Shown one piece after another: positions 1 to 64,000 of a stretch of DNA of 64,000 nucleotides. Source of the DNA: Brochothrix campestris FSL F6-1037 (lineage in GTDB: Bacteria > Bacillota > Bacilli > Lactobacillales > Listeriaceae); NCBI RefSeq assembly GCF_000525915.1, contig NZ_AODH01000013.1, positions 1-64,000 on the forward strand. Reading direction: 5' to 3'. How positions within the stretch are numbered: the first letter of the stretch is position 1; each line of letters starts with the position of its first letter. The notes below the pieces were generated by a model. It saw only the letters and a list, made by a program, of their open reading frames with translations, was not told the DNA's origin and ran no database searches. The translations under genes were made by a program, and so were the position numbers.

Positions 1-95
1 TCTAGCGGGAAAAGTGGCAGCTGAATACCCCACAGCGGAGCGCGGAGGATGAAGCGTCACCCGCAGAAAGCGTCCTTCACATTAGGAATGACTAC

Positions 96-128
96 AAAAA
101 AAAGCAGCTACCAAAAAAAGGTAGCTGC
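96..128 (-). terminator. Terminator downstream of pnp
   Basis: A 9-bp perfect stem (GCAGCTACC/GGTAGCTGC, 104-128) with a 7-nt loop is followed on the minus strand by a run of eight T. It lies about 130 bp past the pnp stop and fits an intrinsic terminator. An A-run on the other side means it could also work on the plus strand. Between it and pnp there is a small hairpin (CGTTCAC/GTGAACG, 235-252) without a T-tract, which may protect the 3' end. Bases 1-95 hold no recognisable gene. Confidence 0.85.
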
Positions 129-260
129 AAAAAATGACTTATTTTACTAAATTTTGAATAACAACACTATTTGACATAGAGCCATTAAAATTCAGAGACT
201 TGAGGCTTTGATCAACACAATGCTCAGTCGTCAGCGTTCACTTGCGTGAACGTAACGTGT

Positions 261-2372
261 TTATTTCTTTTCTGGTTTATCTAACAACGCTTTAATTGAT
301 AAATTCACACGGCCTTTTTCGTCAACCGCGATGACTTTAACCATGATTTCTTGATCCATTTTCAAGACATCTTCGACGTTGGCAACACGTTCATGAGCAA
401 GCTCAGAAATATGTGCTAAACCGTCAGTTCCTTTAAAGATTTCGATAAACGCACCGAATTTTTCAATTCGACGGACTTTACCTAAGTAAGAGGCGCCTAC
501 TTCAGCAACACGAACGATATCACCGATGATTTCTTTCGCTTTTGAAATCATGGCTTGATCAAGCGATGCGATGTAAACGGTACCGTCTTGCTCGATATCG
601 ATTTTAACGCCTGTTTCTTCGATGATTTTGTTGATTTGTTTTCCACCAGGTCCAATAACATCTTTAATTTTAGCTGGTTTAATTTGCATTGTCACAATTT
701 TAGGTGCGTAAGCACTTAACTCAGGACGTGTTTCAGAAATCGTTGTAATTAAGTGATCTAAGATATGCTCGCGACCTGCTTTTGCTTGAGCAAGAGCTTC
801 TTCTAAGATTTGACGGCTTAAGCCATCCACTTTAATATCCATTTGTAAGGCTGTGATCCCTTTATAAGTACCTGCTACTTTAAAGTCCATATCGCCAAAA
901 TGATCTTCCATGCCTTGGATATCAGATAAAATGGTATAATCATCGCCCACTTTAACTAAGCCCATTGCAATCCCAGCGACTGGTGCTTTAATCGGCACAC
1001 CCGCATCCATTAAGGCAAGGGTTGAACCACAAATACTTGCTTGTGAACTCGAACCATTTGACTCTAATACTTCAGACACAACACGGATTGTGTAAGGGAA
1101 TTCTTCTTCACTTGGTAAAACTTGGAACAAGGCACGTTCACCTAAAGCCCCGTGACCAATTTCACGACGACCTGGCGCACGTTTTGGACCCGTTTCACCA
1201 ACAGAGAATTGTGGGAAGTTATAATGGTGCATGTAACGTTTTGTTTCTTCCTCACCTAATCCATCAATGATTTGGTGTTCACGTAAAGGTCCTAAGGTTG
1301 CAACTGATAATGCTTGTGTTTGTCCACGTGTAAAGAGACCTGAACCGTGTGTACGTGGTAAAATACCAACTTCTGATGCTAACGGACGAATTTCATCGAC
1401 TTTACGGCCATCAGGACGGATTTTATCGATTGAGATTAAACGACGCATCTCATCTTTTTCAAGATTCCCTAAAATGCTCTTGAATTCGGCAATGATGTCA
1501 GCTAATTCAGTTTCAGCTGCATATTTTTCTTCATAGAAAGCAATCGCTTCAGCTTTCACGTCATCAATCGCAGCTTCACGCGCTTTTTTCTCTTCCGTTT
1601 TAATCGCAGCTTTCATTTTAGCTTCGTAGTCAGCCTTAACTTCAGCAACGTAGTCAGCGTTAGGAACGAAGAGCTCGATTTCACGTTTTTCTTTCCCTAC
1701 TTTGGCAACAATTTCTTCTTGGAATGCAACTAAGCGAATGATTTCTTCGTGACCAAACATGATCGCGCCTAACATTGCTTCCTCATCCACTTCTTTAGCA
1801 CCAGCTTCAACCATGTTAATAGCATCTTTTGTACCGGCAACCGTTAATTCAATGTCACTCAGTTGTTTCTGCTCAACAGAGGGGTTAATAATGTACTCAC
1901 CGTTCACGCGGCCGACATGTACACCCGCAATTGGGCCATCGAATGGAATGTCAGAAATACATAATGAGATTGAAGAACCTATCATCGCAGCAATATCTGG
2001 TGCACAATCTTGTTCAACGCTCATTACAGTGTTTGTAATTTGAACATCGTTTCGGAATCCATCGGCAAATAATGGACGAATGGGACGGTCAATCAAACGC
2101 GCTGTTAAAGTAGCGTGCTCACTTGGACGACCTTCACGTTTGATGAAACCACCAGGAATTTTACCAACAGCATACATTTTTTCTTCGTAGTTAACTGTTA
2201 ACGGGAAAAAATCATATGGTTTCGGATTTTTAGAACCAACTGATGCTGTTAAAACGACAGTGTCGCCATAACGAATAAACGCTGCACCGCTTGCTTGTTT
2301 AGCTAATTGGCCTGTTTCGATAATGAAGGGTTTACCACCCAGAGTTGTTTCAAATACTTGTTTTTCTGTCAT
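261..2372 (-). CDS. pnp: Polyribonucleotide nucleotidyltransferase (PNPase)
   Basis: Phosphorolytic 3'-5' exoribonuclease of mRNA decay, 703 aa, the normal family length. Two RNase PH-like domains are visible; the second carries the conserved FTRGQTQAL segment. They are followed by a KH domain ([17 protein letters not shown]) and a C-terminal S1 domain ([18 protein letters not shown]). The ATG at 2372 is chosen because AAGGGGA sits correctly upstream; an in-frame extension to 2432 has no ribosome site. It lies downstream of rpsO, the widespread rpsO-pnp order, but is separated from it by a terminator and a structured 390-bp gap, so it probably has its own promoter (a TATAAT-like box near 2450) and perhaps leader-based autoregulation. 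Confidence 0.97.
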
Positions 2373-2762
2373 TAAAATAGTCCCCTTCCAAAGTAAACAA
2401 TAGACGTTAGAGCCTAGTGTTAGTGATGTCACAGTCCTGTACGGATTATAATAAAATGGTTATGCACCATCATCCAAAAAAGTAATTAAAAGCGAAAGCA
2501 ACCGATAGAAACAAACAGCTTGGAAGAAAAATGTGAGCGATTATCTACCGTCGCAAGCCTTTTTCTGAAAGGTGTAAGTTTCTGGTTGATTGAACGAGAT
2601 AATTAAAAGCGAAAGCAACTCGTTCAGAGCATTAAAAAACAGAGCTAACTGTCCCCTATTCATCTTACAGGTCAGTAGCACACACTTTTTTTATTATGCG
2701 ATTCGTTCTTTTAAGCACTTTTTTGGATTCATAATCGACGTATCAGTCTGTTCTTAATCAAA
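2373..2762 (-). other. Structured pnp leader with a repeated motif
   Basis: A gene-free gap between rpsO and pnp. The motif AATTAAAAGCGAAAGCAAC (plus-strand reading) occurs twice, at 2484-2502 and 2601-2619. The second copy is enclosed by an 8-bp inverted repeat TGAACGAG/CTCGTTCA (2591-2627), giving a stem with the motif in the loop. No open frame is convincing. In other bacteria pnp leaders are structured and autoregulated; a similar role here is inference. Confidence 0.45.
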
Positions 2763-2790
2763 TAAAAATGCGGGAGGTTCGCTCCCGCAT
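2763..2790 (-). terminator. Terminator of rpsO
   Basis: The GC-rich stem ATGCGGGAG/CTCCCGCAT with a short loop (2769-2790) is followed on the minus strand by TTTTATT. It sits 18 bp after the rpsO stop and separates rpsO from pnp. Confidence 0.88.
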
Positions 2791-2807
2791 TAATACAGTC
2801 GTTAATA

Positions 2808-3077
2808 TTAACGACGTAATCCTAAACGTTGGATTAATTCACGGTAGCGAGGAACATCATTGTTACGTAAGTAAGTCAATAAGTTACGACGGCGACCGAT
2901 CATTTTCATTAAACCACGTTGAGAATGGTAATCTTTTTTGTGTTCTTTTAAGTGACCGTTTAAAGAGTTGATATCAGCAGTCAATACAGCGATTTGAACT
3001 TCTGGAGAACCAGTGTCACCTTCGTGTACTGCGTATGCTTTGATGATTTCAGCTTTTTCTTGTTTTGAGATAGCCAT
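2808..3077 (-). CDS. rpsO: 30S ribosomal protein S15
   Basis: An 89-aa protein, the exact usual length of bacterial S15. It binds 16S rRNA in the central domain of the 30S subunit. Diagnostic segments are [16 protein letters not shown] near the start and the basic block [23 protein letters not shown]. The ATG is preceded by GGAGGTG at good spacing. The gene has its own promoter (3179-3207), a leader of about 95 nt and a terminator, so it is a monocistronic unit between ribF and pnp. The leader may carry an S15 autoregulatory site, but the fold was not proven here. Confidence 0.97.
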
Positions 3078-3178
3078 TTTCTTTTCACCTCCAAATTAAT
3101 TAATAGCCCCAAATACTGAGCAAGCGCTGGTGAAAGTCGACAAGCCAAGTAAAGGTTAGTACGCAAGGTACAATAGTA

Positions 3179-3207
3179 ACTATACACAATTTCGGCTGTT
3201 AAATCAA
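3179..3207 (-). promoter_or_regulatory. Sigma-A type promoter of rpsO
   Basis: On the minus strand: -35 TTGATT (3202-3207), 17-bp spacer, -10 TATAGT (3179-3184). Transcription would start near 3172 and give a leader of about 95 nt before rpsO. The promoter overlaps the space just after the ribF stop. Confidence 0.7.
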
Positions 3208-3221
3208 CCATTTGCGTTAAA

Positions 3222-4184
3222 TTAGTTGTTCTTTTTCGCAAAAAAAGCACGTGTATTGGTTTCGTCTTCTTTTAATTGCGCCACTAAGCCTTCAATTCCT
3301 GTGAACTTCAGTTCAGGACGGAAATAATGATGCCATTCTATCACGACTTCTTCTCCATAAATTTGATCGTTAAAATCAAGAATATACACTTCGGTCGACA
3401 AGATTTTTTCATCTTTAAAGGTAATGTTATAGCCGACGCTCGTCATACTATCATACGTTTGTCCGTTGACCGTAATCCGAGTCGCATAAATTCCAATCGG
3501 TGGCAACATCATATTGTGTTCGGTTAAAATATTAGCGGTCGGGAAACCGATGGTGCGCCCCCGTTTATCACCATGAATAATCGTACCTCGTGTTTCGTAC
3601 GGCCGGCCTAATAATTGATTGACTGCAGCCATATCACCTTCGCCTAAATAGCGACGAATTACAGTTGAGCTAACCTTATCGTTTAAATCACTTAACTTAC
3701 CAACCGTCGTCACCTCGAAACGACCTTTGGCGAAGTCTGGTAAAGTTTCCATTTTGCCAGCACCAAATTTACCATACGAGTAATCGAAGCCAGCCACAAC
3801 ATGAACAGCCCCTAAACCGACGATATAGTCTTCAACAAAGTCGGCCGGTGCTAAACTTGAAAAGTGAGATGTAAAACGCGTCACATATAAGGTATCAACG
3901 CCAAGTTTGGCAATTTCATCGCCTTTTTCAGCCAAGGGTGTTAAGTACTTCACTGTTTTTTTCACCTTGCTTAAAACCATTGATGGATGCGGATCGAAGG
4001 TCATCACCGCACATTTAACGCCGCGTTTCTTTGCTTCTACAACGGCCCTTTTAATAACGGCTTGATGCCCACGGTGAACACCGTCAAAAAAGCCTAAGGC
4101 TAATACGATTGGCTCTGTCGAACGTAACTCAGCAGCCAAGGGATGGTGCAAACGAATAATTTCCACTACTGTCATTCCTCTCAT
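3222..4184 (-). CDS. ribF: Bifunctional riboflavin kinase / FAD synthetase
   Basis: Converts riboflavin to FMN and FMN to FAD in the cytoplasm. The N-terminal nucleotidyltransferase domain shows LGFFDGVHRGHQ (about residues 30-41), and the C-terminal flavokinase domain shows GDKRGRTIGFPTAN (about residues 207-220). The length of about 320 aa is typical. It starts 15 bp after the truB stop and is probably translationally coupled. Two starts are possible: the ATG at 4184, or the ATG three codons later; neither has an ideal ribosome site. The order truB-ribF is conserved in Firmicutes. Confidence 0.95.
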   Translation of the reverse strand: MRGMTVVEIIRLHHPLAAELRSTEPIVLALGFFDGVHRGHQAVIKRAVVEAKKRGVKCAVMTFDPHPSMVLSKVKKTVKYLTPLAEKGDEIAKLGVDTLYVTRFTSHFSSLAPADFVEDYIVGLGAVHVVAGFDYSYGKFGAGKMETLPDFAKGRFEVTTVGKLSDLNDKVSSTVIRRYLGEGDMAAVNQLLGRPYETRGTIIHGDKRGRTIGFPTANILTEHNMMLPPIGIYATRITVNGQTYDSMTSVGYNITFKDEKILSTEVYILDFNDQIYGEEVVIEWHHYFRPELKFTGIEGLVAQLKEDETNTRAFFAKKNN

Positions 4185-4199
4185 TTTACGTCAAAATAA

Positions 4200-5129
4200 T
4201 TAAATTGAGCCGTTTGTTTTTAAAATCATCTTTTCAGGCTTCCACATGCCCTCTTTCGTTGGATGTGGTTTATAAACCGCCACAAGCACGTCATGATGAA
4301 TCAACGCACGCAAGGTCGTTGTATCGCCCGGTTGTTCTTGCACCTGTTCAGCCGTTAATGAACCGCCGTGTTTAACAGTTAAATGTGCCTCGTCTGAAAG
4401 ATGAATCTGTGTTAAATCTTTAACCGCTAACATCATATCATATAAAAAGTCTGCTGGCTCGCCAGTTGCTTTCCATTCATTTAATTCCTCTAACGTGATA
4501 CAGTCTTTGCGTGTAAACGTCCCACTCATTGTGCGGACCAAGTCTTCCATATGGGCAGGATAACCAAGCAATTCGCCTAACATCACAGCCAACGTCCGTA
4601 CGTATGTGCCTTTTGAACAGTCTATCCGAATTTTAAAGCTCGGATTGGCCGCATTAACGACACCTTCATCGAGTCGTTCCAACGCATGTATCGTTACCTG
4701 ACGTTCTGGTCGTTCAACTTCAAGACCGAGTCGGGCATACTCATACAATTTACGTCCATTGACCTTAACCGCTGAATAAAGCGGTGGTATTTGCGTGATT
4801 TCGCCAGTTAATGCCGCCAACGCAGCTTCAATTTCGACTGGACTGATGTCACCAACGAGTGCTTTTGTTTCAACAACCTCGCCTGTGGCATCCTCTGTTG
4901 TTGTTGTTGAGCCAAGGCAAATAACAGCTTCGTACATTTTACCAGTTGCCGTCATATATTCTGACAGCTTGGTCGCCTTACCAATCATAATTGGCAACAC
5001 ACCTGTAACAGCTGGATCAAGCGTTCCCGTATGACCAACCTTTTTTGTGCCTAGAATTTTGCGGAGTTTATAGACACAATCATGCGATGTAATGCCAGCT
5101 GGTTTCCATAATGCTAATATACCGTTCAT
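4200..5129 (-). CDS. truB: tRNA pseudouridine(55) synthase
   Basis: Makes the conserved pseudouridine in the T-loop of tRNAs. The catalytic motif GHTGTLDPAVTGVLPI is visible with nucleophile Asp38, followed by the KVNGRKLYEYAR and CSKGTYVRTL segments of the TruB fold. The 309-aa length is normal. The start is fixed by a strong AGGAGG seven bases upstream. It is the penultimate gene of the rimP-ribF run. A terminator-like hairpin lies between rbfA and this gene, so some of its transcription may be attenuated or independent. Confidence 0.96.
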   Translation of the reverse strand: MNGILALWKPAGITSHDCVYKLRKILGTKKVGHTGTLDPAVTGVLPIMIGKATKLSEYMTATGKMYEAVICLGSTTTTEDATGEVVETKALVGDISPVEIEAALAALTGEITQIPPLYSAVKVNGRKLYEYARLGLEVERPERQVTIHALERLDEGVVNAANPSFKIRIDCSKGTYVRTLAVMLGELLGYPAHMEDLVRTMSGTFTRKDCITLEELNEWKATGEPADFLYDMMLAVKDLTQIHLSDEAHLTVKHGGSLTAEQVQEQPGDTTTLRALIHHDVLVAVYKPHPTKEGMWKPEKMILKTNGSI

Positions 5130-5140
5130 ATTCTCCTCCT

Positions 5141-5188
5141 AAAAAAAAACGCTCGCATACGTCGATAAACCTACGTTTGACAAGCGTT
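5141..5188 (-). terminator. Hairpin with T-tract between rbfA and truB
   Basis: An imperfect inverted repeat beginning AACGCT and ending AGCGTT, with internal ACGT pairing, is followed on the minus strand by nine T. It sits just upstream of the truB ribosome site. It looks like an intrinsic terminator or attenuator that reduces readthrough into truB-ribF. Confidence 0.65.
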
Positions 5189-5212
5189 TTCACTATTATT
5201 AGACACTGATGT

Positions 5213-5560
5213 CTAGTCTTTTTGATTTAAACTACGTAATAAATCATCAATATGGTTCCCATATTCAACCGAAGCATCAATTTCGAAAAAGAGTTCAGGC
5301 ACAATCCGTAAACGAATACGTTTGGCGATTTCATTTCGAATAAAACCTTTTGATTTTTCTAAGGCAAGCATACTTTTTTCTTTTGTTTTGTCTGAGCCCA
5401 TGATTGATACATAGACATTCGCTTGTGATAAATCACCTGTGACACGGACATCTGTCACCGTTACAAAGCCGAGGTTAGGATTTTTTAGCTTTTGGCTAAT
5501 AATTTGACCTAACTCTTTTTGCATTTGATCACCTACGCGTTCAGCACGTAAATTACTCAT
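5213..5560 (-). CDS. rbfA: 30S ribosome-binding factor A
   Basis: Late 30S maturation and cold-adaptation factor, 115 aa. The KH-like fold signature is clear: [21 protein letters not shown] near the start, then [21 protein letters not shown]. The ATG at 5560 is preferred because GAGGTG lies six bases upstream; a GTG three codons earlier overlaps that ribosome site. It follows infB by about 60 bp in the standard nusA-infB-rbfA order. Confidence 0.95.
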
Positions 5561-5619
5561 ATTAGTCACCTCATAATCATGCGAGGCCCCTCAACCAAGA
5601 GGGACTGCGCATCATTTAC

Positions 5620-8003
5620 TTATTTTTTACCTTTTGATTTAGGTTTAATTTCTTCCATGATGTATGCTTCAAGAATATCTTCTTCTTGCATATCGTTGTA
5701 GTTTTCTAATGTAACACCACATTCAAAGCCCATTGTAACTTCTTTAGCATCATCTTTAAAGCGTTGTAATGAAGCAAGTAAGCCATCAAAGACAACAATA
5801 CCGTTACGGATAACACGAATTTGGCTCTTACGTGTGATTTTACCTTCTGTCACATATGTTCCGGCAATTGTACCGATTTTAGAAACAGCATATGTTTGAC
5901 GGATAATCGCTTTACCGATTACTTTTTCTTCAAAGACAGGGTCTAACATACCAGTCATCGCTGATTCAATTTCATCAATTGCGTTATAGATAATGTTGTG
6001 TAAACGGATATCTACTTTTTCAATTGTTGATGCTTCAAGCGCTTGTGGTGTCGGACGAACGTTGAATCCGATAACGATTGCGTTTGATGCAGCCGCAAGT
6101 GTTACATCTGACTCATTAATCGCACCTACAGCTGTATGGATAATGTCAACGCGAACGCCTTCGACATCAATCTTACGTAATGAGGCAGCTAATGCTTCAG
6201 CTGATCCTTGAACATCGGCTTTAATGATAACATTAACGTTTTTCATTTCGCCTTCTTTCATTTGTTCGAATAAGTTATCTAGACTTACACGGTTAATTGA
6301 ACGACGGTGTTCAACAACAGCACGTGATTCACGCGCTTCACCTACAGCACGAGCTTGTTTCTCGTCAGCGAACACAACGAAGTGGTCACCTGCTTGTGGC
6401 ACTGTGTTTAAACCAGTAATTTCAACTGGAGTTGATGGACCGGCTGTTTTAACACGACGACCTAAATCGTTAACCATTGTACGAACACGGCCGTAAGTAT
6501 TACCAACAACGATTGAGTCAGTAACGTTTAACGTACCATCTTGTACTAATAAGGTTGCGATTGGACCACGGCTCTTATCAAGACGCGCTTCAATCACAGA
6601 ACCGATTGCTGTACGTTGATCGTTTGCGCGTAATTCTTGTACTTCAGCAACTAATAAGATCATTTCAAGCAATTCGTCTAAGTTTTTACCGAATTTAGCT
6701 GAGATTGGTACGAAGATAGTATCGCCACCCCAAGCTTCAGGTACTAAACCATATTCAGTTAATGATTGCATAACGTTATCTGGGTTTGCATCTGGTTTAT
6801 CGATTTTATTAACCGCTACAATAATTGGCACATCAGCCGCTTTTGCATGGTTAATTGCTTCGATTGTTTGTGGCATAACACCATCATCAGCAGCAACAAC
6901 TAAGATTGTAATATCGGTAATCGAAGCCCCACGCGCACGCATTGTTGTAAACGCGGCATGTCCTGGTGTATCAAGGAAAGTGATTTTTTTACCTTCTAAT
7001 TCAAGTTGGTAAGCACCGATATGCTGTGTAATTCCGCCGGCTTCACCGTCAGTTACTTTAGAGTTACGTAAGTTGTCAAGCAAGGTTGTTTTACCGTGAT
7101 CGACGTGACCCATAATAGTAACAACAGCCGCACGTTCAGTTAAGTCTTCTGGTTTTGTATCATCTTCGAAGTATAAGTTTAAGTCAGCAGTATCCACTTT
7201 CACTTCATCTTCAACGGCAACGCCATATTCATTACAAATAAGTTCAACGGCATCTTTTTCTAATGATTGGTTGATTGTCGCAACGACACCAAGCATAAAT
7301 AATTTTTTAAGAACTTCAGACGCTTCACGACCTAATGCTTTCGCTAATTCACTGACTGTCATTGTTTCGTCAATCATGATTTTTTTAGGAAGTGGTACTA
7401 ACATCTTTTGTTTTTGCGCAGCAATTTGACTTGCTGATTGTTTTGGTTTACGACGACGACGGTTGTTGAAACGGTTCGCTGGTTGGTAACGGCTGTTACC
7501 TCCGCGGTTGTTTCCGCCCCCTGTTGGTTTAGAAGCTGCGGCTGCAACACTGGCAGCACTTGCTGCTGGTTTAGTAGCAGGTTTCGCCTCCACTTTTTTA
7601 GCTGCTGGCTTAGCAGCAGGTTTGTTCGTTTTAACATCAGCTTTTTTTTGGCGATGCAGCTTTAGTAGCTGGCTTAGACGTTGCTGGTTTCGTTTTTTTT
7701 AGTATCCGTTATAGTTTCCACCTTATCTAACTCTTTTGACTGAGCTTTATTTTGTTTTGTTGCGGCTGGTTTCGTTGTTTTAGCAACGGGTTTCGCCTTT
7801 TTTTCAGTTGGTTTAACGACCGCTTTTTTAGCCGGTGCTTTGACACCGCTGAATTTTTTTGTATCTAATTGTTTCACTACTTCTTCATCTAACAGCGACA
7901 TGTTGTTTGTAACAGGAATTCCCATTGCATTCAATTCGTCGATTACTAACTTATTTGTAACTCGTCTTTTTTTCGCGTATTCATGAATTCTGATTTTCGC
8001 CAT
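5620..8003 (-). CDS. infB: Translation initiation factor IF-2 (two frameshifts in the linker)
   Basis: GTPase that places initiator tRNA on the 30S subunit. N-terminal IF2_N region [18 protein letters not shown], a Lys/Ala/Pro-rich linker, then the G domain: [12 protein letters not shown] (G1), DTPGHAAF (G3), NKID (G4), and the C-terminal tRNA-binding domains. The ATG at 8003 has GGAGGTG six bases upstream. The frame breaks twice in the linker, in A8 runs near 7693-7700 and 7642-7649. Removing one A from each joins all parts into a 793-aa protein. The gene is essential, so the breaks are probably sequence errors. A GTG at 7593 could instead start a short IF2 isoform. Confidence 0.93.
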
Positions 8004-8017
8004 ATCGAGCACCTCCG

Positions 8018-8330
8018 TTATTTGTCAGACAGTAATGAACGTATTTTCTTCGCAAATCCGCCACTGAGCACGCCAAGAACAACCCGATCAAATTTACCAA
8101 TTGCCGCACCGAGATCTTCACGAGAGCCGTAAATCACATAGGGTGTTTCATAAAAAGTACATTTGTCGATCAATTTTTTTTTGTGTTCGTTCAGAAGCAT
8201 CTGTTGCGATAATGACTAATTTTGCTTTTGATTTTCGCGCATCTGCAATTACAAATTCTTCACCTGCAGTAATCATTCCTGCACGCATTGCCATTCCAAG
8301 TGTAGATAATACGTTATCACTAGTTTGCAT
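8018..8330 (-). CDS. ylxQ: YlxQ-like L7Ae-family RNA-binding protein (frameshifted)
   Basis: Small L7Ae/L30e-fold protein between ylxR and infB. The first part reads NVLSTLGMAMRAGMITAGEE and the second contains TPYVIYGSREDLGAAIGK. They are separated by a one-base excess in an A9 run (about 8173-8181). With one A removed the product is 103 aa and continuous (SERTQKKLIDKC). The ATG at 8330 has GAGG six bases upstream and overlaps the ylxR stop by 11 bp. It probably binds a kink-turn RNA, but its precise role is not settled. Confidence 0.88.
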
Positions 8331-8601
8331 TGTTAACCTCATTTTCCAAATAAGCAATCACTTCATCGTAAAATGAATGAAAGTCATTTTTTGCATTAAA
8401 TGCAGTGCCTAAGCTATTGCGTTTCTTCGCCTTTTTAGCGATGTCAACAGACTTAGTTATATAAGCGCCACGACCCGGCAGTTTACCTGCGGGATCAATC
8501 GCGATTTCACCTTCTTTAGAATAGGTCATTCTAAGCAATTCTGCTTTAGGCATCCGTTCATTGGTGACGATACACTTACGTAGCGGTATTTTTTTCACCA
8601 T
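8320..8601 (-). CDS. ylxR: YlxR family RNA-binding protein
   Basis: A 93-aa protein of the YlxR (DUF448) family, found between nusA and ylxQ in most Firmicutes. It shows the family signature PLRKCIVTNERMPKAELLR and the loop PGRGAYIT. The ATG at 8601 is chosen for its GGAGGTGA ribosome site; the longer in-frame extension reads into nusA and has no site. Family members are basic RNA-binding proteins; a specific function is not shown by the sequence. Confidence 0.93.
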   Translation of the reverse strand: MVKKIPLRKCIVTNERMPKAELLRMTYSKEGEIAIDPAGKLPGRGAYITKSVDIAKKAKKRNSLGTAFNAKNDFHSFYDEVIAYLENEVNNAN

Positions 8602-8620
8602 GATCTCACCTCCGTCTGAA

Positions 8621-9841
8621 TTATTCTTCTGTGTTAGCAGCCGGTTCGATATCAACAACAAAAGTTGGAGCTGTAACTTCTTCAACAACTTCTTCTGTGA
8701 CAACTGGTTCAGCCGTAACTTCAGCTGTCACTGTTTCGACCTCAACAGGTGCAGCTTCTGCTTCTTTGTCGGCTTGAGCGCCTTCAACGAATGGGAAGAT
8801 ACCTAATTCAGCAGCGTTTGTTTCGTTTTTAATGTCGATTTTCCAACCTGTTAATTTAGCAGCAAGACGGGCATTTTGACCACGTTTACCGATTGCTAAT
8901 GATAGTTGGTAATCAGGCACAACAACAGTTGTTGATTGGTTTGTTGGATCGACAGTGACGTTTACAACTTGAGCTGGGCTCAATGCATTAGAAACAAATT
9001 CAACTGGGTTTTCAGACCATTCAACGATGTCGATTTTTTCGCCTTTTAATTCATCAACAATTGCTTGGACACGTTGCCCTTTTGTCCCAACACATGAACC
9101 AACTGCATCGATTTCAGGATCTGATGAAAAGACCGAGATTTTAGAACGGTCGCCAGCTTCACGTGAAACCGATTTAATTTCAACTAAGCCATCATAAATT
9201 TCAGGCACTTCAATTTCAAAGAGGCGTTTTAACAAACCGGGATGTGTACGTGACACATAGATTTGTGGGCCTTTTGATGTTTTTTCAACTTTCGTAATGT
9301 AAACTTTAATACGGTCATGTGCGTGGTAACGCTCATTCGGCATTTGCTCATTTTTCGAAAGAATCGCTTCTACTTTACCAAGGTTCACATAGATGAAACG
9401 AGAATCTTGACGTTCTACGATACCTGTCATAATGTCATCTTCACGATCGATGAATTCGTTGTAAATAATGCCACGTTCAGCTTCACGAACACGTTGTGTC
9501 ACAACTTGTTTCGCAGTTTGTGCCGCTACACGACCAAAGTCACGTGGTGTCACTTCGATTTCAACTGTATCGCCAACTGCAAAAGCCGAGTTATATTCGT
9601 GTGCTTGTTCAAGCGTAATTTCAAGGCGTGAATCAAGAATTTCATCCACTACTTCTTTTTGCGCGTAAACATGCATTGAACCTGTTGTTTGGTTAATGTC
9701 CACACGAACGTTTTGCGCTTGATCAAAGTTACGTTTGTAAGCTGATTCAAGTGCTGCCTCTAATGCTTCAATAATAAAATCTTTTTCAATCCCTTTTTCG
9801 CTCTCTAAAACTGTTAGAGCATCTAATAATTCTGTACCCAT
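8621..9841 (-). CDS. nusA: Transcription termination/antitermination protein NusA
   Basis: RNA polymerase-binding elongation factor, 406 aa. It has an N-terminal polymerase-binding domain (ELLDALTVLESEKGIEKDFI), an S1 domain, and two KH domains with the loops VGTKGQRVQAI and IGKRGQNARLA. The end is a Glu/Val/Ala-rich acidic tail, as in other Gram-positive NusA without the extra C-terminal repeats. ATG at 9841 is preferred over the GTG at 9850 because AAGGGAG lies eight bases upstream. It is 33 bp after rimP and 20 bp before ylxR. Confidence 0.96.
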   Translation of the reverse strand: MGTELLDALTVLESEKGIEKDFIIEALEAALESAYKRNFDQAQNVRVDINQTTGSMHVYAQKEVVDEILDSRLEITLEQAHEYNSAFAVGDTVEIEVTPRDFGRVAAQTAKQVVTQRVREAERGIIYNEFIDREDDIMTGIVERQDSRFIYVNLGKVEAILSKNEQMPNERYHAHDRIKVYITKVEKTSKGPQIYVSRTHPGLLKRLFEIEVPEIYDGLVEIKSVSREAGDRSKISVFSSDPEIDAVGSCVGTKGQRVQAIVDELKGEKIDIVEWSENPVEFVSNALSPAQVVNVTVDPTNQSTTVVVPDYQLSLAIGKRGQNARLAAKLTGWKIDIKNETNAAELGIFPFVEGAQADKEAEAAPVEVETVTAEVTAEPVVTEEVVEEVTAPTFVVDIEPAANTEE

Positions 9842-9874
9842 TTCGTTCACTCCCTTATTTAATTAGCTGACTCG

Positions 9875-10330
9875 TTAAAATTGAATTGCTAAACGTACCA
9901 TAGCAATTTTTTTAATGTCGAATGTCAAATCTTTATCGGCGATTGTGACTGTGATTGATTCGCCATCGTATGCTTTTAATGTACCTTCATGTTCCTTACT
10001 GTCTTCGAACGGTTCGTACAATTTTACGTTAATGAATTGACCGATGGCACGTTCAAAATCACGTTTTTTCTTCAATGGTCGTTCTGCTCCTGGAGATGAC
10101 ACTTCAAGGAAATAGTTTTGTTCAATCGGATCTAACTCATCCAATTTCGCGCTAATTTCGCGGCTGACTGCAGCACATTCTGAAATATCAATACCTGCTT
10201 CAGTATCCACATAAATACGGAGGAACCAGTTGGCACCTTCTTTTAAGAACTCAATATCGACTAATTCAACATTAAGGCCTTCCACAATTGGCTCTGCAAT
10301 CGCTGTAATTTGCTCTGTAATTTTACTCAT
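9875..10330 (-). CDS. rimP: Ribosome maturation factor RimP
   Basis: A 151-aa protein needed for 30S assembly. It shows the family core VELVDIEFLKEGANWFLRIYVD and the motif YFLEVSSPGAERPLK. The ATG has AGGAGG six bases upstream. It is the first gene after the promoter at 10451-10479 and opens the rimP-nusA-ylxR-ylxQ-infB run. Confidence 0.95.
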   Translation of the reverse strand: MSKITEQITAIAEPIVEGLNVELVDIEFLKEGANWFLRIYVDTEAGIDISECAAVSREISAKLDELDPIEQNYFLEVSSPGAERPLKKKRDFERAIGQFINVKLYEPFEDSKEHEGTLKAYDGESITVTIADKDLTFDIKKIAMVRLAIQF

Positions 10331-10397
10331 TTCGACCTCCTAACCTCTGTTTACAGCACAGTGACTGATTGCCACTTCATGCTGATGTCAAAACGAA

Positions 10398-10419
10398 AGA
10401 GTGGGCATATACCCACTCT
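10398..10419 (-). promoter_or_regulatory. Hairpin in the rimP leader
   Basis: A perfect 8-bp stem AGAGTGGG/CCCACTCT with a 6-nt loop lies in the rimP 5' untranslated region, about 25 nt after the predicted start. It is followed by a broken T-tract (TTCGTTTTG), so it could be a weak attenuator or a stabilising 5' hairpin. Confidence 0.5.
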
Positions 10420-10450
10420 CCGCTGACAACTATCTAAACTTTACATACTA

Positions 10451-10479
10451 AATATAGCATAAAAGCACCGTTCTTGCAA
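10451..10479 (-). promoter_or_regulatory. Sigma-A type promoter of the rimP-infB operon
   Basis: On the minus strand: -35 TTGCAA (10474-10479), 17-bp spacer, -10 TATATT (10451-10456). It lies between polC and rimP and would drive rimP to at least rbfA. Confidence 0.72.
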
Positions 10480-10621
10480 CTATTAGCCGTTAATCAAGCA
10501 CGTCTTCTGCGTTTTATCATCATTTCCAATCAATCGCTTTCAGTAGCTTCTTTATCTGTTTTGCTAATGGCTGTGTTTTTAGCGCCTAATTAATTAGGCC
10601 ACGACCGCTTCTGCTTTCATC

Positions 10622-10663
10622 AAAAAAACACTCCCACATCAATTCGTTTGACTGAATTGACGT
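10622..10663 (-). terminator. Likely polC terminator
   Basis: A 10-bp stem with one G-U pair (ACGTCAATTC/GAATTGATGT on the minus strand, 10636-10663) is followed after a GGGAGTG spacer by seven T. It lies about 30 bp past the polC stop. The T-tract is a little far from the stem. A separate palindrome GCCTAATTAATTAGGC lies further on, near 10583-10598, without a T-tract. Confidence 0.5.
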
Positions 10664-10690
10664 AGAAATGTCGTTTATGCTTGTTATCCC

Positions 10691-13600
10691 TTAAAATAAT
10701 GACAACTGATTTTCATCTGGCAAGCCGTCTAAACAACCCATATCGCTCATGTAATCAATAATCGTTTGCGATACTTTTCCGCGTTGTTTCACATCTTCCT
10801 TCGATAAGAAGATGCCATTATCACGAGCCGCTTCAAGTTGTTTCGCCACGTTTGTTCCTAGCCCAGGAATCGAGTTGAACGGCGGAATCAGTGAATCGCC
10901 TTCGATGATAAACTCATCTGCGCTCGACTTGTATAAATCGACTTTTTGGAATTTAAGACCACGCGCGACCATTTCATTGGCTAACTCTAGCACGGTTAAG
11001 AGGTTCTTCTCTTTCGTTGATGCTTCCATGCCTTTATCGGTAATATTTTTCATGCTCGCCATGATGGCTTGCTTGCCGTTGACCATTGCAATTAAATCAA
11101 AGTCATCTGCGCGAACGGTAAAGTATGTCGCATAATAAAACAATGGATGATGGACTTTAAAGTAGGCAATGCGTACCGCGTTCAAGACATAGGCTGCGGC
11201 ATGGGCTTTCGGGAACATGTACTTGATTTTTTTACACGAATCGATGTACCAATCCGGTACGTTTTCAGCGCGCATGGCCGCTTCCCATTCTTCAGGAACG
11301 CCTTTTCCTTTACGCACTGATTCCATGATTTTAAAGGCTAATGATTCTTCGACACCCATGTAGATTAAGCCGACCATAATATCATCACGACAACCGATTA
11401 CTTCAGACAAGACAGATTGTCCTGACTTAATTAATTCCTCAGCATTGCCTAACCAAACGTCGGTTCCGTGTGATAGACCAGAGATTTGGAGCAATTCACT
11501 AAAGGTACTTGGATTCGTTTGTTCGAGCATTTGTCGAACGAATCGCGTGCCGAACTCGGGTACACCGAGCGTGCCTGTCTTGGAGTTGATGTCTTCTGGC
11601 GTAACGCCTAATGATGTCGTGCCTGAGAATAAGGCGAACACATCAGGATCATCCGTCGGAATATCGGCTGGTGAAATGCCGCTTAAATCTTGTAACATCC
11701 GAATCATTGTCGGATCATCGTGTCCTAAAATATCGAGTTTTAAGACGTTATCGTGAATCGAATGAAAATCAAAATGGGTGGTACGCCATTCTGAGTTAAC
11801 GTCATCCGCCGGAAATTGTATCGGTGAAAAATCGTAAACGTCCATGTAATCAGGAATAACAATAATCCCCCCAGGATGTTGTCCGGTTGTCCGCTTCACG
11901 CCTGTACAGCCATTCACTAAGCGGTCGGTTTCTGCACCGCGAATATGGAGGTCGTTATCGCGCTCATACGCTTTTACGAAGCCATAGGCTGTTTTTTCGG
12001 CAACGGTACCGATTGTGCCTGCCCGAAAGACGTAATCTTCCCCAAATAATACTTTCGTATAGTTATGAGCTTGCGCTTGGTAATCACCCGAGAAGTTTAA
12101 ATCGATATCGGGTACTTTATCCCCTTTAAAGCCTAAGAAGGTTTCGAACGGAATATCATGGCCGTCTTTATCATAGTTCGTGCCACATTTTGCACAGGCC
12201 TTATCGGGTAAGTCGAAACCAGAACCGACTGAACCATCATGGAAAAACTCAGAGTGTTGGCAGTTGGGGCAAACGTAATGTGGTGGCAAGGGGTTTACTT
12301 CGGTAATCCCTGTCATCGTCGCTACAAAAGACGAGCCGACCGAGCCACGCGACCCTACGATATAACCATCATCGTTTGATTTTTTTACGAGCTTTTGTGA
12401 AATCAAGTAAATAACGCCGAAACCGTGACCGATAATACTTTTTAATTCTTTTTCTAAACGGTCGATAATAATCTGGGGCAGTTCGTCGCCATATTTTGCA
12501 CGAGCATTCGTGTAACTCATTTCAGTCACTTCTTCGTCTGCCCCTTCGATTTTAGGTGTATAGAGCTTATCTCGAACAGGGACAATTTCTTCACACCGAT
12601 CGGCGATGGCGTTCGTGTTCGTTACGACGATTTCAAAGGCCTTGTCTTTGCCCATAAACGCGAATTCTTCGAGCATCTCATTCGTCGTGCGGAACTGGAC
12701 GTCCGGCAATGGATTACGGTTAAGCGGGTTGGCGCCCCCTTGTGAGTTGATGAGAATTTTACGGTAGATTTTATCTTTTGGATCCAAGTAATGCACATTT
12801 CCGGTTGCTACAACGGTTTTTTCTAATTTCTCACCGAGTGCAACGATGTTTTTAATAATGTCTTGTAACTCCGTACGATCTTTCACCATCTCACCATCGA
12901 TTAACGGTTGGTAAACAGTCGGTGGCATTACTTCAATAAAATCGTAATAATGCGCTGCGTTTTCCGCTTCAACCGCACCTTTTTGCATCATTGCCATGAA
13001 CACTTCGCCACGGTCACAACCTGAACCGACAATGATTCCTTCACGATGTTTATCAAGTAGTGTTCGTGGTACGCGAGGCACACGGTGCAAGTAATTTAGA
13101 TTCGACGCTGAAATAATTTTGAAGAGGTTTTTTAACCCGACATCGTTTGTCGCTAACAAGGTCGCATGCGAGGGGCGCGCTCGTTTATAAGCATCGCCTT
13201 CACCAACATATTGATTCAACTGGTCGTGCATCGTAATCTGGCGGTTTTCTTCGGCGTCTTTAATAAGCTTCCATGCCAGGTAGGCAGTTGCTTCAGAGTC
13301 AAAGATGGCGCGGTGATGTTGTTCTAAAATAATGTTAAACCGTTTCGTTAACGTGTTTAAACGATGGTTTTTAAATTGCGGGTATAAGAAACGCGCTAAC
13401 TCTAACGTATCGAGCACTGGATTAGTCGCTTCGCCAAAGCCATGACGTTTGTAGGCAGCGTTTAAGAAGCCCATATCAAAGCTGGCATTATGTGCCACTA
13501 AAATATCGTCACCGGCCCATGCTTTGAAACGGGTAAACACTTCAAGCTCCGTTGGTGTATCAGCAACCATCTCATCGGTAATCCCGGTTAAGTTAATGGT

Positions 13601-15011
13601 GGTCGCACTTAACGGATGCCCCGGATTAATGAAGGCCTCGAATTCGTCGATTTTTTCACCATTGACCATGCGGACGGCCCCGACTTCAATTACCTTATCG
13701 TAAACGGCTGATAAACCCGTCGTTTCAAAGTCAAATACGACATATGAAGCGGTCTGTAATGCGAGCGGTGCTTCATTATAGGCAATCGGAACACCTTCAT
13801 CGATTAAGTTGATTTCGGTGCCGTATAAAATTTTAACGCCGTGTTTCTTGCCAGCACTATGCGCATCAGGGAAAGATTGTGCCCCTGAATGGTCGGTAAT
13901 CGCGATTGCCTTATGCCCCCACTTGGCTGCCTGGGCAACAAGATCTGCGGTTGGTGTCACAGCATCCATCGTACTCATTGGTGTGTGTAAATGTAATTCC
14001 ACCCGTTTTTCGCTAGCGGTATCTTCACGACCCTTCACTTTAATCTCGTTAATATCTTGTGCCATTAAAATTAATTCTCGTGAGAAGTTATCGTTTTGCA
14101 CTGAGCCACGTACTTTAACCCAGATGCCTTTTTTGATGCCGCCAAAAATAGAGCTGTCATCTTTATCTCGTGAGAACATCTTCACGATGATTGAGCTGCG
14201 GTAATCGGTAATCTTAAACTGAACGAGTGAACGGCCACTGCGTAATTCACGCACTTCTGAGGCAAATATGTAACCTTGGACAGTTACCTTTCGTTCTTCA
14301 TCAACGATTTGATCCAAGGTCATCATTTCTTCATTCGCCTTAATTGGCAATCCTAAAACTAATGGGCCACTCGGAACAGGATTGTCTTTCGCTTGATTCT
14401 CGACACGTTTTTGCATCTCGTTTAAGGTCGCTAACGCTTTTGCCTTATCTTCTTTCTCTTTGTTTGCTGTGAACTGTTTAAAGGCTTCTGACTCACGGTC
14501 AACCGCTTTAACTTCAATCGTAAAGCTATAGCCTGTCATCCCCGCCTGTTCCATTAAGGGCAGCAGCGCGTTGCCACAATTTTTTAGTCATCACTAATTT
14601 TTCTGTCTCATTATCAGCCGCCAATTGAATTTTATTGTTGGCAATGAGCGGCACTTGATCAGCGAAACGTTGCCCAATCATCGGTGACGACTCACGAATT
14701 TTATTGGCAAAGAACGGCCAGTAATCAGCTAAAATCGCATTGGTGAGTTCGCCTGCCTTTGAAACAAACTTAAACTCCGCCGAATGGATATGCTCAAAGC
14801 TATTTGTTAAGGCTTCTGTTAATACGCGATACGTTGTACCAGTTAAATATGTTTCTATATCAATGACAAACTGCCACCGTTGACTTTGTTCATGCACAAC
14901 GACCTTTGCTAACGAAGCGTGTGTCAGTTCTGCACGGATGAGGTCATTATCCATCAAGCCGATTTGTTCAAGCAAGATGTGTAATTTGTTGGATTGACTG
15001 TTATTTTCCAT
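10691..15011 (-). CDS. polC: DNA polymerase III alpha subunit, PolC type (one frameshift)
   Basis: Gram-positive replicative polymerase. In order: an N-terminal region, an OB-fold, a PHP domain ([14 protein letters not shown]), an inserted 3'-5' proofreading exonuclease (FDFETTGL), a zinc site (CPNCQ and CAKCG), the palm ([17 protein letters not shown]) and the tail ([19 protein letters not shown]). The frame shifts within about 14550-14590. Removing one base, for example in the A6 run at 14580-14585, gives 1439 aa, close to the usual length. ATG at 15011 has GGAGATG upstream. In relatives polC commonly follows proS; here proS is 21 kb away. Confidence 0.96.
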
Positions 15012-15222
15012 GTGTTCATCTCCAATTGGGATATTTCTTCTACAAAGATTAATTATAGCAAACTTCAAGCTATTCTCAAACAGACGACCTGAAGAATCAG
15101 CTGAAAAACATGAGTAGATTGCTCGTTTTGCCCTCTCTCTTTATTTTTAGTAACTTTATGTGGTCATTTTCTTATTTTAAAAGGGTCGTCTCGAAAATCA
15201 CCGGGCAAACAATTAACCAAAC

Positions 15223-15387
15223 TTACGATTCGAAAGGTGCGCTCCTTTTCATCACATTGGTTTCTTTGCCATCAAAAAAACCACCATGTCCGATGGCGGT
15301 TACATTTGAAAGTGAAATTTGCTCGTTCAACAGCGTATAAATTGGAAAGGTCGTGCTAGCGACTATTTGTTTGAAAGTTGAAATGAG
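15223..15387 (-). pseudogene. Possible gene remnant, weakly DeoR-regulator-like
   Basis: This gap between polC and the small membrane genes holds a 55-codon open stretch without a start codon, in frame with the gene upstream and beginning right after its stop. Its reading (FPIYTLLNEQISLSNVTAIGHG) faintly resembles the sensor domain of DeoR-type sugar regulators. The match is by eye only and may be chance. The rest of 15012-15390 shows nothing recognisable. Confidence 0.2.
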
Positions 15388-15390
15388 TAG

Positions 15391-15606
15391 TTAGACAGTA
15401 GCATCGCCTAGTATGACGTACAGTAATAAATAGAGCGTGCTGATGGCCAAGCTAAGCCCAATTAAAAAGAGCAACATCGCCACTATTCGCGGTACGCTAA
15501 AACGCATACGCCATCCACCCCATAAAATAACGGCACTGACTGCGAAGGCAGCCACGAAAAGTAAGATATATAAGTATCGTTCCTTCATTATTTCAATAAT
15601 AGCCAT
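15391..15606 (-). CDS. Small two-helix membrane protein
   Basis: A 71-aa protein with two hydrophobic helices (about residues 9-28 and 38-64) and a short basic loop (WRMRFSVPR) between them. I do not recognise the family. ATG at 15606 has AAGGAGG seven bases upstream. It is the last of three co-directional small membrane genes. It resembles the middle one in layout (helix, Gly-Trp, basic loop, helix), which suggests a duplicated pair. No catalytic motif is visible. Confidence 0.6.
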   Translation of the reverse strand: MAIIEIMKERYLYILLFVAAFAVSAVILWGGWRMRFSVPRIVAMLLFLIGLSLAISTLYLLLYVILGDATV

Positions 15607-15677
15607 CAAATCGCCTCCTTATGTCTCTCATTGTTGCTTCTTACTGCTATCCCCTTATAAGCAAAAAAAACAAACCC

Positions 15678-15890
15678 TTATGTATTAACACCGAAAAAGA
15701 AAACGATGATTAGGAATAGCAACGCACAGAGTGTGAACAAAAAGCCTGTTCCAATGATAGTCACTGCTAAAACAGGTGCTATTTTGCGTCGTAACTGCCA
15801 ACCACTATAACAAAACGCCATACTAACAAGGCAGCCGATAATACCACTCAGCAGCATAAGCCAACGTTCCTGGATAAGATACCCTAGCAT
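15678..15890 (-). CDS. Small two-helix membrane protein
   Basis: A 70-aa protein with two transmembrane segments (about residues 11-30 and 39-66) separated by the basic loop GWQLRRKIAP. AAGGAG lies seven bases before the ATG. The similar GGWRMRF loop of the downstream neighbour suggests paralogy. The function is unknown. It is the middle gene of a three-gene membrane cluster next to polC. Confidence 0.6.
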   Translation of the reverse strand: MLGYLIQERWLMLLSGIIGCLVSMAFCYSGWQLRRKIAPVLAVTIIGTGFLFTLCALLFLIIVFFFGVNT

Positions 15891-15908
15891 TTAACCACTC
15901 CTTATCTT

Positions 15909-16262
15909 TTAGTTCATTACAAACGAAACACCAGCGATAAAAAGAAAGATGGCTGGGATAAAGAGGATAAATCCTACCACCATCACTGGTATCATCACAA
16001 CATCCGTTAACTTCACTCGATAAAAAAGTGGCAGTAACATCATTGCCAACGACAGTAACACGACACTTGCAAGCACCGGAAAAATAATCGTTGCAAAAAA
16101 CAATTGAAAAAGACCTAATCCGAGCAATAGCGCAGCGATGATTCGCAAATGACGCTGTTGTTTCTTTGTGATTGTTAAATAAAGCAATACCGCAGTACTT
16201 ACAATGAGCAGAATCATGAGGCAAGTCAACGGAATTAATACTAAACTCTGATCGAAATACAA
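15909..16262 (-). CDS. Small multi-pass membrane protein
   Basis: A 117-aa protein with about four hydrophobic helices and a basic segment (TKKQQRHLR) after the first. It starts with TTG preceded by GGGGGAG. It is the first gene of the three-gene membrane cluster and I do not recognise its family. Small membrane proteins in tandem can be holin-like, immunity-like or stress proteins; the sequence does not decide between these. Confidence 0.55.
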   Translation of the reverse strand: MYFDQSLVLIPLTCLMILLIVSTAVLLYLTITKKQQRHLRIIAALLLGLGLFQLFFATIIFPVLASVVLLSLAMMLLPLFYRVKLTDVVMIPVMVVGFILFIPAIFLFIAGVSFVMN

Positions 16263-16601
16263 CGCTCTCCCCCTTTCTACTTACCGCTAGTATAACGGAG
16301 TTAATTTGCTTTAGCTAGTCATAAAAGACTAACCATTCAACACCGTTTTAATGACGACAATCGATGGGTGCAACTGCCTTCTTTGAGAACGAACCGCTTC
16401 AACGCTCGCAAACTGTAGTGGCTGCACCGCCACATCGACTTCCTTCATTTAAAAATAAATTAATTGCGTTATATTGGGATATACAACTATTAATTCATCC
16501 ACTAAAAAAATTCATTTAATTGTCTCCCTTTGCTTTCGCTAATTACTCGATTAAATTAAAAAGCCGTGCTATGCTCAGTTCATATGACAAGGAGTGATAA
16601 C
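16263..16601. promoter_or_regulatory. Divergent intergenic region with an imperfect dyad
   Basis: This 340-bp gap separates the minus-strand membrane cluster from the plus-strand GntR gene. A dyad-like sequence GTTATAT-TGGG-ATATACAAC lies at 16468-16487, about 115 bp upstream of the gntR start. A TATGCT -10-like box at 16570-16575 lies closer to the gene. The dyad could be an autoregulatory operator; this is inference. Confidence 0.3.
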
Positions 16602-17252
16602 ATGCGTAAAGCAGCCTTAACAGATTCCGTTAAAAACTACATTGAGAACGGTATTCTAACAGAAAAGTTTCCGCTTGGTTCATTACTACCTGCGGAACTG
16701 TTATTTGCTCAAACGCTTGGAGTAAGCGCACATCCTGTAAGAAAAGCAATCGAGCACCTCATCAAAAACGGTGTTCTCCAAAAACAGACAAATGGCCGTA
16801 AAATGATTGTCGGCTTTAAAGTAATACCACTGCGAGGCGATAATGACATAACAGAGTGTTTCAGTTCTAACAGCCTCTTGATGCACTCTTTTCTCGTTAG
16901 ACGTACGCTTGAAACTGAGACTGCTCGTATTGCTGCACTCAAAGCAACCGCTGCTGACATCCAACAACTGCGGCTCTATTTAAATAATTTGTTGGTTGAA
17001 CTCAACAGCCCCACTCGTTTAAACGATGATTATTATTTAGAAGCGGCCTTTTATTTCCACCGGTCACTTGCTCAAGCAACCCATTATACGCCATTAATAG
17101 AAGCAATCGAGCAGTTGCGCGCGACTATCGAACTGCAACAATTCTTAATGTTAAAATACCGCACGATTGTTGCCGATGATGGCTCCGCACAAACAGCTCT
17201 GTTCGACGCAATTACTGCAGGGGACAGTGCTCTAGCTTCACAATTGATGTGA
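16602..17252 (+). CDS. GntR family regulator, FCD (FadR-like) type
   Basis: DNA-binding regulator of 216 aa. The N-terminal winged helix-turn-helix (about residues 5-70) shows GSLLPAELLFAQTLGVSAHPVRKAIEHL. The C-terminal all-helical FCD ligand-binding domain (about 85-216) includes HSFLVRRTLETETARIAA and YFHRSLAQATHYTPL. It ends at ALASQLM, slightly earlier than typical FCD proteins, so the last helix may be trimmed. ATG at 16602 is chosen for the AAGGAG seven bases upstream. It is convergent with sugar-metabolism remnants (pgmB and PTS), which may once have been its targets. Confidence 0.85.
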   Translation: MRKAALTDSVKNYIENGILTEKFPLGSLLPAELLFAQTLGVSAHPVRKAIEHLIKNGVLQKQTNGRKMIVGFKVIPLRGDNDITECFSSNSLLMHSFLVRRTLETETARIAALKATAADIQQLRLYLNNLLVELNSPTRLNDDYYLEAAFYFHRSLAQATHYTPLIEAIEQLRATIELQQFLMLKYRTIVADDGSAQTALFDAITAGDSALASQLM

Positions 17253-17258
17253 TTGACT

Positions 17259-17286
17259 AAAAAAAGAGACCAATAGTGGCCTCTCT
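17259..17286 (-). terminator. Terminator after the pgmB remnant
   Basis: A stem AGAGGCCA/TGGTCTCT with one mismatch is followed on the minus strand by seven T. It ends transcription coming from the pgmB remnant and lies immediately after the gntR stop. Confidence 0.7.
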
Positions 17287-17305
17287 CGTGAAGTTAGTCA
17301 TTGTT

Positions 17306-17731
17306 TTAAACCATTTCATCATGCTTGAAAAACTGAGATACTTCAAACATTGTTAAATCAGGTAACACTGTCACGGCTCCTTGTAATTGATCCGTTTGAC
17401 CAATGCAAACGGCTACCATTTTCGCCTTATTTGCTGCTTCTATCCCCGCCTGTGAATCCTCAAACACTAAACAACATTCAGGCTCAACTCCTAACAACTG
17501 CGCCCCTTTAAGAAACACTTCCGGATCCGGTTTTGCCTCAGAAACCATATTGCCATCGACAATAGAATTGAAGTAAGGCAGTAGTGCTGTTTTCGTCAAA
17601 ATAGCACTAGCATTTTTACTCGCCGAACCTAGAGCAATTGGTATTTGTCGTTCATTTAACGTTTCTAAGATACGGCGTACCCCTGGCAAAACCGCTGTTT
17701 CATCTAAGTTATTAATATAACATTGATACAA
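17306..17731 (-). pseudogene. pgmB: Truncated beta-phosphoglucomutase (N-terminus lost)
   Basis: C-terminal part of a HAD-superfamily beta-phosphoglucomutase, which interconverts beta-glucose 1-phosphate and glucose 6-phosphate. Visible are the cap end (VLPGVRRILETL), HAD motif II (IALGSASKNA), the Lys motif (VSEAKPDPEVFLKGA) and the acidic motif (LVFEDSQAGIEAA). The first 80 or so residues, with the catalytic Asp nucleophile (DxD), are missing, so it should be inactive. The reading runs back into a truncated PTS permease, which points to a deletion joining the two genes. Confidence 0.85.
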
Positions 17732-18069
17732 AAAATGGCTGAAGGGAACGATAATTTACCTAGTTCACGATACGATTTACTTTTTGCAAATACCATCGCC
17801 AATACCAGACCAATCGTAGCTCCCGATCCCCCTACATTCATAAATAAGGTCCACAAACCATCAGCAACTTCGTTTGGAATCGGCTGACCACTGCGAAATG
17901 CCTCCATATTCATTGCAATATTATTTAGAAAAATTGGTGTTGTTATTCCTGCCAATAGATTTGGACCATGGATACCTAACGTCCACAAACCAAGGGCTAA
18001 CAACGTAAATACCAGTAAACCAGGAATCGTATTTAAACCGAACACGAACACCAGCGGTTTGAAAGTTGT
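17704..18069 (-). pseudogene. Fragment of a PTS sugar permease (EIIC)
   Basis: An internal piece of an EIIC membrane component of the lactose/cellobiose type, about 115 codons. It shows LGLWTLGIHGPNLLAGITTPIF and MNVGGSGATIGLVLAMVF, typical of the substrate-binding region. The beginning is lost at the CRISPR array: the open frame runs right up to the last repeat. The end is lost after LSFPSAIF, where it fuses out of frame to the pgmB remnant. It is certainly non-functional. It may mark a site that was truncated when the CRISPR locus or the flanking DNA rearranged. Confidence 0.82.
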
Positions 18070-19625
18070 GTTTTAATACCATTCAATTTAACACAGCTCT
18101 AAAACTTCAACTTGATATTGAGTTTACTAACTAACGTTTTAATACCATTCAATTTAACACAGCTCTAAAACTCCATTACTGTTCCAGCGCCTAAACCACC
18201 AGTTTTAATACCATTCAATTTAACACAGCTCTAAAACCATATTCATTATCATTAATCAAATCAGATTGTTTTAATACCATTCAATTTAACACAGCTCTAA
18301 AACGCGTTCCCCTTCGCTGGCGCGTCCTCTGAAGTTTTAATACCATTCAATTTAACACAGCTCTAAAACGCGTTATAAGGGTCATAACAGATAGCCTTAG
18401 TTTTAATACCATTCAATTTAACACAGCTCTAAAACAAAAGAAATATCTAGAAATAATAAAAGAAGGTTTTAATACCATTCAATTTAACACAGCTCTAAAA
18501 CTGCTGCTCTATCTCTCTATCTAGTAAGCTAGTTTTAATACCATTCAATTTAACACAGCTCTAAAACCCGCCAGCGTTGAAATGAATAGAAATGAACGTT
18601 TTAATACCATTCAATTTAACACAGCTCTAAAACTTCTCGATGTAATCTGCTATCTCGTTAGTCGTTTTAATACCATTCAATTTAACACAGCTCTAAAACC
18701 CGTTTGCATAACCATGACCTTTTCCGATTGTTTTAATACCATTCAATTTAACACAGCTCTAAAACTATATATTAATTATACACCATAACATAGCAGTTTT
18801 AATACCATTCAATTTAACACAGCTCTAAAACTAGTGAACCACATAGTGCAATAGAAAAGTAGTTTTAATACCATTCAATTTAACACAGCTCTAAAACAAG
18901 TCGGTTATATGTTCGGTAAAGAGATAGGTTTTAATACCATTCAATTTAACACAGCTCTAAAACTTGTTTTTTGCGCTTCTTTGGTAGGCGCTGGTTTTAA
19001 TACCATTCAATTTAACACAGCTCTAAAACCTAGTACCATTTGAAAAGGTTACACTGTCTGTTTTAATACCATTCAATTTAACACAGCTCTAAAACGCCCG
19101 ATTATTAGAACAACACAAAAAAGATGTTTTAATACCATTCAATTTAACACAGCTCTAAAACCACGAAAGCGGAGGTGACGCGTTTGAACAAGTTTTAATA
19201 CCATTCAATTTAACACAGCTCTAAAACACGATACCGCCTTTTGCGTAACCGTCCATTGTTTTAATACCATTCAATTTAACACAGCTCTAAAACAAAACAA
19301 ATGGCCTGCGCGTTTTATTCCAAGTTTTAATACCATTCAATTTAACACAGCTCTAAAACCTTCAATGATATAGAAAAGATTAGACAACGGGTTTTAATAC
19401 CATTCAATTTAACACAGCTCTAAAACCCCAGTCTTCTACTTTGTCAAAAAGACTGTGTTTTAATACCATTCAATTTAACACAGCTCTAAAACTTTCACTG
19501 TTTTAATCATCTTAGAAACTTTAGTTTTAATACCATTCAATTTAACACAGCTCTAAAACACGAACAAGCAAATGATTACACAGAGGGTGGTTTTAATACC
19601 ATTCAATTTAACACAGCTCTAAAAC
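18070..19625 (-). CRISPR. Type II-A CRISPR array, 24 repeats and 23 spacers
   Basis: Twenty-four copies of a 36-bp repeat start at 18070 and recur about every 66 bp up to 19590-19625. On the minus strand, the direction of the cas genes, each begins GTTTTAGAGCTGTGTTAAAT and ends GGTATTAAAAC, the usual II-A repeat form. I saw no variation between copies, including the trailer-end one. Spacers are 30 bp, except two of 31 bp (after the repeats at 19324 and 19457). The leader side is at 19626, toward csn2. The trailer end abuts a truncated PTS permease with no degenerate terminal repeat. Spacer targets cannot be judged here. Confidence 0.98.
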
Positions 19626-19684
19626 CTCAAATGCGTCGATTTTGTCATTGCTGTTCTCGTTGCGCGATTCAAAATTGAATGGTA
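19626..19684 (-). promoter_or_regulatory. CRISPR leader with ATTTGAG anchor
   Basis: On the minus strand the bases just before the first repeat read ATTTGAG (19626-19632). This matches the leader-anchoring sequence known in streptococcal II-A arrays, where it directs new spacers to the first repeat. The leader is only about 60 bp long between the array and the repaired csn2 stop. No strong promoter was recognised inside it, so the array may be read from csn2 or from promoters within repeats. Confidence 0.7.
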
Positions 19685-19687
19685 TTA
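19672..19687 (-). repeat. Inverted partial CRISPR repeat overlapping the csn2 stop
   Basis: On the minus strand the 16 bases TAATACCATTCAATTT are the exact reverse complement of repeat positions 17-32. The element contains the repaired csn2 stop codon TAA. A transcript running from csn2 into the array could therefore pair this element with the first repeat about 50 nt downstream, or with any other repeat. Its core is shared with the tracrRNA anti-repeat. Confidence 0.75.
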
Positions 19688-20369
19688 CCGCCAAAATTCG
19701 ACGTAATCCTCATCGATATGTAACGTTTTTTTCGTACATTAGTGCTTTTTGGTGGTACTGTGGCTCGATTACCAACAATTTCACTTGGTGATACAATGCA
19801 TATTTATAAATTTCAACTAGTTCGTTCGCGTTAAAATAACAGCGAATGTTATTTAGCACTAGTACCCGCACCAATACTAATTCGGCAATTACATCAATAA
19901 TCGCTAACAGACGTTGGAACATCGTCGTTTCTTCGATATCAATGCGCAAATTAAACATTTTAAAAATGGTTGCCAGACTCGTCGCATCATCCACTGTTAA
20001 TTCAATTGCACACTCGGTTAGTTGGTCAGTAATCAAACTTCTTAGTTCAACTATTTTTTGATCGATAACATCAGTTTCCTTACTTATATGATACCGCTTT
20101 TCAAGCTGTTTGTAAATTTTAGTAACCAAGGTGCGCTGCTTAAAGTCAAACCCAAACACATCGGTAATGAGTAGCAGTTCTTTGGCTAAGACTAGCCGTT
20201 CGCCCGCTTCATACAATTGAATTTCAATCGGAGCTGGTTCGTCGTTAAGTGTTTGGACGAAACTCTCAATTATTTCACGATAAAAACGCTGATTCTCAAT
20301 TGCCAGAATAACGACACTTTCGTCATCAAACGCAAGCGAATGTTCCAATTGGAAGATTTCAAGGTTCAA
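19685..20369 (-). CDS. csn2: Csn2, type II-A spacer-acquisition protein (frameshift at the end)
   Basis: Ring-forming, DNA-end-binding protein needed for adaptation in type II-A systems. The 227-aa repaired length and segments such as LLLITDVFGFDF and VRVLVLNNIRCYF match the family. It starts with TTG, overlapping the cas2 stop by 4 bp (TTGA). The open frame stops early at 19710. Removing one A from an A7 run near 19730 restores the ending TLHIDEDYVEFWR and a stop at 19685. The last few codons lie inside the inverted partial repeat. Confidence 0.9.
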
Positions 20370-20689
20370 AAAATCACCAACCGTTTCTCATTAGCTACGA
20401 CGTGGTCTTGCTCTTTTCCAACCATTAAGTCGATAGCAGCATATTGTTTTTCAGTGACTGTCAGCACTTGCACTAACCCTTTCGTCGGACAAGCTTTCTT
20501 GATGCGCTTGCGCAATAAATTGGCCGCTGTGCCATTTAGTACGAGCTTAGCATAAACAGATTGTTGCACCATGATAAAGCCTTCTTGGATTAAAAATTTT
20601 CGAAAATGACGATAGGCTCTTTTTTCTTCGGTTGTTTCAATCGGTAGGTCAAAAAAGACAATCAGTCGCATAAAGCGATAACTACTCAT
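20366..20689 (-). CDS. cas2: CRISPR-associated Cas2
   Basis: Small ferredoxin-fold protein, 107 aa, that forms the integrase complex with Cas1. The first strand MRLIVFFDLP carries the conserved Asp14. The rest (KRAYRHFRKFLIQEGFIMVQQSVYAKL) is typical of II-A Cas2. The ATG at 20689 overlaps the cas1 stop by 8 bp, which suggests translational coupling. A TTG 12 bases earlier is an alternative start. Confidence 0.95.
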   Translation of the reverse strand: MSSYRFMRLIVFFDLPIETTEEKRAYRHFRKFLIQEGFIMVQQSVYAKLVLNGTAANLLRKRIKKACPTKGLVQVLTVTEKQYAAIDLMVGKEQDHVVANEKRLVIF

Positions 20690-21557
20690 GTTGGAAAACA
20701 AGCTGTTTTATTTGATTCGCATCCGCTGTCTCAATCGCTTTAAAGACGCTTTTTAAGTAGATTTGAATCGCTAAACTAACAAAATGGCTTTGCTGTTGAA
20801 TGATGACCTTGTCATTCAGCAGGTTCACAAGACCCATTTTATATGATTGATCGAACACTTGCGCTTGATTGTGATAAACAAAGGCATCGACCAACGGCCG
20901 AAACGGCTCCATCAAATCCGATGACAAATTGAAGAAATTAAATTGATTCGTATGCTTTAAACCTATTTGTGTTAAGTACCCTTGACTCACAATTTCTTTA
21001 TTAAAACTTGATAATAATATCGTATAGCCGTAATTTAACGCTGCATTGATTGAACCAGGCTCATCACGCGTAAATTTTTTACCGAATAACGCATTGAAAT
21101 ATACTTTAGCCGCATGACCCTCACGATTTGTTTCATCATAGAGTTGTAAATCTTGCACGTATTGCTGCAACTTATCTGCTTCTGGTAATGCTAGTTGTGC
21201 TAATAATAGTTGTTGCTGCTCAATTTTAGCTTTAATAACAGCTGTCCAGATTACTCGTTGCACCGCTTGCGGCCACGCAACTTGTTCTTTAATTTTCTTA
21301 CTCGTGTTATGGGCACCATAATAGGGAACCAACTCACTTTCAGGCTGTCGTTTTTCATCGCAAAAGATGACCTTCACCTTTTTCTTCATCAGCTCCGAAA
21401 TTAAATATGCTGTTATGACTGTTCGTGTAGAATCGATTAGCAATGTATGTATTTCAGACAAATGAATCATTTGCTGTTGCTCACCTCGGATAACTAAATA
21501 CCCGTTTTTATAGGATAACTTCACATGCTTGGTAATGACTACCGTACGCCAACTCAT
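20682..21557 (-). CDS. cas1: CRISPR-associated Cas1 integrase
   Basis: Metal-dependent DNA integrase that inserts new spacers, 291 aa. The active-site residues are visible: Glu146 in NREGHAAKVYF, His202 in GLKHTNQFN, and Asp214/Glu217 in SSDLMEPFRP. The start ATG has AAGGG upstream and lies 17 bp after the cas9 stop. The gene order cas9-cas1-cas2-csn2 on one strand defines subtype II-A. Confidence 0.97.
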   Translation of the reverse strand: MSWRTVVITKHVKLSYKNGYLVIRGEQQQMIHLSEIHTLLIDSTRTVITAYLISELMKKKVKVIFCDEKRQPESELVPYYGAHNTSKKIKEQVAWPQAVQRVIWTAVIKAKIEQQQLLLAQLALPEADKLQQYVQDLQLYDETNREGHAAKVYFNALFGKKFTRDEPGSINAALNYGYTILLSSFNKEIVSQGYLTQIGLKHTNQFNFFNLSSDLMEPFRPLVDAFVYHNQAQVFDQSYKMGLVNLLNDKVIIQQQSHFVSLAIQIYLKSVFKAIETADANQIKQLVFQHE

Positions 21558-21574
21558 AACATCCCTTCTTTCGA

Positions 21575-24500
21575 TTAACTAAAATCCTCAATTGATTGAT
21601 ATAAGCCTGTAATGGACTGGTTGATTATTTTCAGGTTATTCGAGATTGGTACATTGCCTAACCGTCCTTCTCGCTCTGTCAGACCAAGCAGTTTTAAATT
21701 ACCATTTGTGGCATTCGCACGCATTACTTTGATGATTTCTTCGATGATGATGACTTTTTCATTGAAGGTACACACGTTAAATCGCTCCGCGGCCGCTGTC
21801 AGTTTAACTGCGACATTTTTGAATATCTTGAAATCAGAGGTTATTTTTAACAGCAGTTCGTCAAAAACGACGGTTAAATCACTGCTGCGGTACTGCTCCA
21901 AAAAGCTTGCTTCGGCTGCTTGTTTTGCACTTATTAGATAGATGATTTGTGCCGCTGCTTCGCTAACAACTAATTGACGCGCATTATGACGTTCCGTCGG
22001 TCCTGCCACATAAAGGGCACAGTTGTCATTTTGAATTAATTGATATTTTAAAACCCGCTCTTTTAGTATTTGACATGGCCCACCGATACAATCTGTCACA
22101 TAGGCTTGTAAAGTCGTTTGACCCGTATCAATCAATACTTTCGTAGCCATCGGAATCCCTAACAAACGACGCTTTTGTTTATTTTTCACAGGATATTCAA
22201 TCAAACTATAAAAGGCATAATTAACATTTGTGTAACCACCATAGAGTGATACCCCTAAATTTTTCTTTAATGGAATCGTTTTATCCGCTGCTTTTAACGC
22301 CGGATAAATCGTCTCTTTAAATAACATCCCCGACTGTTCTTCCACTTTTCGAACAATATTACATTGTTTAAAATTGAGGGTTCGTCTCACTTTGGCAATG
22401 TCGGTTTCAGGGTTCCAAAACAATTCACCTGTTTCATGATTGAATGTCGGTTTCGCCAAACTTTCAACAATGAAAGAAAATTTCGGCTTCGTCGTTGTTT
22501 TACGCAAATCGGCCAAGTACTTATTATAGCCTTCGTAAACAAATTCCATTTCTAATTTAGGGTATTTCGACATGATATACGTACCGATAAAGCTTACTAA
22601 ATAAGCATCTTGCGCATGGTGATAATCATTCACATTACGATTTTTGATAAAGTTAAATTTATGTCGTAAATCGCTCACTAGCCCTGCCTTAATTGCCACA
22701 ACCTTCGTATCTGTTTGGTACTCTTTTTGCAACAACTGAGTCACATGCTTCGTGATTTGTCGTGTTTCGACCAATTGCCGTGCCACAAAACCTTCTTTAT
22801 CTCGATCAGTGATTTTAGTGCGTGTTAAATTACGGAATTTCTTTTCACCAATTAAGCCAGCGCGTTTCAGTTGTTCCCAACGGGTGCGATTTTTAGTAAT
22901 CACAGTGGAATCTAATAATAAGTCGGCACCCTTTCGTTGGTTTTCACTCCGTTTGACCAACGCTAAATTTTCGATACTGTTATCTTTTATATAACTTTGC
23001 GGTAATATATGGTCAACTTCATACGAAGATAGGTCGTTAATCTGTAATGTCTCACCCGTATACATACATTTACCATTTTGAATGAAATAAAGAAATAACC
23101 GTTGTTGACTGATGTTTTTGCGATGCTCTCTCAATTCGGCTAACAGCTCTTTATTAAACGCATCTGTTTCAATTTTTAGTTTAGCAAAGGCTTTTTCGAT
23201 GAATTTATCACGTGTGTTTGTCCGTTTTGATTGTTCATCCGAACGAGCAAATTCAATAAAGATGTTTTTAGCTGGTCGTTTTTTTTACTTTCTCAAGTTC
23301 CTTAACGATTTTAATGGCTTGCCAAATTGCCTTCTTATTTGCAGGTGATGTTGCCAATTCATCAATGACTTCTTTCGAAAGGCCACGTGTTTCTCCCTCA
23401 AATTGCTCATCAATAATCGTTTGGAAACCGTAGTCTTTCTGACGTAGCACCTGCATTAAATTGTCATTCGTTTGCCATAATAAAGCGAGCAATGACTGTG
23501 GTTCATTATCGACTAATGGTGCCGCAACTTTAATCTCTGTCAATAATTTTCGTGACAATCGTCCCCAACCTCTTAAACGTAAATTGGCCAGCTCCGTCAC
23601 TTGTTTTGCTGTCAGTTGCGGATAAGCTTCCAACTTACGGCGCATTATCTTTTTATCTTCAAAAACGGTTGACCAGTAGATGATTTGTTCCACCATTGCT
23701 TGATTCTCTGGCTGATTCACAAATTCAGCACCTAAAATAGACTGTAAACGGTGGTAAGCCGTTAATGATGTCGCAAATTCAGTTTCTTTTTGCGTGCCTT
23801 GAATTGTTGCTACCGTAAGATGCTCATGCTCCGCCAACCATTTTTTTAATTGTTTATGGGTCACTTTTTGCTTATGCATAAAGAGGCATTCATAAATGCG
23901 CTGTTTTAAAGCAACATCAAGTGGTCGATTATCTAAGCGGATTTTATTCAACTCATTTAAAACTTCAAATTTGGCGTAAACCAAGGAGTTCTTTGGCAAG
24001 ACGTCTTCGTGTAATAAATAGGTGCATTTATTTGTCATGCGTTTAATGAAAGCTTCCGATGACGCATCAATATCAACCATTTCTTCAAAGTTAAACGGTG
24101 TGATTTTACCGACTTGTTTACGAATCATCCATGCAAATTGACTATCTTTTTCATCCGCTAGTGGACCGACATAATAAGGAATTCTAAAAGTCAGTAACTT
24201 TTGAATGTTAGCTGCTTGCTCTCGTAAAAACGGATAAAATTGGCCTTGATTTTCTAGTATGGCTAACAATTCTTGCTGATGGACTTGAAAAGGAATCGCA
24301 CCATTGCCGCGATGACGTTGAACTTCCATAAAGTCATCTACATCGATATCAGCGAGGAGTTGTTGAGCAACATCATTTCCCGCGAAGCGATTGTGTTCGA
24401 GTAAACCTTTGGCTCTTTTTAAGAAATCTTCTTTTAAATTCGTATTTTTGATATAATTCGCATAGCTCGTTTCAAATAGTTGACGCTCTTTCATGGTGAC

Positions 24501-25526
24501 ATCGTCTTGGCGTAGAAGCGTTTTAACTGCTGCCAAATCGGCAGCATGTTTATGATAGGTAGCGACTTTAGCTGCACTCACATTGTTTTTGCCTTTCATA
24601 ATCTCATGTAAAACAATACTACTATAAATGTATTGCGCCTTCTCAACGATACTAAACTGTTCTTCATCCAATACATCATTAAGCTCTGCTAATTTAACAT
24701 CAATGTCCTCAGCAGCCATGGTAACATCTTTGCCTACTTCAAGAAAACTGTCGTTATCAAATAAGATAGCGATATTAGCTTTTAATCCAACAATGAGATT
24801 AAACAGCTGTGTGAGACGTTTCTTGGATTCTTTAATGGCTCCAGTTAACGACACGCAGTCTCTCACCTTAGTACTTTTATTTCGCTGATTATCTGTTAAA
24901 ATTGCTGAAAGACTCGCAATATTGACGTCATCGAGCAAATAATTATCAATCAAGCGGAATTTCGCTTGTAGGTCTCGCAAATCATCACCCACTTGACTAC
25001 CCTTCATTGTAAATGTTTGTTGTTCATAAACAAAATGACCTCGGTATTTGATAATATGATGTAATGCAAGGTAAATCTCACGGATATCTGCCGCTTCAGT
25101 AGTAGTCATTAAATGTTGGCGCAAATGATAAATAGTCGGGAATTTTTGATAATAATCGACATCACTATAAGATTCATCTTGAAAAAGGAGCGATCCCTTA
25201 TATGTTTTTTGATTGTCTTTAGGTGATAAAAAGGCTTCTTTTAGACGAATAAAGAAAGATGGATCTGTTTGTAAAATGTCTGCTTCGAATAAATCTTCTA
25301 ATAATTGCAAACGGAATTTACGATGACGTAAACGGCGACGTGTACTTCTATAGCCACGTCGTTCGGCAGCGGCTTGCCCTTCTTCGAACAATGACACACC
25401 CCATAAATTCTTTTTCTTAGCCTGTAGTAACTCGTTATCGTTACTAGCCGTTACTGCCCACCCAACACTGGCAACGCCAATATCCAATCCGATATTATAG
25501 TCTGTATTTTTGTTTTCATTCGTCAT
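21575..25526 (-). CDS. cas9: Cas9, type II-A (one frameshift)
   Basis: RNA-guided DNA endonuclease. RuvC-I is NIGLDIGVASVGW with Asp15. An Arg-rich bridge helix follows (RGYRSTRRRLRHRKFRLQ). RuvC-II (NIFIEFARSDEQ, Glu about 758) lies across the break. The HNH nuclease shows EVDHILPQS (His about 839) and RSENQRKG. RuvC-III is YHHAQDAYL (His about 970, Asp about 973), followed by the PAM-interacting C-terminus. The frame breaks in an A8 run at 23279-23286. Removing one A gives a continuous 1316-aa protein with all catalytic residues. ATG at 25526 has AGAGGG six bases upstream. Without the repair, the protein would be split before RuvC-II and be inactive. Confidence 0.95.
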
Positions 25527-25551
25527 TTTCATCCCTCTTTCAGTTAGTATG

Positions 25552-25580
25552 TTGACATTTTGTCAGCCTCGTTATACAAT
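25552..25580 (+). promoter_or_regulatory. tracrRNA promoter with an overlapping dyad
   Basis: A near-consensus sigma-A promoter on the plus strand: -35 TTGACA (25552-25557), 17-bp spacer, -10 TACAAT (25575-25580). A perfect inverted repeat TGACA-TTT-TGTCA (25553-25565) overlaps the -35 box and lies 27 bp before the cas9 start on the opposite strand. It could be an operator, but no regulator is identified. A possible minus-strand cas9 promoter in the same gap (TATAAC, about 25568-25573) has a poor -35. Confidence 0.75.
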
Positions 25581-25586
25581 TAACTT

Positions 25587-25693
25587 GTATCATTCATTCA
25601 ATTGATACCATTCAATTTAACACAGCGAGTTAAAATAAACATTTTTGTTTAGCGTCTTTCATTAGATGACCTGCCATCAGGTCTTTTTTTTTT
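25587..25693 (+). ncRNA. tracrRNA of the type II-A system
   Basis: About 107 nt, divergent from cas9. The anti-repeat at 25605-25626 (22 nt) pairs perfectly with the CRISPR repeat. Then come a GAGU bulge (25627-25630) and TAAAAT (25631-25636), which pairs with the repeat's first six bases, the layout seen in Streptococcus. Next is a nexus-like hairpin TAAACA/TGTTTA (25635-25651). The terminator stem GACCTG/CAGGTC (25668-25683) is followed by ten T. The exact 5' end is inferred from the promoter. The perfect match to the repeat shows it belongs to this array. Confidence 0.92.
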
Positions 25694-25789
25694 GCGTTTT
25701 TTTTAGTAAGCCCTTACATTTTTATCATACCGCGACTTTCGCTTACTGTCACCATTTTTTCATGTAATATATTGTTGATTAAATAAAAA

Positions 25790-25804
25790 AGAGACTTCAT
25801 CTCT
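25790..25804 (-). terminator. Terminator of the Rpn-like gene
   Basis: A short stem AGAGA/TCTCT with a 5-nt loop is followed on the minus strand by six T. It lies about 50 bp past the Rpn-like gene. The bases just upstream in the transcript include a copy of a short motif (GACTTTGTCTGCAATTTT) found next to other terminators in this window. Confidence 0.65.
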
Positions 25805-25855
25805 AAAATTGCAGACAAAGTCCATCAATTTGTATTTTCTTTGTTTTTCACCGAT

Positions 25856-26737
25856 TCAATCAATTAATGCTGTTTTCATCAAACGTTTTATTTCCGAAGA
25901 CTCTATTCCGGTTAACACACTTATCTCTTCATTTGACATTCCCTTCGTGCGCATTCGGTGGATTATTTTCATTTGATTCTGTCTTTCTCCTCTTTCAATT
26001 CCTCTTTCAATTCCTCTTTCTTCTGCATCTGCCATAAAGGCCTCTTGAATATCTCGTGCTTTTTGTGTTGCATCTACCATCGTTCGCTCCTCCTTCGATA
26101 GGTTTTGATACTGTGCTAAATGACAAGCCTGCTGTAAATAAGGCGGTGCCTGCTTAGAAACAACGCCCGTTTTAAAATAGCGTCTCCACTCATTAATGAC
26201 CGAACGCTGATGTGGTTGTCGCTTTGCTAATTCAAAAAAAGTTAGCGCTATTGGCGGCTGCGCCCCGGACCTTTGGTATGGCAAATTAGCCGCTTTATTA
26301 TATAACTCAAAGTGCTGGAGTACGCCTTCACTTTGAGGAAACAAAATAAAATCAATGATGTTGATGCCAAAAACAGGTGTTAAGCTACGGTATTTATTAC
26401 CCACTGTTTGTTTACTGTAATTGGCAATGTAGGTTTCGAGCGCATAATAAAGCACTCTTTCTTTGAAAAACTGATGTTGCTGTAACTGCACTTCAATCGT
26501 GACCACACTGCCATCACTTAGTTCCGCTTTAAGATCAACCTCGGTGTCTTGAAGCTTATGTGTGGCGTGATCCTTATAAAAAGTATCAATGGCATACGGT
26601 GTCGTAATCGTTACGGTCTCAATCGGCAGACCAAGGACATCAGTTATCAAGCCTTTTAAAACGTTTTCATTTCCTGACGATGCAAACACCTTCTTGAATA
26701 ATAAGTCGTTCGTCGGTAAGTATTGCTTGGGTATCAA
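25856..26737 (-). CDS. Rpn family PD-(D/E)XK nuclease / transposase-like protein
   Basis: A 293-aa protein of the Rpn (recombination-promoting nuclease, also called PDDEXK family transposase) type. The start PTNDLLFKKVFASSGNENVLKGL is diagnostic. The nuclease core lies at about residues 65-85: an Asp/Glu pair in QDTEVDLKAEL, then VTIEVQLQ (E-x-Q). Near the end are IERG repeats and a helix-turn-helix-like tail (MSNEEISVLTGIESSEIKRLM), common in this family. It begins with TTG. It sits next to the CRISPR locus with its own terminator. Family members are linked to horizontal DNA and recombination, and some studies link them to phage defence. Confidence 0.88.
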   Translation of the reverse strand: MIPKQYLPTNDLLFKKVFASSGNENVLKGLITDVLGLPIETVTITTPYAIDTFYKDHATHKLQDTEVDLKAELSDGSVVTIEVQLQQHQFFKERVLYYALETYIANYSKQTVGNKYRSLTPVFGINIIDFILFPQSEGVLQHFELYNKAANLPYQRSGAQPPIALTFFELAKRQPHQRSVINEWRRYFKTGVVSKQAPPYLQQACHLAQYQNLSKEERTMVDATQKARDIQEAFMADAEERGIERGIERGERQNQMKIIHRMRTKGMSNEEISVLTGIESSEIKRLMKTALID

Positions 26738-26826
26738 GCCCTCACTCCCTTCCTCAAACGGTTATTGCCCTTCTTATTTCACCGTAACATTTTTTGAATC
26801 AAGGCTCAACTGATTTGATGCTCCAC

Positions 26827-26859
26827 AAAAAAGCATCGCCCAAACTGCGGGCGATGCTT
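26827..26859 (-). terminator. Terminator of the GIY-YIG/DUF2075 gene
   Basis: A strong 11-bp stem AAGCATCGCCC/GGGCGATGCTT is followed on the minus strand by TTTTTT. It lies 22 bp past the stop of the helicase-like gene. Confidence 0.9.
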
Positions 26860-26881
26860 GCTTCACTTGACTATTAACTCG

Positions 26882-28489
26882 TTATCTTTTCGCTAACCGC
26901 GCTCGCAAGGCTGGATCACTAGCATAAATATATAAGCCATGAATCCCCCGCTTCATTAAAACGTTAATTGAATTAAGGATGATTTGTTCTTTAATCGCTT
27001 CGACATCGGCAAATCCTTCTTTACCACTAAAGGCACCTGTATCAGCATAATGAGCCGTGATGATTTTTAGAGCGCCTGTTTCTTCATCATATGAAACAGA
27101 CGGACCTAAAATAACGCCGACATAGTTCAAATCAAAGCCTTGAACTGTATAAATAGAGCCCACTTCATTAATCGATGTGTTTCTTTCGGCCCAGGTTTCT
27201 TTATCGACGATGTTCCATGGTAATTTAAAGGCACCTTCTTCAACGTAATAGGTTGCACCATCTTTTTTATGTTGATAATCAAACGTAGAAACCATTCGAG
27301 CTAAACCACCGGCTCCATTTTTTTCTTTGATTCGTTCAAACAGCTGCTGTGCATCATTAAATACTTTGAAGTCAAAATTTTCATCAGTTGGTAATGGCAA
27401 TATTTCACGCTTAACAAAGGCATCAATCCAATTTATAACAGTATCATTTGCCTTCATCCGAAATTGATTTTTCAAGACATACGGGGCTTCAGTCGTATAA
27501 TCAACGTTCAACTGAGCTAACTTTGTATCATCCCAATAGCTTTTTAATTTAAGTACTTGTTTATCGTCATAGACAACGATGGTAATTTTACTATGTTTGA
27601 TTATTTCTTCTAATTGATTTTGTTCTTGAAAGCCATTAAAACGGTCCGGCCGCGATAACAGTAAATGGGCTTCATCAACTAGGACAATATCAGCCTTAGT
27701 TTGATGCTGTTTCATTTCATTAATAAAGGTCGTTGGTTTTTTGAAATTGTTTTTCTTTAAACTCTTTACTTGGGAGGCGATTTTCAAGTAGGTCTTTAAC
27801 ATCTCCCCATGATTAACGAGTAACCGGTTAGTCGTCTGATAAAGGGGTGAATTTTTTGTTTGTGACAACTCTTGCAATTGGTTAAAAACGGCACTTAAAA
27901 TAATACTTTTTCCAACACCCGCTTCACCTTTAATAAAAAACACAAACGGTTTAGCATCATTAATATGCGTTTCACAGCGTTCAATAATAGTCGTTTTTAA
28001 TTCGAGTTGCTCGGTTGAGAGTTGTTTAAACGGTGATAACTTATAAATATCTTTATTTTCAATTTGATCGGCACTATGATTTACAAAACCGGCCTGTAAT
28101 AATTTGCGCCAAATATCACTAAAAACAATATCATCAAAAAAATTTTTATTGTAGTAATTATGGGTGACACTCTGAGCCGTTTGACTTTTATTTTGCAGGA
28201 GGTACTTTTCATCCGCTAAGAAATAATTAATTAGCTTCGTTTCGATATTATAAGTAGCAGATTGATTAAAGGCTTGATGACTGAGAACACGGACATCGAC
28301 TAACTGTTTACGCGCAGGGTTTTTCAAATGCTGTTTAATCCGATTTTTAAGGGCGACTGTTTCTCCGATGTACACTTCTTTTTGGTTATTCAGTAAATAA
28401 ACGGTGGGATAATCGACTATCAATTCATCCGAAATCGTCGCTAAGGCCGTTTCTTGAAATGAAAACTGTTTGATTTGCACTTCTGTCAT
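26882..28489 (-). CDS. GIY-YIG nuclease fused to a DUF2075 P-loop helicase-like ATPase
   Basis: A 535-aa two-domain protein. At about residues 27-105 it has a GIY-YIG nuclease fold: VYLLNNQKEVYIGE, an Arg in LKNRIKQHL, and Glu in NIETKLI. It then has a DUF2075 ATPase: Walker A GEAGVGKS (about residue 190), Walker B LVDEAH, a QFRM segment, VQGFDLNYVGVILGP and a C-terminal RGIHGLYIYASD. A DNA-cleaving domain joined to a helicase-like motor suggests a nucleic-acid defence or repair role; this is inference. GAGGTGA lies before the ATG. It has its own terminator and stands beside the Rpn-like nuclease and CRISPR-Cas. Confidence 0.87.
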   Translation of the reverse strand: MTEVQIKQFSFQETALATISDELIVDYPTVYLLNNQKEVYIGETVALKNRIKQHLKNPARKQLVDVRVLSHQAFNQSATYNIETKLINYFLADEKYLLQNKSQTAQSVTHNYYNKNFFDDIVFSDIWRKLLQAGFVNHSADQIENKDIYKLSPFKQLSTEQLELKTTIIERCETHINDAKPFVFFIKGEAGVGKSIILSAVFNQLQELSQTKNSPLYQTTNRLLVNHGEMLKTYLKIASQVKSLKKNNFKKPTTFINEMKQHQTKADIVLVDEAHLLLSRPDRFNGFQEQNQLEEIIKHSKITIVVYDDKQVLKLKSYWDDTKLAQLNVDYTTEAPYVLKNQFRMKANDTVINWIDAFVKREILPLPTDENFDFKVFNDAQQLFERIKEKNGAGGLARMVSTFDYQHKKDGATYYVEEGAFKLPWNIVDKETWAERNTSINEVGSIYTVQGFDLNYVGVILGPSVSYDEETGALKIITAHYADTGAFSGKEGFADVEAIKEQIILNSINVLMKRGIHGLYIYASDPALRARLAKR

Positions 28490-28624
28490 GCTCGTTCACC
28501 TCATTTTAGTAGATAACTTAAGTATAACGGTTGTTTCAAACGTTGCCTAGTCCACCACGACTTTTTAACCGCTAGTTACTCGCCTCCAATCGACATAAAC
28601 AGGTATACTAATGGATGGAAGGAG

Positions 28625-29335
28625 GTGATAAAAATATTCCATGTTGCCCTTTATGCCACTCATTTGACAACCTCTCTCACGATTGAAACGATGCTTCAAC
28701 AATGCTCGCACAAGACCTTTACTATCCACAGTTATAACAAAGCCGCTAAACTACGTAAACACCTCACAACAACTCGTTTTGATTGTTTCATTATCGTAAC
28801 CACTGAACAACTCCCTCAGACACACGCCTTAGTAACAACCATTCGATCCCATGATCAGACCGTTCCGGTTCTCTTTGTCGTCTCTTCAGTCCATCAATTA
28901 CCAACATTACTCTCTTTTCAGCCGTTCGATTGCCTCTTAACTCCTTTAACAACGGTTCCTTTTGTTGCAGTTATTAAGCGCCTGCTCCACTTTTTAAATC
29001 AGTCCGAACGCTACTTTCGTTTCAACGAGCACCATGTACAGCAACGACTGCCCTTATCCGATATTCTTTATTTCGAAAAAAACCGTCGTTTAGTCATCAT
29101 TGTGACGGATAGTGAGAGCTACTCGACCTATTTAACAACGGCCGCAGTCAAGCAACAGCTTGACAATCAGTTTGTTCAAATTCATCGGTCGTATATAATT
29201 AATAGTCGCTCTGTGTTGACCTATAATGCGACAACGGTCACCCTCAAAGATGCTCATCATGAAAAAATCAGCTTACCGCTTGGTCGCACCTTCAAACAGC
29301 ACGCATTGCAACAGTTAAGGCACCAACGGTTTTAA
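28625..29335 (+). CDS. LytTR-type response regulator with a degenerate receiver
   Basis: A 236-aa regulator. Residues 1-118 look like a receiver fold, but the phospho-acceptor strand reads CFIIVTTEQLP, with no Asp where one is expected. So it is probably not controlled by ordinary phosphorylation. Residues 130-236 are a LytTR DNA-binding domain (LSDILYFEKNRRLVIIV, FVQIHRSYIINSRSVL). No histidine kinase is nearby. The start is uncertain: GTG at 28625 overlaps the perfect AAGGAGGTGA that should serve it, and an ATA codon sits at ideal distance. It is divergent from the helicase and could control the WxL operon. Confidence 0.82.
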   Translation: MIKIFHVALYATHLTTSLTIETMLQQCSHKTFTIHSYNKAAKLRKHLTTTRFDCFIIVTTEQLPQTHALVTTIRSHDQTVPVLFVVSSVHQLPTLLSFQPFDCLLTPLTTVPFVAVIKRLLHFLNQSERYFRFNEHHVQQRLPLSDILYFEKNRRLVIIVTDSESYSTYLTTAAVKQQLDNQFVQIHRSYIINSRSVLTYNATTVTLKDAHHEKISLPLGRTFKQHALQQLRHQRF

Positions 29336-29340
29336 AAAAC

Positions 29341-29376
29341 AAAAAAAACACACCTTTGTATGGAGAGAAGGTGTGT
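29341..29376 (-). terminator. Terminator after the decayed ABC permease
   Basis: A 9-bp stem ACACACCTT/AAGGTGTGT is followed on the minus strand by a long T-run. It closes the WxL/ABC transcription unit and faces the convergent LytTR gene. Confidence 0.75.
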
Positions 29377-29379
29377 TAC

Positions 29380-30005
29380 ATATGCATATGAAGAGTGTTA
29401 ATACGGGAGTTGCCAATACTAATTAGTGTCGCACCACAGCTGTGCAAAAACCACTACGAGCTTACCGTTAAACAGAAGGCGATGATGAGTGCAATGCCGA
29501 AAAATTAGCTCGTGGCGATTGCGGTTACATTCGCAAACGCAAAGATGGCGAGAATGAGGTGTGGCATAAATGCAACAGTCATCACTTGCAACAGTTTTAT
29601 CGCTAACAGTTCTAAGATAGTTGTGGCCAACGTTCCAGCGAAAAACCGGGCAGTGATAGTCAACAGCTGACTGTTAATTGGGAACATTTTTTTTTCGTGA
29701 CACAGGTCATAAAAAAATGTGTGTACGTGCGGTTCCAACATAGTGGCTCACCAATTCCTTGCGAGCAATTACCGCACCATAAACAGCGACAAATGCTATA
29801 GTAATCGTTGTTGCCAACGAAAAAACACCTCGAAATGCGTTTGAATTGAATCGGTTCGTTCATAAAAACCAACCACGGCAAAAAAGCGAAAAAAGCGAGG
29901 GACAGCCGGCACTCATCAGGCTAACGCTCAACAAATGATGCCGAATCAGACGGTATTCACAGCGAACGATACTCAATCGAGTGACGCTTCGTTGCATCGT
30001 AATAC
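29380..30005 (-). pseudogene. Decayed ABC transporter permease
   Basis: Pieces of one multi-pass permease lie in different frames. The start (LSIVRCEYRLIRHHLL) is near 30000, a middle part (VAVYGAVIARKELVSHYVGT) near 29850-29740, and a membrane stretch (ITARFFAGTLATTILELLAI) near 29660-29600. More hydrophobic sequence with in-frame stops runs to about 29400. Several shifts and stops show real decay rather than one reading error. It follows the ATPase remnant as the permease half of the same transporter. The apparent small ORFs here are fragments, not separate genes. Confidence 0.75.
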
Positions 30006-30095
30006 CCCATTCTTCCCGTCGGATACGTGTCACGAATATCGGTCAGTGAACGATTTGCTGATACATGCCCACAAAAAAAACTGCTGGAGTTCGGC

Positions 30096-30356
30096 CTAGG
30101 CATGACTACTGACAAGTGTTAGGTGTGACCGGGCTGTTTGGTTGATTCGCCTAATTAACAACAGACTGCCATCCGGATTAAGGCCATTAAATGGTTCATC
30201 AAACATGAGTAATTTGCTTGAGTAAAGTTGTTTTTTCTGCCCCGTTAACGCTAACACTTCACCGGCTTCAAAGGAGATACGCAGCTGATTATTTGTTAGT
30301 GTTTTTGCATCTGCGTATTGCTTAGAAATGTTTTTAAGGGTTAATGTTTGTATCAT
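30096..30356 (-). pseudogene. Decayed ABC transporter ATPase (internal deletion)
   Basis: It begins like an ABC ATPase (MIQTLTLKNISKQYADAKTL) but breaks at the Walker A loop (LTGQKK) and jumps to Walker B (LLMFDEPFNGLNPDG) and the switch region (LTLVSSHA). About 100 residues, including the rest of Walker A and the signature motif, are lost. A stop follows while the frame still shows ATPase-like sequence. It is non-functional. The ATG overlaps the end of the DUF916 gene, so it belonged to the WxL operon. Confidence 0.82.
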
Positions 30357-31342
30357 TTCGCCTCCCTTGTTTATCATACTGACGTCTGACATATTTACTA
30401 ATAAAATAGGCAAGCAGGATTACACCTGCCAGCATCACACTAATCCAGGAGTTGGCACTCCCGGTCGTTTTTTGATTCAATTGATTGGCCGCGGCTGCTG
30501 TCAATTCAAATGTTTCATTAAACTGCCATTCCCCCTTCGTTCGATGTGTCACTGTGAGGTCAACCTGATAGCGTCCTGGTCGATAACGGCCATTGAGTTT
30601 AATCGGGTATTGCATCGCTGTTTCTGGTGTCAAATCCCATTGGCTCGTTTGACTATCCATCCGATCACCCTGTTTGTTTTTTATCACTGCTGCAAACGTT
30701 ACCTCTTTTAAAAAATTAGCGTCTTGATTAACAAGGGTTAGATCAACTGATCCTCGGTTATTTTTCAAGGGTGTAACAGTTACATCTGTTACAGCCAATT
30801 GTGGCACTGGTCGGTGGTCATCGTTCCCCCTAATAATCAGCGGTAAATTGTATGAGACGCTATGACTAATCCCCTCGCTTCGTGTCTCCGCTTGCTTAGC
30901 AACATGAATGCCACCCATGAGAATACCATTAAAATCAGCCGCACCGAAGCTGATTTTCCCCATTACTGCAACACTGCTTTTCCCTTCAACGACGACGGTT
31001 TCAGGTAGCTTAATCAAATCCGTTAACTTGTAACGTGTTTGCGCAGCTTCTGGACGACTATCAGCATAATCAATGACACCATTCCGATTCGTACGTGCCT
31101 TATTTAGTTGTAGCGTATAAGTCGTTTTGACGTTTGTTTTATTGGTAATGCGGACACCAAACTCAGCTGTTTGCTTTGGTGTCCAACGAATATCAAAAAA
31201 ATGTTCGACCCCTTCCGTTTGATATGCTGGTAATAAGGGACTAACCGCATACTCTCCGACTTGTTCTGCCCTCACTGCTGTTGTCTTAAAAAAGAAGAGC
31301 TAACAGCAACACGACTGTTAACCCCGTTAGTATTTTTTTCAT
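30334..31342 (-). CDS. WxL-interacting cell-surface protein, DUF916/DUF3324 (frameshift in the signal peptide)
   Basis: A 335-aa surface protein. Signal peptide MKKILTGLTVVLLLALLF, a DUF916 domain (about residues 30-150; FDIRWTPKQTAEFGVRITN), a DUF3324 domain (about 165-285), then a membrane helix (ISVMLAGVILLAYFI) and a basic cytoplasmic tail. In WxL loci this family binds WxL proteins and peptidoglycan. The signal peptide is cut off by a one-base excess in an A6/T6 run at 31288-31293. Removing it links the helix to TTAVRAEQVGEY. The repaired ATG at 31342 has AAGGAG upstream. Confidence 0.9.
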
Positions 31343-31379
31343 TTGTAACTCCTTCCAAACCGCTGCCACTATTTTGCGC

Positions 31380-31877
31380 CTATTCTGCAATATCTTTCGT
31401 TGTTGCATTTGTTAGCTGCCATTTAACAAGTGTTTGGAAAACCTTTGTTTCATTCACGTTTGTGTAAACGAGTTGAGCTCCCACTTTTTCTTTGTTTTCA
31501 CCAATGATGTTTGTTGGTTTTGACAACACAGTCACTGCTGTTTCGGACAGTTCAACACCGCCTACTTTTAATGATCGTTTGGCATCGGTATCCCCGAGTT
31601 GGGCAGTCAGTGTAAATCCTGTCGTTGTTCCAGTGAAATCGGTCACCGTAAAGGCAATATCTTTCGTTCCAAAATCGATTTTATCACCGAGTGGCTGTGT
31701 TCCAAAATCTGTTTTTTCATCCATCGCCAGTATTAAATCGCCTTTAGTCACCTGAGCATCAATTGTTGTGTTGCCCGTTAAAACATCATCTGCGTGTACG
31801 TTAACTGCACCTGCTGTCATCAGCGTAAGCAGTGCTAATGAGCCTATTAGTGGATAAAACGCTTGTTTAGTTGTCAT
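31380..31877 (-). CDS. Short WxL-domain surface protein
   Basis: A 165-aa secreted protein with a signal peptide (IGSLALLTLMTAGAVNVHA) and a WxL-type domain. The second motif is clear (VKWQLTNATTKDIAE at the very end). The first, usually W-x-L, reads GFTL, so one tryptophan is replaced. The WxL domain attaches proteins non-covalently to the Gram-positive cell wall. ATG at 31877 is set by AGGAG eight bases upstream. It is the third gene of the WxL operon. Confidence 0.88.
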   Translation of the reverse strand: MTTKQAFYPLIGSLALLTLMTAGAVNVHADDVLTGNTTIDAQVTKGDLILAMDEKTDFGTQPLGDKIDFGTKDIAFTVTDFTGTTTGFTLTAQLGDTDAKRSLKVGGVELSETAVTVLSKPTNIIGENKEKVGAQLVYTNVNETKVFQTLVKWQLTNATTKDIAE

Positions 31878-31888
31878 TGTCAACACTC

Positions 31889-32599
31889 CTATTCCGTAAT
31901 ATTTGTAATGACTTGCGGTTGTAGTTGCCATTGTAGTTGTGTTAAATATGTTCCGGCACTTGCCTCTGAAAAGACAGTTACACTTGTAACCAATGTGAGG
32001 ACTTCTTTCACTGTTGGTCGTACTTGATCATACACAAGTGTATTTACATGTGAAATTGGTTGTTCATTAATAGTTACTTGAAAAGGCTGCCGTTCAGTCG
32101 GTATCGACAACTCTTTAACTAACAACTGCCAGCCAGATTTAATGCCGCGATAATCCGTCACAGTCGTTGTGATGGCTTGTGGTCTAACTGTTTGTTGGTT
32201 GCCGTTTAACGTCAATTCAAACGGAACATCATTCGGTTGCGACAGGCTAAATTCTCCCGGGCTAGTTGCTGCTTGAATCCGTGTCGAATCAGACACTGAA
32301 GCGGTTAGTGGATAAGCACTTAGCACTATCATTAAAGCTGTTACTACTCCGATTTCAAGTTGATGCCGTTGCTTGTTTGAGATGCACACAACGATGCAAA
32401 CGGCCGCGATGAAACATAGTAACGGTTGCCAACCCAACGTGATGTCACCTAAGGCTGGCAACTGATCAAGCTCAATTTCTGCAGGATGTAACACGAGTAG
32501 CACCTCTGATTGGTGGGCACTGCCTTTGAGAGCGGTTGCCAAAATAAATATACCGCTTATTATTGGTAGCTTGAACATGTGTCGTTTCAAGAAAGTCAT
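31889..32599 (-). CDS. Fused LPxTG-like small protein and WxL-domain protein
   Basis: A 236-aa reading frame that looks like two proteins joined. Residues 1-78 have a signal peptide, a short spacer, an LPALG sorting-like motif (47-51), a membrane helix (59-73) and the tail NKQRHQ, the form of the small LPxTG protein in WxL clusters. Residues 82-236 start with another signal-like helix (TALMIVLSAYPLTA) and end in a WxL domain (KSGWQLLVKEL, LQWQLQPQVITNITE). The fusion may be real or due to a lost stop or indel; a GTG near residue 71 could start the second half alone. Its ATG overlaps the stop of the gene before it (TAATG). Confidence 0.72.
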   Translation of the reverse strand: MTFLKRHMFKLPIISGIFILATALKGSAHQSEVLLVLHPAEIELDQLPALGDITLGWQPLLCFIAAVCIVVCISNKQRHQLEIGVVTALMIVLSAYPLTASVSDSTRIQAATSPGEFSLSQPNDVPFELTLNGNQQTVRPQAITTTVTDYRGIKSGWQLLVKELSIPTERQPFQVTINEQPISHVNTLVYDQVRPTVKEVLTLVTSVTVFSEASAGTYLTQLQWQLQPQVITNITE

Positions 32600-34680
32600 T
32601 ACTCTGTCACCGCCCTAATTGAAGGACTGAGCATCCACTCAATTACACCTGAATCTGTCCGTAATTGCGTGGTTGCTTGATAGTTCACATAAACAAAATC
32701 AACTGTAGCTAATTGATCACTTACGACTTGCGAGCCTCGGCCGTCACTAATTAACACTGCACCATCCGCGAATGATTGATCACGGATAAATAAATAACGC
32801 TCGAATTGAGTTGCATTTACTAAAGCGGCTTGTAATTGCCAGCCTTTATCACCTTCGTCACTCACAGCTACTTTATTTTCTTTTTTCCAATATAGGTTCG
32901 TCATCGTTTCTCCTAAGTTAACATTGCCAAAAGCTTGTGACGGAGCCACTGTTAATATGAGATCACGTTCTTTTACCTTCACCTCGACAGCTTTTATCAC
33001 AAGCTGACCACTCATATTTGTCAAACCATAATAGACCTGATACGTCCCGGCACGTGACATATCAACCGGTTTCTGATCATTCATCCAACTCATCTCAGCT
33101 GCAAAAGCTAATGCTCGATTATCTTCATCGGTCGCACTTACAAAGCCTTTAATCGCTTCATACGTTTCGCCAACATAATAGCTCGTATTTTTCGCTTCAA
33201 TCGCTGTATAGTCTTTTTTAATCGTGATTGTTTTAGGATCGCTGTACACCCATTTAGAGGTTGCATCCTGAATTACAATCCGCACTTGATGACTGCCAGG
33301 TTGTGTCGTATCGAGTTCTTTTGTCAGCACATTATTGATGTAGTAATAGTTGATGCCTTCTGCTTTTAATGGTGTGCCATCTTTATTCGTGACTGTGTCA
33401 AACGGTGCATTCGCATCGAACGATTGACCTTGGTACAGCTCAATATCTTTTAAAACCGCCGTTGTTTGATCCGGCTTAACCGTTACCCTGGCTGTTTCAC
33501 TATAACGCCAAGCATTCGTAGCATCTTGAATCACAATGCGAACATCATGTTTACCAGGAACAGATGTATCGATTTCTTTCGTCAGTTGATTGTTGACATA
33601 GTAATAGTGAATATTTTCCGCTTTAAGTGGTTCACCATCTTTATTCGTTACATTAAGAAACGGCGCATTCGCATTATATGCTTGGCCTTGATACAGTGAA
33701 ACATCTTGTAATAGAACCGCTGTTTGGTCAGCGATGATGTCAACAAAATAAACCTTGGTGTATTCTTTTGGAACGCCTTGGTACAGGTAATGATACGTTA
33801 ATACTTGCCGGTATTTCCCTGGTTTACTCGTATTTATTGTACCGCTAATCGTCATCGTTTTTGAATCCCAATGAAGCGGCTTATTGTGTATATCAAACCC
33901 TCGCACATAATTGTCTTTTGGGTTATACGTTTGCTTTTGGTAGAGGGTTGTGTTCGTCGTTGTAATCAAAGGGGAACGTTGGACATTGATCGCATAAGTT
34001 TTTGACGCATTATACGACCAGTTCAAAAGAAAATATTGTAATATCGGGCTGTTGATTTGAAAGAAGGTTGTTTGCCAACTGAGGTCAGTCGGTATGTTTA
34101 GATGTGATGCCGTACTTGCGCGCATGCGTTCAATTTCAAGATTAAAACGAGCTTTATTTCCTAACAAACCGATGTTAGGCGCCTTTATTCGTGCCCCTTC
34201 TTCGGTTGGAAACTCCACCGATACCACTCTCACATCGTAAACGACCTTATCATGGTTAAAGGTAAATTCAACATTATTATGATAAGGAATTATCGTTGGA
34301 AAATACCGAAAGCCATAAAATAATAAATGCCACTCGTGCGAGATTGTCGCATGCACCGGTAATTCGACATATGCCTCCAGGATATCACCAACCGCAGGAC
34401 CTAACACCTTATCAGCTGCTTCAATTACTAAATCTGTTGCATACGCTGCATCTAATTGCGGTTTTAAATGCTCAATAAAAGCAGCCTTTGTTAGTTCGGT
34501 TTCTTCAATTAATTCAATCAGTGCTTTCGGCTGCGCGGGCTGTGCAACACTTGTTGTTTTTGCTTGATCGACAGTAACAAGCTCGTCAGAATAAGTTGGT
34601 GTCAGGTCCTTTGCAGTGATGGGAACAGCTAATAACAGCATTAAAAACAGAGAGCTTAGCAATATCATCAGTGATTTCAT
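32599..34680 (-). CDS. Large WxL surface protein with Ig-like repeats
   Basis: A 693-aa secreted protein. It has a signal peptide (LMILLSSLFLMLLLAVPITA) and an N-terminal region of unknown fold up to about residue 320. Bacterial Ig-like repeats follow; two are near-identical and about 85 residues long (LYQGQAYNANAPF and LYQGQSFDANAPF). The C-terminal WxL domain has both motifs (KGWQLQAAL and IEWMLSPSIRAVTE). It is probably held on the wall and may bind host or matrix polymers; that is inference. ATG at 34680 is preferred because AAGGGGG is seven bases upstream. It is the first gene of the WxL operon. Confidence 0.85.
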   Translation of the reverse strand: MKSLMILLSSLFLMLLLAVPITAKDLTPTYSDELVTVDQAKTTSVAQPAQPKALIELIEETELTKAAFIEHLKPQLDAAYATDLVIEAADKVLGPAVGDILEAYVELPVHATISHEWHLLFYGFRYFPTIIPYHNNVEFTFNHDKVVYDVRVVSVEFPTEEGARIKAPNIGLLGNKARFNLEIERMRASTASHLNIPTDLSWQTTFFQINSPILQYFLLNWSYNASKTYAINVQRSPLITTTNTTLYQKQTYNPKDNYVRGFDIHNKPLHWDSKTMTISGTINTSKPGKYRQVLTYHYLYQGVPKEYTKVYFVDIIADQTAVLLQDVSLYQGQAYNANAPFLNVTNKDGEPLKAENIHYYYVNNQLTKEIDTSVPGKHDVRIVIQDATNAWRYSETARVTVKPDQTTAVLKDIELYQGQSFDANAPFDTVTNKDGTPLKAEGINYYYINNVLTKELDTTQPGSHQVRIVIQDATSKWVYSDPKTITIKKDYTAIEAKNTSYYVGETYEAIKGFVSATDEDNRALAFAAEMSWMNDQKPVDMSRAGTYQVYYGLTNMSGQLVIKAVEVKVKERDLILTVAPSQAFGNVNLGETMTNLYWKKENKVAVSDEGDKGWQLQAALVNATQFERYLFIRDQSFADGAVLISDGRGSQVVSDQLATVDFVYVNYQATTQLRTDSGVIEWMLSPSIRAVTE

Positions 34681-34751
34681 TCCCATTCCCCCTTGTAGTA
34701 ATCGCACCTTTCCTTATCATCATATACACACAATTGCTGTAATGGGCTCAA

Positions 34752-34780
34752 AATGTAACGAACAACATATACAATGTAAC
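34752..34780 (-). promoter_or_regulatory. Direct repeats upstream of the WxL operon
   Basis: Two copies of GTTACATT (minus-strand reading; plus coordinates 34752-34759 and 34773-34780) are spaced exactly 21 bp apart, two helical turns. They lie about 75-100 bp upstream of the first WxL gene. A TATATG/TATGAT -10-like region lies between them and the gene. This arrangement is typical of a dimeric regulator site. The LytTR regulator in the same block is one candidate, by inference only. Confidence 0.45.
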
Positions 34781-34971
34781 AAAAAACAAATATTCCACAT
34801 CAACCGCCTTTTCGTGGTTTACATAATATTATTATGAAAGCTTTATTAATTCCGCAAAAAAAATATTCGCTCCCAAAACTTCATTTATTTTCGCTCATAT
34901 TTTTGTTAATACGCTATTCACTTTAACTATCGTCTCAATCAAGCTCAACGTTCACTCCCTTTTTGAACGAC

Positions 34972-35004
34972 AAAAAAGCAGCCATCCGCTGTTGCATAGC
35001 TGCT
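34972..35004 (-). terminator. Terminator of the S66 peptidase gene
   Basis: A 6-bp stem AGCAGC/GCTGCT with a long loop is followed on the minus strand by six T. It lies about 35 bp past the peptidase stop. Confidence 0.6.
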
Positions 35005-35038
35005 CTATCATCACTTCAGTTAAATCATAATAGTAAAG

Positions 35039-35995
35039 TTACCATTGAATACTTAGTGTATTTGAGCGAAGATCTAAAGTCATCTCGCCCCCAATATAAA
35101 ACGGTACAGACGGTTCGGTATGTGATACATCCACATTTGTAATAACTAACGGTAGACGTTGACACCTTAGTTCTTCTTTAAAGATGCGTTCCAACACCGT
35201 CACCTCATTCAATTGGCTTCTCGGTTCAAACGTACCGATAACAAGCGCACGTGCCTGCTCAATATTGGTCGTCATCAATAAATGTTTCAAATCCATCATG
35301 AATTTAGCAGGCAAACTATTCGAGATTCCTTCCAGTACAACCACTTTATCCTCAAAATCAAGTGGAATAGACGTCCCGATTAAGGTGTTCAGACTCTCGA
35401 GATTCCCACCCACAGCAGTGCCACTTATTTGAGCGATGTTCGGGTTCCCAATCACACCCCACGGCAATGCTAGATGTTGTTCTTGTAGATGATCCTCGAT
35501 GTACCAAAACCCATCATTAAAACTAGCTGCTTTTGAAAAAGTTAATGATTCTTGGCGTAAAGCGGCGATAAATTGGTCAGTCTGTGCTTTTGAATAATTT
35601 TGGTTACTGAATTTTGCAAAATCAATGCCATAAATCGATTTGATACCATGCAAGAAAAACAGGCCATTCAATAAACAGGTTAAATCACTTTTACCACATA
35701 AGCACTTATCGGTAGCTTTATCAAAATGAAGCAACTCATCTAACAGGAGATTGCTTGTGTAACCACCATAAAGTGACATCAAGATTGTCGTGTCTTTTTC
35801 CTGATTGAATTGGCGCAGCAGATTACGGTTACTTTCCTGTGTTATCACACCTAAATCAGTTGCTTTAAAGAGGTCTCGTTGTGGGATATTTACTTCAAAA
35901 CCACCTTCATTTAATACTTCAAGCGCTTGGATAATAGCTGTTGTGCTAAGCGCTGCCCCCGTGTTTGCTGGACTCCACAATGTAATATGCTTCAT
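35039..35995 (-). CDS. Peptidase S66 (LD-carboxypeptidase / MccF-like)
   Basis: A 318-aa serine peptidase-fold protein of family S66. It shows the N-terminal LWSPANTGAALS, the SLYGGYTSNLLLDEL segment, the nucleophile region GKSDLTCLLN (Ser in GxSD), and the second-domain motif GGNLESLNTLIGT with VVLEG. Family members cleave LD-bonds of muropeptides or inactivate microcin C-like peptides; the sequence does not separate these. The first glycine-rich segment is somewhat unusual. ATG has AGGGG upstream. It is a single-gene unit between two terminators. Confidence 0.8.
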   Translation of the reverse strand: MKHITLWSPANTGAALSTTAIIQALEVLNEGGFEVNIPQRDLFKATDLGVITQESNRNLLRQFNQEKDTTILMSLYGGYTSNLLLDELLHFDKATDKCLCGKSDLTCLLNGLFFLHGIKSIYGIDFAKFSNQNYSKAQTDQFIAALRQESLTFSKAASFNDGFWYIEDHLQEQHLALPWGVIGNPNIAQISGTAVGGNLESLNTLIGTSIPLDFEDKVVVLEGISNSLPAKFMMDLKHLLMTTNIEQARALVIGTFEPRSQLNEVTVLERIFKEELRCQRLPLVITNVDVSHTEPSVPFYIGGEMTLDLRSNTLSIQW

Positions 35996-36112
35996 TTATG
36001 TTCCCCTCACCTTTCTAGTATCAATTATACGCCTCGTACACGTAAAGATTAACACAGCTGTTGTTAAAAGAACACACATAAACACTTTAAATATATTTAA
36101 GGATAAAAAAAA

Positions 36113-36137
36113 CAAAAAACGCCAGCTAAGCTGGCGT
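36113..36137 (-). terminator. Terminator of the small membrane gene
   Basis: A perfect 8-bp stem ACGCCAGC/GCTGGCGT (36119-36137) is followed on the minus strand by six T. The bases just before it in the transcript carry the repeated motif GACTTTATCTACAATCTG. Confidence 0.88.
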
Positions 36138-36155
36138 CAGATTGTAGATAAAGTC
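36138..36155 (-). repeat. Terminator-associated motif (representative copy)
   Basis: The minus-strand motif GACTTTGTCTACAATCTG or close variants occurs beside hairpins at 25805-25822, 36138-36155, 36695-36712 and, inverted, 60250-60267. A weaker copy lies near 59393-59404. In the first three it comes directly before the terminator stem in the transcript. Its recurrence makes chance unlikely; the role is unknown. Confidence 0.55.
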
Positions 36156-36227
36156 AAATTAAACTGCTTTTTTTCGAATTCGCTGACAGTGACTTTGTTT
36201 TCGCGATAATAAGGCCGAAGCTAAAAA

Positions 36228-36654
36228 TTAACGATTGTTTGAATTTAAACTTTTTAAATAACTGTACACCATTTCAGCTTTTTTTTGCGCCTGTGTTCAA
36301 GCTTAGTTGGTGGACTTGATGATTGCCTTCATAAATACCAATCTCATGATGATGGCTAAAAAAAGCAAACGGCTTTGAGCCGAATTTTCGTTTCAGTGCT
36401 GGCGCTTGATAGTCTAGTCCTTTTAGAGCAATCGTTTTATAGGTTACTCCAAAAAAACGATAGGCCAGCTGGTCCGGATAAATCGTTATATTCGCACCTA
36501 AACGATAAAGTTGCCATGCGAAAATAATGGCCGTAACAATCTTAAAACCACGACTTATTTCAGCCGGATTCAAATTAGTATAACTAACAAAAAAAACAAA
36601 TAGTAGCAACGCAATTTGAATGTATTTTTGCTTACCGTATCGATATAATGTCAT
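36228..36654 (-). CDS. Small membrane protein of unknown function (frameshifted end)
   Basis: A 141-aa repaired protein. Two transmembrane helices lie at about residues 11-26 and 36-52, followed by a soluble region with the pattern ITIYPDQLAYRFFG and a basic stretch (LKRKFGSKP). The layout resembles bacterial PH-like/YcxB-type membrane proteins, but the family is not certain. The frame breaks in an A8 run at 36281-36288. Removing one A changes the ending AKKS to AKKAEMVYSYLKSLNSNNR with a stop at 36228. It lies between proS and the S66 gene, at the right edge of the accessory block. Confidence 0.65.
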
Positions 36655-36672
36655 AAATCCTCCTATGAATCA

Positions 36673-36695
36673 AAAAGGAGCCGTTAAACGGCTCC
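36673..36695 (-). terminator. Terminator between the small membrane gene and proS
   Basis: A perfect stem GGAGCCG/CGGCTCC (36677-36695) is followed on the minus strand by five T. It closes the rpsB-proS transcription run about 80 bp after proS, and is preceded in the transcript by a copy of the terminator-associated motif. Confidence 0.85.
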
Positions 36696-36776
36696 AGATT
36701 GTAGACAATGTCTAATGAAACTTTTTTGTGAAAATAATTAATAGCTTTCAGATAGTTGAACGAGCAGACTTCACTT

Positions 36777-38477
36777 TTAGTTTAAAAGCTCATTAATTTT
36801 TGCGACAAGTTCAGCGACTTCAATTTCAAAGCTTTCGCCAGTTGCACGAACTTTAACTTCAACAACGCCTTCTGCTGCACGTTTACCGATTGTCACACGG
36901 ACAGGTAAACCAATCAATTCACTATCAGCGAATTTAACACCAGGACGTTCTTTACGATCATCAATTAATGACGTTAAGTTGTTCTCTTTCAATAATTGTT
37001 CGATTTCTGTCGTTAATGCGGCTTGGGCTTCATCAGCTGGTTTAATTGGAATTAAATGCACGTGATATGGTGCCAATAATTTGTTCCAAACGAGGCCTTT
37101 ATCATCTGCTGTTTGCTCGATGATGGCTGCCATTAAACGAGAAATCCCCAGACCATAGCACCCCATAATAAATGGTTGTTGGCGACCATTTTCATCTAAG
37201 TACGTCGCTTTCATTGCTTCAGAGTAGAGCGTGCCCAATTTGAAAATATGCCCCACTTCGATACCTTTAGCAAAGCTTAATGTGTTTTTACCATCCGGTG
37301 TTAAATCGCCTGCTTGTACCATCCGTAAGTCGGCAAAAGCTTCGACCGTAAAGTCAACACCATGATTCGCATTTTGGAAGTGGAAGTCTGACTCATTGGC
37401 ACCCACTGTAGCATTAACGATATCTTGCACGTTATTATCAGCATAGATTTTCATTTCTGCTGGTGCATTAATCGGTCCGAGTGAACCATAATCTGCGCCC
37501 ATAACTGTCATCGCAACTGTTTCGTCTGCTAAGGCAATTGTATCGAGATCTAGCATGTTTTTTAATTTAACATCGTTAAACTCATGATCGCCACGCACTA
37601 ATACCATCACAACTTCATCGTCTGCTTGAACTAATAATGATTTAATCGTTTGTTCGATTGGCACATTTAGTCCTGCAACAACATCAGCAATAGATTTCAT
37701 GCCTGGTGTAGCCACTTTTGTAAGGCTCTCTTTTGCTGCTGTTGAAGGCTTCGCTTCGTAGTACACCTCAGCCATTTCAACGTTGGCAGCATAGTCACTG
37801 TTTTTATCATACACGATAGTATCTTCGCCGACCTCAGCGATAACTTGGAATTCACGTGAGCCTTTACCACCAATTGCACCGGAATCAGCAATAACTGAAC
37901 GCCATTGTAAACCACAGCGGTCGAGGATTTTACCATACGCTTTAGCCATATCATCAAAGGTTGCATCCAATGTTTCCGTTTCTGAGTGGAATGAGTACGC
38001 ATCTTTCATTAAGAACTCACGGCCGCGGAGTAAGCCAAAACGTGGACGACGTTCGTCACGGAATTTTGTTTGAATTTGGAAGACAGTCAAGGGTAATTTT
38101 TTGTATGAATTAATATCATCGCGTAATAAGTCCGTCACCATTTCTTCATGCGTTGGTCCTAACGCAAAATCACGGTTGTGACGGTCTTTCATCTTCATTA
38201 AATCAGCGCCGTATTTATCCCAACGACCTGATTCTTTCCAAATTTCAGCTGGTTGTAAGACCGGCATTAACACTTCAGTCGCACCGATTTCAGCTAATTC
38301 TTCACGAACGATTGCTTCAATTTTATTTTTAACGTTTTGTGCAAGTGGCAAATATGAATAAATGCCACGAGCGCTTTGGCGAACATAGCCCGCACGAATT
38401 AGGTATTGATGGCTTTTTATCTCAGCGTCACTTGGGACTTCTTTTAAAGTCGGAATTAAAATGTTTGATTGTTTCAT
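36777..38477 (-). CDS. proS: Prolyl-tRNA synthetase
   Basis: Charges tRNA-Pro, 566 aa, bacterial-type with an inserted editing (INS) domain at about residues 225-410. Class II motifs are visible: [19 protein letters not shown] (motif 1 area), [16 protein letters not shown] with [20 protein letters not shown] (motif 2), and [17 protein letters not shown] (motif 3). The anticodon-binding domain forms the C-terminus. ATG has GAGGAG upstream. It follows rseP by 24 bp. polC would be expected next in related genomes, but a terminator and the accessory block come instead. Confidence 0.97.
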
Positions 38478-38501
38478 ATTAGATTCTCCTCGATGTTCAT
38501 T

Positions 38502-39770
38502 TTATTTGAAAAAGAAACGGGTAATGTCGTTCCATGTAACGAGCACCATCAATAACATTAGCAGTGCAAACCCAATTACAGTAACAAGACCTTCTTTTTT
38601 AGAGTCTAGCGGTTTACGGCGAACTGCTTCTACAATTAAGAAGAGTAAGCGCCCACCATCTAGCGCTGGTATTGGTAATAAGTTAATAATACCTAGGTTA
38701 ATACTTAAGACGGCACCCCATTGCAAGAGCATAATTGCCCCATTGCTGACAACTGTTGCGGTGCTTTGGTAAATATAGACCGGTCCGCCAAGGCTATCTA
38801 ATGAAAAGCCACCAGAGACCATGTTTTTAAGTGACACAAAAATTTGTTTAAACCAGAAAACAGTTTGATCAACACCATAGTTTAATTTCGCGCTAATCGT
38901 ACTATCTTTTGGTGCCATTACACCAATTTGGCCCACTTTTTCGGTATCTTGTGTTACTTTCTTCGGTGTAATCGTAATATTTTTAACTTCCCCATCTCGT
39001 TCGAGTGAAAAAGCAAGTTCCTTTTGTGGATTTGCACGAACGATGGTTGTCATGTCTGTCCATGACTCGATTTTTTCACCATTAATTGTTTTAATAACAT
39101 CATCTGCTTTAACACCAGCTATTGCTGCTGCTGAACCAGACTGAACCTCACCCATTCTCGCATCATCGGTCGGCACGCCACCAGAAGCGAAGGCAAACAC
39201 GATGAACAGGAAGAATGCTAAAATAAAGTTGAAGAGTGGCCCCGCTGCAATGGTCATAAAACGATGCCACCATGATTTCGAGTTGAATTGACGGTCGAGC
39301 GGCGCAATCGCGCGTGTTGTATGACCATCTACCATCTCACAATTACGGGCAACGGGATAAGTGACTACGGTTTCGCTCTCATCGCCTAAGACGATTCCAC
39401 GAACAAATAGGTCCTTTTCTAAATCCGCAGCTGCGACTTCAATCGGTTCAATGTTTGGATATTTATCAAGGTTGGATGTCATAATTTGACTTACTTCGCC
39501 AGCCTCATTAAACATTAAACCCACGCGATAACCTGGCGTTAAGACAACGGGTTCGTCATCTTGCCCCGCCATTTGCACGTAGCCCCCTAACGGAAGTAAG
39601 CGTACAGTATACAATGTTTCTTTTTTCTTATATGAGAATATTTTCGGACCGAAGCCGATGGCAAACTCTCGTACCAAAATCCCTGCATTTTTAGCAAAGA
39701 GGAAATGGCCGAGTTCATGGAAGAACACAAGTAAGCCAAAGACAACGATAAATGCTAGTATATTTTCCAT
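38502..39770 (-). CDS. rseP: Site-2 zinc metalloprotease RseP/RasP
   Basis: Intramembrane protease that cleaves anti-sigma factors and leftover signal peptides, 422 aa. The active-site HELGH lies in the first membrane helix (FFHELGHFLFAK, about residue 18). A PDZ domain (about 200-280) follows, and the second catalytic motif NLLPIPALDGGRLLF lies in the third helix. Four membrane helices are visible. AAGGAG lies before the ATG. It is co-directional with cdsA and proS. Confidence 0.96.
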   Translation of the reverse strand: MENILAFIVVFGLLVFFHELGHFLFAKNAGILVREFAIGFGPKIFSYKKKETLYTVRLLPLGGYVQMAGQDDEPVVLTPGYRVGLMFNEAGEVSQIMTSNLDKYPNIEPIEVAAADLEKDLFVRGIVLGDESETVVTYPVARNCEMVDGHTTRAIAPLDRQFNSKSWWHRFMTIAAGPLFNFILAFFLFIVFAFASGGVPTDDARMGEVQSGSAAAIAGVKADDVIKTINGEKIESWTDMTTIVRANPQKELAFSLERDGEVKNITITPKKVTQDTEKVGQIGVMAPKDSTISAKLNYGVDQTVFWFKQIFVSLKNMVSGGFSLDSLGGPVYIYQSTATVVSNGAIMLLQWGAVLSINLGIINLLPIPALDGGRLLFLIVEAVRRKPLDSKKEGLVTVIGFALLMLLMVLVTWNDITRFFFK

Positions 39771-39935
39771 TTGTCACTCCTTCTGATTAGCAATGCTTCT
39801 GCACCGCGCGATCGAATCTAAATTTAAGGTCATTCGTTTACAGGTAACGGATGTACATCGTGTTGTTGCGAATTATGCAGCTGCTACAGTTATTCCCCTA
39901 ACGTTCCCCCTATTTAGAGTCATTTCTCCTCGTGC

Positions 39936-40724
39936 TTACATAAATTGTAAAATAATCATCATTGGGAACACAAATAACCAACTATCAAAGCGATCATATA
40001 AACCACCGTGTCCTGGTAAAATCTTACCCGAATCTTTAACGTCACAATAACGTTTAACGGCTGACTCGACTAAGTCCCCACATTGACCGACAATCGATAA
40101 GACAATCGTACCGATAATAATATGAATCAGGCCGACATCGATTGGAAAAATCAATGTATAAGCAACTGCTACGATCGTCGCAATTAGGGTTCCGCCAATT
40201 GATCCTTCAATTGTTTTATTCGGTGAAATTGTCGGTGCTAATTTAGTTTTACCAAATTTTCGTCCGACAAAGTAAGCAAAACTATCGGTTAAAATAACGA
40301 TTAAAATCGCAAATACAATCAGGTTTAAACTCTCGTTTCGAATCGTCAAAAACGAACGGAAACCAGCTGCGATATATAACGTTAAAATAATCCCTAAGGC
40401 AGCTTGCGCAACATTGACCTTATCAGCAGATAAGACACTTGCAGTTAAGTTTAGCATCACGATAACGGACACAATTAAGATGAAACTAATGTTATAATCT
40501 GCTAAATATGTCACAGCTTCATTTGGCAATAAGATAACCCAGCCTAATAAAAAGAGCAGGATACTATCGATTGCAACCAGAGAGCGTTTTTGCATGCGAA
40601 TCACTTCGCCAATGGCAATCGTTGTAATAATGTACATCAAGGCTTGAAAGGCGTTCCCACCAATGACAAGAAATGGTACAAATACAGCTAATGCCACGAT
40701 TGCTGTAATAATACGTGTTTTCAT
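39936..40724 (-). CDS. cdsA: Phosphatidate cytidylyltransferase (CDP-diglyceride synthase)
   Basis: Multi-pass membrane enzyme making CDP-diacylglycerol from phosphatidic acid and CTP, about 262 aa. It has eight or so helices and the family signature near the end: SPNKTIEGSIGG, then DVKDSGKILPGHGGLYDRFDS. The start is uncertain: ATG at 40724 has GGAG 13 bases away, while a GTG at 40736 lies almost on top of the same GGAG. It lies 24 bp after uppS in the standard uppS-cdsA-rseP order. The 165-bp gap after it, before rseP, holds no gene. Confidence 0.95.
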   Translation of the reverse strand: MKTRIITAIVALAVFVPFLVIGGNAFQALMYIITTIAIGEVIRMQKRSLVAIDSILLFLLGWVILLPNEAVTYLADYNISFILIVSVIVMLNLTASVLSADKVNVAQAALGIILTLYIAAGFRSFLTIRNESLNLIVFAILIVILTDSFAYFVGRKFGKTKLAPTISPNKTIEGSIGGTLIATIVAVAYTLIFPIDVGLIHIIIGTIVLSIVGQCGDLVESAVKRYCDVKDSGKILPGHGGLYDRFDSWLFVFPMMIILQFM

Positions 40725-40748
40725 TTTATTGTTCACACTCCACTTTTT

Positions 40749-41517
40749 TTACTTTGAAATGCCGCCAAAGCGACGTGTACGGTGTTGATATGTTGCCACG
40801 GCCTCTGTCAAATCGGCTGCATTAAAATCAGGCCAATGTTTGTCGACGAAGTAAAATTCGCTGTAAGCAATTTGCCAGAGCATAAAATTACTGACGCGCA
40901 TTTCACCACTCGTGCGGATTAATAAATCCGGTTCGGGATAAGAAGATGTCATTAAATGCGCTGCTAGTCTTTCCTCTGTTAACTGTTCGACTGTCCCATT
41001 TTCAGCGAGCAACTCACGCATTGCTGACTGCGCTGCTGAGATTATCTCAGCACGACCGCCATAATTTAAGGCGAAGTTCAACACGAGTCCGGTATTATTT
41101 TTAGTTGTTTCCATTGCTTGTTTTACCACATTTTGCGTTTGCAGTGGTAAGGCGTCATGATACCCCATGACATTGACACGAACGTTTTCAGCCATTAATT
41201 CAGGCATAAATGTATCAAAAAAATCGACGGGTAATTTCATTAAAAATTGGACTTCATCGGTTGGACGTTTCCAATTTTCAGTTGAAAAGGCATATAAGGT
41301 TAACACCTCGACACCAAGTTTACTCGCTGCCATCGTAATTTTTTTTCACGGTGTCCATGCCCTCTTTATGACCTGCAATTCGGGGTAACAAACGTTTGTT
41401 TGCCCAACGACCGTTTCCGTCCATAATAATTGCGATGTGTTGCGGTATCTTGTCTGTCGTTAGCTGTTGAGGTAAGGCTTTCGTTCCGTTTGTTTTTTTA
41501 AATAGTTTATTAAACAT
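40749..41517 (-). CDS. uppS: Undecaprenyl diphosphate synthase (one frameshift)
   Basis: cis-Prenyltransferase that makes the C55 lipid carrier for cell-wall synthesis. The first part has [15 protein letters not shown] with the catalytic Asp. The second has [12 protein letters not shown] and [23 protein letters not shown]. The break is in an A8 run at 41339-41346. Removing one A restores [14 protein letters not shown] and a 255-aa protein, the usual length. The gene is essential, so the shift is probably an error. ATG at 41517 has GGGGG eight bases upstream. Confidence 0.94.
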
Positions 41518-41660
41518 AGTTTATCCCCCACAAGGTTTTTATGCAAAACCTAACTTATTGTTCTCGTTAATCATACCAAAATAAGACGTATGATGCATGA
41601 TTTAGTGGCGAAACTTAGCCAATTATTAGTGTTTTATCATAATCGGACCCGTTTTCTAAT

Positions 41661-41710
41661 CAAATAGCCGACCAAACACCAAAGAACGAGTGGTGGATGG
41701 CCGGCTATGC
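41661..41710 (-). terminator. Long hairpin after frr
   Basis: An inverted repeat with outer arms ATAGCCGGCC/GGTCGGCTAT and inner CCACC/GGTG pairing lies just past the frr stop. The T-tract is weak (TATTTGATT), so it may be a partial terminator or an mRNA-stabilising structure between frr and uppS. Confidence 0.45.
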
Positions 41711-41719
41711 GTTTTAACG

Positions 41720-42277
41720 TTAAACAGACATAATCTCTTCTTCTTTATCTTTTGTTATGCTGTCGATTTTTTTAATACTTGCATCCGTATATTTTTGAAT
41801 ATCATCTGATAATGAACGCAACTCATCCTCAGTAATACCGCCTGCTTTTTCGCCTTTTTTAAGCTCATCGTTCGCGTCACGACGGACGTTACGTACTGAT
41901 ACTTTTGCGTTTTCAGCTTCAGCTTTAACTTGTTTCGCTAAAACTTTACGACGTTCTTCAGTTAAGGCTGGAATTGTTAAACGAATGACTTCGCCATCGT
42001 TTGAAGGTGTTAAACCTAAATCTGAAGCGAAAATCGCACGTTCAATTTCAGTTAATGTGCCTTTATCAAATGGTGAGATGAGTAAGACGCGTGCTTCTGG
42101 TACTGAAATAGAAGCTAATTGATTTAAAGGTGTTTGCGCACCCCAGTATTCAACCGTAATACGGTCTAAGATTGATGTGTTGGCACGGCCAGCACGGATG
42201 TTTGCTAATTCACGTGTTAGCGCATTTTCTGCACCTGTCATACGCTCTTTTGCTGAGTTTAAAATTTCTTTTGACAT
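41720..42277 (-). CDS. frr: Ribosome recycling factor
   Basis: Splits post-termination ribosomes together with EF-G, 185 aa. Diagnostic stretches are [28 protein letters not shown] and [18 protein letters not shown] at 42277 has GGGGG ten bases upstream; the longer frame reads into pyrH. It begins directly after the pyrH stop, so the two are likely co-translated. Confidence 0.96.
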
Positions 42278-42278
42278 T

Positions 42279-43004
42279 TTAATATTTCCCCCTAACAGTT
42301 GTTCCGATTTTTTCGCCCATAGCGGCACGTTTAATGTTACCATATTCGTTTAATGAGAATACGACTAATGGGATATCGTTGTCCATACTTAATGATGAGG
42401 CAGTTGTATCCATTACTTCAAGTCCACCCGAGATAATATCAAGGTATGATAATTCTTCGTATTTCGTTGCAGTTGCATCTGTTTTAGGATCGGCAGTGTA
42501 TACACCATCGACGTTGTTTTTACCCATTAAAATAACATCTGCTTCAATTTCTGCTGCGCGTAATGCTGAGGTTGTATCTGTTGAGAAGTAAGGGTTACCC
42601 GTACCCGCTGCAAAGATGACCACACGGCCTTTTTCTAAATGACGAATTGCTCGACGACGAATATAAGGTTCCGCAACTTGACGCATTTCAATCGATGTTT
42701 GAACGCGTGTCGGTACACCAACGTTTTCAAGTGAATCTTGTAATGAAAGTGAGTTCATGACTGTCGCTAACATGCCCATATAATCGGCGTTTGCACGGTC
42801 CATTCCCATTTCGCTACCAATTTTACCGCGCCAAATATTGCCGCCACCACATACAATTGCGACTTCAATCCCTAACTCGATAACTTCTTTCACCTGTTTA
42901 GCAATAGAGTTGACAACGGTTGGGTTAATCCCAAAACCTTCTTCGCCTGCTAATGCTTCACCGCTTAATTTTAATACGACACGTTTATATTTAGGTGTAT
43001 TCAT
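42279..43004 (-). CDS. pyrH: UMP kinase
   Basis: Phosphorylates UMP to UDP, 241 aa, bacterial amino-acid-kinase-fold type. Visible motifs are [28 protein letters not shown], and the nucleotide-binding region [25 protein letters not shown] is six bases before the ATG. It lies between tsf (separated by a terminator) and frr (1-bp gap). Confidence 0.97.
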
Positions 43005-43049
43005 TGTTAACCTCCGCTCAATTTTGCAATCGATTTATTGATATTCTTT

Positions 43050-43074
43050 AAAAAAAGGGGAGCTAATGCTCCCC
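43050..43074 (-). terminator. Terminator of tsf
   Basis: A GC-rich stem GGGGAGC/GCTCCCC is followed on the minus strand by seven T. A second inverted repeat (AATTGTGAACT/AGTTCGCAATT, about 43106-43144) lies between it and the tsf stop. Confidence 0.88.
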
Positions 43075-43170
43075 CCAGACAACCTATCCATGATATAGGT
43101 TTATTCAATTGCGAACTAATGCTAAGTAGCGCCAGTTCACAATTCGTCTGGTTAACTACGCGACACGTAA

Positions 43171-44055
43171 TTAGTTGTTGATTTGGTTCATAACTTCTTC
43201 TGCAAAGTTTTCTTCGCGTTTCTCGATACCTTCACCGACTTCGTAACGTACGAAGCTAGCAACTTTAGCACCTTTTTCTTCAACGAATTTACCAACAGTC
43301 AAGTCTGGGTTTTTTACGAATGGTTGATCTAATAAGCTAATTTCAGCTAAGAATTTGTTTAAACGACCAACAATCATTTTTTCAACGATGTTAGCAGGTT
43401 TACCTTCGTTTAATGCTTGTTGTGTTAACACTTCTTTTTCGTGAGCAATTTCTTCTGGGGCTACTTGATCACGAGAAACATATTTAGGGTTTACAGCTGC
43501 GATGTGCATTGCAACATCTTTAGCGACAGCTTCATCCGTTGTTCCTTCAACGATAGTTAAAGAACCGATACGGCCACCCATGTGTAAGTATGAACCGAAT
43601 GAATCTGCATCAGTTTTGCTCATGATGACAAAACGGCGTAATGATAATTTTTCACCAATTTTGTTCATTGCAGAAGTAATGTATGTTTCAACTGTTTCGC
43701 CAGGGTTGATTTCTGATGCTAAAGCAGCAGCTAAATCAGCTGGTTTTGCAGCTAATAAATGTTTTGCTAAGTCGTTAACAACTGTTAAAAATTCTTCGTT
43801 TTTCGCAACAAAGTCAGTTTCAGCATTAACTTCTAATAAGACAGCGTCGTTGCCGTCTACTAATACGTTAGTAAGACCTTCAGCAGCGATACGATCTGAT
43901 TTTTTAGCAGCTTTTGAGATACCTTTTTCGCGGAGGTAATCGATTGCAGCGTCGATGTCACCTTCTGTTTCAACTAAAGCTTTTTTACAGTCCATCATGC
44001 CTGCACCTGTTTTTTCACGTAATTCTTTTACTAAAGCAGCACTAATTTGAGCCAT
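43171..44055 (-). CDS. tsf: Elongation factor Ts
   Basis: Guanine-nucleotide exchange factor for EF-Tu, 294 aa. The start [22 protein letters not shown] and the motif [11 protein letters not shown] are diagnostic. GGAGG lies nine bases before the ATG. It follows rpsB, with a terminator-like hairpin in between, the widespread rpsB-tsf pair. Confidence 0.97.
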
Positions 44056-44103
44056 TGTATGTTTCCTCCTAGGATAAATGTCTTTTTTTATTTTTTTTCT
44101 TTA

Positions 44104-44146
44104 AAAAAAAGGTGATAAACAATTCAATCTGCTTATCACCTTTTGT
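44104..44146 (-). terminator. Terminator-like hairpin between rpsB and tsf
   Basis: A 12-bp stem AAAAGGTGATAA/TTATCACCTTTT is followed on the minus strand by several further T. It lies 20 bp after rpsB and should lower the tsf to rpsB mRNA ratio. Confidence 0.8.
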
Positions 44147-44166
44147 TGTTCGGAACGTTTTAGAAA

Positions 44167-44895
44167 TTAGCCTTCTACAGTTTCAGAAACTGTTTCTTCA
44201 ACTACTTCTTCTTGTCCTTGTTTAGTTTCGATGATAGCGTCAGCCATGCGACCTGTTAATAATTTAACAGCACGGATTGCATCATCGTTTGCAGGGATAA
44301 CGTAATCGATTTCGTCAGGATCACAGTTTGTATCAACGATACCAACGATTGGAATATTAAGTTTACGAGCTTCTTGAACTGCGATACGTTCTTTACGAGG
44401 ATCAACGATGAATAATGCATCAGGAATATCTTGCATTTCTTTGATTCCGCCTAAGAAACGTTCTAATTTTTCTTGTTCTTTCTTAAGTAAAACAACTTCT
44501 TTTTTAGGTAATACGTCAAACGTACCATCTTCAGCCATTTTTTCGATGTCTTTCAAACGACGTACACGTTTTTTGATAGTACCAAAGTTAGTTAATGTTC
44601 CACCTAACCAACGGTGGTTAACGTAAAATTGACCTGAACGAATCGCTTCGTCTTTTACTGATTCTTGTGCTTGTTTTTTAGTACCTACGAATAATACGCG
44701 GCCACCGTCTTCAGCGATTGATTTAACAAAGTTGAATGCTTCGTCAACTTTTTTCACTGTTTTTTGTAAGTCGATGATGTAAATACCGTTACGTTCTGTG
44801 AAGATGAATTTTTTCATTTTTGGGTTCCAACGACGAGTTTGGTGACCGAAGTGAACGCCTGCTTCTAATAATTGTTTCATTGAAATAACTGCCAT
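44167..44895 (-). CDS. rpsB: 30S ribosomal protein S2
   Basis: Ribosomal protein S2, 242 aa. Diagnostic segments are [39 protein letters not shown] and [23 protein letters not shown]. The tail is acidic ([14 protein letters not shown]), common in Lactobacillales. ATG at 44895 has AGGAGGG nine bases upstream. A strong promoter and a leader of about 127 nt precede it. Confidence 0.97.
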
Positions 44896-45022
44896 GATGT
44901 TATTCCCTCCTGTGGTTTTATTATTTTTGCGAAAAAATCGCCCTCTATAAACATCAACTATACCGGGAACCATTTCCTTTGGTACCACCCTGCATATCAA
45001 TTTATATGTGATTTTAACAACA
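44896..45022 (-). promoter_or_regulatory. Structured leader of rpsB
   Basis: The untranslated leader holds several short stems: CATAT/ATATG (about 44997-45012), GGG...CCC around ACCA/TGGT (about 44966-44991), and GCGA/TCGC (about 44931-44942) close to the ribosome site. Ribosomal protein operons often carry autoregulatory leaders, so feedback by S2 is possible. No tested fold supports this. Confidence 0.4.
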
Positions 45023-45028
45023 TTAGTA

Positions 45029-45057
45029 ATTATAGCATGTCTGTTTTATGATTGCAA
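45029..45057 (-). promoter_or_regulatory. Sigma-A type promoter of rpsB
   Basis: On the minus strand: -35 TTGCAA (45052-45057), 17-bp spacer, consensus -10 TATAAT (45029-45034). The predicted start is near 45022. Confidence 0.82.
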
Positions 45058-45144
45058 GGCTTTCTAACAGCCTTTTTAGAAAAAAAAGGGTCTTTACTTT
45101 CACAAGGGCTCTGTTGCACAAATCTTATGACGAATACAACTGCC

Positions 45145-47840
45145 CTATTTCTGCACGGCTTTCTGGCGTAAAATCAGCGGTAAAATACCCCCGTTACGAT
45201 AATAGATTACGTCGATTAAACTATCAAATCTTACAATGGCTTGAAATTTCAGGATTTTCTCCCCTTGCGTAGCCGTTACTTCGACCATTTCACGAACACC
45301 TGCTGTATCATCAATCGCAATATCAAACACTTCGTCGCCGTTTAATCCGAGCGACGCTGCTGATTGTCCATCAATAAATTGCAACGGTAAAATACCCATT
45401 AACACAAGGTTAGAACGATGAATTCGTTCATAGCTTTCAGCAATTACGGCTTTAACACCGAGTAATTTCGGCCCTTTCGCTGCCCAGTCACGGCTCGACC
45501 CCATTCCATAATCTTTACCCGCAAGTACAACCAATGGTGTTTGTGTCTCTTTATAACGCATTGCAGCATCATAAATTGATGAGACCTCAGCTGTTGGCCA
45601 ATAGGTAGTATAGCCACCTTCTGTGCCCGGTGCAACCTTGTTGCGAATCCGAATATTAGCAAAGGTACCACGCATCATCACCTCGTGGTGACCACGTCGT
45701 GAGCCATACGAGTTAAACGAACGAATTGGTACGTCATGCGCTCTTAAATAAAGGCCTGCCGGTGTATCTTTTCCGATGGCACCAGCTGGTGAAATATGGT
45801 CGGTTGTCACTGAATCGCCAAAGTAAGCTAATACACGTCCACCGCTAATCGGTTGTATTGGTTCAATTGCCATTTGCAACGCATCAAAGAATGGCGGATT
45901 TGCAATATAAGTTGATGTTTCATCCCAGTTATAGGCAGCCTCATCAGTTGTTTCAATTGCGTTCCACACCTCATTGTCATTAAACACTTGTGCGTATTGT
46001 TTGCTGAATATTTCTGGTGTTACAACGGTTTTCACTAATGCCTCAACCGCTGCTTTATCCGGCCAGAGGTCACGCAAGTATATTGAAGTGCCGCTTTGAT
46101 CTGTTCCGAGCGCTTCCGTTTCAAAGTCAAAGGCAGTCGTTCCCGCTAAAGCATAGGCCACCACGAGCGGTGGTGAAGCCAAGTAGTTCGCCTTCGTTAA
46201 CGGGTGAATCCGACCTTCAAAGTTACGGTTACCACTTAAGACCGACGATACGAGTAAGTCTTCGCGTTGAATGGCCGCTTCGATTTCAGGCAATAACGGA
46301 CCGGAGTTCCCAATACAGGTCGTACAGCCATAACCAACGAGGTTGAAACCGAGTTGATCCATATAAGGCGTTAAGCCCGCATCATCTAAATAAGCCGTCA
46401 CTACTTTTGATCCCGGCGCTAACGAGGTTTTAACGTAGCGTGGCACTTTCAAGCCAAGTTCAACGGCACGTTTCGCAATCAAACCTGCGCATAATAACAC
46501 ATACGGATTTGACGTGTTCGTACAAGAGGTAATGGCAGCAATCGCCACAGCGCCTGTCGGCATCGCTAACGTTTCACCATCATCAAACGTAATCTGCGCT
46601 GTCTTTTGCGTCTCGGCTGCGCTTAAACCGAAACCTTGATTTCCGACCGGTGCTTGCAAAGCGGTTTCAAACGCCGTTTTCATCTCTGTCAAGGGTATTA
46701 AGTCTTGCGGACGCTTTGGTCCCGCTAAGTTCGGCATGATTTCTGCCAAATCAATCGTCACACTCGAACTGTAAGCAATTGTTTCTGTTGTATCATGGAA
46801 CAGATGATTGTCTTTTAAATAGCGTTCAATCACGTTTATTTTAGCTTGCTTTCGTCCTGTTAGGGCTAAATAAGCTAATGATTCGGCATCGACTGGGAAA
46901 AAGCCACAGGTTGCTCCGTATTCAGGTGCCATGTTGGCAATCGTTGCTCGATCAGACAAGGTTAAGCTTGCTAATCCTGCCCCGGTAAACTCAACAAACT
47001 TACCGACAACACCATGTTGACGTAGCACTTGTGTCACTTTTAAGGCTAAGTCAGTTGCGGTCGCACCGGCTGGCAATGCGTTTAATAAAGTGACGCCGAC
47101 AACTTCGGGCACAGGGAAGTACGACGGTTGACCGAGCATCCCTGCTTCTGCTTCAATTCCGCCAACACCCCACCCCAGTACACCTAAGGCATTAACCATC
47201 GTCGTATGCGAATCGGTGCCGACGAGTGTATCTGGATACAAGACCGTGCCTTGTTCAGTCGTCTGTTCAAACACCACCCGCGCTAGAAATTCTAAGTTAA
47301 CTTGATGTACAATACCCGTTGCTGGTGGCACTGCTTGATAATTATCAAAGGCATTCTGGCCCATTTTAAAAACTCATAGCGTTCTTGGTTGCGTTTAAAC
47401 TCCATCACCATATTCCGTTGCAACGCTTCATGCGTCCCGTACGTATCAACCTGAACCGAATGGTCAATCACTAAATCAACTGGCACTTCAGGGTTAATTG
47501 CTTCAGGATTCCCCCCCAGTTGTTTGAGGGCATCGCGCATTGCTGCTAAATCAACCACCGCAGGTACACCGGTGAAATCTTGTAAAATAACCCGAGCTGG
47601 TTTAAACGGCACTTCGCCGGATTGGTCGGTCGGTTGCCACTGCGCTAATGTTTGTACATGTTCTTCCGTAATGATTAAGCCATCGTGTTGTCGTAACACC
47701 GATTCGAGTAACACACGAATGCTGTATGGCAATGTGGTAACATCGCGCAGCTGCGCCTCGCAATAAGCCGCAATATCAAAATATGTGTATTCTTCCCCAT
47801 CGACCATTGTTTTTGCTACAAATTGCTCATTGTTTAACAT
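45145..47840 (-). CDS. acnA: Aconitate hydratase (one frameshift)
   Basis: Citrate-isocitrate isomerase with a 4Fe-4S cluster, 898 aa after repair. The cluster ligands are in [13 protein letters not shown] and [14 protein letters not shown]. The swivel domain has [23 protein letters not shown] and [16 protein letters not shown]. The frame breaks near 47362-47366. Here one base appears missing (KWAR should read KWAQNAFDNY), unlike the A-run insertions elsewhere. The start at 47840 gives the expected N-terminus. No citrate synthase or isocitrate dehydrogenase is adjacent, and many lactic acid bacteria have an incomplete TCA cycle. Confidence 0.95.
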
Positions 47841-47990
47841 CGAATACCCCCATTTTCACCGCTTTATTTTCTGTCAGAATAATAAGAAAATTCTGTTCAG
47901 AATAAATGCGCCCGTTGTGTTACTGACGCTTATCTACTCCTTACTATAGCCTTCTTTCTAACATAAGTAAATTAGATTGTATTTTAAAAT

Positions 47991-48013
47991 AGAGATAAGT
48001 TTTACTTATCTCT
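47991..48013 (-). other. Perfect hairpin between slt and acnA
   Basis: A 10-bp perfect stem AGAGATAAGT/ACTTATCTCT with a 3-nt loop is followed on the minus strand by ATTTTAAAAT. It lies between the slt-gene terminator and the acnA start, so it may be a second terminator, or part of the acnA promoter region. Confidence 0.45.
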
Positions 48014-48025
48014 ATACATTAGAAA

Positions 48026-48070
48026 AACAGCACCGATGTTTAACTAGTACTGTTAAACGTCTGTGCTGTT
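48026..48070 (-). terminator. Terminator of the lytic transglycosylase gene
   Basis: A long stem with arms AACAGCAC/GTGCTGTT and inner GTTTAAC/GTTAAAC is followed on the minus strand by five T. The stem begins within the stop codon of the transglycosylase gene. Confidence 0.85.
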
Positions 48071-48648
48071 TAGTTTTGTGCCAATTTTTTATACAGGTCA
48101 TAATAATATAAAATATCGGTCACATAAATATCAGAATGGTTATAATCGAAAATCGCCTTTTTGAGATGTTTGCGGTCGACGCTTGCCTTCGTTTTATCGA
48201 GGTAATTGGCTGTGCTAAAAACCGCATCACTAAGGTTCATCGGATCAGCTTTTCCATCCTTATCACCGTCAATTCCATAACCACCGTACTTGGCAATCAC
48301 ATCGAGATTGACTAAATCAGCGGCGGTGACGTCATCATTTTTACCTGGGTAATTCCATCCGACCCAGGTTAACGGTAAAAATTGCATTGGTCCTAACGCG
48401 CCTGCATTGGATACCATTGATTTTGATTGAGAGAAGTTCGTTTCAACACGATGAATCGCGGCCAATAAATACCAATCGACATCGTAAGCCTGTCCGGCTG
48501 CTTGATAAGTAGACACATATTTCGCAGGAATATGCCCTTTAATTTTCATTGCTTGTGATTGCCAAACGTTCCCAAAAAGTAACGCTAGAAAAACAGTTGC
48601 GAGTAAGAGAAAATCAAAAGCGCGTCCAGCTGTTTTTAACAGTTTCAT
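48070..48648 (-). CDS. Lytic transglycosylase, SLT/MltB-like
   Basis: A 192-aa secreted or membrane-anchored peptidoglycan lyase. One N-terminal hydrophobic helix (FLLLATVFLALLFGNVW) is followed by a lysozyme-like domain: LLAAIHRVETNF with the catalytic Glu, GALGPMQFLPLTWVGW, DVIAKYGGYGIDGDKDGKADP (with a Ca-binding-like DGDKDGKAD), and FSTANYL. ATG at 48648 has AGAGG upstream. It follows the SNF2 helicase gene and has its own terminator. Confidence 0.88.
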   Translation of the reverse strand: MKLLKTAGRAFDFLLLATVFLALLFGNVWQSQAMKIKGHIPAKYVSTYQAAGQAYDVDWYLLAAIHRVETNFSQSKSMVSNAGALGPMQFLPLTWVGWNYPGKNDDVTAADLVNLDVIAKYGGYGIDGDKDGKADPMNLSDAVFSTANYLDKTKASVDRKHLKKAIFDYNHSDIYVTDILYYYDLYKKLAQN

Positions 48649-48663
48649 TCGCTTCAACCTCTC

Positions 48664-51600
48664 TTATGATAATTTATCCGTGTTAAATAATAATTGTTTT
48701 AATTCATTAATATTAATGCTCGCCTTTTGTTCATTTGAAGGCAGAATTTGATCAACGAGTGAGAGTTTGGATTGTTGCAACTCACGAATATTCTCTTCGA
48801 TTGTTCCTTCCGATATAATCCGTACAACATCGACATCCTTCGTTTGACCAATTCGATGCGCTCGCGCAGCGGCTTGTTGTTCAACTGCCGGGTTCCACCA
48901 CAGGTCATATAGCACGACCCGTGAAGCACCGGTTAAGTTTAAGCCTGTTCCTCCTGCTTTAAGGGAGATTAAAAAGACGGCGCGTTCATTGTTGTTAAAC
49001 GCGGTTGCCATTTCCATCCGTTTTGAGGCATTAGTTTTACCATCGAGTAAGAAGAACGGGATACCTAGCTTATCGAGTTCTAGCCCGATTAACGGCAACA
49101 TTGAGGCAAACTGTGAGAAGATTAACATCTGCTTGTTGGCTGATGTTGTTTCAATCACCAGGCGAAGCAATTCACCTAACTTCGCTGAGCCACCGTTATA
49201 ATCTTCTAAGATTAAGCGGGGATCATCACAAATCTGACGTAAACGTGTGAGGGCTGCTAGTATTTGCATCCGTTGTTGCGGCTCACTATTGTCTTCTTCG
49301 AGTGATACACGGAGGCTATTAATAACCTGCATGTAGATTTTCTTTTGTTCGTCATTGAGATCAATCATCACATTTTTTTCATTGAGACTCGGCAAATCGG
49401 ATAAAATATCATCCTTTAAGCGTCGTAGGATAAACGGTTCGGTTAGTTTCTTCACCTCAGCCGGTGGCAGTTTTTTAAACTGTGTTAATAGCGGAAGGTA
49501 ACCCGGTAAAATGATTTGGAACAGTGCCCATAAATCATCGATGCGGTTTTCAATCGGTGTTCCACTCAAGGCCACCTTGTGCAAGGCATTGACGTGCTTC
49601 GCCGCTTGTGAAATGAGCGAACGTGAATTTTTAAGCGACTGCGCTTCATCGAGCACAAAACAGCCTAATGTATGTTGACGATAATCAGTTAAATCTTCGC
49701 GCAACATCGCGTAGCTCGTAATGTATATTTGATTTTGTTTCATGCCTGCAATGGCATCTTGCCGTTTCACCTTATTACCATCAATTATTTCTGCTTGAAT
49801 CCCCGGTGCAAACTTCAACCACTCGTTTTTCCAGTTGTAGACAACTGAGGATGGACAAACGATTAAGGTTGGTTCTAACGTCTCGTATTTATCGATTAAG
49901 CGACAAATATAAGCAATCGTTTGAATGGTCTTACCAAGCCCCATTTCATCAGCTAAAATACCATTTAGGCCATATTGGCTTAGTAATGTTAACCAGCTGT
50001 AACCTTCAACCTGATGTGGTTGGAGTGTGCCGCCAGTCAATTGGGGACTCACTTGTTCTAGCTCCCAGTTCCCTGATTGCATCAGTACCATTAAATCATG
50101 GAGCTGATCCGTAATATGCATTTGTGTTTCGCGGTTTTGCATTAACGGCAACGCCCGATAGATTGACAGACGCAACTGATCTTTTTGCCAATCGGCCGGC
50201 TTAATCCGCATTTTTCGTAACAATTCATGGAGTGCAAGTGCATCTTCTGACTCAAGCGAAATCAAACGACCCGCTTCATCTTCGTACACTAAATTACCTT
50301 CGAGAATATGTTCAATCAATGATTTAGAATGTTCACCTTCGTAATCCTTAAACTGGACTGAAAAGTTGACATAACCGTCTTGTGCATCTTCATTGAAGTA
50401 GGTTTCAACTGGCATTTCGGTAATAATATTTTCAAGGGACTCATCCATAATGACTTCTGCTTGCTCTCGTAGCAAAGGAACAATGTATTTATAAAAGACA
50501 TAGCGCTCATTCGCTTTCGTACTCACTAACACGGTGTTCTTTTTAACATGCAACGGCGCCTGCTCTAAAATGCGCATTACAGCATGTTCGGCATACGTGT
50601 CTCTAATAAAGAGCGCATCGCCACTAAGTGCGGGCGTCCATTTATCAAAGAACGGATCATAGCCAAAATCATTGTAATAATGTGTCACCTGCAGGGCATG
50701 TTCCTTTTCGTTCGCCGTAATCCGAATAACGGTATGAATCGGATAATGAACAACCTTCATTTCATTGAATTCAGGCAATTGAATGTCAGTTATTTTTTCA
50801 AGACTCGTTAAAATATACGAGAAGAAATTGGAATAATCTTCTTTCAAGACAGTGTGAATTGTTTGCTCGGTCTTTTTGAGCCATTTTTTGATTAAAATAA
50901 ACGGCTTGATCGTATGTTCGGAAAAATGATAAAAAGAGCCATCAAAAAAGAGCAGTTGTTCTTGTTCGAACACAAGTGCTTGTTCAAACTCTTGAAAATC
51001 GAAGGCAACGCCGTCGTCATTAAACTGATGTGTTAAATGAATGGGAACCTTCCGATTATCATAAAACCCTTGGATGGGATAACTGACATCTTGGTATGTA
51101 AATGTCGCTAACTGCATTGGCATTTGTCGTAATACACGGATGATCATCTCACTTGTTAACGTCAGTTGTTTTTCTTCAGCGTATGTACGTGACCAATCGT
51201 TTGTATCATAAATACGCGCAACACGTGCCAATTCACTTAAATCCGCTAAGATTTTCAAATGGGCTTTTGAGAGCGCTATATCTTTAAAATCAACCGTCAA
51301 ACGGGGATTGACAATGTAATACGTATCATTCTCCCATGATTTTAAGAAGGCACGAATGTCCTTAATCACATAATGTGTTTGACCAACCTTACCTATTTGC
51401 AGCGAGATCGCCATTTTACGATCGGCTTCTGAGACGAATAAAGGCATTAGCATGTATGTTAATTCATACGGAATTCGTTCTGCTTTTTCAAAGTCATAAC
51501 TGTACGTATCTTCTGCTAAATCAGCTGCGAAATCGTTAATTAAAGATATCGTTGTATTTTTCGGTCGCGGTTTGATCACTTTTTGTTGGACAAGTTCATC

Positions 51601-51789
51601 AATCACTGTGTTGATATGAACACAACCTTCTTTTGGATTTGATTCGTATTGATGACATTCACATCGATAGGTCGGATCTTTCTCATCTAAGTGAAAAGCC
51701 GAGACGATGTAGCTCACCCGGGTATCTTTAACCGTTGCCATTATCATATTATGCTCTTTATCTTGACGTAAATGAGTTATTGATAGCAT
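48664..51789 (-). CDS. SNF2 family DNA helicase/ATPase with SWIM zinc finger
   Basis: A 1041-aa Swi2/Snf2-type motor. A SWIM zinc finger lies at about residues 43-58 (CECHQY...CVH). A long bacterial SNF2-associated region follows. The motor starts at about 590: GILADEMGLGKTIQTIAYI (Walker A), FVLDEAQSLKN (DEAQ box), VALSGTPIENRIDDLW, then the helicase C domain with GGTGLNLTGASRVVLYD and AAARAHRIGQTKDVDVVRII. It probably remodels protein-DNA complexes. The ATG directly follows the stop of the GNAT gene, so the two are coupled. This type is common in Firmicutes and is not by itself a defence gene. Confidence 0.92.
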   Translation of the reverse strand: MLSITHLRQDKEHNMIMATVKDTRVSYIVSAFHLDEKDPTYRCECHQYESNPKEGCVHINTVIDELVQQKVIKPRPKNTTISLINDFAADLAEDTYSYDFEKAERIPYELTYMLMPLFVSEADRKMAISLQIGKVGQTHYVIKDIRAFLKSWENDTYYIVNPRLTVDFKDIALSKAHLKILADLSELARVARIYDTNDWSRTYAEEKQLTLTSEMIIRVLRQMPMQLATFTYQDVSYPIQGFYDNRKVPIHLTHQFNDDGVAFDFQEFEQALVFEQEQLLFFDGSFYHFSEHTIKPFILIKKWLKKTEQTIHTVLKEDYSNFFSYILTSLEKITDIQLPEFNEMKVVHYPIHTVIRITANEKEHALQVTHYYNDFGYDPFFDKWTPALSGDALFIRDTYAEHAVMRILEQAPLHVKKNTVLVSTKANERYVFYKYIVPLLREQAEVIMDESLENIITEMPVETYFNEDAQDGYVNFSVQFKDYEGEHSKSLIEHILEGNLVYEDEAGRLISLESEDALALHELLRKMRIKPADWQKDQLRLSIYRALPLMQNRETQMHITDQLHDLMVLMQSGNWELEQVSPQLTGGTLQPHQVEGYSWLTLLSQYGLNGILADEMGLGKTIQTIAYICRLIDKYETLEPTLIVCPSSVVYNWKNEWLKFAPGIQAEIIDGNKVKRQDAIAGMKQNQIYITSYAMLREDLTDYRQHTLGCFVLDEAQSLKNSRSLISQAAKHVNALHKVALSGTPIENRIDDLWALFQIILPGYLPLLTQFKKLPPAEVKKLTEPFILRRLKDDILSDLPSLNEKNVMIDLNDEQKKIYMQVINSLRVSLEEDNSEPQQRMQILAALTRLRQICDDPRLILEDYNGGSAKLGELLRLVIETTSANKQMLIFSQFASMLPLIGLELDKLGIPFFLLDGKTNASKRMEMATAFNNNERAVFLISLKAGGTGLNLTGASRVVLYDLWWNPAVEQQAAARAHRIGQTKDVDVVRIISEGTIEENIRELQQSKLSLVDQILPSNEQKASININELKQLLFNTDKLS

Positions 51790-52371
51790 TTATTTATCAT
51801 CCCTTAAAGGTAATAGTCGAAACATGCGATTGTACGTATGATCGCCAATCATTAATGTGCCTTTTGTTTTAAAGCCTAAGCGTTCGTATAGCGCACGGGC
51901 TTGTGGATTTTGTTGATCACAGTTTAAGGCTACCTGTGTTTCTCCAGCTGCTTTAGCAGCGACATTGGCATAGCTGAGCAACTGTGTCCCAATGCCTAAA
52001 CCACGGGCAGTAGGTGCAGTTACAAGTGAGTCGATGTACCATTCACCTGCAACGGTTTCAACGTCCTCAAACAGCCGTTGCGTCTCACTTAGATTAAATG
52101 ATGCGAGAAACGGTTTGAAATGAGCATCGAGTTGAGCTAAGGCCCCACCGCTGTATCCACATAAGAAACCGAGAATTTCCTCCTCGCGTTCATACACATG
52201 AAAATTTGTATAACTATAGCGTGATTCAGTTCCTTCTATAATCGGAATCAACTTATTATTTAAAGCTTCATCATTAAATTGAGCAAACACAGGCAATTCT
52301 ATATCACGTAAAATAATTGAAAGTAGCGGTGCCAGTTGCTTTGCATCTGTTCGTTTAGCAGGTCTTATCAT
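51790..52371 (-). CDS. GNAT family N-acetyltransferase
   Basis: A 193-aa acetyltransferase using acetyl-CoA; the substrate is unknown. The fold shows IRPAKRTDAKQLAPLL at the start, then WYIDSLVTAPTARGLGIGTQLL (the acetyl-CoA loop is RGLGIG) and NPQARALYERLGFKTKG. ATG at 52371 is preferred for the AAAGGA nine bases upstream; an ATG at 52389 is possible. It is immediately upstream of the SNF2 gene, with no gap. Confidence 0.9.
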   Translation of the reverse strand: MIRPAKRTDAKQLAPLLSIILRDIELPVFAQFNDEALNNKLIPIIEGTESRYSYTNFHVYEREEEILGFLCGYSGGALAQLDAHFKPFLASFNLSETQRLFEDVETVAGEWYIDSLVTAPTARGLGIGTQLLSYANVAAKAAGETQVALNCDQQNPQARALYERLGFKTKGTLMIGDHTYNRMFRLLPLRDDK

Positions 52372-52509
52372 AAGGCAAAATCCTTTCATAACAAGCTGAT
52401 CATCCGTCATCGTCTATTTGCTAGACGAGATAACCGTCGTTTAGTTCAATCTATCTGTTTAACTTGCTAGTAGAGAACTATCTCTCTACAGAATAGCACA
52501 AAACAACCT

Positions 52510-55500
52510 TTAATTGAAACTAAAATGCGTTGTTGAGCCATTTGCTGTCTGATTTATGACCAATTTGCTATTTATGCGTGATTTCAGTTCTGGTACATGT
52601 GAAATTATTCCTACTAAACGACCGTTTGCTTGTGTATCGAGCAACATGTCAATCGCTTGTTCGAGTGAATCGGGATCAAGTGTCCCAAAGCCTTCATCGA
52701 TAAAAATCGTTTCTAGTGAAAGGCCACCACTCAACTCTTGGATACAGTCGGCTAATGCTAGTGCCAGTGCCAACGAGGCTTTAAAACTTTCTCCCCCAGA
52801 CAACGTTTTAACATGACGCGTTTTAGACGTATACGCATCGATAACAAATAGTTCTAAGCCACTTTGGGCGTTGCCTTTTGCCAGTCCACTTTGACGCTGC
52901 AGTTGATAGCGTCCATCAGTCATCGTCCGCAAACGTGGATTGGCGTATTCTAGAATCAAATCCAAGAATGACGTCAAGACATAACGCTCAAACGTTAATT
53001 TCGAACCGTTTTTACCACGGGCTACGTTTGCCAAATAACTAATTTCATTGAAGACCGCTTCAGCTCGTTCTATCGCCGCTCGTCTCGTTTGATAATTATT
53101 TAACAGTTGTTCCTCATTTGCATATAGTTGTTGAAGGTGAGCCAACTGTTGTGCGAGCTGCTGACGTTCTTCTTCTAACGCTGCCACAGCCGCTTCGTGT
53201 TCGGCAATATCAGGAATAGAATGACCTTCTAATAACTGTGCGAGTGTTTGCCGTTGATGTTCAAGCTGTTGCTGCTGTAGTCGATAAGTATTGCTAGTCG
53301 TTTGGCATTGTTCGAGCTCTGTGGCTGGCAGCACCGCTTGCAAAACAGCCGCTTCATCCGCAAATTGCGCTTCGGCAATTTTCGTGTTAATCAGCTGATG
53401 TAAATGTGACACCCGTTGTTGTTCGGTTTCAACAGCAGTTTTGGCGGCGGCTTCTTGAGTAATTAATGCGGTTTGTCGAATAAGCGCCGCTTGTTGTTGC
53501 TTAAGATAGTCTTTTTCTTGAGCAATAAACGCAGCCACTTTTTGAGTGCTATCTGTCACATCTGTCTGCACTGCTTCAATATCTGCCGGCAACGGTGGCG
53601 TGGTTTGTTCAAGTCGCTGACGGTCATTCGCGATTGCTGTTATCCGCGCGACATTGGCTGCCATCGTCACTTCTAATGCCCGGTGTGCCTCATCTTGACG
53701 TTTGAAATTTTCCTGTAAACGCGTGTATTTGGCTTCGGCTTCATTGAGCGTTTCTGTCACAGTAAATGTTTGCAGCTCTGCTTGAGCTGCCATTAAGTTG
53801 GCTTCTTGTTGCTCTTTTTGCGCTATAATCGTGCTGTCATCGATATTTAACTCCAAATAAAGTTCACCTAAGCGTTCTTTCGCTTGCGCATTTTTATATT
53901 TATTTGTTGTAATTTGCACCTTGGTTTCAGCAATTTGTGCGAGGATGCCAGCGATTAATTTATCTAAATCAGCTAATGTTTCAGCGACGTTTAATGGTTC
54001 ATCTTCATTAGCCGGTTGAGGATGTTCGAGCGAACCACACACAGGACAAGCTTGACCCGCTGCTAGTTGCGACGCTAACTGCTGTAACAGCTGTTGTTTC
54101 TCAGTCGAAATCACGGCTGCCCGTTCTTCGTCCCAGCGTTTTTGCGTGGTTTGTGCCTCAATCAGTTGCTGTTCTAAGTAGGCTATCGCCTCTTCAGTCC
54201 GTGTCATTTCATCAATGAGCGCTTCGCTCTTGGCATAGTTTTTCAACCACCGTTGCGCGTCCGTTACACGTTGTTCAATACGAAAGCGCTGATTATCACT
54301 AACTTGAGCCGCTTCAAACTGACTTTTCGCCGTGGCGAGCAAGGCTGCATCGGTAGCTAGGCGTTCTGTTTGACGGTTAAAAATGACCTGATGCTGTTCT
54401 TGTGCTTGAACGGTCGCGTTCATCTGCTGCTGTAAGCTAAACAATTGCTGCCACGCTGGTAAATGTTGCTTCAACTGCTCAGTTTTATTTGCCAGTTCTG
54501 TTATTTGTGGTCGTTGTTGCTCAAGTTGATGTACTTGAGTGGTTATTGCAGTCATCTTCGTTGACAACTCAACCAGATCTGCTTGAGCTGTTGCTAATTC
54601 AGCTGTTTTTTGCTGCGCCAGTTGCACGGCTGTAATACTTTCTTCAATCCATGTCATGATTGGTCGTGCTGCCAGAGCGCGTTCAACTTGTTGCTCAAGC
54701 TGCGCCATTTCATCGGCCCGCAGTGCTAACGCGTCTTGCTCCGTTTTTACGCTTGCAAGTTGTTGCCATTGACGCAGTAAAGTTTCAGCGACCGCCTTCG
54801 CTTTTTGGGCCTCCGTATAACGTTGATCACAGTTTGCTTTTGCCGCGGTTAAACGGTCGCGTTCAATCGTAGTTGCTGTATGCAACTGTTCAACATGATC
54901 ACAGATAGCGAGATGTTGTTGTTTTTCAGTGTCGGCCTGTGGTAATTTATAATATTCCTCACGCAATCCTTGTAACTGTTGCTCGATGAGCGTAACCGTT
55001 TCTTCTGCTTGACGCTGACGTTCATAAAGTTGATCTTGAATTAACTTATAAAACGATGTATCCGCCAGTTTTTGTAAAATTTCTTCCTTATCCTTACTGT
55101 TGCTCACCAGTAATTCACGGAACTCATTCTGCGGTATCATCATGATTTGGCGGAATTGTGTCACGCTTAACGGAATGATGGTTTGCATTTGCTCTTGGAC
55201 TTCACGAATATTCGCCCCTAACAGCGTTGGTGTTTCATTATCAAGGCGATAAAGAGCTGCTTCACCACTGATGAGACGTTGGCCAGTGCCACGTTTTTTG
55301 TTGAGGTACTGTTGTGGTCGACGGGTAATTTGGTAACGGGTTTGATTGATATCAAATGTGAGACTAACCTCGGTTGGTGTGTCTGCGTCGGCATAGTCAG
55401 AGCGTAACGATTGGGCGTCACGCATTTCCCCATTTGCTTCGCCAAACAGGGCAAAACTCATCGCATCGAACAAGGTTGATTTCCCGGCACCTGTTTTACC

Positions 55501-55602
55501 AGTAATTAAAAAGATATGCTCCGAAGCCAACTCAGTAAAATCAATCACTTGTTTTGTTGCATACGGACCAAAGGCTTCAATCGTTAACTCAATCGGTTTC
55601 AT
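52510..55602 (-). CDS. sbcC: Exonuclease subunit SbcC
   Basis: SMC-like ATPase that partners SbcD to process hairpins and protein-blocked DNA ends, 1030 aa. Walker A is GKTGAGKSTLFDAMSFALFG. Long Gln-rich coiled-coil arms follow, meeting at the zinc hook CPVCGS near residue 516. The C-terminus has the signature LSGGESFKASLALALALAD and Walker B LETIFIDEGFGTLD. ATG at 55602 is set by AGGAGG and overlaps the sbcD end by 14 bp. Confidence 0.96.
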   Translation of the reverse strand: MKPIELTIEAFGPYATKQVIDFTELASEHIFLITGKTGAGKSTLFDAMSFALFGEANGEMRDAQSLRSDYADADTPTEVSLTFDINQTRYQITRRPQQYLNKKRGTGQRLISGEAALYRLDNETPTLLGANIREVQEQMQTIIPLSVTQFRQIMMIPQNEFRELLVSNSKDKEEILQKLADTSFYKLIQDQLYERQRQAEETVTLIEQQLQGLREEYYKLPQADTEKQQHLAICDHVEQLHTATTIERDRLTAAKANCDQRYTEAQKAKAVAETLLRQWQQLASVKTEQDALALRADEMAQLEQQVERALAARPIMTWIEESITAVQLAQQKTAELATAQADLVELSTKMTAITTQVHQLEQQRPQITELANKTEQLKQHLPAWQQLFSLQQQMNATVQAQEQHQVIFNRQTERLATDAALLATAKSQFEAAQVSDNQRFRIEQRVTDAQRWLKNYAKSEALIDEMTRTEEAIAYLEQQLIEAQTTQKRWDEERAAVISTEKQQLLQQLASQLAAGQACPVCGSLEHPQPANEDEPLNVAETLADLDKLIAGILAQIAETKVQITTNKYKNAQAKERLGELYLELNIDDSTIIAQKEQQEANLMAAQAELQTFTVTETLNEAEAKYTRLQENFKRQDEAHRALEVTMAANVARITAIANDRQRLEQTTPPLPADIEAVQTDVTDSTQKVAAFIAQEKDYLKQQQAALIRQTALITQEAAAKTAVETEQQRVSHLHQLINTKIAEAQFADEAAVLQAVLPATELEQCQTTSNTYRLQQQQLEHQRQTLAQLLEGHSIPDIAEHEAAVAALEEERQQLAQQLAHLQQLYANEEQLLNNYQTRRAAIERAEAVFNEISYLANVARGKNGSKLTFERYVLTSFLDLILEYANPRLRTMTDGRYQLQRQSGLAKGNAQSGLELFVIDAYTSKTRHVKTLSGGESFKASLALALALADCIQELSGGLSLETIFIDEGFGTLDPDSLEQAIDMLLDTQANGRLVGIISHVPELKSRINSKLVINQTANGSTTHFSFN

Positions 55603-56755
55603 GCTGATCCTCCTGACGAATAGCGCGAATAATCTCGCTGATAACGGTTTGTTGTGACGCTGCGATTGGCTGCTGTTCAACACTTTCAAAAAATTGGCTG
55701 AATAACGTTAACGTATCGGCCTGTTTTAAGTCTTTAAACTGTTGACCTTGTTGGTAGATTGCCGTTTGTGCTGGACGTTCGAGATGCAATAGACGCGGAT
55801 AAACTTCTTTTAGTCGACGCATCGGTTCATACACATCCCCCGTATCAGTCAACGTTATTTGGAGGTAATCATCCAACGGTGCGAATGTGGATGATTGTTC
55901 GAGTAACTCGGTCATATTCCCCTTAATTAAGCGCATGTCGCGCAGTGGCTGCAGCATCACCTCAGTCGTCGTAATCGGTCCTGCTTCTGGAATATGTAAG
56001 ACACGGACACTTTTTTTATCCGCCACTTCTGAAAACGAATACTTTAATAAAGACCCAGCATAACTCACCGTTCCCTTCGCAAGCGGTCCGTCAACCAACT
56101 TGCCTAAGGCATGTGGGCGATGAAGATGACCTAAGGCGGTGTAATCAAAGCTATCGAATACTTTCGTACTGACTGCATCAACGCCACCCATTGCCAGTGG
56201 ACGTTCTGATTCACTTGGTTCACCACCCGTAACAAATAAATGTGCAATCGCTACCTGATATTTAGTTGCATCTTGGAGTGGTTTTATTTTTGCAATAATG
56301 CGTTGCATCGCTGCTTCTTGGGTACGAATGGTGGCATCCTCAAAATATGCGGCAGCCGCAAGGTTCTCAAAGAACGGAATGAGCCAAAATTGCGTATTAC
56401 CAAGTGTAATGGGTGTGAAAATCTGTTCAAGTTGGGTCGTCAAATAAAAACCATTGGCTTGATACCAGTTGCTCCCAAAATGTAATCGGTCACTGCTATC
56501 ATGATTACCACTAATCGCTAAAACGGGAATTTTCAAGGTCAAGTTAATCGTGGCCAATGTGTCATTTAATAGTTCAACCGCATCGAGCGGTGGAATCGCA
56601 CGATCGTATAAATCACCGGCAATAATTAAGGCGTCAGCCTGCTCAGTCTCAATGAGGGCAATGAGCTGCTTAAGCTGAAACGCTTGGTCAGCTGTCATTG
56701 ATTGACCCGCAACTATTTTCCCTAAATGCCAATCGGCTGTATGGATAATCTTCAT
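55589..56755 (-). CDS. sbcD: Exonuclease subunit SbcD
   Basis: Mn-dependent nuclease of the SbcCD (Rad50-Mre11-like) complex, 388 aa. Metallophosphoesterase motifs run in order: KIIHTADWHLGK, IAGDLYDR, ISGNHDS, and ALGHLHRPH. AGGGC lies eight bases before the ATG. It forms an overlapping pair with sbcC. A terminator-like hairpin GCCGTA/TACGGC (56819-56844) lies in the gap upstream, before the divergent plsC. Confidence 0.96.
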   Translation of the reverse strand: MKIIHTADWHLGKIVAGQSMTADQAFQLKQLIALIETEQADALIIAGDLYDRAIPPLDAVELLNDTLATINLTLKIPVLAISGNHDSSDRLHFGSNWYQANGFYLTTQLEQIFTPITLGNTQFWLIPFFENLAAAAYFEDATIRTQEAAMQRIIAKIKPLQDATKYQVAIAHLFVTGGEPSESERPLAMGGVDAVSTKVFDSFDYTALGHLHRPHALGKLVDGPLAKGTVSYAGSLLKYSFSEVADKKSVRVLHIPEAGPITTTEVMLQPLRDMRLIKGNMTELLEQSSTFAPLDDYLQITLTDTGDVYEPMRRLKEVYPRLLHLERPAQTAIYQQGQQFKDLKQADTLTLFSQFFESVEQQPIAASQQTVISEIIRAIRQEDQHETD

Positions 56756-57023
56756 CTGTGCAACGCCCTCTCATAAAATCACTTTAATAGTCTAATTATA
56801 CACTAAAAACGAAAACTGCCGTAGCTTTCTTTCCCGATACGGCCACTTTTAAACGTGTTCTCAATCTAGTTTACATAATAAAATTAATGTTCACTTCATT
56901 TAATTTAACAAAACGTTTGTCTACCCCCTTTTAAAATTGACAAGAACCCTCTATAATTAGAAAGTAATCCATACATTTAGTATCACTAAGTGTTGAGAAT
57001 GAAATCGACAGGAGTGTCCACCT

Positions 57024-57626
57024 ATGTTTTATAAGTTTGCACGATCATTAATTGCAGGAATTCTATTTTTAGCCAACGGACGGATTAACATCCAAAATCG
57101 AGCTAAAGTTATCCCTGCACCTTTTGTGCTTGTTTCGCCCCATACCTCGTGGTTAGAAATTTTATACTTGGGCGTCACCATTAAACCGATTCAAATTCAC
57201 TTTATGGCGAAGGAAGAATTATTCAAAAACAAATTATTTGGTAAGGTGTTGCGAGGCTTAAATGCGTTTCCAGTTAACCGCACCAATCCTGGACCAAGTG
57301 CTTTAAAAGTGCCCGTTAAGCTTTTAAAGGATGGTAATGTCCTTGGCATTTTTCCTTCTGGCACTCGCAAAAATACGCATAACCAATTGAAACGTGGTGC
57401 CGTAACCATCGCTAAAATGGCAAAAGTACCGATTGTACCAGCTTATTATGACGGACCACAAAACTTAAAAGAGTTATTTCAACGAAAACAAGTAACGATT
57501 CGTTACGGTGAACCGATTTCGATGGCAGATGCCAAATCGAAAGAAGCGCTCGAACAAAAATCAGCCGTCCTTATTGCTGCCTTCGATGAGTTGCGGAGCG
57601 AGCTTGAAGCAACAAAAAGCAAGTAA
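57024..57626 (+). CDS. plsC: 1-acyl-sn-glycerol-3-phosphate acyltransferase
   Basis: Makes phosphatidic acid from lysophosphatidic acid at the membrane, 200 aa. Acyltransferase block I reads SPHTSWLEIL (H-x4-E; many relatives have H-x4-D) and block III reads FPSGTRKN (many have EGTR). Block IV includes VPIVPAYYDG. The short N-terminal hydrophobic segment fits membrane attachment. AGGAG is nine bases before the ATG. It is the only plus-strand gene in this half. A TATAAT box lies at 56952-56957, but its -35 is not clear. Confidence 0.9.
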   Translation: MFYKFARSLIAGILFLANGRINIQNRAKVIPAPFVLVSPHTSWLEILYLGVTIKPIQIHFMAKEELFKNKLFGKVLRGLNAFPVNRTNPGPSALKVPVKLLKDGNVLGIFPSGTRKNTHNQLKRGAVTIAKMAKVPIVPAYYDGPQNLKELFQRKQVTIRYGEPISMADAKSKEALEQKSAVLIAAFDELRSELEATKSK

Positions 57627-57645
57627 ACCAAACATTATCGCTAAG

Positions 57646-57682
57646 CCGTCCTAAAACTAACCGTTTTATGGACGGTTTTTTG
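57646..57682 (+). terminator. Terminator of plsC
   Basis: A long stem CCGTCCTAAAAC/GTTTTATGGACGG with a short loop is followed on the plus strand by a T-run of six to seven. Confidence 0.9.
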
Positions 57683-57747
57683 CTGTCAAAATAAGGAAGC
57701 TAAAAACGATTATTGTTTCAACTTTAGCTGCTATAACATCCACTGCC

Positions 57748-57798
57748 AAAAAAACAGCTAACGCCTCATCGAATGGTATCGATTGAGCATTAGCTGTT
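57748..57798 (-). terminator. Terminator of the TPM-domain gene
   Basis: A stem AACAGCTAATGC/GCGTTAGCTGTT with further inner pairing TCA/TGA is followed on the minus strand by seven T. It faces the plsC terminator. Confidence 0.85.
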
Positions 57799-57859
57799 TC
57801 TCTCTTTTGAGAGTGGCTGAGGCCTAGCTTCTTTTTAGTGGTACAATAGGGCGCTTGCG

Positions 57860-58672
57860 TTAAAAGCTTCGACTACTACCGCCACCACCACTAGAACCGC
57901 CGCCACCGAAGCTACCACCTGATCCGCCGCCATAACCGCCGCCGGAGCCACCACCTCGTCCGCCGCCTCCGAATTGAGATAAAAGCCAGAGGACGGTTGC
58001 CAAACCGTTCCCACTACCACCGCCTTTGCCTCCCTTGCCACCTTTCCCACTAAAGAGGATGATAAAGAGGATGACGATAATAATAAAGATGATAAAACCA
58101 CCGCCACCAGTGTCGTCATCGGCCATGGTTGATTCGACAGTATAGCCCGCAAAAATCGTGTCGTCATCAAATTCATATTCTTGATTAACCTTGAGAGCGA
58201 CCTCTGTAAAGATTTGTTTTAATGCGACCTCAAACTTATCGTTTTGTAAATCATCGATACTATTGTCTAGAATCGCACCCGTTGTTGCGTCGGGTAAGGC
58301 GCCTTCAAGCCCATAACCAACTTCAATGCGAATTTTGCGATCTTCTTTTGAAAATAAAATCAACACACCGTTATCTTCTTTTTTTTGGCCAATCTGCCAT
58401 TTTTCAAATAACTTAACTGCATAATCATCGACGTCATCCCCGTCAAGGTTTTTAACAGTCGCTACGACAATTTGTGGTTTTTGTGTCGTAGTTTCATAAT
58501 GTTTGTTGACATCGATAATGTATTTTGCGGTTGTGTCACCTAACAATTGAGCACCATCGTTAACGTAAAAAGCAGTTGTCGCCGATGGATACGTAGCAGC
58601 CCAACTAATACTTGGCAAAAAACAAATGGCTGATGCGATCAAGAAGACGAGTGTTTTGCTCAATCGACTCAT
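57860..58672 (-). CDS. TPM-domain (YgcG-like) membrane protein
   Basis: A 270-aa protein with a signal peptide (VFLIASAICFLPSISWA), an extracellular TPM domain (about residues 28-160; PQIVVATVKNLDG, DNGVLILFSKEDRKIRIEVGYG), one membrane helix (FIIFIIIVILFIILF) and a Gly/Ser-rich tail ending GGGGSSRSF. TPM domains have been linked to phosphatase activity and membrane-protein quality control; the exact role is open. ATG at 58672 has GAGGTG eight bases upstream. It is paired with lemA, a very common gene pair. It contains an A8 run (58379-58386) that is in frame. Confidence 0.9.
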   Translation of the reverse strand: MSRLSKTLVFLIASAICFLPSISWAATYPSATTAFYVNDGAQLLGDTTAKYIIDVNKHYETTTQKPQIVVATVKNLDGDDVDDYAVKLFEKWQIGQKKEDNGVLILFSKEDRKIRIEVGYGLEGALPDATTGAILDNSIDDLQNDKFEVALKQIFTEVALKVNQEYEFDDDTIFAGYTVESTMADDDTGGGGFIIFIIIVILFIILFSGKGGKGGKGGGSGNGLATVLWLLSQFGGGGRGGGSGGGYGGGSGGSFGGGGSSGGGGSSRSF

Positions 58673-58699
58673 CACCACTTCACCTCTTTCTTGCAGCAA

Positions 58700-59266
58700 T
58701 TAGTCAAGGTCAACCGTTGGGGCTTTATCTGCTCCAGCAGTTGCTTCAAAAAATGCTAGTTTTTCAAAACCAAACATACTCGCGACAATTGTTGCTGGGA
58801 ATTTTCGTGTTTTAGCATTGTATGTTTTGACGACTTTATTGTAACGGTCACGTTCAACTGAAATACGGTTTTCTGTTCCTGCTAATTCATCCATTAATTT
58901 CGTCACATTTTCATTTGATTTAAGCTCGGGATAATTTTCGGTAATAACTAATAAACGTGATAACGCGGAATCCATTTCATTACTCGCTTCAACTTTTTCA
59001 TTTGTCGTTTTCGCTGAACCATATTGTGTACGGGCATCCGCAATCGCGCCAAATACTTCTTTTTCTTGTTTCATACTACCTTTGACACTATTAACTAAGT
59101 TGGGAATTAAATCATAACGACGTTGCAATTTTGAATCAACATTAGCGAATTGTTCTTCAGCATCATTTTGAGCTGTCACTAAGCCATTATATGTAGTTAC
59201 AATCGGAATCGCAATGATTGCTAAAATAACAACAATAACAATGACAGGTTTCATCCAGTTTTTCAT
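58700..59266 (-). CDS. lemA: LemA family membrane protein
   Basis: A 188-aa protein with one N-terminal helix (PVIVIVVILAIIAIPIV) and an outside-facing helical bundle. The family core is RRYDLIPNLVNSVKGSMKQEKEVF, then YPELKSNENVTKLMDELAGTENRISVERDRYN. GAGGT lies 7-8 bases before the ATG. LemA and the TPM-domain protein are likely partners at the membrane; the biochemical role is unclear. Confidence 0.93.
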   Translation of the reverse strand: MKNWMKPVIVIVVILAIIAIPIVTTYNGLVTAQNDAEEQFANVDSKLQRRYDLIPNLVNSVKGSMKQEKEVFGAIADARTQYGSAKTTNEKVEASNEMDSALSRLLVITENYPELKSNENVTKLMDELAGTENRISVERDRYNKVVKTYNAKTRKFPATIVASMFGFEKLAFFEATAGADKAPTVDLD

Positions 59267-59361
59267 CAGACATACCTCTTTTCATTTTTTTAGTTCACTT
59301 TATTATACCCTAAAATATGATGAAGCAATAGTAATGGCACCGTTTTCTGATTGAAAAATAA

Positions 59362-59388
59362 AAAGAGGCGACAGCAATTGACACCTCT
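59362..59388 (-). terminator. Terminator of the CcdC-like gene
   Basis: A 7-bp stem AGAGGTG/CGCCTCT (one G-U pair) is followed on the minus strand by TTTTATTTTT. A weak copy of the terminator-associated motif lies next to it. Confidence 0.75.
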
Positions 59389-59418
59389 GAGGTTGCCGAC
59401 AAAGTCGTAAGCGTTTCT

Positions 59419-59899
59419 TTATCGTATTGTTTTCACTTTTGTTTGTTGTTTTAGCTTTGCCTTCAATTGAAAATGCATCGCAAAACGCCACGGCCAAATC
59501 ATCGATACACCTAGAATCCAAAACATCCCCGCCAACTCTCCGAAGGCGATTGTATCACTCAAGTAATACTTTATAATCAGACGGATAATGAGCAGTCCCA
59601 TCAAAATAAACGGAAACGATTTTGTCCGCACAATGTAGATATCTTCGCCACGGATGTCGTACTTTGTTGTCCAAATTAACACGATTGAAAAAACGAGACC
59701 GAGGCCAACCGCTTCGATGATGTTCGTTTGACTTACTCGAAAGATGGGAAACACAAACATTAGCCCGCCGCTCAACATTCCCAATGGCGGTATCCAGATT
59801 TTTTTTAAATGTCGCTGGTTGTTTCGATGATTTCATCCGAATTACAATCACAAACAGACCAAATAATAAGGTAATAATTGCTGAGCCCCAAAAAGACAT
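59419..59899 (-). CDS. CcdC-like (DUF1453) membrane protein, frameshifted
   Basis: A 159-aa multi-pass membrane protein. The first helix is WGSAIITLLFGLFVIVI. After repair, IWIPPLGMLSGGLMFVFPIFR is followed by three more helices and a basic tail (LKAKLKQQTKVK). It resembles the CcdC/DUF1453 family, named for a gene in cytochrome-c regions, but the function is not established. The frame breaks in a T8/A8 run at 59799-59806, and removing one A joins both parts. ATG at 59899 follows a purine-rich GGGAGGAAGG. Confidence 0.8.
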
Positions 59900-59936
59900 C
59901 GTATTCCTTCCTCCCTTTCATTACATTCCACCCGTT

Positions 59937-59965
59937 ATTATATGCTTTTTCTATATATCCGTCAA
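59937..59965 (-). promoter_or_regulatory. Sigma-A type promoter of the CcdC-like gene
   Basis: On the minus strand: -35 TTGACG (59960-59965), 17-bp spacer, consensus -10 TATAAT (59937-59942), about 40 bp upstream of the start codon. Confidence 0.82.
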
Positions 59966-59973
59966 AAGTAACC

Positions 59974-60006
59974 AAAAAACACATTCACCCAAAAGAGTGA
60001 ATGTGT
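59974..60006 (-). terminator. Terminator downstream of the ABC exporter operon
   Basis: A 10-bp stem ACACATTCAC/GTGAATGTGT (59979-60006) is followed on the minus strand by six T. A near-copy of the same hairpin, without the T-tract, lies at 60270-60297. Confidence 0.85.
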
Positions 60007-60249
60007 CACAGACTGAAGATAAACGCTGTTCTAGGTCGTTACGACTTGCTCGCTCGTCGTGCCTACTAGAACACTTTGAAGATATTGGAATGGAAAAGAA
60101 TAGCGACTATTTCCCGTCACTACTTTTCCATGAAATATCATAGAAGTTAGCAGATTAAACGAGAGGATATAACAACGTTTCTTTTCAGTCATGTCATCTT
60201 GCAGCCAAAGTCACTTGAACTAACGTCCAAAGTAAAACCAGTTTAATTC
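60007..60249 (-). other. Non-coding stretch with strong inverted repeats
   Basis: No convincing gene. Two strong inverted repeats are visible: GTTCTAG/CTAGAAC with an inner ACGAC/GTCGT (about 60029-60073), and ATGGAAAAG/CTTTTCCAT (about 60090-60131) within an outer GATAT/ATATC. The stretch lies between two copies of the same hairpin in the 3' region of the ABC exporter operon. It could be a structured 3' UTR, a small RNA or a mobile repeat remnant. Confidence 0.4.
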
Positions 60250-60297
60250 GACTTTGTCTACAATCTGAAACACATTCTCCCAAAAGAGTGAATGTGT
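60250..60297. repeat. Motif plus duplicated hairpin
   Basis: The motif GACTTTGTCTACAATCTG (60250-60267, plus strand) is followed by a hairpin ACACATTC/GAATGTGT (60270-60297). The hairpin is nearly identical to the one at 59979-60006. Compared with other copies, the motif lies on the opposite side of the stem. No T-tract is present here. Confidence 0.5.
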
Positions 60298-60355
60298 CAT
60301 ATTAAAGCGAAAGTAATACAAACCGGCTTTGTTCGTACCTGAATTAAAGTGGGCT

Positions 60356-62150
60356 TTATCTGTCTGTGATTGCTTCGCCTTTACTTTGCAGTTCATACAT
60401 GCTGAAATAAATGCCACGTTGTGCAATCAATTCGTCATGTGTGCCACGTTCGACAATTTGACCATGATCGAGCACAAGAATTTGTTCAGCATCACGAATA
60501 GTCGATAGACGATGCGCAATCGCTAAGGTCGTGCGCCCTTGTCGAATCCGCACTAACCCTTCTTGAATGAGCTGTTCTGTTTCGGTATCAATACTGGCGG
60601 TTGCTTCATCGAGCACCAATATTTTCGGATTGGTGACGATTGTCCGCGCAAACGATAGCAGTTGTTTTTGCCCTTGAGAAAAGGCAGCGCCGCGTTCTAC
60701 CACCCGGTGATCATAACCATTGGCAAAGGTTTCAATAAAACGATCTGCCTGAACAAACTCTGCCGCCGCTCGAATTTGCGCATCCGTAATCGCCTCATTC
60801 TTCAAGCGAATATTATCGGCAATTGTGCCGTAGTACAAAAAGGAATCTTGTAGCACTAAGCCCATTTTGGCACGTAATTCAGCAGTGGCATACGTTTTAA
60901 TCGATTCACCATCGATTAAAATATCCCCGCGTTCAAATTCGTAAAAACGCATCATCAAGTTGATAATTGAACTCTTTCCACTACCGGTATGGCCAACTAG
61001 AGCGACCGTTTCACCCGGTCGAGCAATGAACGAAATATTGGATAGAACGTCTTGTTGCCCATCATATGAGAACGAGACGTTCTTGAATTCGACTTGACCA
61101 GCCTTGATTTGTTGCGTAGCTGTCTCCACTTGGGCTGGCACGTACTCCGTATCATCCATCATTTTAAAAATACGAGATGCCGCTACAACTGCTTGTTGGA
61201 AAAATGCCAACCGTTCCATAATTTGTTGGATGGGATTGAACAGTTGTTGAATGTAGTTGATGAACACGAACACGAGACCAACCGTTATACTTGTTGAAAG
61301 CGAAGCCCAACCGAAGTAAAATAACACAATCGCAATCCCGATACCTGATAACAACTGAATCGCTGGTCCCAGTAATAGACCATTTAATTTCGTATTACGA
61401 AAGCTTGCGGTAAAATACGCTTCATTCGTTTCGGAGAACTCGTCTTGCAGGCGTTTCTCCTGACTGAATTGTTGAATAATCGGCATCCCCGAAATTGATT
61501 CCGCCAATTTCGCATTCATCTCACTTAATTTCTCACGTGCTTGTTGGTAAAATGCCGTACTGTAACGTTGATAAAGATATATAATCCAAATTGAGATTGG
61601 CAACAATACTAAACAAATTAAAGCCAGTTTCACATTTAAGAAAAACATCGTAATATAAATACCAATCAGCGTAAAGACAGCTGATACCGCTGTTGATAAA
61701 ACAGAGACAAACATGTCAGTAATCGCTTCAGTATCATTTGTTAGACGCGACACGATGCTACCTGACGGCACCTTATCGTAAAAACGCATGCCTTTACGTT
61801 GCAGGTCGGTAAATAAAGCCAATCGAAGGTCTTTGACAATTGTAAAGGCCGTTTGTTGGAAACGGAGCTGTTCGACGTACCAAATGAGTGAAGTCACTAC
61901 GAAGGTTGCAAACGTAAGACTCGTCCATAATGTAAAGGCCGCTGTATCCGTGCTCTTCACCTGAATAAAGTGATCGAGAATGTATTTGATGAGCAACGGC
62001 GTTGTTAAGTTACCTATGGTGACGATGAGTGTCAAGATTAAGGTCAGTGCTAAGCTTTTTTTTATAAGGGCCAGCATAACTTAACAAACGTTTTAACGTT
62101 TGCACTTGTTGTTTACCGGTTAATTTTTCAAGCGGTTCATTTTTAGACAC
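60356..62150 (-). CDS. ABC exporter half-transporter, second subunit (one frameshift)
   Basis: A 597-aa half transporter: six membrane helices, then an ATPase with Walker A (LVGHTGSGKSSI), signature (FSQGQKQLLSFART) and Walker B (ILVLDEATASID). It pairs with the gene upstream as a heterodimeric exporter of the LmrCD/YheHI type, probably for drugs or lipids. The frame breaks near the N-terminus in an A8 run (62058-62065). With one A removed it begins at GTG 62150 (SKNEPLEKLTGKQQVQ) and overlaps the upstream stop by 8 bp. The signature has FSQGQ where LSGGQ is usual, a common asymmetry in such pairs. Confidence 0.92.
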
Positions 62151-63900
62151 GCGCCTCCACCTCACTTTCGCTCGTTGCGCTCAGTTGTTGTTGTTCAAAG
62201 ATGCTCGCATACCAGCCTTTTTCCGCCATTAAGTGCGCATGGTTGCCCTTCTCAATGATGGTCCCTTCCTCCAGTACAATCACCTGTTCACTATGTTGTA
62301 CTGAACTCAAGCGGTGGGCACAAATAATCGTTGTTTTATCCGCGCGTGTGTCACGCAAAGCAGAAACAATCGCTTCTTCTGTCTTTGCATCAACCGCTGA
62401 TAAGGCATCATCTAAGATAAGCAGTTGCGGGTTCATTAGCAAGGCACGTGCAATGGCGATTCGTTGTTTTTGACCACCAGATAAGGATACGCCCCGTTCC
62501 CCAACTAATGTATCATAGCCCTCACTAAAGGCTAAAATATCGTCATGAATTGCCGTTAAACGAGTCACCGCTTCAACCTCAGCTTGTGTCGCTTCAGGAC
62601 GACCAAAACGAATGTTTTCACGGATTGTCGCTGAGAATAAAAACTGATCTTGCGGCACGTAACCGATTGACTGACGCAAGGCTGCCAGTGTGTAGTCCTT
62701 AATGTCTCGACCACCAATCGTAATCGAGCCATTGTAATCATCGACCTGACGAAGTAATAGTTGAACGAGGGTCGTTTTACCGGCACCCGTACGCCCAACA
62801 ATTCCGAGTGTTTCTCCCGCACCAAGCTGCACGTCAATGTGATGGAGGGCAATTTTTTCATCCGCATAACGCACTTCTGTGAGCGCCATGTTAATATCAC
62901 CTACAGGTGTTGTTGCACTCGCGTTTGCGCGATCGCTAACAGCCGGTTCGTTCGCCATTAATTCTGCGACGCGATCGTACGACGCCGAGCCACGTTCCAA
63001 AATGTTGTATAAAAAACCAAAGGCTAACATTGGCCAAACGAGCATGCCTAAATAAGTAATAAAGGATACGAGGTCTCCGACCGTCATTTCAGCTTGACGG
63101 ATTAAATAAGCACCGCCAATTAAGGTGAGTACATAACTCATGGCGACGATAATGTTAATCGCCGGATCAAACGCAGAGTCAAGGCGAGCCACGACGACAT
63201 TTTTGTGACGGACATCATCAATTTGACGTTCAAAGTGAGTGGTTTCAGCCGCTTCTTGGCCAAATGTTTTAGTGACCTTTGTGCCGCCAATTGTTTCTTG
63301 AGCGTAGTCATTCATTTGCGAAAAAGCACTTTGGGCATTGCGAAAACTAATGTGAAGCCGTTTGCCTAAAAACTGTGATGATAAAGCAATTAATGGCATC
63401 GGTAATAAGGCAATCACTGTTAATTTCCAGTTGATAAGCGTCGCCATCGTGACAATCACCATTCCACCCGTGAGGACGGAGTCGGCTAAGGTTAAAATAC
63501 CTACGCCAGCTACTTGTTGAATGCTTTTCAAGTCGTTGGTTGCATGAGCCATCAAGTCACCGGTCCGATGTTTTTGGAAAAAATCACCCGACATATTCGT
63601 TAAATGTTTAAACAGACGGTTGCGTAATTGTCGTTCGAGCCGTAAGGATGACCCAAAAATATGAGTGCGCCACACGTAACGAAGGCCGTACATTAAAACT
63701 GCCGCCCCTATTAAAATCGCCACAATTACACCCAAACGAGTAGCGCTCAACGTTTGACTTGCAATCGCATCAACGGTTAAACCGATTAAGCGGGCGGGTA
63801 TTAACGCTAATACAGAAACTGTAACGAGCGCTATAATCCCAATCAAATAGGCACGTTTTTCTTGTTTGAAAAACCACCATAAATCTTTAAATATTTTCAT
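62143..63900 (-). CDS. ABC exporter half-transporter, first subunit
   Basis: A 585-aa half transporter. Six membrane helices (about residues 15-300) precede the ATPase domain with Walker A (IVGRTGAGKTTLVQLL), Q-loop (YVPQDQFLF), signature LSGGQKQRIAIARAL, and Walker B (LLILDDALSAVD). Here the residue after Walker B is Asp rather than Glu, so this site is probably the degenerate one; its partner has the catalytic Glu. That fits heterodimeric exporters such as LmrCD or BmrCD. GAGGTGA lies just before the ATG. No clear promoter was found in 63901-64000. Confidence 0.93.
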   Translation of the reverse strand: MKIFKDLWWFFKQEKRAYLIGIIALVTVSVLALIPARLIGLTVDAIASQTLSATRLGVIVAILIGAAVLMYGLRYVWRTHIFGSSLRLERQLRNRLFKHLTNMSGDFFQKHRTGDLMAHATNDLKSIQQVAGVGILTLADSVLTGGMVIVTMATLINWKLTVIALLPMPLIALSSQFLGKRLHISFRNAQSAFSQMNDYAQETIGGTKVTKTFGQEAAETTHFERQIDDVRHKNVVVARLDSAFDPAINIIVAMSYVLTLIGGAYLIRQAEMTVGDLVSFITYLGMLVWPMLAFGFLYNILERGSASYDRVAELMANEPAVSDRANASATTPVGDINMALTEVRYADEKIALHHIDVQLGAGETLGIVGRTGAGKTTLVQLLLRQVDDYNGSITIGGRDIKDYTLAALRQSIGYVPQDQFLFSATIRENIRFGRPEATQAEVEAVTRLTAIHDDILAFSEGYDTLVGERGVSLSGGQKQRIAIARALLMNPQLLILDDALSAVDAKTEEAIVSALRDTRADKTTIICAHRLSSVQHSEQVIVLEEGTIIEKGNHAHLMAEKGWYASIFEQQQLSATSESEVEARV

Positions 63901-64000
63901 TCAGTCACCTCAAGTTTTTCTATTATGATCGTTCTCTCTTAGATAAATTAGGTTCAGACAAGGCTTATCCATTCAATCATCATACTAAAAAGAACGAAAG

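Follow-up and report, generated by a model that had tools for sequence, protein, structure and literature searches.

A leader anti-repeat element in the type II-A CRISPR-Cas locus of Brochothrix campestris as the probable arm of a leader-repeat RNA hairpin

Organization of the type II-A locus

The 64,000-nucleotide stretch of the Brochothrix campestris FSL F6-1037 genome analyzed here (contig NZ_AODH01000013.1, positions 1 to 64,000; hereafter, the window) contains a type II-A CRISPR-Cas locus that lies on the minus strand and consists of the cas9, cas1, cas2, and csn2 genes, in this order, a short leader, and an array that follows csn2 on the same strand. The cas9 gene (21575-25532; TIGR01865) comprises two open frames (23268-25532 and 21575-23134) and is followed by a type II cas1 (20682-21557; TIGR03639), cas2 (20366-20701; TIGR01573), and csn2 (19685-20369; TIGR01866). 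The array (18070-19625) contains 24 repeats of 36 bp, which read GTTTTAGAGCTGTGTTAAATTGAATGGTATTAAAAC on the transcribed (minus) strand. Repeat 1 (19590-19625), the predicted hairpin partner discussed below, would yield an extraneous CRISPR RNA (crRNA) if processed. The part of the leader that bears on the hairpin occupies positions 19626-19687 of the minus strand and carries, at its 3' end, the ATTTGAG adaptation motif (19626-19632) known from the van Orden Group 1 leaders (PMC5382924). A candidate tracrRNA is found on the plus strand at 25600-25690, where Rfam family RF02348 scores 38 bits, below its gathering score of 70; the anti-repeat of this candidate spans nearly the entire repeat, positions 17-30 included.

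The far end of the array (17704-18070) adjoins a PTS cellobiose IIC gene that is cut mid-frame (profile positions 223-326 of 424), with a fragment of a beta-phosphoglucomutase gene coming next, and the last, leader-distal repeat is not degenerate. The junction between the array and celB suggests either a deletion that joined the two or an assembly join.

As sequenced, csn2 stops at a TGA at 19710 because of one extra base, probably in the A7 run at 19726-19732. Read in the frame of its sister species, the protein ends in ...IDEDYVEFWR*, compared to ...IDNDYIEFWQ* in locus L023 from the same genus, and the stop codon is the TAA at 19685-19687. One apparent frameshift each is seen in cas9 (21575-25532), polC (10691-15068), and csn2 (19726-19732); with three of them within ∼15 kb, draft sequencing errors are a more likely cause of the broken frames than decay.

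An exact complement of the repeat next to the leader end of csn2

The minus-strand sequence TAATACCATTCAATTT (19687-19672) is an exact, 16-nt complement of positions 17-32 of the CRISPR repeat; the plus-strand letters at 19672-19687, AAATTGAATGGTATTA, are identical to these repeat positions. The element is separated from repeat 1 by 46 nt (19626-19671), which confirms a preliminary description of this DNA that had placed it about 45 nt away, and its first three bases are the TAA of csn2, so that the same description was right in assigning the repaired csn2 stop to the element. A search of the complete genome (2,372,280 bases) finds 24 copies of the 16-mer in the array, where all repeats contain it, and otherwise only a single inverted copy, which is the leader element itself; the reversed pattern, used as a control, has no matches in that genome. 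By our own arithmetic, a leader of ∼60 nt would contain an exact 16-nt complement of a 36-nt repeat by chance with a probability of about 1e-7 to 1e-6. The locus carries a second anti-repeat, as had been pointed out, but II-A loci with this class of repeat usually do. A tracrRNA function of the leader element is not supported: the match at 25600-25690 is the sole tracrRNA-like one found with Rfam, and no terminator-like site was detected in the 19560-20400 region.

Predicted folding of the leader with the repeats

The 101-nt RNA that consists of the leader and repeat 1 has a predicted folding energy of -25.5 kcal/mol (z-score of -3.4), and none of the 200 shuffled sequences folded as well. Its minimum-energy structure contains a main helix (helix I) of 16 bp, all of them Watson-Crick pairs, with the element as the 5' arm and repeat 1 positions 17-32 as the other. 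Inner helices are formed by the leader segment at 19653-19666 (minus strand), in which CGCGC (19662-19666) pairs with repeat positions 9-10 and 12-14 and AGAAC (19653-19657) pairs with positions 1-5. The same arrangement, with covariation, is predicted in 26 relatives, where GGCGC in the leader and the 5' half of the repeat form the counterpart of the inner helix.

Taken as a duplex, the leader and the repeat of the window have an energy of -25.3 kcal/mol (z-score of -4.5 against dinucleotide shuffles), compared to -39.2 kcal/mol for the duplex of the tracrRNA with the repeat. Given that the latter is stronger, the leader would have to prevail through its position in cis and its earlier synthesis. 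The preliminary description had proposed pairing with the first repeat, which the 101-nt RNA reproduces; longer folds, however, choose repeat 2 or repeat 4. At equilibrium, in an RNA comprising the leader and four repeats, the element is found on repeat 2 (0.62), repeat 4 (0.34), and only rarely on repeat 1 (0.002). Spacer sequence dominates these longer folds, so folding alone does not decide which repeat is the partner; co-transcriptional folding could turn this preference around. A promoter scan revealed no convincing promoter that would place the transcription start upstream of the element, the number of sites in the scanned stretch being at chance level; the one minus-strand candidate in that stretch lies within csn2 (20116-20088).

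Comparison of type II leaders

Loci were gathered through the cas1 and csn2 families in the same family and order, complemented by cas1 alignment in named genomes; the same-family genomes included contigs of Listeria aquatica and L. immobilis. The resulting 160 loci with arrays yielded 126 distinct type II leaders after deduplication. Across these leaders, the start of the best complement to the repeat usually lies 60-80 nt upstream of repeat 1, and the complement covers positions 17-31 of the repeat; in the 95 loci with repeats of the GTTT-AGAG class, the best complement to positions 17-31 is concentrated 60-85 nt upstream of the first repeat. Leader-repeat pairing was better than in dinucleotide shuffles (P < 0.05) in 77 of the 126 leaders; here and below, counts take no account of shared ancestry. 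The other 49 loci, many of which carry repeats of other types, were not significant one by one, and many lactobacilli with other repeat classes had no clear element among the 126 leaders.

Where the repeat differs, the leader differs with it. For example, locus L064, with the repeat ...GAATCGAATGC, has the matching leader sequence GCATTCGATTC; L065, with ...ATTTCAAATGGTTC, has GAACCATTTGAAAT; and L125, with ...GATTTGAATACT, has AGTATTCAAATC. When leaders and repeats were swapped among loci, the mean fit was 11.3 out of 15 positions with the own repeat and 9.2 with a swapped one. With a single leader taken for each of the 33 distinct repeat cores, leaders fitted their own repeats far better than those of others (z-score of 11.7; permutation P of 5e-5). 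These comparisons support the view that the leader element changes together with the repeat, i.e., that the two appear to coevolve.

Locus L023 (minus strand, 350-451), from the closest relative, which belongs to the same genus, has a repeat identical to that of the window, but its element lacks one base and is mismatched at another; its helix keeps 11 pairs, is bulged and weaker than that in the window, and the leader-repeat fold is no better than those of shuffled sequences (z-score of -0.8). Helix strength thus varies within the genus. The csn2 stop codon is located inside the element in L023 as well. In all but two of the 66 loci with a clear element, it lies upstream, at a distance of 3 to more than 100 nt, and its overlap with the element appears, from the loci compared, to be a trait of Brochothrix-like loci that is restricted to the genus.

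Compensatory changes in the leader-repeat structure

An alignment of 26 leader-repeat sequences (A2) was built with MAFFT blind to structure and analyzed with RNAalifold, which found the main helix, a four-pair stem within the leader, and an inner helix between leader GGCGC-GATTAC and the 5' half of the repeat. In this 26-locus alignment, changes on both sides were seen in 10 of the 12 main-helix pairs and in 15 of the 24 pairs of the whole structure. Paired cells amounted to 94.9% for the whole structure and to 33 to 44% after sliding by 1 to 3 columns; 61 doubly changed cells were observed, compared to 19.8 in shuffles. In none of the 500 shuffles did the percentage of paired cells, the number of doubly changed pairs or of doubly changed cells, the pair types, or the covariation score reach the value seen in the alignment.

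Departures from Watson-Crick pairing on the transcribed strand included 100 G.U pairs and 38 A.C transitions (P of 1e-7, with shared ancestry not corrected for). The asymmetry had a P value of 0.17 among the best-matching elements alone (at least 12 of 15 positions), and the ratio was 13 to 8 when each position-change class was counted once. As supporting evidence only, this preference for G.U in the transcribed orientation suggests that the pairing takes place in RNA and not in DNA.

Two further features of the alignment deserve mention. Columns 36-49 correspond to a small leader stem (GTCT...AGAC and its variants) that covaries and is located between the two leader-repeat helices. Leader columns 52-64 (GGCGCGATTAC) form a near-invariant block in the leaders of Streptococcus, Enterococcus, Vagococcus, and Listeria; its conservation would be explained by the predicted pairing of this block with the 5' half of repeat 1.

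Relation to known leader-repeat hairpins

In two later papers from the same group (PMC13187072, PMC12080349) that cite Liao et al. (2022), the II-A leader is described as pairing with the extra (first) repeat, which interferes with the tracrRNA and prevents the formation of extraneous crRNA, and the leader hairpin of Streptococcus pyogenes is described as speeding the maturation of the adjacent, newest crRNA. The locus analyzed here resembles that of S. pyogenes in that a leader segment within 180 nt of the array complements repeat 1 and would compete with the tracrRNA anti-repeat; both systems have the guide-repeat crRNA layout, so that the extra repeat is the first one. It differs in that its predicted main helix is an uninterrupted one of 16 bp that overlaps the csn2 stop. 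In type VI-B, too, extraneous crRNA is blocked by pairing of the leader RNA with the first repeat; that, however, is a Cas13 system without tracrRNA, with no reported effect on the newest crRNA (PMC13187072). Type II-C systems face the same problem of an extra repeat without a spacer but rely on terminators, guide-trapping hairpins, or repeat mutations instead of leader-repeat pairing (PMC12080349). The RNA expected from processing of repeat 1 with a leader guide corresponds to the ldrRNA of lactobacilli, which has been observed in these bacteria and in Streptococcus thermophilus (PMC6070500).

Proposed function and alternative explanations

In all likelihood, a type II-A leader-repeat RNA hairpin that masks repeat 1 from the tracrRNA has the element as its 5' arm. 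The evidence for this reading consists of the sequence match, the predicted fold, the kept position, and coevolution with the repeat. We infer transcription through the element, a block of the tracrRNA, and an effect on the newest crRNA. The leader and the array would be transcribed from the minus strand as one RNA, in which TAATACCATTCAATTT would fold back across the 46 nt onto repeat 1 positions 17-32, with the leader also pairing with the 5' half of the repeat. The hairpin would hide repeat 1 from the tracrRNA, and repeat 1, being masked, would not be converted by RNase III and Cas9 into an extraneous crRNA with a leader-sequence guide. By analogy with S. pyogenes, processing would be favored at repeat 2 and hence yield the crRNA of the newest spacer. 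Competition with the tracrRNA for the first repeat and a block of crRNA production from it had been suggested in the preliminary description; such is the known role of these hairpins, and the fold, the coevolution with the repeat, and the compensatory changes argue for it here.

Several other explanations can be considered. At the DNA level, the inverted repeat of the leader might guide integration by Cas1-Cas2/Csn2, e.g., as a cruciform. Leaders are the integration site, van Orden et al. have suggested that a leader-repeat cruciform might recruit Cas1-Cas2 (PMC5382924), and the adaptation motif ATTTGAG is present at the end of the window leader. However, the known motif is confined to the final few leader bases, 40 or more nucleotides away from the element, and both the strand-asymmetric mismatches, with G.U on the transcribed strand, and the small covarying stem inside the leader fit RNA; this explanation is unlikely. 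A purely mutational origin, in which template switching between the leader and the repeat perfects inverted repeats and leaves the match as an unselected by-product, would agree with the perfect 16-mer in the window and the broken one in the sister species with the same repeat. Yet such correction would give perfect copies, while most loci hold G.U-biased mismatches, and the position and the inner helices are conserved, making this origin very improbable. The earlier suggestion that the element is the scar of an inverted repeat copy does not explain why many genera keep an element at this position, with pairing that tolerates G.U.

Coupling of csn2 translation to the array, also proposed earlier, would have ribosomes open or close the hairpin at the stop codon inside the element and thereby tune the array RNA. 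This placement of the stop is seen in the window and in L023; in nearly all other loci with the element, the stop is upstream at a very variable distance, so that the overlap with csn2 is not kept, and the idea, being unsupported, is hardly credible. As for chance similarity, the 3' end of csn2 and the repeat are both AT-rich, but the 16-mer is unique in 2.37 Mb outside the array, its pairing stands out against dinucleotide shuffles, and the element is conserved and covaries across genera, a comparison that already refutes chance and makes its probability negligible.

A different role for the same RNA pairing can also be envisaged. In this lineage, the 16-bp helix, which is perfect and both longer and cleaner than those of the relatives, might form not only with repeat 1 but also with repeat 2 or other repeats, or might itself be cleaved by RNase III. 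In that case, the leader would be a cis-acting, tracrRNA-like processing signal and not a simple mask, with the matching upheld in part by template-switch correction. We regard this as an unlikely variant. The masking hairpin favored here is conserved, yet it is already known in kind and does not represent a new type of element.

The strongly conserved GCGCGATTAC block of many II-A leaders could be explained if it forms the inner helix by pairing with the 5' half of repeat 1. The preference of leaders for their own repeats, the compensatory changes, and the G.U bias together provide compact support for RNA-level selection of the leader helix across Lactobacillales and Listeriaceae. The hairpin predicted in Brochothrix would add a case from Listeriaceae to the known means by which type II-A systems avoid wasting Cas9 on the spacerless first repeat.
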